Assembly (NCBI GenBank): GCA_016869515.1
Contig: VGDZ01000012.1
Coordinates: forward strand, 1 to 59,498
Reading direction: 5' to 3'
DNA: 59,498 nucleotides
DNA from: Alphaproteobacteria bacterium
GTDB taxonomy: Bacteria > Pseudomonadota > Alphaproteobacteria > VGDZ01
The translations under genes were made by a program, and so were the position numbers. Every line of letters starts with the position of its first letter. The stretch's first letter is position 1. This document shows positions 1 through 59,498 of the stretch, in pieces. Below the pieces are notes generated by a model. That model was not told the DNA's origin. It made no database searches and saw only the letters and a program-made list of their open reading frames with translations.

Positions 1-118
1 GCATGACCTCGCGGCCCGCCGCCCGCGCCGCCAACGCGTCGAAATGAATCTTCCACGACCGCGCGCCGCTGCTGCCCAGCCGCGCGGTCAAGGCCGAATA
101 GCGCGGCGAGGACGTCAT
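1..118 (-). CDS. Pyridoxal-phosphate aminotransferase, N-terminal fragment (cut by window edge)
   Basis: Only the first 39 residues are in the window. They read MTSSPRYSALTARLGSSGA and continue with KIHFDALAARAAG. This matches the usual opening of class I/II fold-type I aminotransferases (SLT.R....GS..W.IH..A...AAG..V). The ATG at 118-116 overlaps the TGA of the upstream NicX-like gene (117-115) in an ATGA arrangement, so the two are probably translationally coupled. The PLP lysine and substrate residues lie outside the window, so the specificity cannot be read. Confidence 0.7.
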   Translation of the reverse strand, partial: MTSSPRYSALTARLGSSGARSWKIHFDALAARAAGREVM

Positions 119-1158
119 GCGATCGGACACAGCGCGCCGCGCTCGATCATCGCCTGCCCGTCCAGCGTCACGCTGTGCCCGCGCAAGGGCAGATCGAAAT
201 GCCCCAGCGTGTAGCGCTTGGCGAATTCGTTGGCGCCGGTCGAATAGAGGAAATTGCCGGCGAAGCAGCGCTGCTCGACGCCGTTGAAGTCGCCCTTGTC
301 GTAAAGCGCGACCGCGTCCCAGCGCGCCCGCGGATTGAGCCCCCAGCCGACATGCGAGGTGGCATAGGCCTCGCGGTCGCCCCAGGCGGCGAAATAGCTG
401 CGCATCAGTTCGGCGTCGTGGCCCTCGCCCTCGACCGCGACGACGTAGTCGTTCTCGATCCTAAGCGCGATCGGGCGTTCGATCGCGCGCTTGAACGTGA
501 GGTTGAGATCGCCCGGCGCCATCGCCAGCTTGCCGTTGACCGTGCCCGCGCGCGGAAACGCCACCACCACGCCGCTCGGCCAATGGTCGAGCTGGCCCGG
601 GCGTTCGACCGCGCCCCAGCCGCCGCCGACCGCGGCCCGGCGCAGATCGATGCGCAGATCGCTGCCGGCCTCGGAGACGACGCGCATTTCGCTCGCCGCC
701 TTGATCCGGCGTACCGCGTCCTCGAAGCCGGGCTTGAGCGCGGGATCGGGTCCGAGGCGTTCGAGGATTTCGGGATGCTCGTTGGAGACGTAAAGCACGC
801 GGCTGCCGGATTTGAGAATCCGCGGCAGTTCCTTGGCGTGCATCAGCCCCTCGACGGTCAGGTCGACCACCATGGTGCCCTCGCACAGCGCCTTCAGCAC
901 CGGCTCGGACCCGCCGATGGCGACCGAGGCGCCGGTCGAGCGGATCGGAATGTCGACGGTCTGCGGCGGCGTCGGCAAGACCAGATGGAACGGCCGCGCC
1001 CTCAGCCGCAGCAAGGCGAGTTCGGACAGGTGCACATTGACCTGTCGCGACAGCGTCTCGGACAGGATCGCCACCGCATCGCCCGGCCGGACGTGACTGA
1101 GTTCGAAGGCGCGGGCGAATGCGTCGATCCACTTGCCTTCGATGCGTTCGCTCAACAT
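115..1158 (-). CDS. NicX-like 2,5-dihydroxypyridine 5,6-dioxygenase family protein
   Basis: The protein has 347 residues, close to the roughly 350 of NicX. NicX is the mononuclear-iron dioxygenase that opens 2,5-dihydroxypyridine in aerobic nicotinate breakdown and has a fold related to M29 aminopeptidases. Family blocks are visible: DHWPSG in mid-protein, SHVGWGLNPRARW, and NFLYSTG followed by GHFDLPL. The expected iron ligands are present as His269 and the His320-x-Asp322 pair. The ATG at 1158 is preferred over upstream in-frame codons because family members begin near MLSERIEGKW and GGAAGG lies just upstream. The gene diverges from the Rieske gene and overlaps the following aminotransferase gene. 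The other nic ring-fragment enzymes (NicD, NicF) are not in the window, so the substrate could be another hydroxylated ring. Confidence 0.72.
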   Translation of the reverse strand: MLSERIEGKWIDAFARAFELSHVRPGDAVAILSETLSRQVNVHLSELALLRLRARPFHLVLPTPPQTVDIPIRSTGASVAIGGSEPVLKALCEGTMVVDLTVEGLMHAKELPRILKSGSRVLYVSNEHPEILERLGPDPALKPGFEDAVRRIKAASEMRVVSEAGSDLRIDLRRAAVGGGWGAVERPGQLDHWPSGVVVAFPRAGTVNGKLAMAPGDLNLTFKRAIERPIALRIENDYVVAVEGEGHDAELMRSYFAAWGDREAYATSHVGWGLNPRARWDAVALYDKGDFNGVEQRCFAGNFLYSTGANEFAKRYTLGHFDLPLRGHSVTLDGQAMIERGALCPIA

Positions 1159-1280
1159 GCCTTCCGGCCTCCGTCGTCGGCGAAACATAGCCGCCAAGCG
1201 GCAAGCTGTCGCGCCCCGCTATCCTTGCCTCGCCCGCCCCCGCTGTCTAGCATTGCGGCCCTGTTGGGGAGGGGTCGGGC
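1159..1280. promoter_or_regulatory. Divergent promoter region between NicX-like and Rieske genes
   Basis: This 122-bp gap must hold the promoters of two divergent catabolic operons. No clear -35/-10 pair or strong palindrome could be identified by eye. A GGGGAGGGG ribosome-binding site precedes the ATG at 1281. Confidence 0.4.
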
Positions 1281-2603
1281 ATGACGTCCCGCGAGCAGAA
1301 CGAGACAGTCACCCGCACGGGCCCGGGCACGCCCGGCGGCGCCCTTCTGCGGCGCTATTGGCAGCCGGTGGCGCTGAGCGACGAGTTGGACGGGCCGCGG
1401 CCGCTGCGGCCGGTGCGGGTGCTGGGCGAGGATCTGGTGCTGTTCCGCGACGAACAGGGCCGGCTGGGCCTGGTGCAGCGCGCCTGCCCGCATCGCCGCG
1501 CCGATCTGGCCTTTGGCCGGCTGGAAGACGGCGGCCTGCGCTGCCCGTTCCATGGCTGGCTGTTCGACGCCGCCGGCAAATGCCGCGAGACCCCGGCCGA
1601 GCCCGAGGGCAGCCGGCTGTGCGAACGCGTGCGCATGACGGCCTATCCCGCGGTCGAGAGGCGCGGCATCGTCTGGGGCTATCTGGGCGCGGACGAGGCG
1701 CCGGCCTTTCCCGATTTCGATTGCTTCGTCGCCCCCGAAAGCCATGTCTTCGCCTTCAAGGGGCTAATCGACTGCAACTGGTTGCAGGCGCTGGAGGTCG
1801 GCATCGATCCGGCGCACGCCTCCTACTTGCATCGCTTTTTCGAGGACGAGGACCCGGCCGGCGTCTATGGCCGGCAGTTCCGGGCCAACTCGGCCGATTC
1901 CGAGATTCCGATGACGCGGCTGCTGCGCGAGCACGGCAGGCCCGCGATCCGGGTCGAGAACACCGAGTTCGGCCTCAGGCTTTACGCCCAGCGCCAGCTC
2001 GATGCCCGCCGCAGTCATCTGCGCGTCACCAATCTGGTCTTCCCTCAGGCCTTCGTCATCCCGATGAGCCCGGAGATGACCATCACTCAATGGCATGTGC
2101 CGGTCGACGACACATCCAACTACTGGTACGCGCTGTTCACCAGCTTCACCAAGCCGGTCGACAAGCCGGCGATGCGCGCCCAGCGGCTGGAGTTGTACGA
2201 ATTGCCCGACTACCGCCCGCGCAAGCACCGCGGCAACGACTGGGGCTACGACGCGGAGGAACAGGCCAAGCGCACCTATACCGGCATGGGCTTCGACATC
2301 AACGTCCATGACCAGTGGGCGGTCGAGTCCCAGGGCGCCATCCACGACCGCAGCCAGGAGCAGCTTGGCACCAGCGACAAGGCCATCGGCCTCGCCCGCC
2401 AGCTGCTGCTGCGCATGATCGCCGCCAACGCCGCCGGCGAGCGACCCTTGATGGTGCTGGACGCGGCGGCGGCGGCGCGGCTGCAAGGGCCGGCCACGGT
2501 CGACGGCATCGCCCCCAATGACGGGCTCGAGGCCTATTGGCGCGAGTTCGACCGCAAGCGGCGGCAGGCGGCGCCTTGGCATTCGGCGGCGGCGGCGGAG
2601 TGA
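1281..2603 (+). CDS. Rieske non-heme iron oxygenase, phthalate 4,5-dioxygenase-like large subunit
   Basis: This 440-residue aromatic ring hydroxylating oxygenase has a Rieske [2Fe-2S] domain near residues 25-130, with ligands Cys69, His71, Cys88 and His91 (CPHR and CPFHGW). The catalytic domain carries the mononuclear iron motif around His179 and His184 (DPAHASYLH). The opening ENET/TRTGPGTPGG/RRYWQPVALS resembles the phthalate 4,5-dioxygenase and vanillate demethylase branch. A reductase partner is needed, but no ferredoxin-reductase gene is adjacent. The gene leads an operon whose later genes cleave protocatechuate, so the likely product is protocatechuate or a precursor. The substrate is inferred, not shown. 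Confidence 0.85.
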   Translation: MTSREQNETVTRTGPGTPGGALLRRYWQPVALSDELDGPRPLRPVRVLGEDLVLFRDEQGRLGLVQRACPHRRADLAFGRLEDGGLRCPFHGWLFDAAGKCRETPAEPEGSRLCERVRMTAYPAVERRGIVWGYLGADEAPAFPDFDCFVAPESHVFAFKGLIDCNWLQALEVGIDPAHASYLHRFFEDEDPAGVYGRQFRANSADSEIPMTRLLREHGRPAIRVENTEFGLRLYAQRQLDARRSHLRVTNLVFPQAFVIPMSPEMTITQWHVPVDDTSNYWYALFTSFTKPVDKPAMRAQRLELYELPDYRPRKHRGNDWGYDAEEQAKRTYTGMGFDINVHDQWAVESQGAIHDRSQEQLGTSDKAIGLARQLLLRMIAANAAGERPLMVLDAAAAARLQGPATVDGIAPNDGLEAYWREFDRKRRQAAPWHSAAAAE

Positions 2604-2613
2604 CAAGCGGCCG

Positions 2614-4050
2614 ATGAGTTTCGTCGAGCGCCATGGGCTGTGGTCGGCCGAGGATTCGCGCCGCGCCGCCGAGATCGAGAAGCGCATCAAGGCCGAGCGC
2701 ATCGAGACCGTGCGGCTGTCCTTCGCCGACCAGCACGGCATCCTGCGCGGCAAGACCGTGGTCGCGGCCGATCTGCCGCGCGCGTTGCGCGAGGGCGTCG
2801 GCATCGTCACCACGCTGTTCCTCAAGGACAGCTCGCACCGCACGGTCTACAACGTCTGGCAGGCTGGCGGCGGCCTCGGCCGGCCGGAATGGCAAAGCGC
2901 GGCCGATGCGCTGCTGATTCCCGATCCTGCGACCTTCCGCGTCCTGCCCTGGGCGCCGGGCACCGGCTGGCTGCTGTGCCAGCCCTTTTTCCATTCCGGC
3001 GCGCCGATGCCGTTCGACACCCGCAGGCTCTATCGCCGCGCGCTCGACCGGCTGGCCGAGGCCGGGTTCGACTACACCGCCGGGCTGGAGGTCGAGTTCC
3101 ACATCTTCCGCCTGCTCGATCCCAAGCTGGCGCCGCACAATGCCGGCCAGCCGGGCGATCCGCCCGAGATCGGGCTGCTGACCCAGGGCTATCAATACCT
3201 GACCGAGCAGCGCTACGACCAGCTCGAGCCGGCGCTCGAAATCCTGCGGCGCGACCTGGCGCGGCTCGACCTGCCCTTGCGCTCGCTCGAATGCGAATAC
3301 GGACCCAGCCAGGCCGAGCTGACCTTCTTCGCCCGCGACGGGCTGGCGCCGGCCGACGACATGGTGCTGCTGCGCGGCGCCGCCAAGCAGATCGCCCGCC
3401 GTCACGGCTATCACGTCAGCTTCATGTGCCGGCCGCGGATTCCCAATGTGATGTCGAGCGGCTGGCATCTGCACCAGTCATTGAAGCACCGCAAGACCGG
3501 CGCCAACGCCTTCATCCCCGACGACGCGGCCGTGCCGCTGTCCGAGACCGGGATGCGCTTCATGGCCGGCGTGCTGGCGCATGCCCGCGGCGCCACCGCG
3601 CTGTCGACCCCGACCGTCAACGGCTACAAGCGCTATCGGCCCTATTCGCTGGCGCCCGACCGCGTCGCCTGGGGGCGCGATTCGCGCGGCGCGCTGGTAC
3701 GGGTGCTGGCGGCGCCGGGCGATCCCGGCTCGCGGATCGAGAATCGCGGCGGCGAGCCCGCGGCCAACCCCTATCTCTACATGGCATCGCAAGTGCTGGC
3801 CGGACTCGACGGACTCGTGCGCAAGCTCGATCCCGGACCCTCGGCCGACGCTCCCTACGATGTCGATGCGCCGCGGCTGCCGAGTGATCTTGGCCAGGCG
3901 TTGGCGGCGCTACGGGACGATTTCTGCCTGGTCGAAGGCCTCGGTGCCGAGTTCGTCGACTATTATGCCCGCCTCAAGCGCGCCGAGATCGCGCGCTACG
4001 AGGCCGAGGTCAGCGAGTGGGAACAGCGCGAATATTTCGATTTGTTCTGA
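2614..4050 (+). CDS. Glutamine-synthetase-family amide ligase (gamma-glutamyl-amine synthetase type)
   Basis: The 478-residue protein has the GS catalytic barrel. Metal and glutamate motifs are visible as LEVEFHIF, ECEYGPSQAELTF, SGWHLHQS, NGYKRYRPYS and RIENRGGEPAANPYLY. The ammonium-site loop of true GlnA is not evident, and the usual NR pair after the NGYKR block reads DSR. This suggests a ligase that joins glutamate to an organic amine, as AtdA1 does with aniline (gamma-glutamylanilide synthase) or IpuC with isopropylamine. The ATG at 2614 lies 10 nt after the Rieske stop and gives the usual family N-terminus; an upstream in-frame start would run into the Rieske gene. Its place between an oxygenase and the pca genes suggests amine activation before ring attack. 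Confidence 0.75.
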   Translation: MSFVERHGLWSAEDSRRAAEIEKRIKAERIETVRLSFADQHGILRGKTVVAADLPRALREGVGIVTTLFLKDSSHRTVYNVWQAGGGLGRPEWQSAADALLIPDPATFRVLPWAPGTGWLLCQPFFHSGAPMPFDTRRLYRRALDRLAEAGFDYTAGLEVEFHIFRLLDPKLAPHNAGQPGDPPEIGLLTQGYQYLTEQRYDQLEPALEILRRDLARLDLPLRSLECEYGPSQAELTFFARDGLAPADDMVLLRGAAKQIARRHGYHVSFMCRPRIPNVMSSGWHLHQSLKHRKTGANAFIPDDAAVPLSETGMRFMAGVLAHARGATALSTPTVNGYKRYRPYSLAPDRVAWGRDSRGALVRVLAAPGDPGSRIENRGGEPAANPYLYMASQVLAGLDGLVRKLDPGPSADAPYDVDAPRLPSDLGQALAALRDDFCLVEGLGAEFVDYYARLKRAEIARYEAEVSEWEQREYFDLF

Positions 4051-4062
4051 GGGAGAACGAGC

Positions 4063-4761
4063 ATGCGAGGCGACATCTATCCGCGCGGGGCGCTGGGCGA
4101 CGATCCGCCGATCCTGCACCCAGGCTACAAAAGCACGTTGGAGCGCGCGCCCAGCCGCCCGCCGGTGCCGATCCCGCAGACGCTGTCGGAACTGACCGGG
4201 CCGATCTTCGGCCACGACCGCTGCCGGCCCGAGGATACCGACCTGACGCGCCAGCACGCCGGCGCCCCCCAGGGCGAGCGCATCATCGTCGCCGGCAAGC
4301 TGCTGGACGAGGCCGGGCGCCCGGTCGCCGGCCAGCTGGTCGAGATGTGGCAATGCAACGCCGCCGGGCGCTATCGCCATCCGGTCGACCAGCACGACGC
4401 GCCGCTCGATCCCAACTTTACCGGCGTCGGCCGCGCCGTCACCGATGCCGAAGGCAATTGGCGATTCACCACCGTCAAGCCCGGCGCCTATCCCTGGCGC
4501 AACCATCCCAACGCCTGGCGGCCGGCGCATCTGCACTTCTCGCTGTTCGGCCCCAGCTTCATGTCGCGGCTGGTGACGCAGATGTTCTTTCCGGGCGATC
4601 CGCTGCTGGCGCTCGATCCGATCTTCCACGGCGTGCCCGAGCACGCGCGCGACCGGCTGGTGGCGGCGTTCGATCTCGACGTCACCCAGCCGGAATGGGC
4701 GCTGGGCTATCGCTGGGACATCGTCCTGCGCGGGGCCAAGGAAACCCCGAAGGGAATCTGA
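4063..4761 (+). CDS. pcaH: Protocatechuate 3,4-dioxygenase beta subunit
   Basis: This 232-residue intradiol dioxygenase subunit carries the iron. The four Fe(III) ligands are present as Tyr104 (GRYRHP), Tyr143 (GAYPW), His156 and His158 (RPAHLHF). With PcaG it cleaves protocatechuate between the two hydroxyl carbons to 3-carboxy-cis,cis-muconate in the cytoplasm. The gene starts 12 nt after the GS-like gene and ends 2 nt before pcaG, so all are in one operon. Confidence 0.95.
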   Translation: MRGDIYPRGALGDDPPILHPGYKSTLERAPSRPPVPIPQTLSELTGPIFGHDRCRPEDTDLTRQHAGAPQGERIIVAGKLLDEAGRPVAGQLVEMWQCNAAGRYRHPVDQHDAPLDPNFTGVGRAVTDAEGNWRFTTVKPGAYPWRNHPNAWRPAHLHFSLFGPSFMSRLVTQMFFPGDPLLALDPIFHGVPEHARDRLVAAFDLDVTQPEWALGYRWDIVLRGAKETPKGI

Positions 4762-4763
4762 CC

Positions 4764-5333
4764 ATGGCCAACGTCACCCCCTCGCAGACCGTCGGGCCCT
4801 ATCTGCATATCGGCCTGGAATGGAAGGACGCCCACATCGTCGCCGGAGATTCGATCCCGGGCCGCATCCGGATCGAAGGCCAGGTCGCCGACTTCAAGGG
4901 CCAGGCCACGCCCGACTGCATGGTCGAAATCTGGCAGGCCAACGCCGCCGGGCGCTACGACCATCCCGCCGACCGGCGCGACGACAAGAAGCTGACCCCG
5001 GGCTTCAAAGGCTTCGGTCGCTGCTCGACCGACGCCCAGGGCATGTTCCGCTTCGTCACCGTCAAGCCGGGCGCGGTGCCGGGGCCGGGCAACGCGCTGC
5101 AAGCGCCGCATATCGCGCTGGGCATTTTCGGCCGCGGCCTGTTGAAGCGGCTCTACAGCCGGCTTTATTTCCCCGACGAACCGCTCAACGACGCCGATCC
5201 GGTGCTGAACCTGGTCGATCCCGCCCGCCGCGGCACGCTGATCGCGCGCAAGGTGGCGGGCGGCGATCTGCCGACCTACCGCCTCGACATCCGTCTGCAA
5301 GGCGGTGCCGAGACGGTGTTCTTCGAGGCCTGA
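4764..5333 (+). CDS. pcaG: Protocatechuate 3,4-dioxygenase alpha subunit
   Basis: This 189-residue intradiol dioxygenase paralogue opens with TPSQTVGPYLHIGL, typical of alpha subunits. The first Tyr context is kept (GRYDHP), but the second tyrosine and the HxH pair are not (GAVPGPGN, PHIALGIF). This is expected because alpha subunits do not bind iron. It forms the structural alpha-beta unit with PcaH, whose stop lies 2 nt upstream. Confidence 0.93.
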   Translation: MANVTPSQTVGPYLHIGLEWKDAHIVAGDSIPGRIRIEGQVADFKGQATPDCMVEIWQANAAGRYDHPADRRDDKKLTPGFKGFGRCSTDAQGMFRFVTVKPGAVPGPGNALQAPHIALGIFGRGLLKRLYSRLYFPDEPLNDADPVLNLVDPARRGTLIARKVAGGDLPTYRLDIRLQGGAETVFFEA

Positions 5334-5341
5334 GCGCGGCC

Positions 5342-6670
5342 GTGCTCGATCCGCAATTCCTCGTTCCGGCGACGGCGGCGATCCTGTCGCCGGCGGGGCG
5401 GGTCGCGCGCATGCTGCGCTTCGAGGCGGCGCTGGCCGAGGCCCAGGCCGAGACCGGACTGATACCCGAACGCGCGGCGCGCGCCATCGCCGCCGCCGCG
5501 GCCGAAGGCATAGACACGGCGGCGGTGCTGGAAGCGGCGGGGGCCGCTGGCAATCCGGCGATTCCCCTGGTCAAGGCGCTGGGCGCGAAATTGCCGCCCG
5601 AGGCCGCGCCCTTTCTGCACTATGCCGCCACCAGCCAGGACGTCATCGACAGCGCGGTCATGTTGCAGCTTGCGGACTGCTGGGCGGCGATGCGGATCGA
5701 TCTCGACGCGCTGGCGGCGGCGCTAGTCGATCTGGTGCAGGGTCATCGCCGCACCGTGATGGCCGGACGCACGCTCGGCCAGCAGGCCATGCCGATCACC
5801 TTCGGCCACAAGGCGGCGATGTGGCTGGATGCGGTGCTGCGGGCGCGCACCCGCCTGCGGACCATGCCGGCGGAATGCCTGATGGTCCAATATGGCGGCG
5901 CGGTCGGGACTCAGGCCGGACTCGATCCGCGCGCCGAGGCCATAGTCGCCGCACTGGCACGCCGGCTGGGGCTGGGCGTGCCTTCGGTCCCCTGGCATGG
6001 CGCGCGCGACCGGCTGGTCGACGCCGCCTCGCGTTTTGCGCTGCTGATCGGCACGCTGGGCAAGATCGCGGCCGACATCGCGCTTCTGATGCAGACCGAG
6101 ATCGGCGAAGCGCAAGAGGCCGAGGCCGGCGGCTCATCGGCCATGCCGCACAAGCGCAATCCGGTGCGGCCGCTGATCGCTCTGGCGGCATCCAAGGCCG
6201 CGCCCGGGCTGATGGCGACGCTTTACGGCGCCATGGCGCAGGAACACGAACGCGGCCTCGGCGGCTGGCACGCCGAATGGACCGCGCTGCCGGCGCTGGT
6301 CGGCATGGCGCATGGCGCGCTGGCCGGCATGGCCAAGACCGCGCGCAGCCTGCGGGTCGATCCCGACGCCATGGCGCGCAATCTGGCGGCGACGCGCGGC
6401 CTGCTGTCGGCCGAGGCGCTGGCCCAGGCGCTGGCGCCGGCCTTGGGCAAGCTGGCGGCGCATGCCCATGTCGAGGCGCTGTGCCGGCGCGCCGTGACCG
6501 AAAGCCGCGATCTCAAATCGCTGGCGGCGGCCGATCCGCTCGCCGCCAAGCACTTGGCGCCGGCGGCATTGGAGGCGGCATTCGATCCGGCGCAAAGGCT
6601 GGGCCGGAGCGAAGCCATGATCGACCGCGTGTTGGCGGAAGCGAAAAGGACCCGCGACCATGACGGCTGA
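5342..6670 (+). CDS. pcaB: 3-Carboxy-cis,cis-muconate cycloisomerase
   Basis: This 442-residue member of the fumarase/aspartase superfamily carries the signature SSAMPHKRNP near residue 270 and the TSQDVIDSA block. It converts 3-carboxy-cis,cis-muconate to 4-carboxymuconolactone. The GTG at 5342 is chosen because it starts just after the pcaG stop (8-nt gap) and gives the family N-terminus VLDPQFLVPATAAILS; longer starts in this frame run through pcaG. The 3' end overlaps the next gene by 11 nt, which suggests translational coupling. Confidence 0.92.
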   Translation: MLDPQFLVPATAAILSPAGRVARMLRFEAALAEAQAETGLIPERAARAIAAAAAEGIDTAAVLEAAGAAGNPAIPLVKALGAKLPPEAAPFLHYAATSQDVIDSAVMLQLADCWAAMRIDLDALAAALVDLVQGHRRTVMAGRTLGQQAMPITFGHKAAMWLDAVLRARTRLRTMPAECLMVQYGGAVGTQAGLDPRAEAIVAALARRLGLGVPSVPWHGARDRLVDAASRFALLIGTLGKIAADIALLMQTEIGEAQEAEAGGSSAMPHKRNPVRPLIALAASKAAPGLMATLYGAMAQEHERGLGGWHAEWTALPALVGMAHGALAGMAKTARSLRVDPDAMARNLAATRGLLSAEALAQALAPALGKLAAHAHVEALCRRAVTESRDLKSLAAADPLAAKHLAPAALEAAFDPAQRLGRSEAMIDRVLAEAKRTRDHDG

Positions 6671-7829
6671 ACAAAAGCGCGTCGGCGATCTCAATGTCCG
6701 CATCGAGGGCAAGCCGGGCGCGCCCTGGCTGATGTTCTCGAACTCGCTCGGCACCGATCTGCATCTGTGGGACGAGCAGGCGGCGGCGCTGGCCGATCGC
6801 TATCGCATCCTGCGCTACGACACCCGCGGCCATGGCGGCTCGGCGGCCACGCCCGGGCCCTACACCATCGACCAGTTGGGACACGATGCGCTCGCGGTGC
6901 TGGATGCGCTCGGTATCGCCGCGACCGCATTCTGCGGCCTGTCCTTGGGCGGGCTGACCGGACAGTGGCTGGCGATCAACGCGCCTGGTCGTCTAAGCCG
7001 CGCCGTGCTGGCCAACACCGCCTCGGTCTTTCCTCCGCCCGAGACTTGGCGCCAGCGCATCGAGGCCGTGACCAAGGGCGGCATGGCGGCCATCGTCGAT
7101 GCCGTGATGGAGCGCTGGTTCACCGCCGGCTATCGCAAGGCCGAACCGGCGCGCGTCGAACGCATCCGCAAGATGATCCTGGCGATCGATCCCAAAGGCT
7201 ATGTCGGGTGCAGCGGAGCCTTGATGCAGGCCGATGTCCGCGCCGGACTTTCCGGCATCCGGATTCCGGTGCTGACCATCGCCGGACGCCACGACCCCGC
7301 CACCACCCAGGCCGCGACCCAGGCCATTTCCAGCGCCATCGTCGGCGCCAACACGCTGGTGCTGGAGGCGGCGCATCTGTCCAATGTCGAACGCGCGGAG
7401 GAGTTCACCCGCGCGCTGGCGGCCTTCCTTGAACTCGGCGACGGGGCCGAGCGCGGGCGCTACGATTCCGGCATGAAGGTGCGGCGCGCGGTGCTGGGCG
7501 ATCCCTGGGTCGATCGCGCCCAGGCGCGGCGCAACCCCTTCAACGCCGAGTTCCAGGACCTGATCACGCGCTATGCCTGGGGCGAGATCTGGACCCGCCC
7601 CGGCCTGCCGCGCCATACCCGCTCGCTGCTGGTCATCGCCATGACTCTGGCCCTGGGCAAATGGGAGGAGTTCCGTCTGCACACCCGCGCCGCCTTCAAC
7701 AACGGCGTGACCAAGGAGGAAATCAAGGAAGTGCTGCTGCAGGCCGCGGTCTATTGCGGCGTGCCGGCGGCCAACACCGCCGTCGCCGAGGCCGAAAAGG
7801 TCTTCGCCGAGATGGAGCCGAAGGCCTGA
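6660..7829 (+). CDS. pcaL: 3-Oxoadipate enol-lactonase / 4-carboxymuconolactone decarboxylase fusion
   Basis: This 389-residue fusion has two parts. Residues 1 to about 255 are an alpha/beta-hydrolase with nucleophile Ser95 (GLSLGG), an acid in GRHDP and His in AAHLSN: the enol-lactonase PcaD. Residues from about 262 to the end are a carboxymuconolactone decarboxylase PcaC, with the CMD motif HTRAAFNNGVTKEEIKE. The two consecutive steps convert 4-carboxymuconolactone to 3-oxoadipate. The PcaL fusion is known in other bacteria. The thiolase and CoA-transferase that finish the pathway are not in the window. Confidence 0.93.
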   Translation: MTAEQKRVGDLNVRIEGKPGAPWLMFSNSLGTDLHLWDEQAAALADRYRILRYDTRGHGGSAATPGPYTIDQLGHDALAVLDALGIAATAFCGLSLGGLTGQWLAINAPGRLSRAVLANTASVFPPPETWRQRIEAVTKGGMAAIVDAVMERWFTAGYRKAEPARVERIRKMILAIDPKGYVGCSGALMQADVRAGLSGIRIPVLTIAGRHDPATTQAATQAISSAIVGANTLVLEAAHLSNVERAEEFTRALAAFLELGDGAERGRYDSGMKVRRAVLGDPWVDRAQARRNPFNAEFQDLITRYAWGEIWTRPGLPRHTRSLLVIAMTLALGKWEEFRLHTRAAFNNGVTKEEIKEVLLQAAVYCGVPAANTAVAEAEKVFAEMEPKA

Positions 7830-7830
7830 T

Positions 7831-8622
7831 TCAGCGCTTGGCCTGCGGCGCGTTGCGGGCGCCGACGCCGCCGTCGATGTCCAGCACCACGCCGTTGACG
7901 TAGGCCGCGCGCGCCGAGGCCAGGAAGGCGACGACATCGGCCACTTCCTCGGGCTCGGCCGGGCGGCCGAGCGGCAGGTATTCGGTCAGCTCGCGCCAGC
8001 GCTTGCGATCGCCCAGGATCTTTTGGGCGCGGGCCTCCATCAGCGTGATCAGGCGTTCGGTGGTGACCAGGCCGGGATTGACGCCCACCACCCGCACGCC
8101 CTTGTCGATCGCCTCGCCACCCAGCGCGCGGGTGAAGGCATTGAGCGCGGCGTTGCCGGCCGAGCCGGCGATGTAGCCGCCGTCCGGCCGCACGCCGGCC
8201 AGGCCGATGACGTTGACGATGACGCCGCGGCCGCGCGCCGCCATGCCCGCCAGCACGACGCGGCTGAGATCGATATAGCCGAACACCTTGAGGTCCCAGG
8301 CCGCCCGCCAGCGGTCCTCGTCGATGTCGCCGAGCGAGCCGGCCGGGATCGCACCGGCATTGTTGACCAGGAGGTCGATCGGCCCGACCGCGTCAGCCAG
8401 CTTGCGCGGCGCGCCGCGCTTGGACAGATCGAGCGGATGGATCGTCACCTTGGCGCCGCGGCGCTGCTCCAGCGCGCCCTTGGCCGCCTGCAACTGCGCC
8501 TCGGTGCGCGCGCAGAGATGCAGCTCGCAGCCCTCGGCCGCCAGCGCCTCGGCCACGGCGCGGCCGATGCCCTTGCTGGCGCCTGTCACCAGCGCGGTCT
8601 TGCCCTTGAGTTCCAGATCCAC
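7831..8622 (-). CDS. SDR-family protein with atypical active site
   Basis: This 263-residue protein has a Rossmann fold with the cofactor motif TGASKGIG (residues 13-20) and NNAG (87-90). The catalytic Tyr150 is kept. The position four residues later, normally Lys, is Ser154, and the usual Ser in the NISS block is Gly140 (VNVIGLAG). The block YIAGSAGNAALNAFTRALGG recurs in a distinct SDR subgroup. Catalysis must differ from classical SDRs, or the role may not be redox. It converges on pcaL with a 1-nt gap. Its start is 11 nt from the stop of the ABC gene upstream on the same strand, so it may belong to the importer operon. Confidence 0.75.
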   Translation of the reverse strand: MDLELKGKTALVTGASKGIGRAVAEALAAEGCELHLCARTEAQLQAAKGALEQRRGAKVTIHPLDLSKRGAPRKLADAVGPIDLLVNNAGAIPAGSLGDIDEDRWRAAWDLKVFGYIDLSRVVLAGMAARGRGVIVNVIGLAGVRPDGGYIAGSAGNAALNAFTRALGGEAIDKGVRVVGVNPGLVTTERLITLMEARAQKILGDRKRWRELTEYLPLGRPAEPEEVADVVAFLASARAAYVNGVVLDIDGGVGARNAPQAKR

Positions 8623-8633
8623 GTTCGAATCCC

Positions 8634-9578
8634 CTATTTCACCCTGGCGCGTAGCCGCAATGTGGTCAGACCGAGCGTGCCGATGCGGCGGCCGGCCCGG
8701 TCGATGACATGCACCAGCTCGGTGCCGGCTTCAAGCATCGCCGCCAGCGCCTCGCGCAAGCTGGCGGTCCGGGGCAGCTCGATCCCGTCCTCGCCCGACG
8801 GCGCCGCGATCATGGCCTCGCCCGCCGTCAGCAACGACAGTCGCTTCAGCGCGCGATCGGCGCCGACGAATTCGGCCACGAAATCGTCAGCCGGGCGCGC
8901 CAGCATGGCCTCGGGCGTCGCGCATTGCACCAGCCGCCCGGCGCGCATCAGCGCGATCTTGTCGCCCAGCAGCACCGCCTCGGCGATGTCGTGGGTGACC
9001 AGCACCACGGTCTTGGCCAGGCGGCGCAGGATGCCGAGGAACTCGGCCTGCATGGCGGCGCGGGTGATCGGATCGAGCGCGCCGAAGGGCTCGTCCATCA
9101 GCAGCACCTGCGGATCGGCCGCCAGCGCCCGCGCCACGCCGACGCGCTGGCGCTCGCCGCCCGAAAGCTGGCGCGGATAGCGATCGCGGAATCGCGCCGG
9201 ATCGAGTCCGACCAGCGTCAACAGCTCCTCGATCCGGGCGGCGATGCGATCCTTGGGCCAGCCGATCAGCCGCGGCACCACGGCGATATTCTCGCCGACG
9301 GTGAAATGCGGAAACAGCCCGACCTGCTGGATGACATAACCCATGCGCCGGCGCAGGTGCGCGGGCTCCTGGCGCGCGATGTCGACGCCATCGAACAGCA
9401 CGCGCCCGGCGCTGGGCTCGATCAGGCGGTTGATCATGCGCAAGGTGGTGGTCTTGCCGCAGCCCGAAGGCCCGATCAGCACGCAGGTCTCGCCGGCGGC
9501 GATTGTCAGGTCTAAGGCCGCCACCGCCGGCGCGGCGGCGCCGGGAAAGGTCTTGGCCAGGCCCTCGATGCGGATCAC
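8634..9578 (-). CDS. ABC transporter ATP-binding protein, osmoprotectant type (OsmV/OpuCA-like)
   Basis: This 314-residue ATPase has Walker A GPSGCGKTT (near residue 37), the signature LSGGERQRVGVARAL, Walker B VLLMDEPFGALD and the switch His in VTHD. A C-terminal extension after residue about 240 resembles the degenerate CBS-like tail of quaternary-amine importers. It lies in a four-gene leftward operon with two permeases and a binding protein, spaced 3 nt from the permease. The likely substrate is a betaine-, choline- or carnitine-like solute. Confidence 0.85.
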   Translation of the reverse strand: MIRIEGLAKTFPGAAAPAVAALDLTIAAGETCVLIGPSGCGKTTTLRMINRLIEPSAGRVLFDGVDIARQEPAHLRRRMGYVIQQVGLFPHFTVGENIAVVPRLIGWPKDRIAARIEELLTLVGLDPARFRDRYPRQLSGGERQRVGVARALAADPQVLLMDEPFGALDPITRAAMQAEFLGILRRLAKTVVLVTHDIAEAVLLGDKIALMRAGRLVQCATPEAMLARPADDFVAEFVGADRALKRLSLLTAGEAMIAAPSGEDGIELPRTASLREALAAMLEAGTELVHVIDRAGRRIGTLGLTTLRLRARVK

Positions 9579-9581
9579 GGC

Positions 9582-10232
9582 TCAGCCCGCCCGCGCATGG
9601 CGCGTGAACCAGCGCTCGATGCCGCCGAACATGAGTTCGGTCAGGATCGCCAGCAGCGTCACCGGCACCGCGCCCACCAGCAGGCGCGAGAAGTCCATGA
9701 TCGAAACTCCGGTGGTGATAAAATCGCCCAGCCCGCCGCCGCCGATGAACGTGGCCAAGGTCGCGCCGGCCACGGTCTGCACCGCGGCAATGCGGATCCC
9801 GGCCGAGATCAGCGGCAACGCCAACGGCAGTTCGATCCGCCACAGAATGCGCCAGGCCCCCATGCCCATGCCGCGGGCGGCATCGACCACATCGCCATCG
9901 ACCGAACGCAGGCCGACCACGGCATTGAGCAGCACCGGCGCCAGGGCCTGCAGCGCCAGCGCGATCACCGACGGCCAGAAACCGGTGCCGAAAAGCGGCA
10001 TGCACAAGGCCAACACGGCGAGACCCGGCACGGTTCGCCCGACCCCGGCCACCGCCACGGCGATGTCGCCCAAGCGCTGATGGCGGGCGAACGCGAATCC
10101 CACCGGCAGCGCCAAGGCCATCGCCAGTCCCAGCCCCGCCGCGCTCAGCGCTAGGTGAATCTGCACTGCCTGGAAAAAGCGCGCGGGATTGGCGGCGATC
10201 CAAACCAGCGCCTGGTCGAAGGTCGCGATCAT
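9582..10232 (-). CDS. ABC transporter permease, osmoprotectant type (second permease)
   Basis: This 216-residue inner-membrane permease of the OpuCB/OsmW/OsmY type has about five or six hydrophobic segments. The ATPase-contact loop is visible as DVVDAARGMGMGAWRILWRIELPLALP. The ATG at 10232 overlaps the stop of the upstream permease by 4 nt (ATGA). An extended in-frame reading further upstream would overlay the neighbouring permease and is not real. Confidence 0.85.
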   Translation of the reverse strand: MIATFDQALVWIAANPARFFQAVQIHLALSAAGLGLAMALALPVGFAFARHQRLGDIAVAVAGVGRTVPGLAVLALCMPLFGTGFWPSVIALALQALAPVLLNAVVGLRSVDGDVVDAARGMGMGAWRILWRIELPLALPLISAGIRIAAVQTVAGATLATFIGGGGLGDFITTGVSIMDFSRLLVGAVPVTLLAILTELMFGGIERWFTRHARAG

Positions 10233-10852
10233 GGCGCGATCCGCGCCCGCATCGCGCGCTCGATGCGACGCAGGCCCCAATCCGCCGCCAAGGCCATCGC
10301 CGCCGCCGCCAGCGCGCCGGCCGCGATCTTCTCGGGGAAGTCCTGCTCGATGCCGGCGAAGACGATCATCCCCAGCCCGCCGGCGCCGACATAGGCGGCG
10401 ATGGTGGCGACCGCGATCTGGGTCACCACCGCCAGCCGGATGCCGGAGACGATCGCCGGCAGCGCCAGCGGCAGTTCGATGCGCCACAGCCGGGCGGCGC
10501 GGCCGAAGCCCATGCCGTCGGCGGCCTCCAGGGTCTCGGCCGGAACCTCGCGCAAGCCGGTGGCGATGTTGCGGGTCAGGATCAGAAGCGAAAACAGCAC
10601 CAGCGCCGTCACCGCCGGCGCCTGGCCGAGCCCGAACAGCGGAATCAACATCGCCAACAGCGCCAGGCTGGGAATGGTGTAGAGCGCGCCGGTGACGCCG
10701 ATGACGGCGCCATAAAGCGCCGGCCGCCTGGCACTGGCGATGCCGAGCACCAGCGACGCCGCCAGCGCAATCGCCAGCGCCTGGCCGACCAGCGCCAAAT
10801 GCTGCCCGGCCGCCGTCGCCAACAGCGGCCAGTTCTCGATCGTCCAACCCAT
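10229..10852 (-). CDS. ABC transporter permease, osmoprotectant type (first permease)
   Basis: This 207-residue inner-membrane permease is paralogous to the following gene. Its cytoplasmic coupling loop reads ETLEAADGMGFGRAARLWRIELPLALP. It starts 22 nt after the binding-protein gene. The short gap can form a small GC hairpin without a T tract. The two permeases would form a heterodimer with the ATPase at 8634-9578. Confidence 0.85.
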   Translation of the reverse strand: MGWTIENWPLLATAAGQHLALVGQALAIALAASLVLGIASARRPALYGAVIGVTGALYTIPSLALLAMLIPLFGLGQAPAVTALVLFSLLILTRNIATGLREVPAETLEAADGMGFGRAARLWRIELPLALPAIVSGIRLAVVTQIAVATIAAYVGAGGLGMIVFAGIEQDFPEKIAAGALAAAAMALAADWGLRRIERAMRARIAP

Positions 10853-10874
10853 CCCGCGGCGCCGCCGCGGCGGA

Positions 10875-11750
10875 TTACTTGATCAGGCCCTTGGCGCGCA
10901 GGAAGGCCTGGGCAACGGCGCGGGGTTCCTTCTTGTCGACTTCGACCTGGCGGTTGAGTTCCTGCATGGTCGCGTTGTCGAGCAGCGCGTTGACCTTGTC
11001 GAGCGTCGGCGCGATCGCCGGGTTGCCCGACAGCGCCGCCTGACGCGCCGCCGCCGTCAGGTAGTAGGGCGGAAACAGGCCCTTGTCGTCCTCGAGCGCG
11101 ACATGCTTGGCGGCGGCGATCTGCCAATCGGTCGAGAAGCCGTTGAGGATGTCGATCTGCTTTTCCTCCAGCGCCTTGTAGCGCAAGGGATAGGAGGCGA
11201 ATTGGCGGAATTCGCCGAAGACGATGCCGTAGCGCTCCTTGTAGCCGGGGATGCCGTCCTTGCGGTCAGCCAGTTCGGGCCCGCCACCCAGCTTGAGCCG
11301 TCCCGCGACCGGAGCCACGTCCGAGAATTTCCTGAGATTGTACTGCGCCGCGGTCTCGGCCCGCACCAGCATGGCGTAGCCGTTGTTGACTCGGGACGGC
11401 TTCAGCCATGTGACCTGCCATTCCTTTTCGTAGTGCGCGCGGACCTGATTGTAGACCGCATCGGGTCCGCCGGCGGCCTCGGCCTTCATCACCACCAACA
11501 GGCCGGTGCCGGTGTATTCCGGATAGAGATCGATTTCGCCCTTGGTCAGGGCGGCATGGGCGACCAGCGTGCCGCCAAGATTGATCTTGCGTTCGACCTT
11601 GACGCCGGCGGCTTCGAGCGCGGCCGCGTACATCTCGCCGACGACATATTGTTCGGTAAAATTCTTGGAGCCGACCTTGATCGCGGTCTGGGCCTGAGCG
11701 GCGCCCGCCAGACCCAGCGCCAGGACGGCGAGCGCAATGCGGATCGACAT
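10875..11750 (-). CDS. Substrate-binding protein, glycine betaine/osmoprotectant type (OsmF/OpuCC-like)
   Basis: This 291-residue protein has a Sec signal peptide (MSIRIALAVLALGLAGAAQAQ, cleavage near 21). A mature OpuAC-type domain follows, with KVGSKNFTEQYVVGEMYA and the DLYPEYTGTG block, both hallmarks of quaternary-amine binding proteins. It acts in the periplasm and delivers substrate to the two permeases. The ATG at 11750 is preceded by a strong AAGGAGGG site. It is the first gene of the importer operon, which also includes the genes down to 8634. Confidence 0.88.
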   Translation of the reverse strand: MSIRIALAVLALGLAGAAQAQTAIKVGSKNFTEQYVVGEMYAAALEAAGVKVERKINLGGTLVAHAALTKGEIDLYPEYTGTGLLVVMKAEAAGGPDAVYNQVRAHYEKEWQVTWLKPSRVNNGYAMLVRAETAAQYNLRKFSDVAPVAGRLKLGGGPELADRKDGIPGYKERYGIVFGEFRQFASYPLRYKALEEKQIDILNGFSTDWQIAAAKHVALEDDKGLFPPYYLTAAARQAALSGNPAIAPTLDKVNALLDNATMQELNRQVEVDKKEPRAVAQAFLRAKGLIK

Positions 11751-11865
11751 CGATTGGTCCCTCCTTGGAACCATCAAGCCTAGCCGGTCGATGACGCGCT
11801 TTCCACCCCTTGGGCATTGCGTGTATTTTCCGGCGCCGACCAGCACAGGCCTCAGCGGGGACCTC
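11751..11865. promoter_or_regulatory. Divergent promoter region, importer operon versus ThDP-enzyme gene
   Basis: This 115-bp gap separates two divergent genes. The AAGGAGGG ribosome-binding site of the binding protein is clear on the minus strand. No confident -35/-10 pair or operator was seen. Confidence 0.35.
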
Positions 11866-13419
11866 ATGACCACGATTTCGGGCGCCGAAGCGGCGCTGCG
11901 GATCGCCGCTTCGCGCGGCATCGACCTTTGCATCGCCAATCCCGGAACTACCGAGCTGGACCTGGTCACGGCGCTGGACCGTGTGCCGGCGATCAAGCCG
12001 GTACTGGCTCTGGCCGAGGGCGTCTGCGCCGGCACCGCCGACGGCTTCGCCCGCATCGCCGGCCGGCCGGCCCTGACCCTGACCCATCTCGGCCCGGGCT
12101 TCGCCAATTCGATCGCCAATCTGCACAATGCCCGCCGCGCGCGTTCGCCCGTGGTCAACCTGATCGGCGACCAGGCGAGTTGGCATTTGGCGGTCGATGC
12201 GCCGCTGACTTCGGACATCGAATCGCTGGCCCGGCCGGTGTCGGCCTTCTACCGCAAATCCGCCCGCGCCGAGGATTTGGCGGGCGACATGGAGGCTGCG
12301 ATCGCGGCCGCGGTGACTGCGCCCGGCCAAGTCGCGACGCTGACCCTGCCGGCCGATTTCCAGCGCGCCCAGGTCCAAGCGCCGACGCCGGAGCCGCGCC
12401 CGGCGCGTCTCACCCTGACGGCCCATTCCGGCGCCGCGGTCGAAGACGCCGCCAAGCGGATCCGCGCCGCGCGCAAGACCGTGCTGGTCGCGGGCGGCAA
12501 CGGGCTTTCGGCCCGCGGCCAGGCGGCGGCGGCGCGCATCGCCAAGGCCATCGGCGGCGTCGCCTATGCCGAGCTGTTCGTCGGCCGGGCCGATCGCGGC
12601 CGGGGGATTCCGGCGTTGGAGCGCTTTCCCTATTTCCCCGAGGCCATCGCCGCGGCGATGAAAGGCGTCGATCTGCTGGTGGCGGCGGGCACCAAGCCGC
12701 CGGTCGGGTTCTTCGGCTACGAGGGCTATCCCAGCCGGCCCTTGCCGCTGGAACAGACCGCCATCCTGGCCGAGCCGGGTGCCGATGCCGAGGCCGCGCT
12801 GGAAGCGCTGGCCGAGGCGCTGGAGGCGCCGCCCTTGCCCGTCCCCGATCCCGCCTTGCCGGCGGTGGCCGAGGGCGCGCTGACCCCGCCCGCGGTCGCT
12901 GCGCTGCTGGTTCGGGCCCTGCCCGAAAACGCCATCGCCATGATCGAGGGTTCGACCTGCGGCGTCCCGTTCTTCAACGCCTCGCCCGCCGCCAAGCGCT
13001 ACACGCTTTTGACCAACCCAGCCGGAGGCGCCATCGGCATGGGCCTGCCGGCGGCGCTGGGCGCGGCGCTGGCGGCGCCCGAGCGACGTGTGGTGTGCCT
13101 GCATTCCGACGGCGGCGCGCAATATTCGGTTCAGGCGCTGTGGAGCATGGCGCGCCAGAACGCCAAGGTGACGGTGCTGATCGCCGCCAACCGGCGCTAC
13201 GGCATTCTGCTGGGCGAATTGGCGCGGGCCGGGATCAACGCGCCCGGGCCGGCGGCCAAGGCGCTGTTGGATTTCACGCAGCCGGCGCCGGATTGGGTGG
13301 CGCTGGCCAAGGGCTATGGCGTGCCGGCCGAACGCGTCGCCGACACGGTTAGCCTTGCGGCCGCCCTGCCGCGCGCGCTGGCGGCCGACAGCCCTCATCT
13401 ATTGGAATTGGCGATCTAG
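11866..13419 (+). CDS. Thiamine-diphosphate enzyme, acetolactate synthase-like large subunit
   Basis: This 517-residue ThDP enzyme has the three expected domains. The N-terminal Pyr domain contains the cofactor-activating Glu51 (LALAEGVCAGTADGFAR). A central domain is followed by the C-terminal PP domain, with the metal-diphosphate motif reading SDGGAQYSVQALW instead of the usual GDG. It resembles the IlvB-like and benzoylformate decarboxylase-like group used in catabolism. No small regulatory subunit is next to it, so it is probably not an anabolic acetolactate synthase. Downstream genes encode an FAH-family hydrolase and a VOC protein. The 2-oxo-acid substrate is unknown. The ATG at 11866 gives the family N-terminus MTTISGAEAALRIAASRG. 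Confidence 0.8.
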   Translation: MTTISGAEAALRIAASRGIDLCIANPGTTELDLVTALDRVPAIKPVLALAEGVCAGTADGFARIAGRPALTLTHLGPGFANSIANLHNARRARSPVVNLIGDQASWHLAVDAPLTSDIESLARPVSAFYRKSARAEDLAGDMEAAIAAAVTAPGQVATLTLPADFQRAQVQAPTPEPRPARLTLTAHSGAAVEDAAKRIRAARKTVLVAGGNGLSARGQAAAARIAKAIGGVAYAELFVGRADRGRGIPALERFPYFPEAIAAAMKGVDLLVAAGTKPPVGFFGYEGYPSRPLPLEQTAILAEPGADAEAALEALAEALEAPPLPVPDPALPAVAEGALTPPAVAALLVRALPENAIAMIEGSTCGVPFFNASPAAKRYTLLTNPAGGAIGMGLPAALGAALAAPERRVVCLHSDGGAQYSVQALWSMARQNAKVTVLIAANRRYGILLGELARAGINAPGPAAKALLDFTQPAPDWVALAKGYGVPAERVADTVSLAAALPRALAADSPHLLELAI

Positions 13420-13472
13420 CAATTCGCTCGACTTCCCGGGCCGCGGCGCCGGATCATCGGCGCTGACGCGAC

Positions 13473-13724
13473 TTGATCGCGATCCAAGAATCCCCTGCAA
13501 GAACTGCCCATGACCCTGAGCTGGCGCGCGGCGGCCGCTTCAAAGTGCTGGAGGGCACCGACAAGTACCACCGCTTCGTGGTGATCGAGTTCCCCAGCCT
13601 GGAACAGGCCGTTGCCTGCCACGATTCGAGGGCCTATCAAGAGGCCTCGGCGCGCCGCAAGCAGGGCGCCGCCGGCGAGGTCGCGTTGATCATCGTCGAG
13701 GGCGGCGACGCCACGCCGACCTGA
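13473..13724 (+). pseudogene. DUF1330-family remnant lacking its N-terminal strand
   Basis: The readable 83 codons from the TTG at 13473 contain the second half of a DUF1330 domain: ARGGRFKVLEG, FVVIEFPSLEQAVACHDS, QEASARRKQGA and IIVEGGD. Intact members are about 95 residues, with the RGGR block near residue 40. Here it sits near residue 20, and the first strand (usually a YWIA...DP..Y pattern) is absent from the upstream sequence in all three frames. No good ribosome-binding site precedes the TTG. It may be a decayed gene or a very short variant. Confidence 0.55.
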
Positions 13725-13746
13725 AACCTGGGAAAGGAACCGGATC

Positions 13747-14433
13747 GTGAGTTACGTCATCGAGGCACAAGCGCAGCCCAGCCTGGCGGTCAAGGGCGAA
13801 AGCCGCCGCTTCCCGGTCGGCCGCATCTTCTGCGTCGGCCGCAACTACGCCGAACACGCCAAGGAAATGGGCCACGATCCCAATCGCGAGCCGCCGTTTT
13901 TCTTCATGAAGCCGGGCTCGGCCATCCTGACCGGCGATGCCGACTTTCCCTATCCCTCCGAGACCAAGGACGTGCATCACGAGATGGAACTGGTGGTCGC
14001 GCTGGGCAAGGGCGGGCGCAACATCGCCGAGGGCGACGCGCTCGGCCACATCTACGGTTACGCCGTCGGCCTCGACATGACCCGGCGCGATCTGCAGGGC
14101 GAGGCCAAGAAGCTGGGCCGGCCCTGGGATACCGGCAAGGCCTTCGACCACGCCGCCCCCTGCTCGGCGGTCGTCAAGGCCTCCGAGATCGGCCATCCCA
14201 CCAAGGGCAAAGTGAAGCTCGAGGTCAACGGCAAGCTGCGCCAGGAAGGCGACGTCAGCCAGCTGATCTGGAAAATCCCCGAGATGATCGCCTATTTGTC
14301 GCGGCTGTTCACGCTGCAGCCGGGCGATTTGATCTTCACCGGCACACCGGCCGGGGTCGCCGCCGTGGTCAAGGGCGACGTGATGAAGGGTTCGGTCGAG
14401 GGCGTCGGCAGCATCACCTGCCGCGTCGCCTGA
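13747..14433 (+). CDS. Fumarylacetoacetate hydrolase-family protein (fumarylpyruvate hydrolase-like)
   Basis: This 228-residue FAH-fold hydrolase has an opening IFCVGRNYAEHAKEMG. The metal site is visible in HHEMELVVALGKGG with the later Asp in GLDMTRRDLQ, and the C-terminal LIFTGTPAGV block is present. Relatives (NagK type) split fumarylpyruvate to fumarate and pyruvate in the gentisate pathway. No gentisate dioxygenase is in the window, so the exact acylpyruvate or ketoacid is uncertain. The GTG at 13747 follows AAAGGAA. Confidence 0.85.
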   Translation: MSYVIEAQAQPSLAVKGESRRFPVGRIFCVGRNYAEHAKEMGHDPNREPPFFFMKPGSAILTGDADFPYPSETKDVHHEMELVVALGKGGRNIAEGDALGHIYGYAVGLDMTRRDLQGEAKKLGRPWDTGKAFDHAAPCSAVVKASEIGHPTKGKVKLEVNGKLRQEGDVSQLIWKIPEMIAYLSRLFTLQPGDLIFTGTPAGVAAVVKGDVMKGSVEGVGSITCRVA

Positions 14434-14459
14434 CGCCGCCGCAGCCGGAAGGAGGGATC

Positions 14460-14918
14460 GTGCCGCTGCATCGTCTCGAGCACTTCCTGATCCAGACGGC
14501 GGATCTGGACGGCACCGCGCGCTGGTATGTCGAGGTGCTGGGCATGCGCATCGGCCCCTCGCCCGATTTCAAGTTCCCGGTGCGCTGGCTCTATATCGGC
14601 GAGACCGACGTGCTGCACCTGACCGCCGGCGGCAAGGACGTCTCGGCCAACCGCAAGGCCTATCTTGGCCAGCAATCCGAGGCGCTGAAGGGCTCGGGCG
14701 TGGTCGACCACATCGCCTTTCGCTGCACCGGGTTGAAGGAGACGATGGAACGGCTGGCGGCCAAGGGCGTGCCCTTCCGCAAGCGCATGGTCGACGACCA
14801 GGGACTGTTCCAGCTTTTCCTGTTTGACCCCAACGAGGTCAAGATCGAACTCAACTTCGCCAATGCCGAGGCCAAGGGCATCGCCCCCGAACTGATGGCC
14901 TCGGCGCTGCCGGGCTGA
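14460..14918 (+). CDS. VOC (glyoxalase/extradiol dioxygenase superfamily) protein
   Basis: This 152-residue protein has two beta-alpha-beta-beta-beta repeats. Candidate metal ligands are visible: His in LEHFLIQ, His in VDHIAFRC and Glu in VKIELNF. It starts with GTG at 14460 after a strong GGAAGGAGGG site. It is 26 nt downstream of the FAH-family gene and probably co-transcribed, and could be an isomerase, lyase or dioxygenase of the same pathway. The specific reaction cannot be deduced. Confidence 0.8.
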   Translation: MPLHRLEHFLIQTADLDGTARWYVEVLGMRIGPSPDFKFPVRWLYIGETDVLHLTAGGKDVSANRKAYLGQQSEALKGSGVVDHIAFRCTGLKETMERLAAKGVPFRKRMVDDQGLFQLFLFDPNEVKIELNFANAEAKGIAPELMASALPG

Positions 14919-14928
14919 CCGGCTCCGG

Positions 14929-16386
14929 CTACTCCTCGTCCTCGTCGGCTGCCTCGCGCATGGTCTCGCCTGGGTCGGTTTCGAGCCGATTGCCGCTGTC
15001 GTCGATCTGCTCGACCTGGACGTTGCGGAACTCGGTGCGCAGGTAATCCGGGAACCAGGTGGCGATGGCGGGGAAGGCCATGATCAGCAGGATCGCGATC
15101 ACCTGCAGGATCATGAACTCGAACATGCCCTTGTAGATCGTCGCCAGCGACCATTCCTTGACCACCTGCTTGAGGTAATAGGCCGACATCGCCACCGGCG
15201 GCGACAGGAACGCGGTTTGCAGCGTCACCGCCACCAGCGCGCCGAACCACACCATCACCAGGTCGTTGGAAATCCCCAGCACCGGCGCCAGCATGGGCGC
15301 CAGCGCGTCGACCACCGGATAGAAGATCGGCAGGAACACCAGGATGATCGCCGGCCACTCGAACGGCCAACCCAGCAGGAAGATCAGCACCACCACCGCC
15401 GCCAGCATGCCCAGCGGCGGGAACGGCAGCGACAGCATCATCTCGGTGAGCCAGGTGGCGCTGCCCAGGCGCGAGAACACCGCGCCGAAGATGTTCGAGG
15501 TCATCGCCAGCATCAGCACCATGGCGGAGGTGGCGGTGGTCGACAGCACCGCCTGGCGGAGGCCGGCATAGCTCAACCGCCCGTAGAGCGCGGCCAGCGC
15601 CGGCGCGCCGGCGGCACCGATCGCCGCCGCTTCGGTCGGCGTCGCCAGGCCGATGATGATCGAACCCAGCGTAGCGCCGATCAATCCGATCAGCGGCACC
15701 ACGCCCATGACCACTTCGCGCAGGATCACGGCGGGATCGCGCACGCGTTCGGATTCCGGTACCGGCGGGCCGAGCCGTGGATCGATGAAGGCCCGACCCA
15801 GCAAATAGCTCAAGTAAAAAACCGCCAGCAGGAAGCCCGGGCCGAAAGCCGAAGCATAGAGATCGGCCACCGACACGCCCAGCACCGGCCCCATCACGAT
15901 CAGCATCACCGAAGGCGGAATCAGGATCCCGAGCGTGCCGCCGGCGGTGATGGCGCCGGCCGCCAGCCGCCCGTCGTAGCCCGACTTGATCATGATCGGG
16001 CCGGCCATGATGCCCAGCACCGTCACCGCCGCGCCGACGATGCCGGTGGCCATGGCGAACACCGCCGCGGTCAGGATCACCACCGCGAACAAGGCGCCGC
16101 GAATCGGCGCCAGCAGGTCGCGAAAGGCGCGGAACAAGCGCTCCATCATTCCGGCCTGCTCGGTGATGAAGCCCATGAAGATGAACAGCGGCACCGCCGC
16201 CAGCAGCTCCTCCTTCATCAGGCCGATGGTCTGGAAATAGGCCAGATCGAACACCGTCTTGCCCATGCCGACATAGCCGAAGACGAAGGCCAGGAACAGC
16301 ATGGTGAAGCTGATCGGAAAGCCGATGAAGATCGCGCCGATCATCACCAGCAGCATGATCAGGCCGAGCAGCGCCAGACCGGACAT
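14929..16386 (-). CDS. TRAP transporter large permease (DctM/FcbT3 type)
   Basis: This 485-residue multi-spanning protein has about 12-13 hydrophobic segments (for example LALLGLIMLLVMIGAIFI at the start). It is longer than classical DctM and ends in an acidic tail (REAADEDEE). The length and paired genes fit the mannitol/chloroaromatic TRAP branch. It uses the ion gradient to move the periplasmically bound carboxylate across the inner membrane. It starts 3 nt after dctQ and converges on the VOC gene with a 10-nt gap. Confidence 0.92.
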   Translation of the reverse strand: MSGLALLGLIMLLVMIGAIFIGFPISFTMLFLAFVFGYVGMGKTVFDLAYFQTIGLMKEELLAAVPLFIFMGFITEQAGMMERLFRAFRDLLAPIRGALFAVVILTAAVFAMATGIVGAAVTVLGIMAGPIMIKSGYDGRLAAGAITAGGTLGILIPPSVMLIVMGPVLGVSVADLYASAFGPGFLLAVFYLSYLLGRAFIDPRLGPPVPESERVRDPAVILREVVMGVVPLIGLIGATLGSIIIGLATPTEAAAIGAAGAPALAALYGRLSYAGLRQAVLSTTATSAMVLMLAMTSNIFGAVFSRLGSATWLTEMMLSLPFPPLGMLAAVVVLIFLLGWPFEWPAIILVFLPIFYPVVDALAPMLAPVLGISNDLVMVWFGALVAVTLQTAFLSPPVAMSAYYLKQVVKEWSLATIYKGMFEFMILQVIAILLIMAFPAIATWFPDYLRTEFRNVQVEQIDDSGNRLETDPGETMREAADEDEE

Positions 16387-16389
16387 CGG

Positions 16390-16941
16390 CTAGACCTCCA
16401 CCCTTTCCTTGTGCTCGAGCTCGAAGCCGGTATAGGCGGCGTAGACGCTCTTGATGGTCTCGGAAACGCCCTGCACCATCAGCAGCACGCAGGTCAGCGG
16501 AATCACGCCCTTGAGCGGCCACAGCACCGGCCGCCACGGCGTCTGTTCCGAGGTTTCGCCGATGGCGAAGGCGTAGACCGCCTCGTGCCAGCCGACCACC
16601 ATGAACAAGGTGAACGACGGGAAGAACAGGGCGACGTAGGCGATGGTGTCGATCAGCCCGCGGGTCTTGATCGACCAGCGCTCGAAGAAGAAATCGGTCC
16701 GGATATGCGCGCCTTTTCTCAAGGCGTAGGCCGATCCCAACATGTAGATCGCCGCGTAGAGCATGTAGGTCATGTCGAAGACCCATGCCGTCGGCGAATT
16801 GAAGACGTAGCGCGCTCCCACCTCCCAGCAGATCACGCCCACCAGCGGCAAATTCAGCCACGCCACCCACAGCCCGGTGGCCTCGCTGAAGGCATCGATG
16901 CGCTTGGTGACGGCGATCAGTTGGGGCGAGAAGGCCTGCAT
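16390..16941 (-). CDS. TRAP transporter small permease (DctQ type)
   Basis: This 183-residue protein has four predicted transmembrane segments and the recurrent LRKGAHIRTDFFFERWS block. It is the small membrane subunit that pairs with the large permease. It is separated from the binding-protein gene by a 71-bp gap that contains a strong terminator-like hairpin on this strand. Confidence 0.9.
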   Translation of the reverse strand: MQAFSPQLIAVTKRIDAFSEATGLWVAWLNLPLVGVICWEVGARYVFNSPTAWVFDMTYMLYAAIYMLGSAYALRKGAHIRTDFFFERWSIKTRGLIDTIAYVALFFPSFTLFMVVGWHEAVYAFAIGETSEQTPWRPVLWPLKGVIPLTCVLLMVQGVSETIKSVYAAYTGFELEHKERVEV

Positions 16942-16953
16942 GTCGGGCTCATG

Positions 16954-16996
16954 AAAAACCCGCCCCCGTGCGACCGATCGGCCGCACCGGGGCGGG
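16954..16996 (-). terminator. Intrinsic terminator/attenuator between dctP and dctQ
   Basis: On the minus strand the arms CCCGCCCCGGTGCG and CGCACGGGGGCGGG pair over 14 bp with one mismatch. A loop of about 10 nt separates them, and five T residues follow at 16958-16954. It lies after the dctP stop (17013) and 13 nt before the dctQ start (16941). It probably reduces read-through so that binding protein exceeds permease. Confidence 0.8.
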
Positions 16997-17012
16997 ATAC
17001 TTCAAGACGACC

Positions 17013-18152
17013 TTACTTCTTTTCGCTGCCCTTCTTCTGGCCCGACGGCGCGCGCCGCGCCTCGGGGAAGTAGTGGTTGGCGGCGAAGGAGTAGGGCGGG
17101 AACATGAAGCGCTTGGCCGGCACCACCTTGGCGGCATAGGCGCGCTGGGAATCCAGCACCTTCTTGAAGTAGGGGTTCTTGGCCGATTCCTCGGCCGCGA
17201 TCTCGTCCCAGGCCTTGAAGAAGGCGGTCAGCACGTCGGGCGGCGTGCGCAGGATCTGCACGCCGTGCTTGGTGCGCATTTCCTCGATCGCGTCCGCGTT
17301 CTGGTACTGCCACTTGACCCACCAGCGCAGCAGGGTCTCGGTGGTGGCGGAACGCACCGCCTCCTGCTGCTGGGCGGTCATTGCCTTCCAGACATCGGCG
17401 TTGATCACCAATTCGCCGATCGAGGCGCTTTCGTGCATGCCCGGGGTGTAGTGGTACTTCCACACCTGCGCCAATCCCAGACGCAGATCCTCGATGCCGC
17501 CGACCCATTCGGCGCAATCGATCACGCCGCGCTGCGCCGCCGGCACGATTTCGCCGCCGGGCAGGTTGACGGTCTGCATGCCCATGCGCTGGTAGATCTC
17601 GGCGACGATGCCGGTCTGCCGGCACTTCATGCCCTTGAAGTCCTCGAGATTGCGGATCGGCCGCTTGAACCAGCCCAACGCCTGCGGGCTGGCCGGCAGG
17701 ATCGGGAAGGCGACGACATTGAGCTTGAGCTCGTTCTGGTAGAAGCCCCAGTACATGTCGAGCCCGCCGCCCTCGTACATCCAGCCGAGGAAATCCATGT
17801 GGTCCATGCCGGCGATGCCGGCCGGCGTGGCGGAGAACAAGGTCGCGGCCTTGTTCTTGCCTACCCAGTAATAGGCGATGCCGTGGGCGCCATCGATCAC
17901 CTTCTTGTGGGTGGCGTCCAACACTTCGAACGGCGGCACCACTTGGCCTGCGGCCATGACTTCGATCTTGAGCGAGCCGCCGGTCAGCTTCTCGACCCGC
18001 TCGCCGAAGAAGCGGAAATTGTCCTGCAGCGTCAAGCTGGCGGGCCAGGTCGACTGCATCTTGAGCGTGGTCTGCGCCGATGCCGGCAATCCCGACATTC
18101 CCAGCGCCGCGGCCAGCGCCAGCGCGCCGACGGCATGTTTGGCGAAATTCAT
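17013..18152 (-). CDS. TRAP transporter substrate-binding protein (DctP type)
   Basis: This 379-residue periplasmic protein has a Sec signal (MNFAKHAVGALALAAALG, cleavage after SAQ near residue 27). The mature domain starts TTLKMQSTWPASLTLQDNF. A conserved KCRQTGIVAEIYQRMG block precedes a hinge region with GGEIVPAAQRGVIDCAEWVGG. The Arg in that block is the usual carboxylate anchor. It belongs to the mannitol/chloroaromatic group and ends in a Lys-rich tail. The nearby ThDP, FAH and VOC genes suggest an aromatic or 2-oxo carboxylate substrate. Confidence 0.9.
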   Translation of the reverse strand: MNFAKHAVGALALAAALGMSGLPASAQTTLKMQSTWPASLTLQDNFRFFGERVEKLTGGSLKIEVMAAGQVVPPFEVLDATHKKVIDGAHGIAYYWVGKNKAATLFSATPAGIAGMDHMDFLGWMYEGGGLDMYWGFYQNELKLNVVAFPILPASPQALGWFKRPIRNLEDFKGMKCRQTGIVAEIYQRMGMQTVNLPGGEIVPAAQRGVIDCAEWVGGIEDLRLGLAQVWKYHYTPGMHESASIGELVINADVWKAMTAQQQEAVRSATTETLLRWWVKWQYQNADAIEEMRTKHGVQILRTPPDVLTAFFKAWDEIAAEESAKNPYFKKVLDSQRAYAAKVVPAKRFMFPPYSFAANHYFPEARRAPSGQKKGSEKK

Positions 18153-18324
18153 GCGTGATTTCTCCCTTGGTGGAGCACGTATCGGTCCTTCGCATAACAC
18201 AACCCAGGGCGGCTTGTCGCGTCGCGCGTCCGCACGGGGCGCCGCACGGGTGGCGCCTGTCAGCCATGCGGCCGGCGCATGCCGAATCCATAGGCTATTT
18301 GCGGCCGCTCTGCGATAATGGGAC
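18153..18324. promoter_or_regulatory. Divergent promoter region, TRAP operon versus efflux operon
   Basis: This 172-bp gap separates the two divergent operons. A GATAAT hexamer at 18314-18319 lies only 5 nt before the emrA-like ATG, but no matching -35 was found. A GGGAGAA ribosome-binding site precedes the binding-protein ATG on the minus strand. No operator palindrome stands out. Confidence 0.35.
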
Positions 18325-19422
18325 ATGCGTAACGTCCTGCGCCGCGCGGTCCGGTTTGCGATGTTGGTCGTGCTGCCCATGGGCGCACTGGCCGCGGCAG
18401 GTACGCTATGGCTAGCGGGCGGTCGCACGGTCGGTACCGACAATGCCTATGTCCGCACCCCCATCTTGTCGGTCGCGGCCGAAATCTCGGGCCCGGTGGC
18501 CGAGGTGCTGGTGCGCGAGAACGAGTCCGTCGCCGCGGGCCAGGCGCTGCTGCGCATCCAGCCCGAGACTTTCCGCATCCAGCTTGCCAAGGCCGAAGCC
18601 GATCTGGCCAAGGCGCGCACCGAAATCGAGGTGATGAAGGCGACCCATCGCCAGCGGCTGGAAGAGGTGCGCTTGGCGCAGACCCGGCTCGACTTCGCCG
18701 AACGCGAGCATAAACGCCAAGCCGACTTGGCCGCCCGCGCCATCGTCGCCGCCACCACGCTCGATCGCGCGCGCAACGATCTCGACCTTGCCCGCCAGGA
18801 CATGGCCGTGCTGCGCCAACAGGCCGCCACCATCGCCGCCGGCCTGGGCGGCAACGCCGATGCAGCGGTCGACACCCATCCCCTGGTGCGCGAGGCCAGG
18901 GCAAGACGCGATCAGGCCGCGCTCGACCTGGCGCGCACCGAGGTCAAGGCGCCCTTCGCCGGCGTCGCCCAACGCCTGCCCGAGCCGGGTGCCTATGTCC
19001 GCGCCGGCCAGCCGGCGATGAGCCTGGTCGGCGCGACGCGTCCCTGGATCGAAGCCAACATGAAGGAAACCGACCTGACCCATGTCCGCACGGGCCAGGC
19101 AGTACGCATCGTCATCGACACCTATCCCGGACGCGAATGGCGCGGGCGGGTCGAAAGCCTGAGTCGCGCCACCGGCGCCGAGTTCAGCCTGCTGCCGCCG
19201 CAGAACGCATCGGGCAATTGGGTCAAAGTTGTGCAGCGCCTGCCGGTGCGCATCGCCATCGAAGCCGGCCCCGACGACGCCCAGCTGCGCTCCGGCCTCA
19301 GCGCCGTGATCGAAATCGAGACCGGCCAGCGCCGCAGCATTCCGGTGCCGGTCAAGGAAGCCCTGGCCCGGGCCGGCCTGTTGCCGCGGGTCGAACGCCT
19401 GGTGGGCGAAACCAAGCCGTGA
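18325..19422 (+). CDS. HlyD/EmrA-family membrane-fusion protein
   Basis: This 365-residue periplasmic adaptor has one N-terminal membrane anchor (about residues 10-31). It continues through a lipoyl half-motif (GTDNAYVRTPILSVAAEISGPV), a long alpha-helical hairpin of about residues 90-195 rich in Ala, Arg and Glu, the second lipoyl half (KAPFAGVAQRLPEPGAYV) and a beta-barrel. It links the inner-membrane pump encoded next to an outer-membrane channel, which is not in the window. Its stop overlaps the GTG of the pump gene. Confidence 0.9.
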   Translation: MRNVLRRAVRFAMLVVLPMGALAAAGTLWLAGGRTVGTDNAYVRTPILSVAAEISGPVAEVLVRENESVAAGQALLRIQPETFRIQLAKAEADLAKARTEIEVMKATHRQRLEEVRLAQTRLDFAEREHKRQADLAARAIVAATTLDRARNDLDLARQDMAVLRQQAATIAAGLGGNADAAVDTHPLVREARARRDQAALDLARTEVKAPFAGVAQRLPEPGAYVRAGQPAMSLVGATRPWIEANMKETDLTHVRTGQAVRIVIDTYPGREWRGRVESLSRATGAEFSLLPPQNASGNWVKVVQRLPVRIAIEAGPDDAQLRSGLSAVIEIETGQRRSIPVPVKEALARAGLLPRVERLVGETKP

Positions 19423-20897
19423 CCGAGGCCCGGCCGCGGGCGCGATTCACCCTGACGCTGGCGATCATGCTGTCGACCATCATGCAGGTGATCGACATGA
19501 CCATAGTCAACGTCTCGCTGCCGCACATGCAGGGCAGCCTGTCGGCGACGCAGGAGCAGATCTCCTGGGTGTTGACCTCCTACATCGTCGCCGCCGCGGC
19601 TTTCATGCCGGCGACCGGATTCCTCACCGCGCGCTTCGGCCGCAAGCGGCTGTTCGTCGCGCTGGTGGCGGGGTTCACCGTCGTCTCGATGGCCTGCGGC
19701 GCCGCCCGCAACATCGAGGAGATGGTGGCGTTTCGCGTGCTGCAAGGAATGATGGGCGCGGGCCTGGTGCCGCTGTGCCAGGCGGTGCTGTTCGACATCT
19801 ACCCGCGCGAGCGCCACGGCCAGGTGATGGCGCTGTGGAGCTTCGGCGTGGTGATCGGGCCGATCATCGGCCCGGTGCTGGGCGGCTGGCTGACCGAGCA
19901 CTACGACTGGCGCTGGTGCTTCTACATCAACCTGCCGCTGGGAGCGCTGGCGCTGTGGGGGATCGCGGCGCTGCTGCCGGAAGGCGGCCGCGATCCCGAG
20001 CGGCGGCTGGACGCGATCGGCTTCGGGCTGTTGTGCCTTGCGATCGGCGCGCTGCAGTGGATGTTGGATCGGGGCGAACTGTTGGATTGGTTCGATTCCG
20101 GCGAGATCGTCGCCGCCGGCACGATCTCGGCGCTGGCCTTCGTCATGTTCCTCGGCCATCTGTTCACGTCGCCGCGGCCTTTTCTCGACTTGGCCATGTT
20201 CCGCGACCGCAATTTTTCCGCCTCGCTGGCGGTGGTGTTCTCGCTCGGCATCGCGCTGCTGGCGACGATCTCGCTGTTGCCGCCGTTCTTGCAGCACTTG
20301 TTGGGCTTTCCGGTGCTGGAGACCGGCTGGGCGATGGCGCCGCGCGGCGCCGGCACCATGCTCGGCTCGGCCATCATCGGCCGGCTGATCACGCGGGTCG
20401 ACACGCGGATGCTGCTGGCGATCGGATTCGCGCTCTCGACCCTGTCGCTGTGGGACATGATGCTGTGGTCGGAGCAGGTCGATTTTTGGCGCATCGCTTC
20501 GACCGGTTTCTTGCAGGGCATGGGGCTGGGGTTTCTGTTCGCGCCGCTGAGCTCGATCGCCTTCTCGACCCTCGAACCGCGTCATCGCGCCGACGGCGCC
20601 GCGCTCTACAGCCTGATGCGCAACCTGGGATCGAGCGTCGGCGTGGCGCTGGTGGTGTCCCAGTTCTCGCAGCAAAGCCAGATCCACCGCGCCCATCTGG
20701 CGACCCACGTCACGCCCTTCAACCGCGCGCTCGAATCCCAACCCGCTGGCGATGCCAATGCCTTGGCGCTGCTCGACCTGGCGGTCAATCGCCAGGCGGC
20801 GATGCTGGCCTATTTGACCGATTTCCAGTGGCTGATGGCCGCCAGCCTGGCGGCGATACCCCTGGTGCTGCTGCTGCGCCCGGCCGAGCGGCGCTGA
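19419..20897 (+). CDS. EmrB/QacA-family MFS multidrug efflux pump (DHA2)
   Basis: This 492-residue major facilitator has 14 predicted membrane helices. It carries the DHA2 motifs DMTIVNVSLPHMQ in helix 1, WVLTSYIVAAA, the loop FGRKRLF and GPIIGPVLGGWL. It exports toxic or amphipathic compounds using the proton gradient, with the adjacent membrane-fusion protein. The GTG at 19419 overlaps the previous stop as GTGA, so the two are coupled. Confidence 0.92.
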   Translation: MTEARPRARFTLTLAIMLSTIMQVIDMTIVNVSLPHMQGSLSATQEQISWVLTSYIVAAAAFMPATGFLTARFGRKRLFVALVAGFTVVSMACGAARNIEEMVAFRVLQGMMGAGLVPLCQAVLFDIYPRERHGQVMALWSFGVVIGPIIGPVLGGWLTEHYDWRWCFYINLPLGALALWGIAALLPEGGRDPERRLDAIGFGLLCLAIGALQWMLDRGELLDWFDSGEIVAAGTISALAFVMFLGHLFTSPRPFLDLAMFRDRNFSASLAVVFSLGIALLATISLLPPFLQHLLGFPVLETGWAMAPRGAGTMLGSAIIGRLITRVDTRMLLAIGFALSTLSLWDMMLWSEQVDFWRIASTGFLQGMGLGFLFAPLSSIAFSTLEPRHRADGAALYSLMRNLGSSVGVALVVSQFSQQSQIHRAHLATHVTPFNRALESQPAGDANALALLDLAVNRQAAMLAYLTDFQWLMAASLAAIPLVLLLRPAERR

Positions 20898-20906
20898 TAT
20901 CGCCGT

Positions 20907-22082
<1,176 letters not shown>

Positions 22083-22706
22083 CTAGTTGTCGGGCCGTTC
22101 TCCAAAATCTAGAGCCTGCTGAACCGGTCGGAAACTGCGGCGATGATGGGGCGAGGGACCGAATCGGGCCAATGCTGCGCGATGCGCAGGCGTCGGGTAG
22201 CCTTTGTTTTCGGCCCAGCCATAGACTGGATAACGTGGCGAAAGCCCGACCATCAGCCGATCGCGCAGCACCTTGGCGACGATCGATGCCGCGGCGATCG
22301 AGAGGCAAAGCGCATCGCCATCGATGACAGCATGGCCGCTGCAGGGAAGATCACTTGGCAGTCGATTGCCATCGATCAGCGCATGCTCCGGACGGCAGGG
22401 CAAGCGAAGGATCGCTTGGCGCATCGCCGCAAGGGATGCAGCAAGGATGTTTTCGTGATCTATCAACGCCACGGAACCGGCATAGACTCCGACCTGGCAT
22501 TTCGTTTCGATTTCGAAATAAAGCCTCTCTCGAGCACTGGGCGATAGTTTTTTCGAATCGTTCAATCCGTGAGGAATGCCCCCCGGATGCAGCACCACAG
22601 CGGCCGCTATCACCGGTCCAGCCAACGGCCCACGACCGGCTTCATCAACCCCGCAGACAATACCGCCAAGCTCCATCTCCTTTGAATAATCTGGTTTGTT
22701 TCGCAT
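22083..22706 (-). CDS. rnhB: Ribonuclease HII
   Basis: This 207-residue RNase HII has the catalytic block CGVDEAGRGPLAGPV, the acidic residues in HALIDGN, and IAAASIVAKVLRDRLM. It removes RNA from RNA-DNA hybrids and misincorporated ribonucleotides. The ATG at 22706 gives MRNKPDYSKEMELGG, matching relatives. A TTG at 22715 is possible, and an ATG further inside follows AAAGGAG with no spacing. It lies 18 nt after the radical SAM gene. Confidence 0.93.
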   Translation of the reverse strand: MRNKPDYSKEMELGGIVCGVDEAGRGPLAGPVIAAAVVLHPGGIPHGLNDSKKLSPSARERLYFEIETKCQVGVYAGSVALIDHENILAASLAAMRQAILRLPCRPEHALIDGNRLPSDLPCSGHAVIDGDALCLSIAAASIVAKVLRDRLMVGLSPRYPVYGWAENKGYPTPAHRAALARFGPSPHHRRSFRPVQQALDFGERPDN

Positions 22707-22724
22707 ACGCAACAAACAATGAGC

Positions 22725-23816
22725 TCAAATCAGTGTGAGCTGCGAAGAGCTTGGCCGGGGCGCTTTGAACAGGCTCGTATCGAAGTCGTAATGAGCGGCG
22801 TTCAGCCCAAGCCGCTTGCAAGCCAACCGAAATCGCTTGGATATCAGCCGGGCATAGGGTCCATCGGCATGCATGCGGCTGAAAAACTCTGGATCGTTGT
22901 CACGGCCGCCTCTCGCCTGTTGAATATGGTGGATCACCCGTGCCGACCGGTTCGGATAATGCTCGGCCAGCCAGTCGCGGAACAAATCCTTTATCTCGTG
23001 CGGCAGGCGAATGAAGGTATAGCCGGCCTCGATTGCGCCCCGTTCGGCCGCGGCCTCGAGCAGGGCTTCGAGTTCGTGGTCGTTGAGACCCGGGATCAAG
23101 GGCGCGGTCATGATGCCGGTCGGTATGCCTGCCTCGGCCAAAGCTGCGATCGCATCCAGCCGCCGTTCCGGCGTCGAGGCTCGCGGCTCCATTCGCCGCG
23201 CCAGCGCGCGGTCGAGCGTGGTCACCGACAGATAGACCTTGGCCAGGCGCTTCTTGGCCATCGCCGCCAGCAGATCTATGTCGCGCGTCACCAGCGCCGC
23301 CTTGGTGGTGATGCCGACCGGATGATCGCATTCGGCCAGGACTTCCAGGATTTGCCTGGTCACCTGCCAGCGCTTTTCGATCGGCTGATAGGGATCGGTA
23401 TTGCTGCCCAGCGCCATCACCGCCGGCCGGTAGCCGGGCTTGGCCAATTCGGCCCGCAGCAAGACCGCGGCCTCGGGCTTCATGAACAGCCGGGTTTCGA
23501 AATCGAGCCCAGTCGAAAGACCGAGATAGGCGTGACTCGGCCTGGCGTAGCAATAGACGCAGCCATGCTCGCAGCCGCGATAGGGGTTGATCGAGCGATC
23601 GAACGGGATGTCGGGCGAATCGTTGCGGGCGACGATGCTGCGGCTGGAATCGATTTCGACGGTGGTCTTGAGCGGCGCAAGCTCGCCGTCCAGCTCGCTC
23701 CAGCCGTCGTCGAGAGGCGCGCGCCGCAGCGCCTCGAAGCGGCCGGCATCGTTGCTGGCGGTGCCGCGGCCGCGCCGCGTCTCGGGCCGGACGGAATTGC
23801 GCTCGCCTGTCGCCAT
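22725..23816 (-). CDS. PA0069-family radical SAM protein (SplB-like)
   Basis: This 363-residue radical SAM enzyme has the cluster motif CEHGCVYC (Cys-x3-Cys-x2-Cys) after the PFDRSINPYRG block. The family (COG1533, often called DNA repair photolyase) is widespread in Proteobacteria, but its substrate is unknown to me. It is the upstream gene of a probable radical SAM-rnhB-ccrM transcription unit. Confidence 0.88.
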   Translation of the reverse strand: MATGERNSVRPETRRGRGTASNDAGRFEALRRAPLDDGWSELDGELAPLKTTVEIDSSRSIVARNDSPDIPFDRSINPYRGCEHGCVYCYARPSHAYLGLSTGLDFETRLFMKPEAAVLLRAELAKPGYRPAVMALGSNTDPYQPIEKRWQVTRQILEVLAECDHPVGITTKAALVTRDIDLLAAMAKKRLAKVYLSVTTLDRALARRMEPRASTPERRLDAIAALAEAGIPTGIMTAPLIPGLNDHELEALLEAAAERGAIEAGYTFIRLPHEIKDLFRDWLAEHYPNRSARVIHHIQQARGGRDNDPEFFSRMHADGPYARLISKRFRLACKRLGLNAAHYDFDTSLFKAPRPSSSQLTLI

Positions 23817-23858
23817 GGGACAAGACTAGCGCGGAATCCAGAACATTAAAAGAACCGA

Positions 23859-24458
23859 CTATTGTCGCAGCTTGGTCGCCCTGCGCAACGCGTCCCGCAG
23901 CGGTCCCTGATAGACCTGCCAGTCTCCGCCATGGGGCTGGCGGTAGCGGGCAATGACAATGCCATTGCGATCGATCACCACTGTCGTCGGCGCCAGGGTC
24001 TTGTCGAGTTCGAGCCGCGTCCCGTCTCCCAACGTCACCGCATGTCCTTCGCCCGCCAAAGAATCGTAGAACGGCAGTCTATGGCCCTGGCCTTCGGCCC
24101 AGAGCCGGCCCTCGACATAGTCGTCGCCGATATTGAGCATCACGAAAACCAGCTCCTTGGCGTCGGCCATGGCATCTTGCAGCCGGCCGAGCGAAGGCAA
24201 TTGCGCCGTGCTGACCGCATCGGTGCTGGACCATAGCGTCAGGACGACAAGGTTGTCTTCGAGACCGCGCAGCCGATAGCGTCCTTGACCGCCATCGCCG
24301 AACACCAGATCGGGCACCCGGTCGCCAACCTGCCACCCGATCCGCGCGAAGGCCCATTCGGTCGATTTGGGATAGGGTCGCCAGATGTCGGGCGCCACGT
24401 CGCCGCAAGCGGTGAGCGCGCAGATCAGCATGGCCAGGACGATCGCACGGCGCGGCAT
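23859..24458 (-). CDS. Thioredoxin-fold lipoprotein lacking the redox CxxC
   Basis: This 199-residue protein has a lipoprotein signal (MPRRAIVLAMLICALTAC, lipidated Cys18). The remainder fits the AhpC/TlpA thioredoxin fold, with strand LVVLTLWSS, cis-Pro in APTTVVIDRNG and a C-terminal YQGPLRDAL. At the place of WCxxC the sequence reads STDAVS, so neither redox cysteine is present. It is probably membrane-anchored on the periplasmic side, with a binding or chaperone role rather than disulfide chemistry. Confidence 0.7.
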   Translation of the reverse strand: MPRRAIVLAMLICALTACGDVAPDIWRPYPKSTEWAFARIGWQVGDRVPDLVFGDGGQGRYRLRGLEDNLVVLTLWSSTDAVSTAQLPSLGRLQDAMADAKELVFVMLNIGDDYVEGRLWAEGQGHRLPFYDSLAGEGHAVTLGDGTRLELDKTLAPTTVVIDRNGIVIARYRQPHGGDWQVYQGPLRDALRRATKLRQ

Positions 24459-24556
24459 CGCGGCGATGATACGCTAGACTGCGGCCGATCTGAATGGAAT
24501 CGCTCGCGTGATTCCATCCGGGTCGCGAATCGCACCCCAGGGCGGGATACGAGGGC

Positions 24557-25234
24557 ATGATCGACGGTCTCGTGGTGGTGATGCCGACGCTCGATGCCGC
24601 TTCCGGCCTGGGGACGACGCTGCTCGCACTCGGCGATCAGGCGACGCGCACCGTAGTCGTGGACGGCGGGTCGCGCGATGCCACCGGCGAAATCGCCATG
24701 GCCCATGGCGCCGCCCTGATATCGGCGCCGCGCGGGCGCGGGCCGCAATTGGCCGCTGGCGCCCGTGCCGCCGCCGAAGCGCGCTGGCTCCTGTTCCTGC
24801 ACGCCGATACCCGTCTCGATCCGGGTTGGCAAGCGAGCGTCGCCGCCCATATCTCCGCTCCGGACGCCGAAAACCGTGCGGCCTATTTCACCCTTGCCTT
24901 CGACGATCCGCGGCCGATGGCGCGGCTATGGGAATGGCTGGCGGCATGGCGTTGCCGGGTCTTGGCCCTGTCCTATGGCGACCAAGGGCTGCTGATTTCG
25001 CGCGTGCTCTACGACCGCATCGGCGGCTTCGCGCCTTTGCCGCTGATGGAGGATGTCGATCTGGTGCGCAGGCTGGGACGCAAGCGTTTGCAGGCATTGT
25101 CGATCCGGGCGGTGACCTCGGCCGCGCGCTATCGCCGCGGCTATCTGCGCCGGGGCTTGCGCAATCTGCTGTGTCTCGGCCTGTGGTATCTGGGCGCGAA
25201 GCCCGCGACCGTCCAAAGGCTTTACGCCGGATGA
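24557..25234 (+). CDS. Family 2 glycosyltransferase, TIGR04283 type
   Basis: This 225-residue GT-A fold protein has a nucleotide-sugar entry VVVMPTLDAASGLGTTL, the motif VVDGGSRDATGEIA, the metal-binding HADTRLDPGW and the acceptor-region MEDVDLVRRL. It matches the TIGR04283 group, annotated as arsenosugar-biosynthesis associated. Its gene overlaps the next by 4 nt. No arsenic genes (arsM, arsS) are nearby, so an arsenosugar role is not supported here. Confidence 0.8.
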   Translation: MIDGLVVVMPTLDAASGLGTTLLALGDQATRTVVVDGGSRDATGEIAMAHGAALISAPRGRGPQLAAGARAAAEARWLLFLHADTRLDPGWQASVAAHISAPDAENRAAYFTLAFDDPRPMARLWEWLAAWRCRVLALSYGDQGLLISRVLYDRIGGFAPLPLMEDVDLVRRLGRKRLQALSIRAVTSAARYRRGYLRRGLRNLLCLGLWYLGAKPATVQRLYAG

Positions 25235-25794
25235 AGCGGCCGACCGTGATCGTCTTCGCCAAGGCGCCGCGCCTGGGCACGGTCAAGACGCGGCTGGCCG
25301 CGGCCATCGGCCAAGCGGCGGCGCAGCGCCTGGCACGAAACTGGCTCGCGCGCGCCTGGCGCCAGGCGCAGGATGCGCGCTGGCGGCGGGCGCTGGCGCT
25401 CAGTCCCGATGCGGCGGCCAGGCGCGCAGGCGCTTTGCCACAGGGCCGAGGCGATCTCGGTCGACGCATGGCGCGAGCGCTCGCCCGGCACGCGCCGGCC
25501 GTCCTGGTCGGAGCCGACATCCCGGCCATGAATCGCCGCCATCTGCAGCAGGCGCTAGCCGCGCTGCGCCGCGCCGACATCGTGCTGGGCCCGGCGCGCG
25601 ATGGCGGCTTCTGGCTGGTGGGTCTGCGCGATCCGAAGCTGTTGCAAGGCCTGTTTCGGGAGGTGCGTTGGTCGAGCCCTCATGCCTTGGCCGACACGCT
25701 GCGCAATCTGCCGACCAATCGTCGCGTCGCTTTCGTCGAGCGGCTGGCCGACGTCGATCGACCGGAGGACCTCAGGTCCCCGCCGGCAGGATGA
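25231..25794 (+). CDS. DUF2064/TIGR04282-type glycosyltransferase-like protein
   Basis: This 187-residue nucleotidyl/glycosyl transferase-like protein has VIVFAKAPRLGTVKTRL at the N-terminus, LVGADIPAM in mid-protein and GPARDGGFWLVGL. It is the usual partner of TIGR04283 proteins and is translationally coupled here (ATGA overlap at 25231-25234). Its 3' end overlaps the convergent PDZ gene by 23 nt. Confidence 0.8.
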   Translation: MKRPTVIVFAKAPRLGTVKTRLAAAIGQAAAQRLARNWLARAWRQAQDARWRRALALSPDAAARRAGALPQGRGDLGRRMARALARHAPAVLVGADIPAMNRRHLQQALAALRRADIVLGPARDGGFWLVGLRDPKLLQGLFREVRWSSPHALADTLRNLPTNRRVAFVERLADVDRPEDLRSPPAG

Positions 25795-26500
25795 TGAATC
25801 GCGGCGCGTTGTCGCGCACCGCCAGCGCCAGCACGTTGACCGCCTCCGCCTGGCGCAACAATTCGAGCGCGTGCCGCGCATTCTCGACCTTGACGCCGCC
25901 CACCGCCACCAGCACGTCGCCCGGCTGCATCTCGAGCCGCGCCGCCAGCGACAGCGCCTCGACCTCGCCGACCAGCGCACCCATGTATTCGTCGGCGATG
26001 GCGTAGTGGCGGCGCATCGCCGCCGACAGCTCGATCAGGCCGATGCCGCGCGCGCTGCCGATCGGCGGTGCCTCGGGCGGCGGGCCGCGCCGGCGCTGCA
26101 CTGTCGGCTGGGCGGCCGGCGCCGCGGTCGGCAGGATTTCGATCTCGAGCCCGGCGCGCTGGCGCCAGAGACCGAACTTGATCGGCGTGCCGACAACGCT
26201 CCCCGCCATCAGCTCGATCAACTTCGCCTGGTTGGAAATCGCCTGACCGTCCATCGTCAACACCACGTCGCCCGGCTGCAGCCCGCCCTTTTCAGCCGGG
26301 CCGCCGGCGATGGTCCAGGCGATCAGCGCGCCGCGCGGCGAATCGAGACCCAGCACGCTGGCCAAGCCTGCGGTCATGTCCTGGATCCGCAGACCGACAT
26401 AGCCGCGCGCCTGCGCCAGCGCCGGCCCCGCCGCCAACAGCAGTCCGAGACCCACAGCCAGCAGGCCGAGTCGCCTATTTACGACGCTTGTGTTCCTCAA
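25772..26500 (-). CDS. Secreted protein with two PDZ-like domains, no protease domain
   Basis: The protein has about 242 residues. A signal peptide ([23 protein letters not shown]) is followed by a first PDZ ([10 protein letters not shown] to the [17 protein letters not shown] block), a Pro-rich linker ([12 protein letters not shown]) and a second PDZ ([14 protein letters not shown] with [17 protein letters not shown]). The layout resembles the PDZ half of DegP/HtrA without the serine protease. The start is uncertain. The TTG at 26500 is assigned because it gives a good signal peptide and overlaps the end of moaB by 26 nt; the ribosome-binding site is weak. Confidence 0.65.
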
Positions 26501-27020
26501 GGCGCGGCAGCAATTCGACGAAGTTGCAGGGTCGAAAGCGGTAGTCGAGCTGATCCTTGAGAATCCCGTCCCAACCGTCGGCGCAGGCGCCGGGCGAACC
26601 CGGCAGCGCGAACAGATAGGTCCCGCCGGCAACCCCGGCGGTGGCGCGCGATTGGATAGTCGAGGTGCCGATCTTGGCGTAGCTCAGCCAACGGAACAGC
26701 TCGCCGAACCCGTCCAGTCGCTTTTCGTAGACGCTCTCGAAGGCCTCGGGCGTGACGTCGCGCCCGGTGACGCCGGTACCGCCGGTAGAGATGACGACAT
26801 CGACCGCGGGATCGGCGATCCAGGCCCTGAGCTGCCCGGCGATGCGTTCGCGCTCGTCGGTGACGATGGCGCGCGCCGCCAGCGCGTGGCCGGCCTGGGT
26901 CAGGCGCTCGACCAGCACGTCGCCCGATTTGTCGCTTGCCAAGTCGCGCGTATCCGACACCGTCAGCACGGCGATGTTGACCGGCACGAAATTGCGTGCG
27001 GGATCGATCCGTCCGACCAT
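26475..27020 (-). CDS. moaB: Molybdopterin biosynthesis protein MoaB/Mog family
   Basis: This 181-residue MoCF-fold protein has the motif [17 protein letters not shown] and the C-terminal [18 protein letters not shown]. MoaB/Mog-family proteins bind or adenylylate molybdopterin on the way to molybdenum cofactor. The stop lies inside the PDZ gene start region, and the start lies 3 nt after the lytic transglycosylase gene. That suggests one leftward transcript slt-moaB-pdz. Confidence 0.9.
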
Positions 27021-27023
27021 GAC

Positions 27024-28814
27024 CTAGCCCAGCGTGTTGCGGGCGACGCGCTTGGGCCGGCGCTCGACTCCGCCGATCGCCGGGTCCTTGTTCTGCACCA
27101 GGGCATCGAGCGAAGGCGCATCGATCCCCAGCCGATCGCAGTAGACCCAATAGCTGGTGGCGACGCGCTGGACGAACAGCCGGGTCTCCCGCACCGGAAT
27201 CGACTCGAGGAACATCAGCGGATCCTCGGTGCCGATCTCGCGGCGCCAGTTCTTCACCCGGCCGGGACCGGCGTTGTAGGCCGCCAGCACGTTGAGCAGG
27301 TTGTCGCCGATCCGGTCCTCGGCGATCAGCCGCAGGATGTAGCGCTGGCCAAGCTCGATGTTGGTGTCGGGATCGTGCAGCTTCTGCTTGTTGGCGCCCT
27401 TGAGCGAGCGGTCGGCCGCCACCACGCTGGCGGTCGAAGGCATCAACTGCAACAGCCCGCGCGCGCCGGCGCGGCTTTGCGCCATGACATTGAAGCCGGA
27501 TTCGTGGCGCATCAGCGCGAACAGCAGCGCGCGATCGACCATGAAACCTTCTTCCGGTTCCCAATGCGGCACCGGATAGACCGAAGCCAGGTTGTAGGGG
27601 CTGTCGCTGGCAAAGAGCGTGCGGGCGAGGCGAAGCTGGACCGCGGCCAGGTTCAGCCTGCTGGCCAGCCCGATCAGCACCGGCGCCAGCGACTTGTCGC
27701 TAGCCGCCAGCTTGGCGATCTCCGCCTTGGCGGCGTCGACCCGATCGATCGCCGCCAGCGCCATGGCGCGGCGACCGGCCGGAATCGCTTCCAAGCGGGC
27801 GATGTCGGCGGCGCCGAGCGGCGGGTCGCGCCAATCGAAGGGCGAATCCAAAGCCAAGAAACGGATCGCCAATTGACCATAGAAGGTGCGCGGGTGAGCG
27901 GAGGCTTGCCCCATCAGACCGTCGACCTTTTCCGGCCGGCGGCTTTTCCAGGCCGCGCGCGCGCCCCAGAATCCGCCTGCCGCATTGTGCCAAGCGCCTG
28001 CCCTGGGACTACGGGCCAGGATCTCGAAATGGTTCAGCGCACCGGCATAGTCGCCAAGACGGAAAGCGGCCAGACCCGCCACCCAATCGAGCAAAGGCAC
28101 GTCTGCCCTGGTCTGGGCGATGCCATTCCGGGCCAGCGCCAGCGCTTTGGCGGGATCGCCGAACAGGAAGGCGCCATGGGCGATGCGGAAGCGAAGCTCG
28201 CTTGTCTCGTCGTTCCTAAGCCCAGCCGGGCGGTACAGGGCCTGTTCGGCCGCCGCTATCTTGCCGGCCCGAATCAGGCCTTCGATCTGCTTGGCATGGG
28301 CCTTTGCGCCCGGTGTGGCAGCACGGATCGATACCGGCGGTCGCTCGACCGCAATCGGATCGCCGTGCCCCGCCCCCATCAACTCGCTCCCGACCGGAGC
28401 GCGCGGCGCCTTGTCCTTGGGCGGTTTGCGGTTCAATGCCAGCTTGTAGATCTTGGCCGCGTCCGGTTGATCGGCATAGGCCGCAAGCCATTCCCGCAAT
28501 TCGGGCCAGCTGGCTTTGCTGGTGGGACCGAGATAGCGCATCGCCAGGACGTGGCCGACCAATAGCCGGTCATCCAATTGGCGCATCAGCGCGTCGGCCT
28601 TGGCCGGCTGTCCGGCCTCCTCGAATCCGAATATCTCCTTGTAAAGGCTTAGATCTTTTGGCCCGAGGATGGTCGGCAGCACCGCCGCCTCCCCGGATTG
28701 GCCGGGGGCAGGCAATGAGGCATAACTGCGGGTCTCGGCTTGCGCCTCGGGCCATGACCCGAGCGCGACAGCCAATCCCGTCACTAGCCAAAACCCAGCC
28801 TTGTTTGGCGTCAT
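27024..28814 (-). CDS. Soluble lytic murein transglycosylase (Slt70-like)
   Basis: This 596-residue periplasmic enzyme has an N-terminal signal (TPNKAGFWLVTGLAVALGSWPEAQA). A long alpha-helical superhelical region comes next, then a C-terminal goose-lysozyme-like SLT domain. The catalytic Glu is in RHESGFN, followed by SRAGARGLLQLMPSTA and YNAGPGRVKNWR. It cleaves peptidoglycan with 1,6-anhydro-MurNAc formation. The ATG at 28814 is chosen for the signal peptide. A tandem 20-bp repeat lies 120-175 bp upstream. Confidence 0.9.
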   Translation of the reverse strand: MTPNKAGFWLVTGLAVALGSWPEAQAETRSYASLPAPGQSGEAAVLPTILGPKDLSLYKEIFGFEEAGQPAKADALMRQLDDRLLVGHVLAMRYLGPTSKASWPELREWLAAYADQPDAAKIYKLALNRKPPKDKAPRAPVGSELMGAGHGDPIAVERPPVSIRAATPGAKAHAKQIEGLIRAGKIAAAEQALYRPAGLRNDETSELRFRIAHGAFLFGDPAKALALARNGIAQTRADVPLLDWVAGLAAFRLGDYAGALNHFEILARSPRAGAWHNAAGGFWGARAAWKSRRPEKVDGLMGQASAHPRTFYGQLAIRFLALDSPFDWRDPPLGAADIARLEAIPAGRRAMALAAIDRVDAAKAEIAKLAASDKSLAPVLIGLASRLNLAAVQLRLARTLFASDSPYNLASVYPVPHWEPEEGFMVDRALLFALMRHESGFNVMAQSRAGARGLLQLMPSTASVVAADRSLKGANKQKLHDPDTNIELGQRYILRLIAEDRIGDNLLNVLAAYNAGPGRVKNWRREIGTEDPLMFLESIPVRETRLFVQRVATSYWVYCDRLGIDAPSLDALVQNKDPAIGGVERRPKRVARNTLG

Positions 28815-28936
28815 CCGGCCCCCTGCGCTCGGATGACGGGGCGTTCGTGGATTACCACGCTCCCTCCATTCTGGAATGGGCCGGACCGTAGCGACCCGCC
28901 CCGACCAGAGCAACCGGAATCTACGCTGACGGGAGA

Positions 28937-28988
28937 CCTATACTACATATAGAGGGGCGTGTCAGCAGCCTATACAATAGATAGAGGG
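28937..28988 (-). repeat. Tandem 20-bp direct repeats upstream of the slt gene
   Basis: Two copies at 28937-28956 and 28969-28988 match at 17 of 20 positions on the minus strand. The shared parts are CCCTCTAT at one end and GTATAGG at the other. Their start-to-start distance is 32 bp, about three helical turns. The copy at 28937 also contains CTATA-N5-TATAG, an inverted repeat. The position between the uracil-DNA glycosylase stop and the slt start suggests a tandem operator or an AT-rich double promoter. Confidence 0.7.
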
Positions 28989-28990
28989 AC

Positions 28991-29773
28991 TCAGCCGATT
29001 TGCCGCAGCTTGTCCTGGATCGCCAGGAAGTCCCGCCAACTTTCCCGCTTCTGCGCCGGCTGGCGCAGGAGGTAAGCCGGATGGAAAGTCGGCATGGCTG
29101 GTATCGGCGGCCCCCCGTCCAAAGGCTGGAAATCGTACCAGCGCCCGCGCAGCCGGGTGATGCCCTCTTCCCGGCCAAGCAGGGTCCCGGCCGAGATCCC
29201 CCCCACCAGCACCAAGAGCCGGGGCCTGGCCAAGGCTATCAGCCGCAGAACAAAAGGCAGGCACTGCGCGATCTGGAGCTGGCTGGGCTTTTCGTTGCCG
29301 GGGGGGCGCCAATAAACCATGTTGGTGATGAACACCTTGGTCCGGTCGAGGCCGATCGCCGCCAGCATACGATCGAGCAACTGCCCCGAAACGCCGACGA
29401 AGGGTTTGCCGAGCCTGTCTTCGTCTGCCCCGGGGGCTTCGCCGATCATCATCACGCCGGCCATCGGATCGCCGTCGCCGAACACGGTATTGGTGGCCGT
29501 GCGCTTGAGAGTGCAGCCCTCGAATCCCCGGATGGCGGCTTCGAGGCTGGGGACATCCTGGGCGGCATCGGCCAGGGACTTGGCCGAGGCGCTTTCGCCG
29601 CCTGGGGCCTTGGGCGCGGCGGGACGGCGCGCGCTCGAGGCATTCTTGACCGTGGCCGGCGACGGCGTCGCCGCAACCGCAAAGCGATCGATCGGCGCAT
29701 CGACGATGGCTTCGTCGACGCCGAATTCCAGTTGCAGGCGCAGCGCGGTCAGCGGATCGGGCTCGACCCTCAT
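28991..29773 (-). CDS. Uracil-DNA glycosylase, family 4/5-like, without complete Fe-S ligands
   Basis: This 260-residue protein has a low-complexity N-terminal stretch (residues 30-65) and a UDG core from about residue 80. Motif A reads GEAPGADEDRLGKPFVG and motif B reads HPAYLL. Thermophilic family 4 enzymes hold a 4Fe-4S cluster with four cysteines. Here only two cysteines occur in the whole protein (GCTLK and AQCLPF), and the third position is Trp (MVYWRPP), so the cluster is unlikely. Its role is excision of uracil from DNA. It lies downstream of the second lytic transglycosylase, in the same direction. Confidence 0.8.
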   Translation of the reverse strand: MRVEPDPLTALRLQLEFGVDEAIVDAPIDRFAVAATPSPATVKNASSARRPAAPKAPGGESASAKSLADAAQDVPSLEAAIRGFEGCTLKRTATNTVFGDGDPMAGVMMIGEAPGADEDRLGKPFVGVSGQLLDRMLAAIGLDRTKVFITNMVYWRPPGNEKPSQLQIAQCLPFVLRLIALARPRLLVLVGGISAGTLLGREEGITRLRGRWYDFQPLDGGPPIPAMPTFHPAYLLRQPAQKRESWRDFLAIQDKLRQIG

Positions 29774-29800
29774 GCCCGAGGGTTAGCCGAGTCGACGGAT

Positions 29801-30727
29801 TCACTCAAGCGGATTGGCAGCGGGGAGGGCGCGTTGCGGCAGATCGAAAAAGCGGGGCTCGGCGCCGTGGAGCGGCCGGACCTGGCCGCGCGGCCCTTGG
29901 CCGCCGCCCGAATTCGAGAGATAGCGGGCGACGGCGACATTGCCCGGTTTGTAGCTGTAGGCCGCGGCGGAGCGCGGCTGCGAAGCGGGCGCGGCCGCAG
30001 GCGCTGGGGGCGGCGCGGCCTCGCCGTCATATTGAGCCAGGTGCATGTTGGAATCGGCATCGCGGCTCTTGAGGCCGCGCGCGACCAGACCGGCGGATAG
30101 CGCTTCGGCGCGCTTGACCCGGCTCCATTGCACGGCATCGCGCTGGCGTTCCTCGGCCAGGCGGAGCCGCTCTTCGCGCCATTCGCGGTCGACCTTGACC
30201 CGGTAGGGTCCGCCCTTTTCGGGCTTGGCCGAGTGATAGCGTTGAACCGCCGCCGGCCAGCCGCCGGTTTCGTCCTTGAGCTGGATGAGGAATCGGGCGG
30301 CATAGCTGGCATTGATCACCGGATCGAAGGCCTCTTCCAGGCTGTCGAAGGCGTCGCGGTGATACATCAGATTGACCTGCATGCAACCGACGTCGATCGA
30401 ACGCACGCCGCGCGCCTGCAAGGCGTCGACCGCTTCGATCGCCTCGGCCTTGGTGGCGAAAAAGCGGCCCTGGCCCTCGGCATTGATGGTCCAGGGCCAG
30501 GCAATTTTTGCCTGCCGCCCGCGATCGTAGCGGCCGGATTCGACCAGCGAGATGGCGTGCATCAGATCGGCCGGGATGCGATGGGCACGCTCGGCGCGCA
30601 TGATCGCGACCCGGCAATTGTCCTCGGCCAGGCCAGGCGCTGCCCAGCTTTGGCCGACAAAGCCCATCGCCACGAAAACCGCCAACGCGGCCCAAATCGT
30701 CCACGCGGCCTTTTCCAATCGGTCCAT
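29801..30727 (-). CDS. Lytic transglycosylase SLT-domain protein with disordered tail
   Basis: The 308-residue protein has an N-terminal hydrophobic signal or anchor (WTIWAALAVFVAMGFVGQSWA). An SLT-like domain of about residues 30-160 has the catalytic Glu in HAISLVESGRYD, then GCMQVNLMYH and RYHSAKP. A charged helix follows (residues 180-215), then a Pro/Ala/Ser/Gly-rich tail of about 90 residues with no fold visible. The ATG at 30727 gives the signal peptide. Confidence 0.8.
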   Translation of the reverse strand: MDRLEKAAWTIWAALAVFVAMGFVGQSWAAPGLAEDNCRVAIMRAERAHRIPADLMHAISLVESGRYDRGRQAKIAWPWTINAEGQGRFFATKAEAIEAVDALQARGVRSIDVGCMQVNLMYHRDAFDSLEEAFDPVINASYAARFLIQLKDETGGWPAAVQRYHSAKPEKGGPYRVKVDREWREERLRLAEERQRDAVQWSRVKRAEALSAGLVARGLKSRDADSNMHLAQYDGEAAPPPAPAAAPASQPRSAAAYSYKPGNVAVARYLSNSGGGQGPRGQVRPLHGAEPRFFDLPQRALPAANPLE

Positions 30728-30830
30728 CGTCGTACTCCCCTGCCTTTCTGGCAGGCCGGGCTCAGCAAGCCGCGTGCCAGGGCGGCCACGCATTCAGACT
30801 GATCAGGGGTGGAAACGTGTCATCCATTTT

Positions 30831-30856
30831 TGCAGTGCAACATTGCTTGCACTGCA
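30831..30856. promoter_or_regulatory. Perfect 10-bp dyad overlapping the -35 of the small RNA promoter
   Basis: TGCAGTGCAA (30831-30840) and TTGCACTGCA (30847-30856) are perfect inverted repeats separated by 6 nt. The right arm contains the predicted -35 box TTGCAC of the downstream small RNA, so a bound repressor would block the promoter. TGC/GCA-rich dyads of this kind resemble sites described for PhaR, the polyhydroxyalkanoate regulator; that link is inference. Confidence 0.6.
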
Positions 30857-30875
30857 GCATTCAAGCGAGCATATT
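30847..30875 (+). promoter_or_regulatory. Predicted sigma-70 promoter of the alpha8 small RNA
   Basis: TTGCAC (30847-30852) and CATATT (30870-30875) are separated by 17 bp. A start site near 30881 would put the 5' end at the first small hairpin. Confidence 0.5.
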
Positions 30876-30877
30876 CA

Positions 30878-30942
30878 AGACGCCCTTTTTGGGCATTTCC
30901 TCCCTTGACTTGGGCCACGCTTCGGCGTGGCCCCTTTTTTTG
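30878..30942 (+). ncRNA. Alpha8-type small RNA (MmgR / Rfam suhB family)
   Basis: A short hairpin GCCC-TTTTT-GGGC (30882-30894) is followed by the single-stranded decamer TTTCCTCCCT (30896-30905). A strong intrinsic terminator comes last: GGGCCACGC-TTCG-GCGTGGCCC (30912-30933), then C and seven T residues (30935-30941). Two hairpins flanking an unpaired UUUCCUCCCU is the hallmark I recall for alphaproteobacterial alpha8 RNAs, including MmgR of Sinorhizobium, which is linked to polyhydroxybutyrate granules. No plus-strand protein gene lies upstream, so the terminator belongs to an RNA gene. The 5' end is a prediction; known members are nearer 77 nt. The CCUCC stretch could pair with ribosome-binding sites of target mRNAs. 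Confidence 0.82.
30912..30941 (+). terminator. Intrinsic terminator of the small RNA
   Basis: A perfect 9-bp GC-rich stem with a TTCG tetraloop is followed by a seven-T tract. It points rightward, away from the leftward protein genes on both sides. Confidence 0.92.
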
Positions 30943-30955
30943 TTGCAGCGCGGAA

Positions 30956-31846
30956 TTATTCGGCAGCTTGTGGCAGGCACGGACGCAAATCCGCCCAAGG
31001 AAAGGCCGCCAATTCTGTCAGCACCGCTGTCAGATCTGCGATCAAAGTGGCGAAGCCAGGGCCGCGTTCGAAGCGCGCCTCGTCCATGTAAAGCCGGCGA
31101 TTGAATTCGATCTGGAGCGCATGGAGGCCTTCACTTGGCCGGCCGTAATGGGATGCTATGAACCCGCCGGCATAGGGTCGATTGGCGCGCACGCCATAAC
31201 CGCGTCGCTTGAACGCGGCCGCCAGCGCCTCGACCAAGGCCGGCGACGCGCTAGTCCCGTGCCGATCGCCCAATACGACATCGGCCCGCATCTGGCCGCG
31301 ATCGGGTTCGCCCGGCCCGGCCGTCGAGGGCATGGAATGGCAATCCAACACCGCGGCCGCGCCATGGCGCGCGCGCATCGCCGCGACGATCTCTCCCAAG
31401 CGGCGATGAAACGGCCGGTGGTAAAGCGCGAGCCGGCGTTCGATCGCGGCTGTGCTCAGCCTGCGGCCATAGATTTCGATTCCGCCCATCAACCGCGGCA
31501 CCACGCCCTGGCCCAAGGCCGCGCGCGGTCCGATCTCGATGATCGCGTCATCGTCTCCGCCCAGCAGCGGATCCGATTCGTCCTCGCCGCGATTGACGTC
31601 GACCGCGGCCCGCGCCACCTGTTGGATCAGGGCGCCAAGCCCGCAGGCGCGCGCCGCCGGCTCGACCAGCAGATCGACCAGCGGGTCTTCGAGTCCGCGC
31701 AGGATCGCGCGTTCGAGCCGCGCCTCGGTCAAAAGCGCGCGCGGATAATGCCGCCCGGCATGCGGCACGCTGAGGACCGCGGGGATCGAATCCCCGGCCG
31801 GGGCCAGCACGCGGCAAGGCCAAGCCAATTCCTCCAGCGACGACAT
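30956..31846 (-). CDS. N-formylglutamate amidohydrolase family protein
   Basis: This 296-residue HutG-type zinc hydrolase has SVPHAGRHYP near residue 30, DVNRGEDE, the metal region VLDCHSMPS with GDRHG, and HALQIEFNRRLYMDE. Family members hydrolyse N-formyl-L-glutamate to formate and glutamate, or related N-acyl amino acids. The gene is not in a hut operon here. The ATG at 31846 is chosen over one five codons earlier. It ends 14 nt beyond the small RNA terminator on the opposite strand. Confidence 0.85.
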   Translation of the reverse strand: MSSLEELAWPCRVLAPAGDSIPAVLSVPHAGRHYPRALLTEARLERAILRGLEDPLVDLLVEPAARACGLGALIQQVARAAVDVNRGEDESDPLLGGDDDAIIEIGPRAALGQGVVPRLMGGIEIYGRRLSTAAIERRLALYHRPFHRRLGEIVAAMRARHGAAAVLDCHSMPSTAGPGEPDRGQMRADVVLGDRHGTSASPALVEALAAAFKRRGYGVRANRPYAGGFIASHYGRPSEGLHALQIEFNRRLYMDEARFERGPGFATLIADLTAVLTELAAFPWADLRPCLPQAAE

Positions 31847-31873
31847 GAGCCAAGCTAACACGACGCGCCGCGC

Positions 31874-31903
31874 TTGAAAGCGCGCGGCGGCTCGGCCTAT
31901 AAA
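31874..31903 (+). promoter_or_regulatory. Predicted promoter of tRNA-Val
   Basis: TTGAAA (31874-31879) and TATAAA (31898-31903) are separated by 18 bp. The start would fall about 15 nt before the mature tRNA. Confidence 0.6.
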
Positions 31904-31924
31904 GCGGCCTTCCGGCTTGGCACC

Positions 31925-31999
31925 GGGCGCGTAGCTCAGCGGTAGAGCACTACCTTGACATGGTAGGGGTCACAGGTTCGATCCCTGTCGCGCCCACCA
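31925..31999 (+). tRNA. tRNA-Val (GAC)
   Basis: The acceptor arms GGGCGCG (31925-31931) and CGCGCCC (31989-31995) pair over 7 bp and are followed by A and an encoded CCA (31997-31999). The D-loop TAGCTCAGCGGTAGAGCA and the T-arm GGTTCGATCC are canonical. The anticodon stem CTACC/GGTAG holds loop TTGACAT, giving anticodon GAC for valine. Confidence 0.97.
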
Positions 32000-32091
32000 T
32001 TCCGCCCGCGTCGGCGGCGTGGAATCGGCGCTATGCCGGGCTGGTTTTCGCTGGCCTTGGGCTCAGGGCTCGGCCAATATCCGGACCCGCA

Positions 32092-32898
32092 ATGTTGAGC
32101 ATCAAGGCACTGACCAAGATCTACGGCCAAGTCGCGGCGGTCGACAGCGTCAGCTTCGACGTGCCGGCCGGTCAGATGGTCGGCATCATCGGCCGTTCCG
32201 GCGCCGGCAAGTCGACCTTGTTGCGCATGATCAATCGGCTGACCGACGCCAGTTCGGGTCAGGTGTTTTTCCGCGAAGGCGAAGAGACGGTCGACGTCGG
32301 CCGCCTCGCCGGCCGCAAGCTCTTGGAATGGCGCGGGCGCTGCGCCATGGTGTTCCAGCAGTTCAACCTGGTGCCGCGCCTGCCGGTGCTGACCAACGTC
32401 ATGGTCGGACGGCTGGGCCAGCGCGCCACGCTGCCGACCCTGTTCGGCCTGTTCGGCGAGGAGGATCGGGCGCTGGCGATCCGCGCGCTCGATCGGCTCG
32501 ACTTGGTCAGCCACGCGCTCTACCGCGCCGACGCGTTGTCGGGCGGCCAGCAGCAGCGCGTCGCCATCGCGCGCGCGTTGGTGCAAGAGCCGCGCATCCT
32601 GCTGGCCGACGAGCCGATCGCCTCGCTCGACTTGCGCAACGCCACCATCGTCATGGACGCGCTTCGGCGCATCAATCGCGAGGACGGCATCACCGTCATC
32701 TCGAACCTGCATTTGCTGCAGACCGCGCGCGACTATTGCGATCGCATCATCGCCATGCGCAAGGGCGCGGTGGTGTTCGACGGCAAGCCGGCCGAGCTGA
32801 CCGATGCGCTGTCGCGCGAGATCTACGCCGTCGGCGCCGGCAGCGAAGAAGAAGTGGCGATGGCCTTCGGCGCCACCTCGGCCATGCCCAGCCACTGA
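32092..32898 (+). CDS. phnC: Phosphonate-type ABC transporter ATP-binding protein (PhnC)
   Basis: This 268-residue ATPase has Walker [10 protein letters not shown], the Q-loop [11 protein letters not shown], the signature [15 protein letters not shown] and Walker [12 protein letters not shown]. The PhnC-specific insert between Walker A and the signature is present. The usual switch His block reads [13 protein letters not shown], as in phosphonate importers. The ATG at 32092 is the first good start after tRNA-Val. There is no clear terminator between the tRNA and this gene, so read-through transcription is possible. Confidence 0.88.
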
Positions 32899-32930
32899 CC
32901 ATGACCGTCACAGAGGGAGAAATCGGGACC

Positions 32931-33854
32931 ATGCAGCGCTTTGCCATTGCGGCCCTGGCCGCCGGTTTGACGTTGGCGGCAGGCTCGGCCGCGGCCGACG
33001 AATTCATCGGCGGCTGGCAGAAGCGGTTTGCCACCGTCAAATACGGCGTGATCCCGGTCGAGACCCAGAGCCAGACCACCAAGTCGATGGACGCCTTCCT
33101 GGCCCATGCCCAGAAGGAGACCGGAGCCAAGTGGGAGCTCTATACCGCCACCGACTATTCGGGGGTGATGAACGCGCTGATCGCCGGCCAGATCCATCTC
33201 GCCTGGTTGAGCGGCTTCTCCTATTGCCAGACCCATATGGACAGCAAAGGCGGGGTCGAGCCGCTGGTCGCGGCGCAGGAGCCCGACGGCTCGATGGGCT
33301 ACAACGCCGTCATCGTCGTCAAGACCGAAAGCCCCTATCGGAGTTACGAGGACCTCAAGGGCAAGATCGTCGCCCGCACCGACCCTCTGTCGGGCTCGGG
33401 CTATCTGATCCCGACCGCGGCCTTCCGTCAGATGGGCAAGCCGGTCGACGAGTATTTCAAGAGCCCGCTCTCGGGCGGCCATCCCCAGGCGGTGTTGGGC
33501 GTGCTGCGCGGCACCTATGACGGCGCTTTCACCTGGACCAGCAAGGACGACAACATCGGCAATCTGCGGCAGATGATGAACAAGGGCCTGCTCAAGCGCG
33601 AGCAGATCCGCATCGTCTGGACCTCGCCGCAGCTGCCCTCGCCGCCGGTGGTGATCCGCAAGGACCTGCCGCTGGAGATGCGGGTCGACCTCGAGAAGCT
33701 GTTCGTCCGCCTCAAGGACCACGACATGGCGCTGGCCGAATCGGTGGCCCAGGGCAAGACCAACGGTATGGTGCGGGTCTTCCACGAGGACTATCGCCTG
33801 ATTTGCCAGGCGGCGGAACTCGAGCGCGAGGCGCGCAAACAGCGCCGGAACTGA
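32931..33854 (+). CDS. phnD: Phosphonate/phosphite-type substrate-binding protein (PhnD)
   Basis: This 307-residue periplasmic protein has a Sec signal (MQRFAIAALAAGLTLAAGSAAA). The mature PhnD fold has KYGVIPVETQSQT, DYSGVMNALIAGQIHLAWLSGF and DPLSGSGYLIPTAAF, the helix that caps the phosphonyl group. The ATG at 32931 follows AGGGAGAA. An ATG 30 nt earlier would add ten polar residues before the signal and is less likely. Confidence 0.88.
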   Translation: MQRFAIAALAAGLTLAAGSAAADEFIGGWQKRFATVKYGVIPVETQSQTTKSMDAFLAHAQKETGAKWELYTATDYSGVMNALIAGQIHLAWLSGFSYCQTHMDSKGGVEPLVAAQEPDGSMGYNAVIVVKTESPYRSYEDLKGKIVARTDPLSGSGYLIPTAAFRQMGKPVDEYFKSPLSGGHPQAVLGVLRGTYDGAFTWTSKDDNIGNLRQMMNKGLLKREQIRIVWTSPQLPSPPVVIRKDLPLEMRVDLEKLFVRLKDHDMALAESVAQGKTNGMVRVFHEDYRLICQAAELEREARKQRRN

Positions 33855-33864
33855 CCAGAGTTTC

Positions 33865-34734
33865 ATGACGGCAAGCGAAGCCGCCGCTCGGTTCGAGCGG
33901 CAGTACGCCGATCATCGCCGCGCCAGGATCGCGGCGTCGACCCTGTTCTGGGTCGCGTTCGCGATCTGCTTCGCGGTCTCGGTGGTGGTGTCCAAGTTCG
34001 ACGTCGTCGCGCTGCTGCAAGGCCTGCCGCGCACCGGCGATTTCATCGTCAAGATGGTGCCGCCGATCGGCTGGTCGAGCTTCGGCGCCGACATCGCCGA
34101 GTGGTATTGGGGCATCGGCAAGTGGCTGACCAGCCTGCTCAACACTCTGCTGATGGCCTATCTCGCCACGGTGCTGGGCACCGCCATCGGCGGCGCGCTG
34201 TCCTTCCTCGCCGCGCGCAACCTGGTCAAGAGCTACGCCGTCTATTGGACGACGCGGCGGGTGCTGGAGATCGCGCGCACCGTGCCCGACATCGTCTGGG
34301 CGCTGCTGTTCGTGCTGGCCTTCGGCATCGGTCCCCTGCCGGGCGTGCTGGCGATCACCGTCCACACCCTGGGCGCCCAGGGCAAGCTGTTCGCCGAGGT
34401 CAACGAGAACGTCAGCATGCTGCCGATCGAGGGTGTGCGCGCCTCGGGCGGCAATTGGCTGCAGGAAATGCGCTTCGGCGTGCTGCCGCAGGCGCTGCCC
34501 AACTACATGTCCTACACCTTCTGGCGGATCGAGCTGAACGTGCGCTCGGCCACCATCGTCGGCTTCGTCGGCGCCGGCGGCATCGGCCATGACCTGTTCA
34601 CGTCGATCCAACTGCTCTACTTCGCCGATGCCGGCGCCATCCTGCTGATCGTGGTCGCCACCATCATGGCGATCGACATGCTGAGCGAGCGCTATCGCCA
34701 CCGCCTGATCGGCAAGGAGCATCTGTCGCAATGA
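33865..34734 (+). CDS. phnE: Phosphonate-type ABC transporter permease PhnE (first copy)
   Basis: This 289-residue inner-membrane permease has about six membrane segments and the PhnE coupling loop EGVRASGGNWLQEMRFGVLPQALP. The motif ARTVPDIVWALLFVLAFGIGPLPGVLAI is typical. It starts 10 nt after phnD and overlaps the second phnE by 4 nt. Confidence 0.9.
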   Translation: MTASEAAARFERQYADHRRARIAASTLFWVAFAICFAVSVVVSKFDVVALLQGLPRTGDFIVKMVPPIGWSSFGADIAEWYWGIGKWLTSLLNTLLMAYLATVLGTAIGGALSFLAARNLVKSYAVYWTTRRVLEIARTVPDIVWALLFVLAFGIGPLPGVLAITVHTLGAQGKLFAEVNENVSMLPIEGVRASGGNWLQEMRFGVLPQALPNYMSYTFWRIELNVRSATIVGFVGAGGIGHDLFTSIQLLYFADAGAILLIVVATIMAIDMLSERYRHRLIGKEHLSQ

Positions 34735-35624
34735 GCCTGGCTGGCGGCGAAATCGAGGCGTTGCGCGCGCGTGCTCCCGAGGCGTTCGCGCCACCCGGGC
34801 GCGAGCGTCTCCGGCGCTACCTCGTGCGCGTCGCAGTCGCGGCCCTGACAGTCTATTGTCTTTATCGCTTCGATTTCTTCAGCTGGTCCTTCGTCGACGG
34901 CATGTCCAAGCTGGGCGCGGTGGTGATCTCGCAGCTTTTCCCGCCTTCGGGTTTCGAACTGATGCCGCAGTTCCTGGCCTCGATGGGCGAGACCATCGCC
35001 ATGGCCTTCCTCGGCACCGTGCTGGGGGCGGTGGTGGCCTTTCCGCTGGCCTTCCTGGCGTCCAAGAACATGATGCCGGCGCGACCGGTGCAGTTCGGTA
35101 CCCGCCGCCTGGCCGACCTGCTGCGCGCTTTCGACTATCTGATCTGGGCGCTGATCTTCGTCCGCGCCATCGGCCTCGGGCCGATGGCCGGCATCATGGC
35201 GATCGCGATCGTCGAGGTCGGGACTTTCGTCAAGCTCTACTCCGAGGCGATCGAGAACCTGGATCGCAAGCAGATGGATGGGGTGCGCGCCGCCGGCGCC
35301 AATTGGCCGCAGATCATCCGCTTCGGCGTGCTGCCCCAAGTGCTGCCGATGATGGTCTCGAACACGCTCTACATGTTCGAGCACAATGTGCGCTCGGCCT
35401 CGATCCTGGGCATCGTCGGCGCCGGCGGCATCGGTTTCTTGCTGGCCGACCGGCTGCGGGCCTACGAGTTGCAGGAGGCCTGCACCATCATCATCCTGGT
35501 GATTCTCACGGTCTACGCCATCGACTACCTGTCGAAGCGCCTGCGCGAGCGCATCATCGGCGCCGAACGCAGCGCTCCCGCGGCCGACGACCATTCCCAA
35601 TTCGAAGACGTCAAGGCGCGCTGA
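34731..35624 (+). CDS. phnE: Phosphonate-type ABC transporter permease PhnE (second copy)
   Basis: This 297-residue permease is paralogous to its neighbour, with loop DGVRAAGANWPQIIRFGVLPQVLP. Paired PhnE genes form a heterodimeric channel in many bacteria. It starts with ATG overlapping the previous stop (ATGA) and abuts the nucleotidyltransferase gene directly, so the transferase is in the same operon. Confidence 0.9.
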   Translation: MSLAGGEIEALRARAPEAFAPPGRERLRRYLVRVAVAALTVYCLYRFDFFSWSFVDGMSKLGAVVISQLFPPSGFELMPQFLASMGETIAMAFLGTVLGAVVAFPLAFLASKNMMPARPVQFGTRRLADLLRAFDYLIWALIFVRAIGLGPMAGIMAIAIVEVGTFVKLYSEAIENLDRKQMDGVRAAGANWPQIIRFGVLPQVLPMMVSNTLYMFEHNVRSASILGIVGAGGIGFLLADRLRAYELQEACTIIILVILTVYAIDYLSKRLRERIIGAERSAPAADDHSQFEDVKAR

Positions 35625-36377
35625 ATGAGGGCCATCATCATCGGCGCCGGCCGCGGCCGCAGGCTGATGCCGACCACCGAGGACGCCCCCAAATGCTTCG
35701 CCGAGATCCAGGGCAAGCGCATCCTCGACTGGACGCTGGAGGCGCTGCGCGGCGGCGGCTGCAGCGAGATCGTGTTCATCGGCGGCTACCGCATCGAATC
35801 GGTCAAGCGCGACTACCCGGATTTCGTCTTTCGCGAGAACCGCGAATGGCCCGACAACAACATCCTGGTCTCGCTGATGTACGCCGAAGACCTGATGGAT
35901 CGGCCTTTCGTCACCAGCTATTCCGACATTCTGTTCACCAAGGAGGTCGTCCACGCTTTGGTCGAATCCAAGGACGAGATGGCGCTGGGCGTCGACACCG
36001 ACTGGCGCGAGCACTACCGGCCCCGCACCCAGCACCCGCCGCACGACGCCGAGAAGGTCATCACCCGAGACGGCCGGGTCGAGCGGGTCTATCGCACCAT
36101 TCCCTACGAGCAGGCCACGGGCGAGTTCATCGGCGTCGCCAAGTTCGGTGCCGAGGGCGCGCGGCGCTTCCGCGAGTTCTACCGGCGCCGCCGCGCCGAG
36201 TTCTGGGACAAGCCCTATCGCGAGGCGGCGCAGTTCCAGAAGGCCTATCTGATTCACATGTTCCAGGACATGATCGAGCAGGGCGCGGTCTTCGGCCATG
36301 CCGACACCCCCGGCAAATACCGCGAGATCGACACCCAGGAAGACATGAACCTGGCCCAGACGCTGTGGCAGCCATGA
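35625..36377 (+). CDS. Nucleotidyltransferase, phosphocholine/phosphonate cytidylyltransferase-like
   Basis: This 250-residue GT-A-fold NTP transferase has the N-terminal loop IIIGAGRGRRLMPTTEDAPKC, a lysine in that motif for phosphate contact, a substrate region with WPDNNILVSLMYA and TSYSDILF, and TGEFIGVAKF. These features fit the LicC/PntC group, which activate phosphocholine or 2-aminoethylphosphonate with CTP. The gene starts at the base after the second phnE stop, linking import of a phosphonate-like compound to its activation. It could also act on phosphocholine; the nucleotide choice is inferred. Confidence 0.7.
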   Translation: MRAIIIGAGRGRRLMPTTEDAPKCFAEIQGKRILDWTLEALRGGGCSEIVFIGGYRIESVKRDYPDFVFRENREWPDNNILVSLMYAEDLMDRPFVTSYSDILFTKEVVHALVESKDEMALGVDTDWREHYRPRTQHPPHDAEKVITRDGRVERVYRTIPYEQATGEFIGVAKFGAEGARRFREFYRRRRAEFWDKPYREAAQFQKAYLIHMFQDMIEQGAVFGHADTPGKYREIDTQEDMNLAQTLWQP

Positions 36378-36384
36378 GCGCGCA

Positions 36385-37446
36385 ATGACCGCCTTGCCCC
36401 TGTTTCCCGCCTCGATCGTCGGCTCGATCCCGCGCCCGCAGGTGGTGCGCGAACTGATCGACAAGCCGGCCTGGGACGCGGCCGACACGGCGACGATGGA
36501 CGCGGCGGTGCGCTTCGTCGTCGCCATGCAGGAACGCGCCGGGCTGGACGTGGTCAACGACGGCGAATGGCGCCGGCGCTCCTATATCGGCGTCATCGCC
36601 GAACTGGCGCACGGCTTCACGCTCGAGACCAATCCCGCCGACGGCCGGCCGTGGACCGTGGTCACCGAGCGGCTTTCGCCCAAGCCGCCCGGCTTCGTCG
36701 CCGCCGAGGCGCGGTTCGTGAAATCGATCGCCCGCGTCGCGACCAAGATCACGCTGCCGGCGCCGGCGCTGCTGGGCGAGCGGCTGTGGGACGCCCAACG
36801 CTCGGCCAAGGCCTATCCCAAGCGCGAGGATTTCGTGCGCGATTGCGTGGCGCCGCTGCGCGCCGAGATCGCGCTGCTGCGCGAGCTGGGCGTCGAGATG
36901 GTGCAGATCGACGATCCGCATCTCTGCCTGTTCGTCGATCCGGACGTCCGGCGGCGCCATGACGACCCCGATCGCGCCGCCGATTTCGCGGTCGACATGA
37001 TCAACGCCACGGTCGAGGGCTTCGCCGGCGTCAAGTTCGCGGTCCATCTTTGTCGGCGCGCCGGGGCGCGGGTGCGCGGGGAAAAGCACCATGCCGGCAC
37101 CTACGGCCCGATCCTCGGTCCGCTCAACCGGCTGCGGGTGCATCACCTGACGATGGAATTCACCGCCGCCGGGGCCGACGATCTCGAAAGCCTGGGGCGG
37201 CTGCGCGAGGATTTCGAGCTTGGCCTGGGCGTGGTCGATGTCACGCCCGGCGCAATCGATCCGGCGGCGACCATCGTCGCGCGCATCGAACGCGCCTTGA
37301 CCAAGATCGACCGGCGCCGCGTCACCCTCAACCCCGATTGCGGATTCGCGCCGGGCTCGGCGGCCAAGGTCGATCTCGACGAGGTCTACCTCAAGCTCAA
37401 GGCCGAGGCCGAGGCGGCGCGGCAGTTGCGCGCGCGGCACGGCTGA
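36385..37446 (+). CDS. MetE-like (cobalamin-independent methionine synthase II family) methyltransferase
   Basis: This 353-residue protein corresponds to the C-terminal catalytic barrel of MetE. Zinc ligands are present: His and Cys in VHLCRR, Glu in HLTMEFT and Cys in NPDCGF. The N-terminal MetE domain that binds folate is absent, so the methyl donor and acceptor are unknown. It begins 7 nt after the nucleotidyltransferase and is the last gene of the PhnCDEE unit. It converges on the TctA gene. Confidence 0.8.
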   Translation: MTALPLFPASIVGSIPRPQVVRELIDKPAWDAADTATMDAAVRFVVAMQERAGLDVVNDGEWRRRSYIGVIAELAHGFTLETNPADGRPWTVVTERLSPKPPGFVAAEARFVKSIARVATKITLPAPALLGERLWDAQRSAKAYPKREDFVRDCVAPLRAEIALLRELGVEMVQIDDPHLCLFVDPDVRRRHDDPDRAADFAVDMINATVEGFAGVKFAVHLCRRAGARVRGEKHHAGTYGPILGPLNRLRVHHLTMEFTAAGADDLESLGRLREDFELGLGVVDVTPGAIDPAATIVARIERALTKIDRRRVTLNPDCGFAPGSAAKVDLDEVYLKLKAEAEAARQLRARHG

Positions 37447-37461
37447 ACCCGGCCGCGCCGG

Positions 37462-38985
37462 CTAAAAATTCGGCTCGGACTCGGCGGCCGCCACCTTCTT
37501 CTGGTGGCGCAGATGCTGCCAGACCGCCAATCCGACCGAGGTCGCGGCCGCCAGCAGCAGGCCTCCCGAGATCGGCCTGGTGACGAACAGCCAGGGATTG
37601 TCGTCGGTCATGATGGCGCGGATCAGGTTGATTTCGATCTGATCGCCCAGGATCAGCCCGAGGATCAGCGGCGCCAGCGGAAAACCGGCCTTGACCAGCA
37701 CATAGCCGATCACGCCGAACAGCAGCAGCACATAGACCCCCTGCATGGTGTTGTTGAGGGCATAGGCGCCGATCACGCACAGCGTCATCACCACCGGCGC
37801 CAGCACCGCCAGCCGCACATTGACGATGCGCAAGAGGAACAAGGCGCAGACCCAGACCACGGCGACCATCAGCACATGCGCCAGGATGTAGGCGGCGTAG
37901 ATGCCGTAGGCCAGTTCGGAGTGCTTGACCATGAACAGCGGCCCCGAGGTGATGCCGTGAATGGTCATCGCCCCCAGCATCACCGCGGTCACCGCATCGC
38001 CCGGAATGCCGAACGCCATGATCGTCACCAGCGAGCCGCCGACATTGGCGTTGTTGGAGGATTCCGAGGCGATGATGCCCTCGGGCACGCCGCTGCCGAA
38101 CTTCTCGGGCCGGCGCGAGAACTTCTTGGCTTGGTCGTAGGCCAGCACGCTGGCGGCGCTGCCGCCGATCGCCGGCAGCACGCCGATGACGATGCCGACC
38201 AGGCTCGACCACAACAAGAGGAACGGCCGCGACAGGATTTCGCCGATCACCTTGAGATGCGCCACGCGCAGGCTGGGCGCGGCACCCGCGGCCCCGGCCA
38301 TCTTGGGCGCCGACATTTTCTCGATGTCGGTCATGATCTGAGCGAAGGCGAAGATGCCGATCAGCACCGGCAGGAAGGGAAAGCCGGCGCCGATGAACTC
38401 GCTGCCGAAATTGAAGCGCGGCACCGCCATGATCGGATCGGTGCCGATGACCGTGATCAGAAGTCCGATGGCGGTGGCGATCACGCCCTTGAGCAGCGAG
38501 GCCTCGGCTAGGCCCGCCACCATCGCCATCGCCAGGATGAACAGCGAGAAATACTCCCACGGCCCGAAGGCCAGCGCGATCTTGGCCAAGGGCCCGGTGA
38601 CCAGGATCAGGAAGGCGCCGCCGATCAGGCCGCCGAAGAACGACGCCCACACCCCCAGCCAAATCGCGCGTCCGGGCTGTCCGCCGCGCGCCATCGGAAA
38701 GCCCTCGAAAGTGGTGGCGATGGCCGAAGGCGTGCCGGGAATGCCGAGCAGGCAAGCGGTGACCAGGCCGCCGGCCGAGCCGCCGACATAGACCCCGGTC
38801 ATCGCCGCCAGGCCCTGCAGCGGATCGAGCCCGAAGGTGAAGGGCAGCACGACGATGATGGTCAGGGTGATGGTCACGCCCGGCAGCGCGCCGCCGATCA
38901 CCCCGGCCACAGTGCCGAGCAGCAGCGGCAGCAGATATTTCCACTGCACGATCTGCACCAGGCCGTTGGCCAGGAGATCGATCAT
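37462..38985 (-). CDS. tctA: Tripartite tricarboxylate transporter large permease (TctA)
   Basis: This 507-residue permease has about 12 membrane helices. It carries the TctA motifs GALPGVTITLTIIV near residue 30, LGIPGTPSAIATTFEG and the second repeat AFGIPGDAVTAVMLGA. It transports citrate-like or aromatic carboxylates with TctB and the periplasmic TctC. It is the last gene of a leftward tctCBA operon. Confidence 0.93.
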   Translation of the reverse strand: MIDLLANGLVQIVQWKYLLPLLLGTVAGVIGGALPGVTITLTIIVVLPFTFGLDPLQGLAAMTGVYVGGSAGGLVTACLLGIPGTPSAIATTFEGFPMARGGQPGRAIWLGVWASFFGGLIGGAFLILVTGPLAKIALAFGPWEYFSLFILAMAMVAGLAEASLLKGVIATAIGLLITVIGTDPIMAVPRFNFGSEFIGAGFPFLPVLIGIFAFAQIMTDIEKMSAPKMAGAAGAAPSLRVAHLKVIGEILSRPFLLLWSSLVGIVIGVLPAIGGSAASVLAYDQAKKFSRRPEKFGSGVPEGIIASESSNNANVGGSLVTIMAFGIPGDAVTAVMLGAMTIHGITSGPLFMVKHSELAYGIYAAYILAHVLMVAVVWVCALFLLRIVNVRLAVLAPVVMTLCVIGAYALNNTMQGVYVLLLFGVIGYVLVKAGFPLAPLILGLILGDQIEINLIRAIMTDDNPWLFVTRPISGGLLLAAATSVGLAVWQHLRHQKKVAAAESEPNF

Positions 38986-39004
38986 GGTGCCGTGCCGTGA
39001 CCCG

Positions 39005-39484
39005 CTACCAGCCGGTCAGGCTGCCGCGCGGCAGCAGCACCAGCAGGTAGGATTCGAACATCAGATAAGTGACCACCGTCGTCGCCAAGGCCACCCCCGC
39101 CAGCCAAACCCAATCCCGCGCCTGCCGCGGCCATTCCAGCGCCGCCTGGAAGATGGCCACGAACAGGAGCGTCGCCAGCCGATAGCCCAGCACCGGCAAC
39201 AGCGCGCAATAGGCCGCGACGATGGCGAACCCGGCCAGAACCAACCGGCCGGGCAGACTCAAGCGCAGCGGCTCGGCCTCCGCACCGGCCCCGCGCCGCG
39301 CCCGCCAGTCCTGCAGCGCCAACCCCGCGCCCGCCAGCACCATCGCCGCCAGCACGATGCGCGGGTAGAACCCGGGACCGACCGGCACCAGCGGCATTTG
39401 CGGAAAGGCGAAAGTCTGGACGAACAGCACCAAGCCGAGCGCGGCCGCGATCAGCCCGGCGATGCCGTCGCGACCGAGCGGCAT
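39005..39484 (-). CDS. tctB: Tripartite tricarboxylate transporter small permease (TctB)
   Basis: This 159-residue protein has four membrane segments, including VPVGPGFYPRIVLAAMVLAGAGLAL, the conserved PGFYP block of TctB. The ATG at 39484 gives the normal size. It sits between tctC (35-nt gap) and tctA (19-nt gap). Confidence 0.88.
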   Translation of the reverse strand: MPLGRDGIAGLIAAALGLVLFVQTFAFPQMPLVPVGPGFYPRIVLAAMVLAGAGLALQDWRARRGAGAEAEPLRLSLPGRLVLAGFAIVAAYCALLPVLGYRLATLLFVAIFQAALEWPRQARDWVWLAGVALATTVVTYLMFESYLLVLLPRGSLTGW

Positions 39485-39519
39485 GAAGCGGAAACTAGGC
39501 GGGGGCCACGACCTGACGC

Positions 39520-40482
39520 TCAGCGCTTGAGCAAATTGAGATCCGCCATGATCGCCTTGTTGTCGCCGTCGATCTTGTCCAGGAACTTGGCGTAGTCGGC
39601 GCTGTTCTTGTGCGCCACCGCCGTTCCCTGGGCCTTCATCGAGGCGGCGAAGGCCGGCTCGGTCACCGCCTTGGTGCAGGCCTGATCGAGCCGCTGGCGC
39701 ACCGCCGCGGGGGTATTCTTCGGCGCCATCACGCCGCGCACCACTTCGTAGACGATGTTCATGCCCAATTCCTTCAGCGTCGGCACGTTGGGCGCCTCGG
39801 GCGTGCGCTGTTCGCTGGCGATGGCGATGAACTTCAGCAACCCGGCCTCGACCGAGCCTTTCTGGGTCAGGTTGGAATCGGTCAGATCGACATGGCCGCC
39901 GAGGATGGCGTTCATGCGCGGCGCCAGGCCCTCGTAGGAGACGTATTTGAACTTGACCCCCGAGGCCTTCTCGATCATCGCCGGGAAGATGTGGCTGGTC
40001 GATCCCAGCGTCGCGCCGACCGTGATCTGGCCGGGGCGCTTCTTGGCGTCCTCGGCCAGGTCCTGCCAGCTCTTCCACGGCGTCTTCGGGCTGGCGGTCA
40101 GCACCGAGGGCGTGGCGGCGACCAGGCAGATCGGCTCGAAATCGGTGTACTTCACGTCGCTGATGCCGGCGTAATAGGTCAGGTGGATGTAGTCGTGCAC
40201 GGCATAGAGCGTGTAGCCGTCGGCCGGCGAATTGCGGGCCTCGCGCGCGCCCGCGGTGCCTGAAGCTCCGGTGACATTGGCGATCACCACCGGCTGACCT
40301 AGCTGCTTTTGCAGCTCGGCAGCGAAGGGGCGGAAGATGTTGTCGGTATCGCCGCCCGCCGCCCAGGGCACGATCATCTTGATCGGCCGTTCGGGGTATT
40401 GCGACTGGGCTGCGGCGACGGTCGAAAGGCCCAAGGCCGTGCCGAGCGCAGCCAGCACGATCGCGGTGCGGCGAGTGTCCAT
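39520..40482 (-). CDS. tctC: Tripartite tricarboxylate transporter substrate-binding protein (Bug/TctC family)
   Basis: This 320-residue periplasmic receptor has a Sec signal (about 26 residues, cleavage near AAAQS). The family blocks are YPERPIKMIVPWAAGGDTD, NVTGASGTAGAREA and GHVDLTDSN. Bug proteins bind carboxylates through two water-bridged loops. It is the first gene of the operon and diverges from the GlcG-like gene. Confidence 0.92.
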   Translation of the reverse strand: MDTRRTAIVLAALGTALGLSTVAAAQSQYPERPIKMIVPWAAGGDTDNIFRPFAAELQKQLGQPVVIANVTGASGTAGAREARNSPADGYTLYAVHDYIHLTYYAGISDVKYTDFEPICLVAATPSVLTASPKTPWKSWQDLAEDAKKRPGQITVGATLGSTSHIFPAMIEKASGVKFKYVSYEGLAPRMNAILGGHVDLTDSNLTQKGSVEAGLLKFIAIASEQRTPEAPNVPTLKELGMNIVYEVVRGVMAPKNTPAAVRQRLDQACTKAVTEPAFAASMKAQGTAVAHKNSADYAKFLDKIDGDNKAIMADLNLLKR

Positions 40483-40642
40483 GGTAAGTCCCCCTGTCGA
40501 AATTTGCGGCCGATACTAATCACCGCCGTTGCCGGGCGAAAGCGGCTTTTGCGTCACGGCCGCCGACTTGTCGATTGCCGCGCCCCTGCAATCTGCTAGC
40601 TTTCCCACCCGCGGGGGCACCGCATCCAAAGGGGGAAATGTC
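40483..40642. promoter_or_regulatory. Divergent promoter region, tctCBA versus GlcG-like gene
   Basis: This 160-bp gap separates two divergent genes. AAAGGGGGAAA precedes the ATG at 40643. No convincing operator was found. Confidence 0.35.
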
Positions 40643-41119
40643 ATGAAGATCGTGTACGGAGCGATGGTCGCAGGCGCGGCGCTGTGGTCGATGACGGCCG
40701 CGGCCCAGGTGCCGGAATACGGCACCACCGTCAATCTGGCCCAGGCCAAGGCGGCGATCGCCGCCGGCCAGGCCGAGGCCGCCAAGAACAAGTGGCCGGT
40801 CGCCATCGCCGTGGTCGACAATCACGGTTTCCTGGTGGCCTACGAAAAGATGGACGGCACCCAGAACGCCAGCGTCCAGGTGGCGATCGACAAGGCGGTC
40901 TCGGCGGCGATCTATCGCCGTTCGACCAAGGTGTTCCAGGATCTGGTGGCTGGCGGCGGCGCCGGCACCCGGGTGATGGGCCTGCGCGGAGCTTCGGTGG
41001 TCGAAGGCGGCCTGCCGATCATGGTCGGCGGCAAGATCGTCGGCGGCATCGGCGTCTCGGGCGTGACCTCGGACCAGGACGGCGTGGTGGCCAAGGCCGG
41101 CGTCGATGTCGTCAAGTAA
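40643..41119 (+). CDS. GlcG/HbpS-family heme-degrading-like protein, exported
   Basis: This 158-residue protein has a signal peptide (MKIVYGAMVAGAALWSMTAAAQ) and a GlcG/HbpS domain (PVAIAVVDNHGFLVAYEKMDGT, GGLPIMVGGKIVGGIGVSG). Family members bind heme or small ligands, or lie next to carboxylate pathways without a known role. It is monocistronic, with a strong terminator 17 nt after the stop. Confidence 0.8.
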   Translation: MKIVYGAMVAGAALWSMTAAAQVPEYGTTVNLAQAKAAIAAGQAEAAKNKWPVAIAVVDNHGFLVAYEKMDGTQNASVQVAIDKAVSAAIYRRSTKVFQDLVAGGGAGTRVMGLRGASVVEGGLPIMVGGKIVGGIGVSGVTSDQDGVVAKAGVDVVK

Positions 41120-41136
41120 TCGAGCCTGAAATATTG

Positions 41137-41172
41137 CCGCCGGCGAAGACGACTTCGCCGGCGGTCCTTTTT
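41137..41172 (+). terminator. Intrinsic terminator after the GlcG-like gene
   Basis: A perfect 12-bp stem CCGCCGGCGAAG/CTTCGCCGGCGG with a 4-nt loop is followed by TCCTTTTT. Confidence 0.92.
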
Positions 41173-41183
41173 CGTAAAGCTGC

Positions 41184-41732
41184 TCAGTCGCGGCGGTATT
41201 CGCCGGTGACGCTGGCCTTGGCCAGGATGTTGGCATTCAGCATGTAGCCGACCAGGGCCGCGCTGGCTTCGGCCGGAACCTCGATCTTTTCGGCCGACAG
41301 CGCGTGCACGGTGAAGATGTAACGGTGCGTGCCGTGGCCCTTGGGCGGGCACGGGCCGCCATATCCCGCCGCGCCGAAATCGGTCCGGGTCTGAACCGCG
41401 CCCGCGGGCAGGCCCGCGCCCGAACCCGCGTTCTCGGCCAGCGCCGTGACCGAGGCCGGAATGTTGATCACCAGCCAATGCCACCAGCCGCTGCCGGTCG
41501 GCGCGTCGGGATCGTAGGCGGTGACGGCGAAGCTCTTGGTCGCGGCCGGCGCGCCCGACCAGCTCAGCGCCGGCGAGCGGTTGCCGCCCTCGCAGCCGAA
41601 GCCCTTGAACACCTGGGCGATGTCCAGCATGCCGTTGGGCTTGAAGGTGGTGGTCTTGACTTCCATCGCCGCCGCCGGAAGCGCGGCCAGGCCGGCGGCC
41701 ACGAGCGCCGCGCCGATTCCCCGCATGGTCAT
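41184..41732 (-). CDS. YbhB/YbcL-type phosphatidylethanolamine-binding protein family, exported
   Basis: This 182-residue protein has a signal peptide (MTMRGIGAALVAAGLAALPAAA) and a PEBP fold: NRSPALSWSGAP, AYDPDAPTGSGWWHWLVINIP and GPCPPKGHGTHRYIF, the anion-pocket residues. The cellular role of bacterial members is unsettled. The ATG at 41732 follows AGGAGA. A 57-bp palindromic element lies between it and tusA. Confidence 0.88.
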   Translation of the reverse strand: MTMRGIGAALVAAGLAALPAAAMEVKTTTFKPNGMLDIAQVFKGFGCEGGNRSPALSWSGAPAATKSFAVTAYDPDAPTGSGWWHWLVINIPASVTALAENAGSGAGLPAGAVQTRTDFGAAGYGGPCPPKGHGTHRYIFTVHALSAEKIEVPAEASAALVGYMLNANILAKASVTGEYRRD

Positions 41733-41810
41733 GGTATTTCTCCTCGCGGGACGCGGCCCGATCGCCGCGCACCCCGCACCCATGACAACAAGCCGAACCG
41801 GTTTTGGCAA

Positions 41811-41867
41811 GGGCATGATTCACGATCTGTCTTGAACTCTATGGTTCAAGACAGATCGATCATGCCC
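41811..41867. repeat. 57-bp interspersed palindromic element
   Basis: The inner arms GATCTGTCTTGAAC (41824-41837) and GTTCAAGACAGATC (41844-41857) are perfect inverted repeats with a 6-nt loop. The outer arms GGGCATGAT (41811-41819) and ATCATGCCC (41859-41867) extend the stem past a small bulge. There is no T tract, so it is not a simple terminator. Its high symmetry, its intergenic position and a base composition unlike the flanks suggest a REP/MITE-like dispersed element. No second copy is in the window. Confidence 0.75.
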
Positions 41868-41880
41868 TAGCGCCGTACCT

Positions 41881-42108
41881 TCAGCCCCGATTGCGGATGA
41901 CGAAGCGAAACACGTCCTTGTCTTGGCCGGATTCCACCAGCTCGTTGCCGGTGGTACGGCAGAACGCCGCCATGTCGGCGACCGAGCCGGGGTCGGTCGC
42001 CAGCACTTCCAGCGTGCCGCCTGCCGGCACGTCCTTGAGCGCCTTTTTGGTGCGGAGAATCGGCAAAGGGCAGCTCAGCCCCTTGGCGTCGAGCGTTTGG
42101 TCGGCCAT
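41881..42108 (-). CDS. tusA: TusA-family sulfur carrier
   Basis: This 75-residue protein has the active-site motif LSCPLPILRTKKAL; the Cys carries persulfide sulfur. It passes sulfur between rhodanese-like donors and acceptors in tRNA thiolation, molybdenum cofactor or sulfur-oxidation routes. The ATG at 42108 follows GAGGAA and gives the normal length. It is 20 nt downstream of the dsrE2-type gene. Confidence 0.88.
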   Translation of the reverse strand: MADQTLDAKGLSCPLPILRTKKALKDVPAGGTLEVLATDPGSVADMAAFCRTTGNELVESGQDKDVFRFVIRNRG

Positions 42109-42128
42109 GGTCGCAGGTTCCTCGGGAT

Positions 42129-42641
42129 TCAAATGAACAGGCTGATATCGGATTTGAGTGCCTTCTCCATGAAGGTCGCGGCGCCGCCGATCTCGATGCC
42201 CGGGATCATGTCGTCGCGGGTGTATTCGAACAGGTCCATCGTCATCTGGCAGCCGATCAGGGTGATGTCGGCCTCGACCGCGGCCTCGCGCAGTTCGGGG
42301 ATCGAGGCCACGCCCTTCCGCTTGATCAGGTTCTTCATCATCACGCTGGCTGCCGCCTCGCAGCCCGGCAAGGCCGCCGCCAGGTTGGGCAGGCCGATAT
42401 GCATGCCCATCATCGGCATCTTCATCGCCGGATTGCCCAAGGGCGAGACCTGGAGGTCGAGATCCTTCAGCAGCAGGCCGAGGCCGTAGAAAGTGAAGAA
42501 CATGTTGACCTTGACCCCCATCGCCGCCGCGGTGGTGCCGAGGATGAAGGGCGGATAGGCCCAGTCCAGCGAGCCTTTCGACACCAGGATGGTCATGGTC
42601 TTGGCGTTGGCGGAATCGGCCTTGGCGGCGGTCTCGGTCAT
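42129..42641 (-). CDS. DsrE2-type sulfur-transfer protein
   Basis: This 170-residue protein has the DsrE2 pattern: VSKGSLDWAYPPFILGTTAAAMG, FFTFYGLGLLLKDL and the conserved Cys in IGCQMTMDLF. Rhd-TusA-DsrE2 sets act as sulfur relay modules in sulfur oxidation. Here DsrE2 is followed by TusA and preceded by a rhodanese. A GGGGAGAG site precedes the ATG, and an 8-bp palindrome covers the likely promoter. Confidence 0.85.
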   Translation of the reverse strand: MTETAAKADSANAKTMTILVSKGSLDWAYPPFILGTTAAAMGVKVNMFFTFYGLGLLLKDLDLQVSPLGNPAMKMPMMGMHIGLPNLAAALPGCEAAASVMMKNLIKRKGVASIPELREAAVEADITLIGCQMTMDLFEYTRDDMIPGIEIGGAATFMEKALKSDISLFI

Positions 42642-42654
42642 TGCAACTCTCCCC

Positions 42655-42678
42655 TTCGGATAGTTAGTATTATCCGAA
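42655..42678. promoter_or_regulatory. Operator-like inverted repeat upstream of the dsrE2-tusA genes
   Basis: TTCGGATA and TATCCGAA are perfect 8-bp inverted repeats separated by 8 nt. The minus strand carries a GATAAT -10-like hexamer inside the dyad, so a repressor bound here would cover the promoter. ArsR-type sulfide or persulfide sensors (BigR/SqrR) often regulate such genes, but the exact sequence was not matched to a known box. Confidence 0.6.
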
Positions 42679-42712
42679 TATGTTTCCGGCGAGAAGTCCC
42701 GAGGGCACAGCT

Positions 42713-43651
42713 TCAATCGAGCTTGACCTTGCGCACCATCGGCGCGGCCGCGTCGATGGTCCAATCCGACATCGAACCGTCATACATCTTGGTCTGCTTG
42801 TTGCCGAGCAGTTCGGAATTGACGAACCATCCCAGCGAGGCCCAGATGCCGGTGTTGCAGAAGGCGATGGCGTTGCCTTCGGCCGGCGCCTGCTGAAGGG
42901 CGTAGAGCGATTTCAGGCCTTCGATCGAGCGCAACTCGCCGCCGCCGTCGCGCGTGGCCCATTCGCCCGGCACGTTGACCGCGCCCGGCAGCGTGCCGTG
43001 GCGCTGGACGCTGCTTGCCTTGTTGATGCCGACGAACTGGTCCTGGGGCCGGAAGTCGAGCAGGGCCGTGCCGCCGCCCAGCGCGCCCTTGACCTCGTCG
43101 GCGCTGGCGCGCATCTCGGGCCGATAATTGGCCTTGAAGGCCTTGGCCGCGGGCGCCGCGCCCATGCCTTTTTCCAGCGGATTGGCCTTGTCCTTGAGAT
43201 AGCCCACCATGCCGCCGTCCAGGATCGAGACCCGATCGTGGCCCAGCAGCTTGAACGTCCAGTAGATCCGTGCCGCCACGCTGACGTCGCCGGCGCTGCG
43301 GCCAGCCGAGACCACCACGACATGGTCCTGATTGCCGATGCCCATGCTTCCGATCAGCTTTTCGAGATGCGCGATCTCGGGCAGTTGGCCGATGGCCTTC
43401 TTGTCGCCGACCTGGCGGTCGACCCGCCAGCCATCCTTGGCGGCGAAATCGGTGAACACGGCGCCCGGGATATGGCCTTGGGCGAAAGCGGCGGCGTTGC
43501 CCGAGGCGTCCAGCACCACCACGCCCTGTTTGCCGGCCTGGGCCTTGAGCCAGGCCAGATCGACCAGCGGCCGCGCCTGTTGGGCTTGGGCCTGGGACAC
43601 GATCAAGCCGCCCGCGAGCAGCACGGCGGCCAGCAGAGATCGCAACGACAT
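42713..43651 (-). CDS. Periplasmic thiosulfate sulfurtransferase (tandem rhodanese)
   Basis: The 312-residue protein has a Sec signal (MSLRSLLAAVLLAGGLIVSQAQAQ) followed by two rhodanese domains. The first (residues 30-150) lacks a catalytic Cys. The second holds Cys in AFCNTGIWASLGWF. It transfers sulfane sulfur from thiosulfate or a persulfide to acceptors in the periplasm. It lies immediately upstream of dsrE2-tusA, across a short gap with an operator-like repeat. It follows hyuA on the same strand with a 70-nt gap. Confidence 0.85.
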   Translation of the reverse strand: MSLRSLLAAVLLAGGLIVSQAQAQQARPLVDLAWLKAQAGKQGVVVLDASGNAAAFAQGHIPGAVFTDFAAKDGWRVDRQVGDKKAIGQLPEIAHLEKLIGSMGIGNQDHVVVVSAGRSAGDVSVAARIYWTFKLLGHDRVSILDGGMVGYLKDKANPLEKGMGAAPAAKAFKANYRPEMRASADEVKGALGGGTALLDFRPQDQFVGINKASSVQRHGTLPGAVNVPGEWATRDGGGELRSIEGLKSLYALQQAPAEGNAIAFCNTGIWASLGWFVNSELLGNKQTKMYDGSMSDWTIDAAAPMVRKVKLD

Positions 43652-43721
43652 GGCAGTTCCCCCCACGACATAGGTGAATTCGAAACCAATCCGGCCGGCC
43701 GGTCAATCCCGGCCTTGGCTC

Positions 43722-45776
43722 TCACGCGGTCTCGCGCAAGACCAGGCAGCCATGGCGGTCGACCTCGCCCTCCTGGCCGGGATAGACCAGGGTGGTGGTA
43801 TCGAGCTGCACCAGGATGGCAGGGCCCTTGATGCGCGCGCCGGCACCCAGGCGATTGCGGTCGTAGACCGGGGTCTCGATCGGCTGGCCGTCGAAATCGA
43901 CCTTCTGGCGGTCGATGCGCGCGGCGTCGATCGGCCCGGCCTTGGGCAGTTCCAAGGGTGCCGGCCGCGGCAGGCTGCCGGTGGCGGTGACCCGCAGGGT
44001 GACGATCTCGACCGGGGTATCGGGCTGGGCGAAGGTGTAAAGCCGCTCGTGCAGGCGGTGGAAGGCCTCGATCGTGCCTTCGACGCCCGACCACGGCACG
44101 GTCAGCTCGAAGCCCTGGTGGACATAGCGCAAGGCCGCCATGCGAGCGATGGCGCGGCCCGATTCCGGCACCGCCTCCTCGGCCAGCCATTCGCGCGCGG
44201 CGCGTTCCAAATCGGTATAGACCGCTTCCATCCCGGCACGGTCGTAATCGGGCGGGCGTTGCAGATAGGTGCGGGCAAATTCCGACTTGAGGTTCGAAAC
44301 CAGGAGCCCCAGCGCCGACAGCACGCCCGGCGCCGCCGGCACGACGATGGTGCGAACGCCCAAAAGCCGCGCCAGGGCCGTGGCGTGCAAAGGTCCCGCG
44401 CCACCGAAGGGCAGCAGCGCAAAATCGCGCGGGTCGTGGCCGCGCTCGACCGACACCACGCGGATCGCGCCGACCATGTTGTTGTCGATGATCGACAGCA
44501 TGCCGCGTGCCGCCGCGGCCGGATCGAGACCCAGCGGCTTGGCGATCTTGTCGGCGACGGCGCGCTTGGAGGCCTCGCGATCCAGCGTCAGCCGGCCGTC
44601 GAGCAATTTCGGCGTCAGCCGGCCGAGCAGCAGGTTGGCGTCGGTCACGGTCGGCTCGATCCCGCCGCGGCCATAGCAGGCCGGTCCCGGCACCGCGCCG
44701 GCGCTGTGCGGACCGACGGTCAGCGCGCCGGCTTCGGTGACGCGCGCGATCGAGCCGCCGCCGGCGCCGATGGTGACGATGTCGACCATCGGCAGGGTCA
44801 GCGGCCATTCGCCCACCCGGCCTTCGACCGTGGCGCCGGGCTGGCCGTCCTGGATCAGGCAGATGTCGGCCGAGGTGCCGCCGATATCGATGCTGATCAG
44901 GTTGCGATGGCCCGACAGCGCGCCGATATGCGCCGCGCCCATGGCGCCGGCCGCCGGCCCCGACAGCGCGGTCTGCACCGGCTCGCGCCTGGCGGTGGCG
45001 GCGCTGGCGACGCCGCCGTTCGACTTCATCAGCAACAGCGGTCCCGGCACGCCGCGCGCCTTGAGCCGGTCCGAGAGCCGCGCGACGTAGGTCGAGACCG
45101 CCGGCATGACGTAGACGTTGAGGATGGTCGCCATGCTGCGTTCGTATTCGCGGAACACCGGCAGCACCTCGGCCGAGATCGAGACCAGCGCATCGGGCAG
45201 TTCCGCCCGCACCAATTCGCGCGCACGGCGCTCGTGCGCTGGGTTGGCGTAGGAATGCAGGAAGCAGATGGCGATGGCGCGGATGCCTTGCTTGGCGATG
45301 GCGCGCGCCGCCGCGCGCACCGCCGCCTCGTCTAACGGTTGGATTTCCTTGCCGTCGGCATCGAGCCGGCCGGCGATTTCGTGGATGCGCTCGGGCGGCA
45401 CCGGCCGCTTCGGCTTGATCCAGGAATACATGTTGGCCTTGCGCGGAATGTCGTGGCGACCGATTTCGAGCACATGGCGGAAGCCCGCCGTGGTCAGCAG
45501 CGCCGCTTCGGCGCCCTTGCCTTCGAGGATCAAGTTGGTGGCGACGGTGGTGCCATGAAAGACGTGGCCCAGCGCCTCGGGGCCGATGCCGGCCAGCGCC
45601 AGCGCCTGGTCGATCCCGTCCATGAAGGCGCGCGAGGGATCGTCCGGAGTGGACGGCGTCTTGGCGTTCCACACCCGGCCGCTGTTGCGGTCGAGCAGGG
45701 TGACGTCGGTGAAGGTGCCGCCGACATCGATCGCCACGGCGGCGGAGCGGGAGGGATCAGGAGAGGGCATCGACAT
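43722..45776 (-). CDS. hyuA: Hydantoinase/oxoprolinase subunit A (HyuA family)
   Basis: This 684-residue ATP-binding subunit has the actin-like phosphate motif VAIDVGGTFTDVTLLD near the N-terminus, GHVFHGTTVATN and ISIDIGGTSADICL. The family couples ATP hydrolysis to opening of cyclic amides (5-oxoproline, N-methylhydantoin, caprolactam) or to ketone carboxylation. It overlaps the upstream hyuB gene by 20 nt. It is the last gene of the importer operon. The substrate is unknown. Confidence 0.9.
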   Translation of the reverse strand: MSMPSPDPSRSAAVAIDVGGTFTDVTLLDRNSGRVWNAKTPSTPDDPSRAFMDGIDQALALAGIGPEALGHVFHGTTVATNLILEGKGAEAALLTTAGFRHVLEIGRHDIPRKANMYSWIKPKRPVPPERIHEIAGRLDADGKEIQPLDEAAVRAAARAIAKQGIRAIAICFLHSYANPAHERRARELVRAELPDALVSISAEVLPVFREYERSMATILNVYVMPAVSTYVARLSDRLKARGVPGPLLLMKSNGGVASAATARREPVQTALSGPAAGAMGAAHIGALSGHRNLISIDIGGTSADICLIQDGQPGATVEGRVGEWPLTLPMVDIVTIGAGGGSIARVTEAGALTVGPHSAGAVPGPACYGRGGIEPTVTDANLLLGRLTPKLLDGRLTLDREASKRAVADKIAKPLGLDPAAAARGMLSIIDNNMVGAIRVVSVERGHDPRDFALLPFGGAGPLHATALARLLGVRTIVVPAAPGVLSALGLLVSNLKSEFARTYLQRPPDYDRAGMEAVYTDLERAAREWLAEEAVPESGRAIARMAALRYVHQGFELTVPWSGVEGTIEAFHRLHERLYTFAQPDTPVEIVTLRVTATGSLPRPAPLELPKAGPIDAARIDRQKVDFDGQPIETPVYDRNRLGAGARIKGPAILVQLDTTTLVYPGQEGEVDRHGCLVLRETA

Positions 45777-47526
45777 ACTCGCCTTGATGGAACATGCGCA
45801 CGGGGGGTGGATTCGAACGCAGCTTGCGGGTGGCGGCGGCGTCGACCGAGCGCCCGTCGGCCGCCAGCGCCACGCCGTAATCGGCGCGCGCCGATCGTTC
45901 CGAGACGAAGCCGCCCAGCACGTCGGCCAGCACGCGTTCGGGCTCGCGCGCGAACGGATCGCCCCAGCCGCCGCCGCCGCCGGTCTCGATGCGGATGACG
46001 TCGCCCTTGCGCACCGTCGTGCCGTCGCCGATCGGCGGCAACACGCGTTCCGTCGCTCGGCCGGGATTCAGCACCACCCGCCCCTTGCCGCCGCATTTGC
46101 CGCCTTTGACTCCCCAGGGCGGGAAGATCGTGCCCGACAGCCGGTTGGCCAGCATGGCGTCGGGTCCCAGCCACTCGATCTCGCGGATCACGCCGCAGCC
46201 GCCGCGATGGCGCCCGGCGCCGCCGGAATCGCGGTTGATGGCGTAACGCAACAGCCGCGCCGGATAGAGCTGGTCGAGGTATTCCGCCGGGTTGTTCTCT
46301 TGCGCCACGAAATAGACCGCGTCATGGCCGTCGGCCTGGGGACGCCCGCCGAAACCGACGGCCACGCCGTCGTTCATCAGCAGGGTCTCGCCGCTGGCGG
46401 GATCGGTGGTGCGCAGATACCAGAGCGCATAGGAGGCGATGCCGGCCCCGGCCTCGCCGCCGCTGGCCGCGCACATCAGGCCGTTGCAGGCGCTGACCAT
46501 GCGCACCATGGTCAGGCCGCGCTGGCCAAGCGGCGCCGGGAAATCGGGCTTGAGCAGGCTGCCCGGGCGCAAGCGCACCTCGTCGATGGCATGCATCAAG
46601 CCCTCGTTCAGCATCAGCGTCGGGTCTTCGCCCGAAAGGAAGATGCCGAAGATCATTTGCGGCACCGCCGGGTTCATCAGCCAGTTGATCGGCCCCGGTG
46701 CCTGATCGTCGGTGGCGGTGGCATCGACGACGATGCCGTTGTCGGCGACGTCGATCGCCAGCCGCAGCTTGAACGGTCCGTTGCCATGGCCGTCGCTTTC
46801 GACCGCCTCGACGAAGCTGCTGCGGCCGGGCGGGAACAGCGTCCGCAGCCGCTTGCGGACATGGGCCTCGGTCTGGAGATCGAGCTTGGCGAAGGCGTCC
46901 AACACCGAATCGCGGCCGAAGCGCGCGAACAGCTCCAACAGCCGCTTCTCGCCCAGCCGCACCGCCGCGATCAGGGCGCGGGTGTCGCCCTGCAGCTGTT
47001 GGGGAAAACGCGAATTGCGGATGAAGATGCGGAACAGCTCCGCGTTGAGCTTGCCTTCGCGATAGAGCCGCACCGGCGGCACCATCAGCCCTTCCTGGAA
47101 GATCTCGGTGGCGTCGGGCGACATCGAGCCCGGGCGCATGCCGCCGATGTCGGTGAAATGCGCCCAGGACTGGGCGAAGCCCGAGAGCTTGCCCTCGCAG
47201 AACACCGGTGCCGCGAACACCTGGTCGTTGAGATGGCTGACGCCGCCGTCCGAAGCGTAGCAGTCGTTGTACCAGTAGAGATCGCCCGGCCGCATGGTCT
47301 CGGCCGGGAACTGGCGCAGGATCGGCCGGATGATGTGGCCGAACAGCGGCAAGGGCGTGCCCGTGATCAGCTTGCCCTCGGGCCCGAAATAGCCGGTGAA
47401 ATAGTCCTTCTTCTCGCGGATGACGTCCGACATGGCGGTGCGTTCCAGCAGCGCCTCGGTCTCGGCCTGCGCCGCGCGCAGCGCGCCGCGCACGATCTCG
47501 AGCGTGACCGCGTCGCAAGCCGCCAT
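45757..47526 (-). CDS. hyuB: Hydantoinase/oxoprolinase subunit B (HyuB family), first of two
   Basis: This 589-residue HyuB protein has the blocks SDVIREKKDYFTGYFGPEGKL, GDLYWYNDCYASDGGVSH and SWAHFTDIGGMRPGS, plus the Gly-rich RIETGGGGGWGDPF near the C-terminus. It is about the same length as, and clearly paralogous to, the next gene upstream. B subunits provide the hydrolytic half that works with HyuA. Its start is 3 nt after the stop of the other hyuB. Confidence 0.9.
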   Translation of the reverse strand: MAACDAVTLEIVRGALRAAQAETEALLERTAMSDVIREKKDYFTGYFGPEGKLITGTPLPLFGHIIRPILRQFPAETMRPGDLYWYNDCYASDGGVSHLNDQVFAAPVFCEGKLSGFAQSWAHFTDIGGMRPGSMSPDATEIFQEGLMVPPVRLYREGKLNAELFRIFIRNSRFPQQLQGDTRALIAAVRLGEKRLLELFARFGRDSVLDAFAKLDLQTEAHVRKRLRTLFPPGRSSFVEAVESDGHGNGPFKLRLAIDVADNGIVVDATATDDQAPGPINWLMNPAVPQMIFGIFLSGEDPTLMLNEGLMHAIDEVRLRPGSLLKPDFPAPLGQRGLTMVRMVSACNGLMCAASGGEAGAGIASYALWYLRTTDPASGETLLMNDGVAVGFGGRPQADGHDAVYFVAQENNPAEYLDQLYPARLLRYAINRDSGGAGRHRGGCGVIREIEWLGPDAMLANRLSGTIFPPWGVKGGKCGGKGRVVLNPGRATERVLPPIGDGTTVRKGDVIRIETGGGGGWGDPFAREPERVLADVLGGFVSERSARADYGVALAADGRSVDAAATRKLRSNPPPVRMFHQGEYVDALS

Positions 47527-47529
47527 GAC

Positions 47530-49311
47530 CTACTCCATCCGCTCGCGATAGACCTTGCGGTGGAACAGCGCCGCCGGCGTCCGCGTCCGCCGCAGCGCGG
47601 CCGTGGCCGCGGCGTCGATGGCGCTTCCGTCCTTGGTCAGCGCCACGCCGTAATCGGCCCGCGCCGATTCGACCGAGACGAAGCCGCCCAGCACGTCGGC
47701 CAGCACGCGCGCGGGCTCGCGCTCGAAGGGATGGCCGAAGCCGCCGCCGCCGCCGGTCTCGATGCGGACGACATCGCCCCTGCGCACCACCGTGCCGTCG
47801 CTGACCGGCGCCACCTCGCGCCGGTCGGGCCGGTCGGGATTGACCGTGCAGCGCCCGCCGCGGCCGTTGAGGCCGCCGCCGACGCCCCAGGGCGGGTTGG
47901 TGACGCCGTCGATGCGGATCGACAGCATCGCCTCCTCGGCCAGCACCTCGATCTCGCGGATCACGCCGCAGCCGCCGCGCCAGCGGCCGGGGCCGCCGGA
48001 ATCGGGATTGATGGCATAGCGCAAGAGGCGCACCGGATAGCTCAGATCCATGAACTCGGCCGGGTAGTTCTCGTTGGCCACCAGATAGACCGCGTCGATG
48101 CCGTCGGCGAAGGCGCGCGCGCCATAGCCGACCGCGATGCCGTCGGTCAGCAGGAAGCGCGTGCCGGCGGCATCGGCGATGCCACGCAAGTAATAGATGA
48201 CGTAGACATTGCCGGAGGCGACCGCCTTGCCGCCGGTGGCGACGGCGAGCAGGCCCAGGCAGGCGGCGCTGGTGCGCATCAGCGTCATGCCGCGCTGTCC
48301 GAGCGGCGCCGGAAAGCGCGGCGCCAGCAGGCTGCCGGGCCTGGTCTTGACTTCGTCCAGCGCCGCCAGCGCGCCGTGATTGAGCAGCGCCGAGGGCTCG
48401 TCGGACAGGAAATAAATTCCCAGCACCAGCTTGGGCACGTCGGGATGCATGATGAAATTGATCGGCCCCGGCGCCTGGTCGTCGCTGGCCGAGGCATCGA
48501 GCACGGCGCGGTTGCCGACTTCCAGCGCCATGCGGATGGCGAACGGTCCGTGGCCTTGGCCGTCGCTGTCGACCGCCTCGGCGAAGGCGTAGCGCCCGGG
48601 CGGCACGGTGTCGCGCATGCGCCGCGCCACCACGCCGCGGGTCTCGGCGATCAGCGCGGCGAAGGCCTCCAGCACGGAGGCGCGGCCGAAGCGCGCGAAC
48701 ATCTCTCCCAAGCGCCGCTCGCCCAGCCGCACCGCCGCGGTGGCGGCGCGGATGTCGCCGGTGACCATGTGCGGAAAGCGCGAATTGCGCACGAACACCC
48801 TGAGCGCGTCCTGGTTGGTCTCGCCCGCGCGCACCAGCCGGATCGGCGGCACGATGATGCCTTCCTGGAAGATGTCGGTGGCGTCGGGCGAGAGCGAACC
48901 CGGCCGCAGCCCGCCGATGTCGTTGAAATGCGCCCAGGACAGGGCGAAGCCCGAAAGCTGGCCCTCGGCGAACACCGGTGCGATGAACACCTGGTCGGGC
49001 GAATGGCTGACCGCGCCCTTGGAGGCGTAGCAGTCGTTGTACCAGTAGAGATCGCCCGGCTGCATCTCGGCGCGCGGATAGTGCTCCAGCACCGGCTCGA
49101 TCATGCCGCCGAAGATCGGAATGCTGGTGCCGACCACCATCTCGCCCGCGGGCCCGAACAGGGCGACGAAGAAATCCTTCTTCTCGCGGATGAAGGCCGA
49201 CATCGCGGTGCGCGCCAGGAGCGTCTCCATCTCCAGCTGGGCCGAGCGCAGCGCGCCCTTGACCAGCTGGGTGGCGATCGGATCCGCGCCCGGGCGCGGC
49301 CGGGCCGACAT
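47530..49311 (-). CDS. hyuB: Hydantoinase/oxoprolinase subunit B (HyuB family), second of two
   Basis: This 593-residue paralogue of the neighbouring HyuB has matching blocks SAFIREKKDFFVALFGPAGEM, GDLYWYNDCYASKGAVSH and RIETGGGGGFGHPF. The ATG at 49311 shares one base with the stop of the M28-like gene, so the two are coupled. Two B subunits with one A subunit suggests a three-component enzyme, or two enzymes sharing HyuA. Confidence 0.9.
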   Translation of the reverse strand: MSARPRPGADPIATQLVKGALRSAQLEMETLLARTAMSAFIREKKDFFVALFGPAGEMVVGTSIPIFGGMIEPVLEHYPRAEMQPGDLYWYNDCYASKGAVSHSPDQVFIAPVFAEGQLSGFALSWAHFNDIGGLRPGSLSPDATDIFQEGIIVPPIRLVRAGETNQDALRVFVRNSRFPHMVTGDIRAATAAVRLGERRLGEMFARFGRASVLEAFAALIAETRGVVARRMRDTVPPGRYAFAEAVDSDGQGHGPFAIRMALEVGNRAVLDASASDDQAPGPINFIMHPDVPKLVLGIYFLSDEPSALLNHGALAALDEVKTRPGSLLAPRFPAPLGQRGMTLMRTSAACLGLLAVATGGKAVASGNVYVIYYLRGIADAAGTRFLLTDGIAVGYGARAFADGIDAVYLVANENYPAEFMDLSYPVRLLRYAINPDSGGPGRWRGGCGVIREIEVLAEEAMLSIRIDGVTNPPWGVGGGLNGRGGRCTVNPDRPDRREVAPVSDGTVVRRGDVVRIETGGGGGFGHPFEREPARVLADVLGGFVSVESARADYGVALTKDGSAIDAAATAALRRTRTPAALFHRKVYRERME

Positions 49312-51041
49312 CAGGCGCCGGCCTCCTCGACCAGGCGCCGCGCTTCGCGCAGCGCCGCCACCAGCCGGTTGCGGCCGCGCATCGCCTGGGTCAGCGCGAA
49401 GCCGAGCCGCGCCCCCGGGTACTGGCCGAGATCGGCGCAGACCGCGATGCCGGGCAAGGGCGGCACCGGCACCGCCGGATCGTGGCGGAAGCGGGCGCCG
49501 CGGGTATGGTTGATCGGCACCAGGATGCGCGCCAGGCGCTTGACGACGCGATTGGCCGCCGCCGCCGGCACGCGCTTGGCGGCGATTCCAGCATGGAGAC
49601 GGTCGAGCGCCTGCTTGAGTTCGCTCGCCGCCGCCGCCGCCGGCGCGAGATCGAAGCGATCCCCCGCCGCCGCCTGGTAGCGGGCGATGGTCTGCTCGAA
49701 CTCGGCGGCGATGGCGCGCCAGTCGAACGGCAGCACCTCGGCTTCGGCGATGCGATAGGCCGCCGCCAGATAGACCTTGATGTCGCGCAGCATGATGTCG
49801 CGGTCGGCGATGTCGATGGTGTCGTTCTCGGTGTGCCAGGCGATGTTGCCGCCGCAGCCGCCGACGGCGTAGTAGCCCTTCTGCTCGCGCAAGGCGTCGG
49901 GCATGGTCGAGCTGAGCATGAACAGGCTGGAGACGCCGATGTTGTTGAAGGCGTAATCGCCGGCGCGGTGCGGACGCTCGCCGTGGGAATCGAGTCCGGT
50001 GACCTCCTTGATCACGGCCTGGGCGATGCCCTCGGCCTCTTTCATCCACGACACGTCCTTGAACACCGTCGCCCAGCGGCAGCCCGGAGAATCGCAATTG
50101 ATCTGCGCCACGCAGTTCTCGTCGATGTCGATGGCGAAGGCATCGGCGAACCAGGTCGAGCCGGCGTAGCGCCCGGTCGAATGCCCCGGCCACCAGGCGA
50201 TGCGCACGCCGCGATTGGCCATCTTGTCGCGGTGCTTCCACAAGACGCGCGCCACTTCCAGCAGCGTGGCGTTGCCGGTGGCGTTGTCGCCGATGCCGAC
50301 GTCCCAGGAATCGTAATGGCCGTGCAGCAGCACGAACTCCTCGGGCCGCGCCTTGCCCGGAATCTCGACCACCGGCAGCTTCTGGCGGAACCAGCCCTCG
50401 TCGAGGCGCGAGCGCAGCATCGCCCGCCCGCCGCGCTCGGCCAGCGCAATCAGCGTCTTGCCGTCGGGGTTGTTGACCGCCACCACCGGGATCGCCGGCT
50501 TGCGCGGCAGGTCGTCCAGGTCGGGCGTGCCCCAGATCGAGGTGCAGATGCCCCAATGGATGTCGACCCCGGGGTTGACCGCGATCACGCCGATCGCGCC
50601 CGATTGTTCGAACTCGTGGATCTTGTGCGGGAAGGCGAAGCCTTCCGAGATCACGATCTTGCCGCGGATGCGTTCGGGCTTGGACAGCTCGGCCACCTGG
50701 TTCTTCTGCATCAGTGTGCCGACCGACTTGGCGTAGCTGGCCGGAACGTAGACCAGTTCGCCCTCCAGGCCCTGGGGCATGCTCTTGGAATAGGCCGGCG
50801 GCTTGGCGCGGTAGGTCTTGCCCTCGGCCGCGACCGAGGCCTCGTAGGGAATGCTGAGATGCAACTCGGGCTCGTGCACCGTCACCGGCACGCCGTGCTT
50901 CTTCAGCCGTTCGACCATCATGTCGCAGGAAGCGTTGACGTCCTCGGGCTTCCAGCGCGGGAACTGGGCGAAGCGTTCGACCAGCTCCCAGGGAAAATCG
51001 ATGGCGACGTCCTTGAGGATCGCCGGCAGATGATCGGTCAT
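49311..51041 (-). CDS. M28-family metallopeptidase homologue with altered active site (operon copy)
   Basis: This 576-residue protein has an N-terminal region, a PA-like insert of about residues 120-215 (RGKIVISEGF, GAIGVIAVNPG) and an M28 core. The core keeps His and Asp in HGHYDSWDVGIGDNATG, the Asp in NCDSPGCRWA and the late His in WHTENDTIDIAD. At the Glu-Glu pair that supplies the general base and a zinc ligand, the sequence reads WWPGHSTGRYAGS, with no acidic residue. No signal peptide is seen, so it acts in the cytoplasm. It overlaps the iclR gene by 4 nt and hyuB by 1 nt. Confidence 0.75.
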   Translation of the reverse strand: MTDHLPAILKDVAIDFPWELVERFAQFPRWKPEDVNASCDMMVERLKKHGVPVTVHEPELHLSIPYEASVAAEGKTYRAKPPAYSKSMPQGLEGELVYVPASYAKSVGTLMQKNQVAELSKPERIRGKIVISEGFAFPHKIHEFEQSGAIGVIAVNPGVDIHWGICTSIWGTPDLDDLPRKPAIPVVAVNNPDGKTLIALAERGGRAMLRSRLDEGWFRQKLPVVEIPGKARPEEFVLLHGHYDSWDVGIGDNATGNATLLEVARVLWKHRDKMANRGVRIAWWPGHSTGRYAGSTWFADAFAIDIDENCVAQINCDSPGCRWATVFKDVSWMKEAEGIAQAVIKEVTGLDSHGERPHRAGDYAFNNIGVSSLFMLSSTMPDALREQKGYYAVGGCGGNIAWHTENDTIDIADRDIMLRDIKVYLAAAYRIAEAEVLPFDWRAIAAEFEQTIARYQAAAGDRFDLAPAAAAASELKQALDRLHAGIAAKRVPAAAANRVVKRLARILVPINHTRGARFRHDPAVPVPPLPGIAVCADLGQYPGARLGFALTQAMRGRNRLVAALREARRLVEEAGA

Positions 51042-51901
51042 GAGCGTCGTCCCTTGGCACGGGTGGCGGTAGCAAGCTGGATCGGTGCGCCCGGCGGCGT
51101 CACCACCGGCGGCGCGCCAAGCTCGCGCGACAGCGCGCTGGCATGGCTTGCGACCAGCGCGCGATAGCGTGTGGCCGCGGCCTGGGTCAGGCGCGAATTG
51201 GGGCCGGCGATGCTGAGCGCGGCGATCACCCCGCCGCCGAGGTCGCGCACCGGCGCGGCGAAGGAAAAGGCGTCGGAGTCGAGATCGCCATGGCTTTCGT
51301 TGGCGCCGGCCTGACGGATCGCCGCCAGCGCCCGCCGCAGGCTGGCGGCGCTGACTTCGGTGCGGTTGGTGAAGCGGGTTAACGGCCGCTTGAGCACGGC
51401 CTCGATCACCTCGTCGGGGGCGAAGGCCAGCAGCAGCTTGGGTCCGCCACCGACATGCAGCGGCGCCGCCCGCCCGACCTCGGCATAGAGCCGCAGCGGC
51501 TGCGGCGAATGGCGCATGTCGACGCACACCGCCGACAGCCCGTCGCGGATGGTGAGATAGATGTTCTCGCGCGTGGCGTCGGCCAGCGCGTCGAGATGGC
51601 CCTGGGCCAGGCGGATCAGGTCGGTGTGCAGCCGCGCCCGCTCGCCCAGCAGCAATGCGCCGAGGCCGAGCGCATAGCTGCGCTGGGCGTTGTCCTTGCG
51701 CACGAAGCGGCGGCGCTCCAGCGTATGCAGCAGCCGGAACACCTGGCTCTTGGTCGAGCCGGCCAGCTTGGCCAGCTGGGTGACGCCGGCATGGGGATGA
51801 TCGGCCAGCAGCTCCAACAGCGCGATGGCGCGGTCGACCGCGGCGATGGTGTAGGCCGGCGGAACGGCGGGACGGGCGAGGCGAAGGGGATCTTGCGACA
51901 T
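51038..51901 (-). CDS. IclR-family transcriptional regulator
   Basis: This 287-residue regulator has an N-terminal winged helix-turn-helix (about residues 15-80, GVTQLAKLAGSTKSQVFRLLHTLE) and a C-terminal effector domain with LYAEVGRAAPLHVGGGPKLLLA and SFAAPVRDLGGGVIAALSIAG. It is encoded inside the operon it probably controls. A TTG at 51910 is an alternative start. Candidate operators lie between 57521 and 57549, in the divergent promoter region. Confidence 0.88.
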   Translation of the reverse strand: MSQDPLRLARPAVPPAYTIAAVDRAIALLELLADHPHAGVTQLAKLAGSTKSQVFRLLHTLERRRFVRKDNAQRSYALGLGALLLGERARLHTDLIRLAQGHLDALADATRENIYLTIRDGLSAVCVDMRHSPQPLRLYAEVGRAAPLHVGGGPKLLLAFAPDEVIEAVLKRPLTRFTNRTEVSAASLRRALAAIRQAGANESHGDLDSDAFSFAAPVRDLGGGVIAALSIAGPNSRLTQAAATRYRALVASHASALSRELGAPPVVTPPGAPIQLATATRAKGRRS

Positions 51902-51906
51902 GGTCT

Positions 51907-52881
51907 TCAATCCAGGTGGCAGGCGGAACGATGGCCGGGGGCGCGCGGGCGCAACTCGGGTTCGCTTTCGGCGCAGCGCGCCACCGCGCGCGGGCAGCGA
52001 TCGCGGAAACGGCAGCCGGATGGCGGATCGCGCGCATCGGGCACGCCGCCGGAAATCGGCAGCGGATCGCGCGACTGGTCGACATGCGGCACCGGCACCG
52101 CCTTGACCAAGGCGCGGGTATAGGGGTGCTGCGGATCGCGCACCACGCTTTCGGTCGGCCCGTCCTCGACCACGCGGCCGAGATACATCACCAGCGTGCG
52201 CGCGCAGACATAGCGCACCAACGCCAGGTCGTGCGAGATGTAGACCGCGGCCAGGTTCATGGTGTCGCGCACTTCGCGCATGACGTTGAGCACACCGGCG
52301 CGGACGCTGACGTCGAGCATCGACACCGGCTCGTCGGCGACCAGGAATTGCGGCTCCAGCACCAGCGCCCGGGCCAGCACCACGCGCTGCAGCTGCCCGC
52401 CCGACAGCTGGTGCGGATAGAGATGGGCAAAGCGTGCCGCCTCGGGAAGGTGTACGCGCGCCAGCGCGCGCTGGATGCGGTCCTCGTGCTCGGCGCGGTC
52501 GATGCCGGCGTTGATCAGCGGTTCGGCCAACGCACGCAGGATGGTGAAGCGCGGATTGACCGCGTCATAGGGATTCTGGAACACCAGCTGGGCGCGGCGG
52601 CGGAAGGCGCGCAGCGCCTCGCCCTCGAGCGTGCCGAGATCGGCGCCGTCGAAGGCGATCCGCCCGGCGCTGGGGGTCTCGAGCTTGAGCAGCAGTCGGC
52701 CAGTGGTGGTCTTGCCGCAGCCCGACTCGCCCAAGAGGCCGACGCTTTCCCCGGGGGCGATCGCAAGATCAATGCCGTCGACCGCGCGCACCACGGGCCG
52801 CCTTCCCGCCAGCACGTCGCCCAAGCGACGCGTCACCGGGAAGTGCTTGGACAGGCCCTGGGCGGTTACGATCGCAGCCAT
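51907..52881 (-). CDS. Peptide-type ABC transporter ATP-binding protein (DppF/OppF-like)
   Basis: This 324-residue ATPase has Walker [14 protein letters not shown], the signature [15 protein letters not shown], Walker [12 protein letters not shown] and the OppF-type C-terminal Cys-rich motif ([15 protein letters not shown]) found in peptide importers. It overlaps dppD by 16 nt. Confidence 0.9.
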
Positions 52882-53873
52882 GTCTTGGGATCGCGCGATT
52901 TGGCGCGCAAGGTTTCGGCCTCGGTCGCGCGCCAGCAGGCGCTGCTTTGGCCCTCGGCCAGCGGCACCAGCGGCGGGCATTCCGCCCGGCAGCGTTCCTG
53001 GACGAAGGGACAGCGCGGAGCGAAGCGGCAGCCGCCCGGCGGCGCCGCCAGATCGGGCGGCGCGCCCTCGATCGGCACCAGCAGGCCGGCGCTGCTTTGC
53101 AGATCGGGAAAGGCGTTGTTGAGGCCCATGGTGTAGGGGTGGAAGGGCCGCGCCAGCACCGCGGCGGCGCTGCCGGACTCGACCACCTGGCCGGCATACA
53201 TCACCACCACCCGATCGCAGACATAGGCCACGACGCTGATGTCGTGGGTGACCAGGATCATCGACAGCCCAAGCCGGCGCTGCAATTCGCGGATCACGTC
53301 CAGCACCTGGCGCTGGATGATGACGTCGAGCGCGGTGACCGGCTCGTCGGCGATCACCAGCTTGGGATTCAGCGCCAACGCCAGCGCGATCGCCGCGCGC
53401 TGGCGCATGCCGCCCGAAAACTGGTGCGGATAGTCGACCAGCCGGGTCGGGCTGAGCCCGACCAGCTCGAACAGCTCGCTGGCGCGGCGCGCGGCGTCGG
53501 CCGCGCCCAGCCCGCCGCGCTCGGTCAGCACCTCGGCCAGCTGATCGCCGACGCGATAGACCGGGTCGAGCGAGTTCATCGCGCTTTGCGGCACGAAGGC
53601 GAAGCCGCGCCAGCGCAGGGCGCGATAGGCCGCGGCATCGAGCGCCAGCAAATCCTGGCCGAGAAAGCGGATCTTGCCGCCGACGATGCTGGCATTGCGC
53701 GGATAGACGCCGGTGACGGCTCGCGCCACCGTGGTCTTGCCGCAGCCGGACTCGCCCACCAGCCCCACCACCTGGCCGGCGCCGACGGTGAAGCTGGCGC
53801 CGTCGACGGCATGGATCGCGCCCCGCGGCGTGCGGTAGTCGACCTTGAGTCCTTCGACCGCCAGCACGTCCAT
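52866..53873 (-). CDS. Peptide-type ABC transporter ATP-binding protein (DppD/OppD-like)
   Basis: This 335-residue ATPase has Walker [14 protein letters not shown], signature [15 protein letters not shown], Walker [13 protein letters not shown] and the Cys-rich C-terminal motif [15 protein letters not shown]. It pairs with the DppF-like subunit. It lies 3 nt after the dppC gene. Confidence 0.9.
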
Positions 53874-53876
53874 GGC

Positions 53877-54794
53877 CTAGTCCCGCAGCTTGGGAAACAG
53901 CACTTCCTCGTAACCGCGGGTGAGGAAGAAGCCCGCCACCACCACCACGACGATGCACAGGCCCGGCGGCACGAACCAATGCCAGCTGCCGCGCGACAGC
54001 GCCTGCGAGGTGAAGGCGTCCTGCAGCATGTAGCCCCAGGACACGGTGCGCGGATCGCCGAAACCGAGGAAGCTGACCGCGGCCTCGGTCAGGATCGCCC
54101 AGCCGATGGCGATCGAGCCGTAGAGGAACGACAGCGGCAGGATGTTGGGCGCGACGTGCACGAACAGGATGCGGCCGTGGCCGGCGCCGGTGACCCGCGC
54201 CGCCTCGACATAGCCGCGCTCGCGGATGGTCAGCACCTGGCTGCGGATGACGCGCGCGGTGTTGGGCCACAGCAGGATCGCCACCGCCAGCACCACGTTC
54301 CACACCGAGGGCTTGAGGAAAGCGGTCAGCACGATGACGAAGGGCAGGAACGGAATCGACAGCGCGGTGTCGGCAACGCGCATCAGCACGGCGTCGACCC
54401 AGCCGCCGAAATAGCCCGACAGCAGCCCGATCAGGGTGCCGATCGCCACCACCACCATGGCGGCGGTGACGCCGACGATCAGCGCGGCGCGGGCGCCGTA
54501 GACCAGCTGCGAATAGATGTCGCGGCCGGAATGGGTGGTGCCGAGCCAATAGGTCTCGCCGGGCGGAAGGTTGCGCGCCAGACGTCCGTTGGGCTGGAAC
54601 AGGATCTGCAGCGGATCGTGGGTGGCAAACTGGTCGGCGAACAGCGCCACCAGCACGAACACCAGGTAGATCGAAAGTCCGGCCAAGGCGAAGGGATCGC
54701 GCGCCGGCTTGGCCAGGACATCGGCCAAGATCCGCCCGAGGCCGCGACGCTCGGCCTTGGGCAGAAAGGCGCCGGGTTCACTTGACGCGGTCAT
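53877..54794 (-). CDS. Peptide-type ABC transporter permease (DppC-like)
   Basis: This 305-residue inner-membrane permease has an N-terminal cytoplasmic segment, six membrane helices, the motif GTTHSGRDIYSQLVYGARAAL and the EAA loop YVEAARVTGAGHGRILFVHVAPN. It overlaps dppB by 17 nt. Confidence 0.9.
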   Translation of the reverse strand: MTASSEPGAFLPKAERRGLGRILADVLAKPARDPFALAGLSIYLVFVLVALFADQFATHDPLQILFQPNGRLARNLPPGETYWLGTTHSGRDIYSQLVYGARAALIVGVTAAMVVVAIGTLIGLLSGYFGGWVDAVLMRVADTALSIPFLPFVIVLTAFLKPSVWNVVLAVAILLWPNTARVIRSQVLTIRERGYVEAARVTGAGHGRILFVHVAPNILPLSFLYGSIAIGWAILTEAAVSFLGFGDPRTVSWGYMLQDAFTSQALSRGSWHWFVPPGLCIVVVVVAGFFLTRGYEEVLFPKLRD

Positions 54795-55755
54795 GGCTCA
54801 CCCGCGGATCGAGGGCAGTATAGGCGAGGTCCGCCACCAGGTTCATGACGACGAACACGCCCGAGATCAGCAGAAAGGCGCCCTGCGCCAAGGGATAGTC
54901 CGAGGACGACACCGCCCCCACCAACAGCCGGCCCAGCCCCGGCCAGGAGAACACGGTCTCGACCACGACATTGCCGCCCATCGCCAGCCCGAGCCCGAGC
55001 GCGAACGCCGTCACCACCGGCAACAGCGCGTTGCGGGCGGCGTGGCGGATGACGATGCGCCATTCCGACAGCCCCTTCATCCGCGCCATGGTGACGAAGT
55101 CTTCGTGCATGACCTCCAGCATGGTCGAGCGCATCAGCAAGAGCGGCAGGCCCTGCAGATAAAGCGCCAGCGTCAGCGCCGGCAGGGTCAGATGGCGCAG
55201 GAAGTCGAGCGAGAGGAAACGCTCCAGCTCGCTGTCGTAGAAGGCGCCGGCGCTGTTGGCGCCGCCGGCCGGAAACCAGCCCAGGCCGAAGCTGAACACC
55301 GCCAGCAGCAGCATGCCGACCCAGAACTCGGGCGCGGCGCGCGTGGTCAGCACCAGCGGCACGCCGATGCCCTCGATCCAGGTACCGCGCTTCCAGGCCA
55401 GGAAGGCGCCGACCACGACGCCGAAGACGTAGGCCAAGCTCAGCCCGGTGACGGTCAGCACGATCGAGTTGGGAAACGCCGCCATCAGGATGTCCCACAC
55501 CGGCTTGCGCTGGTGGAAGGACAGTCCGAGTTCGCCCGACAACAGATTGCCGATATAGATCAGGTACTGCTCCCACAGCGGCCGATCGAGACCGAACTGA
55601 CGCAGCATCGCTTCCTGCTGGTCCTCGGTCATGGTCTCGTTGATGTAGGCCGCCAGCGGATTGCCCGGCATCAGCCGGAACATCAGGAACAGGATGGTCA
55701 CCACCGCCCACAGCACGAACAGGCTGTGCAGCAGGCGCCGCCCAAGGAACGCCAT
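54778..55755 (-). CDS. Peptide-type ABC transporter permease (DppB-like)
   Basis: This 325-residue permease has the typical opening RRLLHSLFVLWAVVTILFLMFRLMPGNP, six membrane helices and the EAA loop FVTMARMKGLSEWRIVIRHAARN. It starts 31 nt after the binding-protein gene and forms the channel with DppC. Confidence 0.9.
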   Translation of the reverse strand: MAFLGRRLLHSLFVLWAVVTILFLMFRLMPGNPLAAYINETMTEDQQEAMLRQFGLDRPLWEQYLIYIGNLLSGELGLSFHQRKPVWDILMAAFPNSIVLTVTGLSLAYVFGVVVGAFLAWKRGTWIEGIGVPLVLTTRAAPEFWVGMLLLAVFSFGLGWFPAGGANSAGAFYDSELERFLSLDFLRHLTLPALTLALYLQGLPLLLMRSTMLEVMHEDFVTMARMKGLSEWRIVIRHAARNALLPVVTAFALGLGLAMGGNVVVETVFSWPGLGRLLVGAVSSSDYPLAQGAFLLISGVFVVMNLVADLAYTALDPRVSHDRVK

Positions 55756-55786
55756 TTCCCGATGTCCCGGCTAGGATGCGCGACCG

Positions 55787-57469
55787 CTACTCGCCCGGCT
55801 TGAGGTCCTCCTTGCGGCCGGCGGGATAGTGCAGCTTGCCGTCGACCGTGCGATAGCCGGCCTGGGCCAGGATTTCCCTGGCCTGCGGCACGCCGGTCTT
55901 GGGATTGTCGACCGCGCTCGAATGCCAGAACTTGAGCGCCGGCGAGACATGCGAGTTGGCGGTCACGGCGTAGCCGTTCCACGCCGCCTGCACCATGACG
56001 TTGCGGTCCAGCGCCAGCGACAGCGCGCGGCGGAAGGCCGGCTCGTCGAACGGCTTGCGGCGGTGGTTGAAGGCCACGAACTCGAAGCCGATGTCGGTCT
56101 CGGGCGCCATCTGGATCGCCGGCACGTCCTTGGTCAGCTTCTCCAGCACTTCGGGATCGCCGCCGTAGTCGCCGAGGAAGTTGAGCTCGCCCGAGCGCAT
56201 CATGCCGATGGTGGCCTCGGGGTTGGGGATGATGCGCAGGATCCAACGCTCCATCTTCGGCGCCGCCCAATGCGCGCCGAAGCGCTCGAGCACGATCTCC
56301 TCGTTGAACCGCGCCCGCGCCAGCTTGAACGGGCCCGAGCCGACGGTCGAGGGTTCCTTCAGCTGGTCGACGTTCTCGGGCTTGTTGGCGAGGTCGGCCA
56401 GGACCGGTTCCCAGATGTGCTTGGGCACCAGGTTGATCTTGGCCAGCGAGGAGGTGATGAACGAGGCGTTGGGGCGCTTCAAGTGGAAGCGCACGGTGCG
56501 CTCGCCGGTGCGCTCGACCTTGTCGATGTCGACGACGAAGGGCCGGTACATCGGCACCTTGTCGCCGCGCGCCGGCGCCTCGAAGGAGAAGATCACGTCG
56601 TCGACCGTCACCGGCCTTCCGTCGTGCCAGCTCATGCCGGCGCGGATGGTGGCGTCGACCGCCTTCTCGCCGGCCCATTCGATCTTCTCCGCCGCCCACG
56701 GCCGCGGCAGGCCGTCGGGGCCGACCCGCGCGATGCGGTCCCAGATCAAATCGGTGACCCAGGAATCGGTCGCGCCCGAGATGTAGAGCGGGCTGAGCGC
56801 GATCAGGTTGAAGCGCGCGTTCAGCACCATGTCCTTGCGCTGGCCCAGCGGCGTGGCGCCGATGAAGGTCCACAGATTGCGGATGCCGACCCCGCTTTGG
56901 ACCACGATCGATTTCGGGTCCCACACCGTCTTGTTGAACGCGGCGATGTTGAAGGGGTGGACCAGGAAGGCATAGGGCTGGTCGCGGTCGATCATGGCCT
57001 GGGCCTGCAGCACCAGCTCCTTGCGCTTGGCCTGGTCGGTGGCGCCGCGCTGGGCCTCGGCCAGCTTGTCGTAGTCGGGGTTGTTGTAGCCGACGAAATT
57101 GAAGCCGGCCTTGGCGGTGGTGGAATGGAACAGGTTGAAGATCAGTTCGTCGGGGTCCGAACGCTCGGGCCGTCCGACCATGCGCCACATGGTGGTGTCC
57201 CAGCGCTCGCGCTCGAACCACACGATCTGGCTGTGCTGCTGGCGCGGCGTCGGCCGGACGTCGACCTCGAGCCCGAGCTGGCGCCAGGTCTGCGCCACCA
57301 GCAGCGCCGCCTGGTAGGCGGCCGGCGCCGAGGCCTGCGGATCGGAGTAGAGCACCAGCTTGCGCACGCGGTCGCCCGCGGCCTGGGCCAAGGCCGGCAT
57401 GCCCGGCAACGCTGCGGCGGCGCCGGTGCCCGCGGCCAATCCGGCGATGAAACGACGACGTGTGGTCAT
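55787..57469 (-). CDS. Peptide-type ABC substrate-binding protein (SBP family 5), apparently circularly permuted
   Basis: This 560-residue receptor has a Tat-like signal (TTRRRFIAGLAAGTGAAAA). In ordinary DppA-type proteins the mature chain starts with a LNP/SG....LY..L block and ends with a lobe containing Y(S/N)NPE.D.L, KR..LY.QAQ.....Q.P and a final HP segment. Here the order is reversed. Residues 36-200 match the C-terminal part (AQTWRQLGLEVDV, FVGYNNPDYDKL, KRKELVLQAQAMIDRDQPYAFLVHP). Residues 213-556 match the N-terminal part (LSPLYISGATDSWVTDLIWDRI, SWHDGRPVTVDDVIFSF, GSGPFKLARA, FDEPAFRRALSLALDRN). The chain ends at GYRTVDGKLHYPAGRKEDL, where a normal protein would continue into the block now at residue 36. 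It is the first gene of the importer operon. Confidence 0.85.
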   Translation of the reverse strand: MTTRRRFIAGLAAGTGAAAALPGMPALAQAAGDRVRKLVLYSDPQASAPAAYQAALLVAQTWRQLGLEVDVRPTPRQQHSQIVWFERERWDTTMWRMVGRPERSDPDELIFNLFHSTTAKAGFNFVGYNNPDYDKLAEAQRGATDQAKRKELVLQAQAMIDRDQPYAFLVHPFNIAAFNKTVWDPKSIVVQSGVGIRNLWTFIGATPLGQRKDMVLNARFNLIALSPLYISGATDSWVTDLIWDRIARVGPDGLPRPWAAEKIEWAGEKAVDATIRAGMSWHDGRPVTVDDVIFSFEAPARGDKVPMYRPFVVDIDKVERTGERTVRFHLKRPNASFITSSLAKINLVPKHIWEPVLADLANKPENVDQLKEPSTVGSGPFKLARARFNEEIVLERFGAHWAAPKMERWILRIIPNPEATIGMMRSGELNFLGDYGGDPEVLEKLTKDVPAIQMAPETDIGFEFVAFNHRRKPFDEPAFRRALSLALDRNVMVQAAWNGYAVTANSHVSPALKFWHSSAVDNPKTGVPQAREILAQAGYRTVDGKLHYPAGRKEDLKPGE

Positions 57470-57520
57470 GATGTTCCCCTCTCCCTGGTCCGACCGGCGC
57501 CCCGTGGCGCATCGGGCCTC

Positions 57521-57549
57521 GTTTCACATGTCGAAACAGGTTTTCGACA
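57521..57549. promoter_or_regulatory. Overlapping inverted repeats, probable IclR operator
   Basis: GTTTC-N7-GAAAC spans 57521-57537, and TGTCGAAA-N5-TTTCGACA, a perfect 8-bp dyad, spans 57529-57549. They share a central half-site. The TTTC...GAAA pattern is common in IclR-family sites. They lie in the 232-bp divergent gap between the binding-protein gene and the M28-like gene, close to the likely promoters. Confidence 0.65.
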
Positions 57550-57701
57550 GCGGGAATATTTGAGGACGGCGTTTCGCCCTTGGCAACTGCTTTCTTGCCC
57601 CGCCCTCGCCCCCGGGCCTAGAGTTCGATGCGGACGACGCAACAGCGTTTCGTCCGCCGATACGCCCGCAACCGCTGCCGCCACCGCCGACGAGACCGCC
57701 G

Positions 57702-59435
57702 ATGAACGACACCGAACGCAAGATCCTGGCCGACATCGCCTTGGCCGAACCCTGGGCGCTGATCGAAGCCTACGCCCAGATGCCGCGCTGGCGGCCCGAG
57801 GACGTCAACGGCGGCGTCGACCACCTCACCGCCATCCTCAAGCGCCTCGGCGTGCCGGTCGAGGTGCACGAGCCCGAGATCTACCTTTCGATCCCGCTCG
57901 GGGCGTCGGTCGTGGTCGGCAACCAGTCCTTCCGCGCCAAGCCGCCGTCGATGAGCCTGAGCGTGCCCGGCGGCGTCGAGGCCGAGCTGGTCTACCTGCG
58001 CACCAATCCGCACACCATGCGCTCCTACACCCGCAACCCCGAGGAGATCTTCGTCGACGGCAAGGCGGCGCTGGCCAAGGCCAAGGGCCGCATCGTCATC
58101 ATGGACGGCTTCGCCAATCCCGGCACCTGCTCCTTGCTGGAGGAGCAGGGCGCGGTGGGCGTCATCCCGGTCAACCCCGGCGTCGACATCCACTGGGGCA
58201 CCTGCACCACCATCTGGGGCTCGCCCGATCTGGACGACCTGCCGCGCAAGCCCAAGATCGCGGTGGCGGCGGTCAACAACCCCGACGGCAAGGCGATCGT
58301 CGCCTTGGCCGAGGCCGGCAAGCGCGGCCGGGTGGTGACCGAGATGCAGGAGGGCTGGTTCCGCCAGAAGGTGCCGGTGGTGACCATCCCCGGCGCGCGC
58401 GAGCCCGGCAAGTTCGTGTTCGTGCACGGCCATCTCGATTCCTGGGACGTCGGCGTGGGCGACAACGCCACCGGCGACGCCACCATGCTGGAAATGGCGC
58501 GGGTACTGTGGAAGCACCGCAAGAGCCTGGGCCGTTCGGTGCGCATCGCCTGGTGGCCGGGGCATTCGACCGGGCGCTATGCCGGATCGACCTGGTTCGC
58601 CGACCATTTCGCCCGGGACCTGGACGAGGACTGCGTCGCCCAGATCGACTGCGATTCGCCGGGCTGCCGCTGGGCGACCTCGTATCACCAGACCACGGCG
58701 ATGAGCGAGGTCGAGAGCCACGTCACCGACGTGATCCGCGAGGTCACCGGCACCGAGGCCAAGACCAAGCGCCCCAACCAGGCCGGCGACTACTCGTTCA
58801 ACAACATCGGCATTTCGAGCTATTTCATGCTGAGCTCGACCATGCCCGACGCGCTGCGCGCCGAGAAGGGCTACTACCAGGTGTCCGGCTGCGGCGGCAA
58901 CATCGCCTGGCATACCGAGAACGACACCATCGAGATCGCCGACAAGGACGTGCTGCTGACCGACATCAAGATCTATCTGTTGTCGACCTTGCGCAACGCC
59001 AATGCCGAGATCCTGCCCTACGACTGGCGGGCGACGGCCAAGGAGTTCGGCAGCACCATCGAGCGCTATCAGGGCGTCGCCGGCGCGGCGTTCGATCTGG
59101 GTCCGTCCAAGGCCGCGCTGGGGGCGCTGTCGGCGGCGCTGGACAAGCTTTACGCCGGCATCGCCGCCGGCAAGATCGAGCCCGCCGCGGCCAACGAGGC
59201 GCAGCTGCGCTTGGCGCGGGTGCTGGTGCCGATCAACTTCACCCGCGAGCCGCGCTTCCGCCACGATCCGGCCTATACCGTGCCGGCGCTGCCGACCTTG
59301 GCCAGCGCGGCCGAGATCCCGCATCTGCCCGAGGGCCTGCGCGGCTTCGGCCGCACCCAGGCGATGCGCGGCCAGAACCGGTTCGTGGCGGCGATGCGCG
59401 AGGCCGGGCGCATCGTCGCGGCGGCGCTGGGCTGA
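57702..59435 (+). CDS. M28-family metallopeptidase homologue with altered active site (divergent copy)
   Basis: This 577-residue paralogue of the protein at 49311-51041 has the same architecture: PA-like insert (residues about 120-215) then M28 core. Residues visible include His244 and Asp254 (HGHLDSWDVGVGDNATG), Asp318 (DCDSPGC) and His403 (WHTENDT). The Glu-Glu position reads His288-Ser289 within WWPGHSTGRYAGS. No signal peptide is present. It is divergent from the importer operon across a shared regulatory gap. A quinone-oxidoreductase-like gene follows 10 nt downstream. Confidence 0.75.
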   Translation: MNDTERKILADIALAEPWALIEAYAQMPRWRPEDVNGGVDHLTAILKRLGVPVEVHEPEIYLSIPLGASVVVGNQSFRAKPPSMSLSVPGGVEAELVYLRTNPHTMRSYTRNPEEIFVDGKAALAKAKGRIVIMDGFANPGTCSLLEEQGAVGVIPVNPGVDIHWGTCTTIWGSPDLDDLPRKPKIAVAAVNNPDGKAIVALAEAGKRGRVVTEMQEGWFRQKVPVVTIPGAREPGKFVFVHGHLDSWDVGVGDNATGDATMLEMARVLWKHRKSLGRSVRIAWWPGHSTGRYAGSTWFADHFARDLDEDCVAQIDCDSPGCRWATSYHQTTAMSEVESHVTDVIREVTGTEAKTKRPNQAGDYSFNNIGISSYFMLSSTMPDALRAEKGYYQVSGCGGNIAWHTENDTIEIADKDVLLTDIKIYLLSTLRNANAEILPYDWRATAKEFGSTIERYQGVAGAAFDLGPSKAALGALSAALDKLYAGIAAGKIEPAAANEAQLRLARVLVPINFTREPRFRHDPAYTVPALPTLASAAEIPHLPEGLRGFGRTQAMRGQNRFVAAMREAGRIVAAALG

Positions 59436-59445
59436 GGACCGCGAC

Positions 59446-59498
59446 GTGCGCGCCGGCTGGTACGAACGCGCCGGACCGGCGCGCGAGGTGCTGAGCGT
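59446..59498 (+). CDS. NADPH:quinone reductase / zinc-type alcohol dehydrogenase family, N-terminal fragment
   Basis: Only 17 codons are in the window. GTG at 59446 gives VRAGWYERAGPAREVL, matching the start of medium-chain quinone oxidoreductases (M.AAWYE..GPAREVL). GAGGACC precedes it. The gene is cut by the window edge and lies 10 nt after the M28-like gene, so the two are probably co-transcribed. Confidence 0.65.
   Translation, partial: MRAGWYERAGPAREVLS

Follow-up and report, generated by a model that had tools for sequence, protein, structure and literature searches.

A small RNA gene of the alpha-8 family

The window (the whole stretch of DNA that was analyzed, 59,498 nucleotides long) carries on its plus strand, between two protein genes of the minus strand, a small RNA gene that by its sequence is a clear new member of the known alpha-8 (MmgR/SisA) family (Table 1). 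Members of this family act as small regulators by which alphaproteobacteria adjust their carbon storage.

Table 1. Features at the small RNA locus, in coordinates of the window
Feature	Position	Strand	Basis
SLT-like protein gene, upstream neighbour; SLT just under the Pfam cut-off	29801-30793	-	ORF and Pfam
PhaR/AniA-type box 1, TGCAGTGCA	30831-30839	.	Motif YGCRNYGCR
Candidate promoter: TTGCAC (30847-30852), 17 nt, CATATT (30870-30875)	30847-30875	+	By eye
PhaR/AniA-type box 2, TGCACTGCA	30848-30856	.	Motif YGCRNYGCR
Alpha-8 (MmgR/suhB) sRNA	30875-30948	+	Full RF00519 covariance match
5' hairpin GCCC-UUUUU-GGGC (GCCC 30882-30885, GGGC 30891-30894)	30882-30894	+	Covariance match, fold
Single-stranded conserved decamer UUUCCUCCCU, predicted anti-Shine-Dalgarno seed	30896-30905	+	Sequence search, covariance match
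Intrinsic terminator (stem 30912-30933, T run to 30941)	30912-30941	+	Terminator search
FGase (N-formylglutamate amidohydrolase) gene, conserved neighbour	30956-31861	-	PF05013, 219.9 bits

The Rfam model RF00519 (suhB, now MmgR) matches the gene end to end (model positions 1-77 of 77), with 68.3 bits against a gathering cut-off of 41 and an E value of 5.4e-12 when the whole 59.5-kb window was searched on either strand. A separate covariance search of 30700-31100 recovered the identical match, and all other Rfam families in that segment stayed under their own cut-offs. An earlier note on this DNA had proposed an alpha-8 RNA of the MmgR type at 30878-30942, to be checked with this very model and to be given up if it gave no hit and the strand no transcript; its identification is borne out and its placement is right, although the full match is slightly wider than the extent it gave. 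The succession of parts that it had described, that is, a GCCC/GGGC hairpin, a decamer and a strong terminator, was likewise found in that order.

The 68-nt stretch 30875-30942 folds with -28.8 kcal/mol (z = -4.5), a stability equalled by none of 200 shuffled sequences. The terminator stem has nine pairs, eight of them G-C, and is followed by the T run, such that the 3' end of the RNA is probably at about 30941. The decamer, TTTCCTCCCT in the DNA, occurs once in the window, where shuffling expects 0.05 occurrences. It is the core of the alpha-8 family, and its position 3' of a weak hairpin and 5' of an intrinsic terminator is a feature of family membership (PMC12559287).

Could the resemblance to an sRNA be incidental, the stretch being just the 3' part where a longer transcript terminates? 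U-tailed terminators are common, and weak, terminator-driven Rfam matches do occur here, such as SorY with 31.2 bits for a cut-off of 111. Such an origin is nevertheless very improbable: the RF00519 score is far over its cut-off and spans the decamer and the 5' hairpin, and there is no upstream plus-strand gene. Indeed, as the earlier note had stated, no credible plus-strand protein gene ends at the terminator, both flanking genes being on the minus strand; the plus-strand open reading frames (ORFs) listed here run antisense over them. The same weak SorY match is what could be invoked for an sRNA of another family, of the SorX/SorY or the CUCCUCCC type. SorX and SorY (RF02784, RF02651) do share with our RNA a strong terminator placed after a CUCCCU core, but both models score under their cut-offs at the locus, SorY far under, and the genome's true SorX-like sequence lies elsewhere; we regard the probability of this assignment as close to nil.

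That other sequence, at C4:74200-74275, is the only RF00519 match besides the one above cut-off in this genome, and it is below cut-off (32.2 bits). As a second MmgR it was rejected: it is better described as SorX (37.1 bits, cut-off 46.6), with the core CCTCCCTGT. This SorX-like candidate sRNA (L002, 1501-1580, minus strand) has a strong terminator and lies about 220 nt downstream of a same-strand gene that reads as LysR-type. Sequences resembling the ACGTC hairpin and CCTCCCTGT were also seen in several PhaR-less genomes (L125, L126, L128 and L133).

The sRNA and FGase genes are arranged tail to tail, the FGase stop being 8 nt beyond the end of the model match. For the alpha-R8 gene present as a single copy, a place beside FGase is described as the hallmark (PMC12559287). 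Among 107 related alpha-8 loci (see below), 80 have FGase downstream and on the opposite strand; no other arrangement was encountered at any of the 107. A scan of genome contigs for close relatives of the FGase protein gave eight loci of 34-44% identity. Just past the FGase gene is a tRNA gene (31925-31996, plus strand; RF00005, 71.1 bits); because the listed start of the ABC-transporter ORF, 31960, falls within this tRNA gene, the ORF must truly begin further on.

Caulobacter crescentus SisA (alpha-R8) has an identical decamer, and sisA is also downstream of an FGase gene (PMC12559287). C. crescentus has four siblings of this family (same source), whereas a single full member and the sub-threshold SorX-like match are found here. 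Sinorhizobium meliloti MmgR (alpha-r8, RF00519) is alike in its full-length covariance match, decamer, hairpin and terminator, and also in having a PhaR-type dyad at its promoter (PMC12542648, PMC8401924).

Paired PhaR-type boxes upstream of the small RNA

Boxes 1 and 2 form a perfect 10-bp inverted repeat (30831-30840 and 30847-30856; TGCAGTGCAA/TTGCACTGCA) that contains two TGCN3GCA boxes and ends 18 bases before the start of the model match. In the whole 3.69-Mb genome, TTGCANTGCAA occurs once, at the sRNA locus, and the tandem TGCANTGCA pair occurs once, upstream of the sRNA, for a backwards control of 0. The boxes fit YGCRNYGCR, the site defined for S. meliloti PhaR (AniA) (PMC12542648), and are likely PhaR sites, as predicted from their sequence. 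For mmgR of S. meliloti, both binding and repression by PhaR are reported (PMC12542648; repression also in PMC8401924). The S. meliloti table gives one site for mmgR, whereas two boxes 17 nt apart are present here.

The candidate promoter of Table 1, with a transcription start near 30882, is only weakly suggested, because it was read by eye and a consensus scan of the sRNA upstream stretch returned no sigma-70 promoter; transcription could start anywhere from about 30855 to 30883. TTGTGCA is the NtrC-linked heptamer of S. meliloti, and the exact heptamer was not seen at the sRNA locus here. A third YGCRNYGCR, TGCAGCGCG, is found at 30945-30953, between the terminator of the sRNA and the stop of FGase; it may be a chance occurrence, since about 9% of 90-nt windows hold such a motif.

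The link to polyhydroxybutyrate (PHB) that the earlier note had drawn for this RNA is backed by these upstream boxes and by the gene content of the genome. Profile searches identified phaR (PF07879 at C157:637-816, 106.1 bits), the PHB synthase gene phaC (PF07167) and two phasin matches (Phasin_2, PF09361). Three YGCRNYGCR boxes precede the gene of a 172-aa phasin, at -112, -90 and -54 from the ATG, and one box stands directly before the ATG of phaR, where the sequence contains GTTGCAGCGCAAC. As both genes carry boxes upstream, the same box type marks expected PhaR targets in this genome. At the second phasin match (L135), no box was seen in the 350 nt preceding a 429-aa ORF, which lies after the domain match and does not contain it. 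By eye, a phasin promoter, TTGACG-N17-TATATT, can be read with the three PhaR-type boxes around it (L134). An isolated TTGTGCAGTGCA box was also noticed at C31:29775 (L143), near an ORF on the minus strand that reads as transglutaminase-like.

The box motif across the class

RF00519 matches at E <= 1e-4 were obtained in 155 of 289 genomes of the class, and matches above cut-off in 135 of the 289. We surveyed 107 alpha-8 loci of 51 families; besides our own, 154 genomes have a match, and 106 of these supplied the loci (G077 contributed two). Loci were taken best score first, such that weaker ones are under-represented; three of the 107 loci kept have fewer than 9 of the 10 decamer positions, and the C4 row of our own genome was set aside. 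All genomes compared are from orders other than that of this organism.

A YGCRNYGCR box is present within 90 nt upstream at 71 of the 107 loci, and two or more boxes at 28; at least one box-bearing member was found in 38 of the 51 families. For comparison, the motif turned up in 9.1% of 3228 control windows taken at these loci; when the upstream stretches were shuffled, in 200 runs, box-bearing loci averaged 9.7 and never exceeded 18 of 107. Motifs of altered spacing or order were found at 3, 22, 3, 13, 2, 0 and 1 of the 107 loci, the value of 22 corresponding to a spacing increased by one base.

Of the 30 spacings measured where two boxes occur, 17 amount to 20 or 21 nt, which is about two helical turns. 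When these 17 are aligned, a CTTGA-like -35 comes first, box 1 lies within the spacer, and box 2 follows a CATATT-like -10. Our window departs from this layout: its boxes are spaced 17 nt instead of the usual 20-21, there is no CTTGA at the matching place, and the -10 CATATT is also placed differently. The candidate promoter is shifted relative to these relatives, and box 2, by eye, overlaps its -35.

Boxes were found at 69 of 101 loci with a detected phaR and at 4 of 12 without, a modest difference whose Fisher p of 0.025 is only indicative, because the set was hand-picked, genomes having been dropped after their sequences were seen. The PhaR-less set of 12 is made of six of 13 added genomes and six already sampled; seven PhaR-less genomes were dropped as unclear alpha-8 (G036, G062, G114, G120, G149, G155 and G202). 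In G148 and G172, the absence of phaR may reflect incomplete assemblies.

The modest size of this difference, together with the 36 of 107 related loci that lack any box, suits another reading, in which the RNA is a genuine alpha-8 sRNA whose boxes are not used by PhaR, its expression being constitutive or under another factor, such as NtrC. Known systems offer precedents for both, as SisA is nearly constitutive (PMC12559287) and NtrC control of mmgR is reported in S. meliloti (PMC8401924). Yet the box motif is strongly enriched, clustered by position and spacing-specific across the class, the tandem pair occurs nowhere else in the genome, and its box type is common to the phasin and phaR upstream regions. 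We thus consider unused boxes unlikely.

A tandem PhaR operator on the alpha-8 sRNA would, in our estimation, rather probably be an old class-wide trait of the Alphaproteobacteria, partly lost since. In this reading, box 1 sits in the promoter spacer, with box 2 about two helical turns on and past the -10, and the link between the PHB sensor and the sRNA that tunes PHB would date from early in the history of the class and would be no peculiarity of S. meliloti. The abstract of Ceizel Borella 2018 reportedly already mentions TGC[N3]GCA in other alphaproteobacteria. For the Caulobacter sisA-D genes, no common upstream motif is reported in PMC12559287. In the open-access literature searched, no title among the matches listed reports a class-wide box at alpha-8 loci. 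The wide occurrence of a PhaR-type operator in the family extends published work and is no departure from it.

Predicted regulation and candidate targets

From the sequence and by analogy with known systems, we consider it probable that the RNA is a trans-acting alpha-8 sRNA that PhaR represses until PHB accumulates, and whose seed masks Shine-Dalgarno sequences. The most likely label would be that of a PhaR-repressed anti-Shine-Dalgarno sRNA. As suggested by S. meliloti, free PhaR would bind both boxes when PHB is scarce, and transcription would be blocked; as PHB accumulates, PhaR would be titrated onto granules and the sRNA would be made. The sRNA, probably with Hfq, would then cover the Shine-Dalgarno of mRNAs through the exposed UUUCCUCCCU (CCUCCC core) and lower their translation. 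Phasins or granule growth would thereby be limited, and carbon and energy genes adjusted. This scheme has parallels in both model species: MmgR lowers the PhaP1 and PhaP2 proteins in S. meliloti (PMC8401924), and the decamer of Caulobacter SisA, of which CrfA is a sponge, represses mRNAs by pairing with their leaders (PMC12559287).

The MmgR/SisA RNA is hereby placed in a further alphaproteobacterial order, and tied there by sequence to the PHB sensor PhaR. Moreover, judging by the number of boxes counted across the class, the circuit described in a single rhizobium may be a general one; for species in which the RNA is known and its control is not, this is a clear prediction.

As to targets, no clear pairing of the sRNA seed with the phasin leader was seen, so direct control of phasin is unsupported here, and the effect on granules may be indirect. 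Duplex energies were computed without a shuffled control and were given no weight as evidence. In the genome, GGGAGGAAA lies 1-10 nt from an ATG at three places, against none for the backwards control. At one of these (C28), no ORF of at least 90 aa starts at the site on that strand. The two others are at believable gene starts, of a molybdopterin oxidoreductase that reads as formate-dehydrogenase-like (L138, on C63) and of an ABC-type periplasmic binding protein (L139, on C77). A nine-base seed complement stands at the Shine-Dalgarno of each of these genes, which are proposed, as predictions only, to be targets of the sRNA.

Follow-up and report, generated by a model that had tools for sequence, protein, structure and literature searches.

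The locus considered here raises the question of whether a solute-binding protein (SBP) of family 5 can occur naturally with its two conserved blocks in exchanged order, and whether such a protein still serves an importer. The window, i.e., the whole analysed stretch of 59,498 nucleotides (contig VGDZ01000012.1 of an alphaproteobacterial genome), carries the gene of P0002, for which a first-pass annotation had proposed a clean circular permutation of a DppA-type protein. We consider it about 92% probable that P0002 is a naturally permuted family-5 SBP serving as the receptor of a DppBCDF importer for a peptide or peptide-like solute. The features of the locus are given in Table 1. The ATG start codon of P0002 lies at 57469, with a good Shine-Dalgarno-like stretch (GGGAGAGGGG) just before it, and no promoter- or terminator-like site was found in 57400–57760.

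Table 1. Coordinates of P0002, its parts and the neighbouring genes in the window.
Feature	Position	Strand	Basis or remark
Permuted SBP_bac_5 solute-binding protein P0002, 560 aa	55787..57469	-	ORF; PF00496; permuted order
Signal peptide, residues 1–31, MTTRRRFIAG...ALAQA	57377..57469	-	Twin-arginine type, borderline; low pLDDT 1–25
Block 1, residues 33–204 = normal C-terminal part (DppA ~372 to C-terminus)	56858..57373	-	
R103 codon	57161..57163	-	Rotated alignment
Linker, residues 205–212 (GATPLGQR), joins old C- and N-termini	56834..56857	-	Gap between HMM blocks
Block 2, residues 213–560 = normal N-terminal and middle part (DppA ~40 to 370)	55790..56833	-	
DppB-type permease	54778..55755	-	Pfam BPD_transp_1, BPD_transp_1_N
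DppC-type permease	53877..54794	-	Pfam BPD_transp_1, OppC_N
DppD-type ATPase	52866..53873	-	Pfam ABC_tran, oligo_HPY
DppF-type ATPase	51907..52881	-	Pfam ABC_tran, oligo_HPY
IclR-family regulator	51038..51910	-	Pfam IclR_C, HTH_IclR
M28-family peptidase homologue	49311..51041	-	Pfam Peptidase_M28, PA
HyuB (hydantoinase B/oxoprolinase), first copy	47530..49311	-	PF02538, 433 bits
HyuB, second copy	45757..47526	-	PF02538, 438 bits
HyuA (hydantoinase A/oxoprolinase)	43722..45776	-	PF01968, PF05378, PF19278
Divergent M28-family peptidase homologue	57702..59435	+	Pfam Peptidase_M28

The Pfam profile PF00496 (SBP_bac_5) matches P0002 in two stretches with 200.5 bits, against a gathering cut-off of 32.4, and the canonical collinear order of the profile is absent. 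Against PDB sequences (phmmer), residues 69–349 of AppA (1xoc) correspond to residues 259–544 of P0002 and residues 377–495 to 55–178; the swapped arrangement recurs with Lmo0135 (5isu). In blastp with E. coli DppA (reference sequence from MG1655), residues 76–367 align with P0002 257–538 (E 1.2e-21) and 387–505 with 49–171 (E 2.5e-7), i.e., the two off-diagonal blocks that a permutation had been predicted to give in a comparison of the dot-plot type. The order of the blocks was also assessed with profiles: DppA and OppA were aligned with 11 normal SBPs from the window genome, the alignment was split at DppA residue 372, one HMM was built per part, and all ORFs of the fetched loci were searched. 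The canonical C-part HMM matched P0002 at 47–182 (E 2.4e-21) and the N-part HMM at 224–539 (E 3.4e-50), while DppA and OppA, as controls, were called canonical. The C-part came first in 77 ORFs and the normal order was found in 43; Paenibacillus matches L084 and L086, and the matches from L087 on except L096, were excluded as canonical or unclassified. Because its C-block precedes its N-block, P0002 is classed as a permuted variant and not as an ordinary SBP_bac_5 member; its score with the DppA equivalog NF043070 is 94.7 bits, below the curated cut-off of 1005. Judged from the alignments, chance cannot account for the swapped pattern. The exchanged order claimed by the first-pass annotation is thus confirmed, its block limits (36–200 and 213–556) are right within a few residues, with ~205–212 as the linker, and the collinear alignment that was to speak against it did not appear. 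When the N-terminal 140 aa were compared with the C-terminal 110 aa in the 77 permuted ORFs, three matches had E<0.05, which does not exceed the ~4 expected by chance, so there is no remnant of a duplication.

By the same HMM order test, the window genome encodes two permuted and 18 canonical SBPs. The second permuted one (G000:C3:43715-45208; L002:1417-3279) represents a subclade in which an N-terminal extension of ~40 aa (NPKYR.FY...YY..DP.WV..T..RLTWP) is conserved and the C-terminal tail closes with GGLKM.G; the extension had no match elsewhere in the ORF set. In two other ORFs of this genome (L008:436-2988 and L012:847-3480, ~850–880 aa), the canonical SBP_bac_5 domain is preceded by ~370 residues. 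These residues have no Pfam match and may reflect wrongly called starts or a genuine additional domain.

The cut site and the short linker are common to all permuted lineages compared. In them, the chain terminates behind '..A..IL..AGY....G.L.YP', and its first element past the signal peptide is the strand that comes next after this hairpin in normal SBPs. A linker of ~10 residues connects the old C-terminus 'G.GI.N.WT' with the old N-terminus. This agrees with the earlier proposal that the chain stops where a normal protein would continue into the block now placed first. In the best-supported account, the old termini of a family-5 SBP are fused by the short linker (~205–212 in P0002), and the new termini arose from a break in the loop after the beta-hairpin behind the conserved 'A..IL..AGY' helix. 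As a result, the old C-terminal block now comes directly behind the signal peptide. The Tat-like signal peptide proposed for P0002, by which the protein would be exported, is borderline, with 15.7 bits for TIGR01409 (curated cut-off 16.7) and 11.1 for PF10518 (cut-off 22.7). Several spirochaete, Chloroflexi, and clostridial permuted members contain a lipobox according to a simple pattern, and in them the lipid anchor would therefore sit on the other lobe, given the lobe that we presume to carry it from general knowledge of DppA.

An AlphaFold2 model of P0002, built from 44 aligned permuted proteins, reached a pLDDT of 92.3 (low at residues 1–25) and a pTM of 0.88. Block 1 of the model comprises E38-42, H49-64, E69-73, H76-85, E92-97 ... 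H146-163, and E166-174, block 2 comprises E213-218, H233-242 ... H527-536, and the hairpin E540-547 (E540-542, E545-547), and the linker falls between H199-204 and E213-218. In the model of the canonical paralogue L005, E37-42, H56-65 ... H336-345 come first and are continued by E352-359, H366-378, E382-389, H391-399, E406-411 ... H451-468, and E471-484. The secondary-structure list of P0002 is therefore that of L005 in rotated order, with each canonical element present once, so that the structure prediction proposed as a check favours the permutation. In Foldseek, the permuted model gave ~350–400 columns with a TM of 0.37–0.49, whereas the canonical L005 control gave 480–527 columns with a TM of up to 0.92; in residues, ~366 were aligned for the permuted protein and ~490–510 for the normal paralogue. 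These alignments are sequential only, and for the two models the contrast is the signature expected of a circular permutation. Block 2 resembles SBPs of the PDB. Most likely, P0002 has the bilobal cluster C fold predicted by the model, and its chain would close into the normal two-lobed clam-shell.

The alternative that only block 2 is an SBP, joined to an unrelated or convergent N-terminal stretch of ~170 residues, would fit the OppA comparison (blastp), in which the larger block alone was detected, and acquisition from another gene was weighed by the authors describing the permuted protein TpMglB-2 (PMC4990184). Such a fusion is extremely improbable for P0002, as block 1 is recognized by the canonical C-block HMM (E 2e-21 for P0002; its relatives score E ~1e-8 to 1e-25) and the rotated canonical elements, each occurring once, are modelled with high confidence over both blocks.

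The circular permutation of P0002 belongs to a whole subfamily, a question that had been left to a database search: the 77 permuted ORFs represent 67 loci after removal of near-copies, with a shared order and cut site. The permuted relatives are distributed over Alpha- and Betaproteobacteria, Spirochaetes, Clostridia, Chloroflexi, Verrucomicrobia, and other metagenome-assembled genomes (MAGs), whose labels may include mis-binned contigs. Seven permuted proteins, their order confirmed, come from plasmid records of cultured organisms, namely the bacteria Roseomonas, Neorhizobium, Ketogulonicigenium, and Maritalea and the haloarchaea Haladaptatus, Halalkalicoccus, and Haloarcula. Close relatives of P0002 in cultured strains include WP_237182973.1 of Roseomonas marmotae and WP_273692309.1 of Ketogulonicigenium vulgare. 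A misjoining of two SBP fragments during assembly or binning could be suspected, since the window genome is a draft of 166 contigs and many relatives are metagenome-assembled. This reading, of practically negligible probability, is refuted by the recurrence of the permuted order on closed replicons (the circular plasmid records of Ketogulonicigenium, Neorhizobium, Haladaptatus, and Halalkalicoccus); moreover, the order and cut site are identical in the 67 loci, the ORF of P0002 is single and unbroken, and its operon shows synteny. In the class sample, 13 of 385 gave matches at E 1e-60. The family is sparse, because a phylum-wide search at E 1e-80 returned the window genome alone among 399.

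In trees of a rotated alignment (33 permuted and 39 canonical proteins), the permuted SBPs form one clade with a support of 100/100, and likewise with the N-block alone (100) and the C-block alone (99). For the sampled set, the trees imply a single origin of the permutation, the set having been collected with permuted proteins as queries, an approach by which independent permutations elsewhere would be missed. The DppB proteins encoded beside permuted SBPs (60) also form one clade (support 98), apart from those beside canonical SBPs (31). Because receptors and partner permeases each form one clade, one permutation was probably kept within one transporter lineage, and because the two clades match, the permuted receptor has travelled with its own permease. 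Thus, the permutation would have arisen once and been retained with this permease lineage in bacteria and archaea.

The complete importer operon that had been noted was recovered, with DppBCDF encoded just downstream of P0002 and the order SBP-DppB-C-D-F-IclR-M28-HyuB-HyuB-HyuA; another M28 gene is divergent. Among the 67 loci, DppB was found near the permuted SBP in 61, DppC in 54, DppD in 53, and DppF in 48; the absence of these partners from the other loci is partly accounted for by the ends of contigs and loci. It could be argued that the permuted protein has left transport for a sensor- or chemoreceptor-type or another function, as a few relatives, such as the Haloarcula protein, have no adjacent transporter genes. 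We regard this as very improbable, since 61 of 67 loci have DppB close to the permuted gene and 48–54 have DppC, D, and F, and since the partner permeases form one matching clade. A role of P0002 as importer receptor is very likely: it would bind a peptide or peptide-like solute and pass it to the DppBCDF importer. As side observations on the plasmids, the Maritalea importer operon ends with a gene of the gamma-glutamylcyclotransferase family (L127:10389-10862), and the Haloarcula protein (L126:3800-5596), with no transporter genes listed adjacent, has a neighbour annotated as inositol phosphorylceramide synthase.

Peptide binding by P0002 is presumed at the level of the family, and the genes of the loci suggest a peptide or amide substrate that contains unusual bonds. 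The M28, IclR, and HyuB genes are kept partly or wholly in the loci of close relatives. The haloarchaeal permuted-SBP operons L124 and L125 contain D-aminoacylase, dipeptide epimerase, creatininase-family, M20, or M81 genes, a hint that the substrates may be D-amino acids or amides. Separately, for the genes in window 43722–51041 (HyuA, two HyuB, M28) the best NCBIfam match was the caprolactamase CapA/CapB, far below the cut-off; the set may therefore be an unassigned ATP-dependent amide or lactam hydrolase.

R103 is invariant in 33 of 33 permuted proteins of the rotated alignment, where it occurs in 5% of canonical SBPs, and in the 44-row permuted alignment. It is aligned beside D436 of DppA, the residue mutated in a published DppBCDF structure among the Foldseek matches, and neither R383 nor D436 of DppA is kept in P0002. 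Q140 and W515 are likewise family-specific, being absent or rare in canonical members. Tentatively, and with more doubt than confidence, we suggest that a single ancient permutation founded a separate importer lineage, spread over bacteria and archaea, in which the signal peptide or lipid anchor, moved to the opposite lobe, together with R103 at the canonical acidic ligand-anchor site, alters docking, tethering, or ligand choice (perhaps D-peptides or cyclic amides) compared with DppA and OppA.

The permuted SBPs are an old family of bacteria and archaea that goes under ordinary binding-protein names where these are listed. Profile searches match its members in two out-of-order stretches, and the annotated examples are named generically only, the plasmid-borne ones just 'ABC transporter substrate-binding protein'. 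Natural circular permutations are rare in large two-lobed receptors. With permuted and normal paralogues in one genome and a permease clade of its own, the family offers a natural test of the role of chain topology and tether position in the docking and opening of a binding protein on its ABC importer.

Compared with SBP family 5/cluster C (DppA, OppA, AppA, NikA; PF00496), which we take to comprise peptide, nickel, and opine binding proteins, P0002 is homologous over both blocks, has the same predicted fold, and has DppBCDF partners, but its block order is circularly permuted and R103, Q140, and W515 are specific to its family. Engineered circularly permuted binding proteins serve in biosensors, and in them, too, a bilobal binding protein tolerates permutation; those proteins are man-made, whereas the P0002 family is natural and ancient. 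The first-pass annotation knew of no permuted peptide-binding protein. For family 5 this stands, as no description was found in the open-licence papers searched, but binding proteins with a permuted chain do have a precedent, because one of another class has been published: TpMglB-2 (Tp0684) of Treponema pallidum, a natural circularly permuted binding protein of an ABC importer assigned to 'Type Ic / Cluster Bc', whose topology was called hitherto unknown for such proteins by its authors (PMC4990184). Both proteins are naturally permuted relative to their own class, and in both the permutation is found across a family of homologues (PMC4990184). TpMglB-2 belongs to a different family with the cluster B sugar-binding fold (PMC4990184), whereas P0002 has neither the fold nor the sequence of type I/cluster B and its best PDB matches among those listed, by sequence and by fold, are family-5 proteins. 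In TpMglB-2, the permuted parts show hardly any sequence likeness (13%) and there are an insertion and a fourth hinge crossing (PMC4990184), whereas in P0002 both blocks are still recognisable by sequence.
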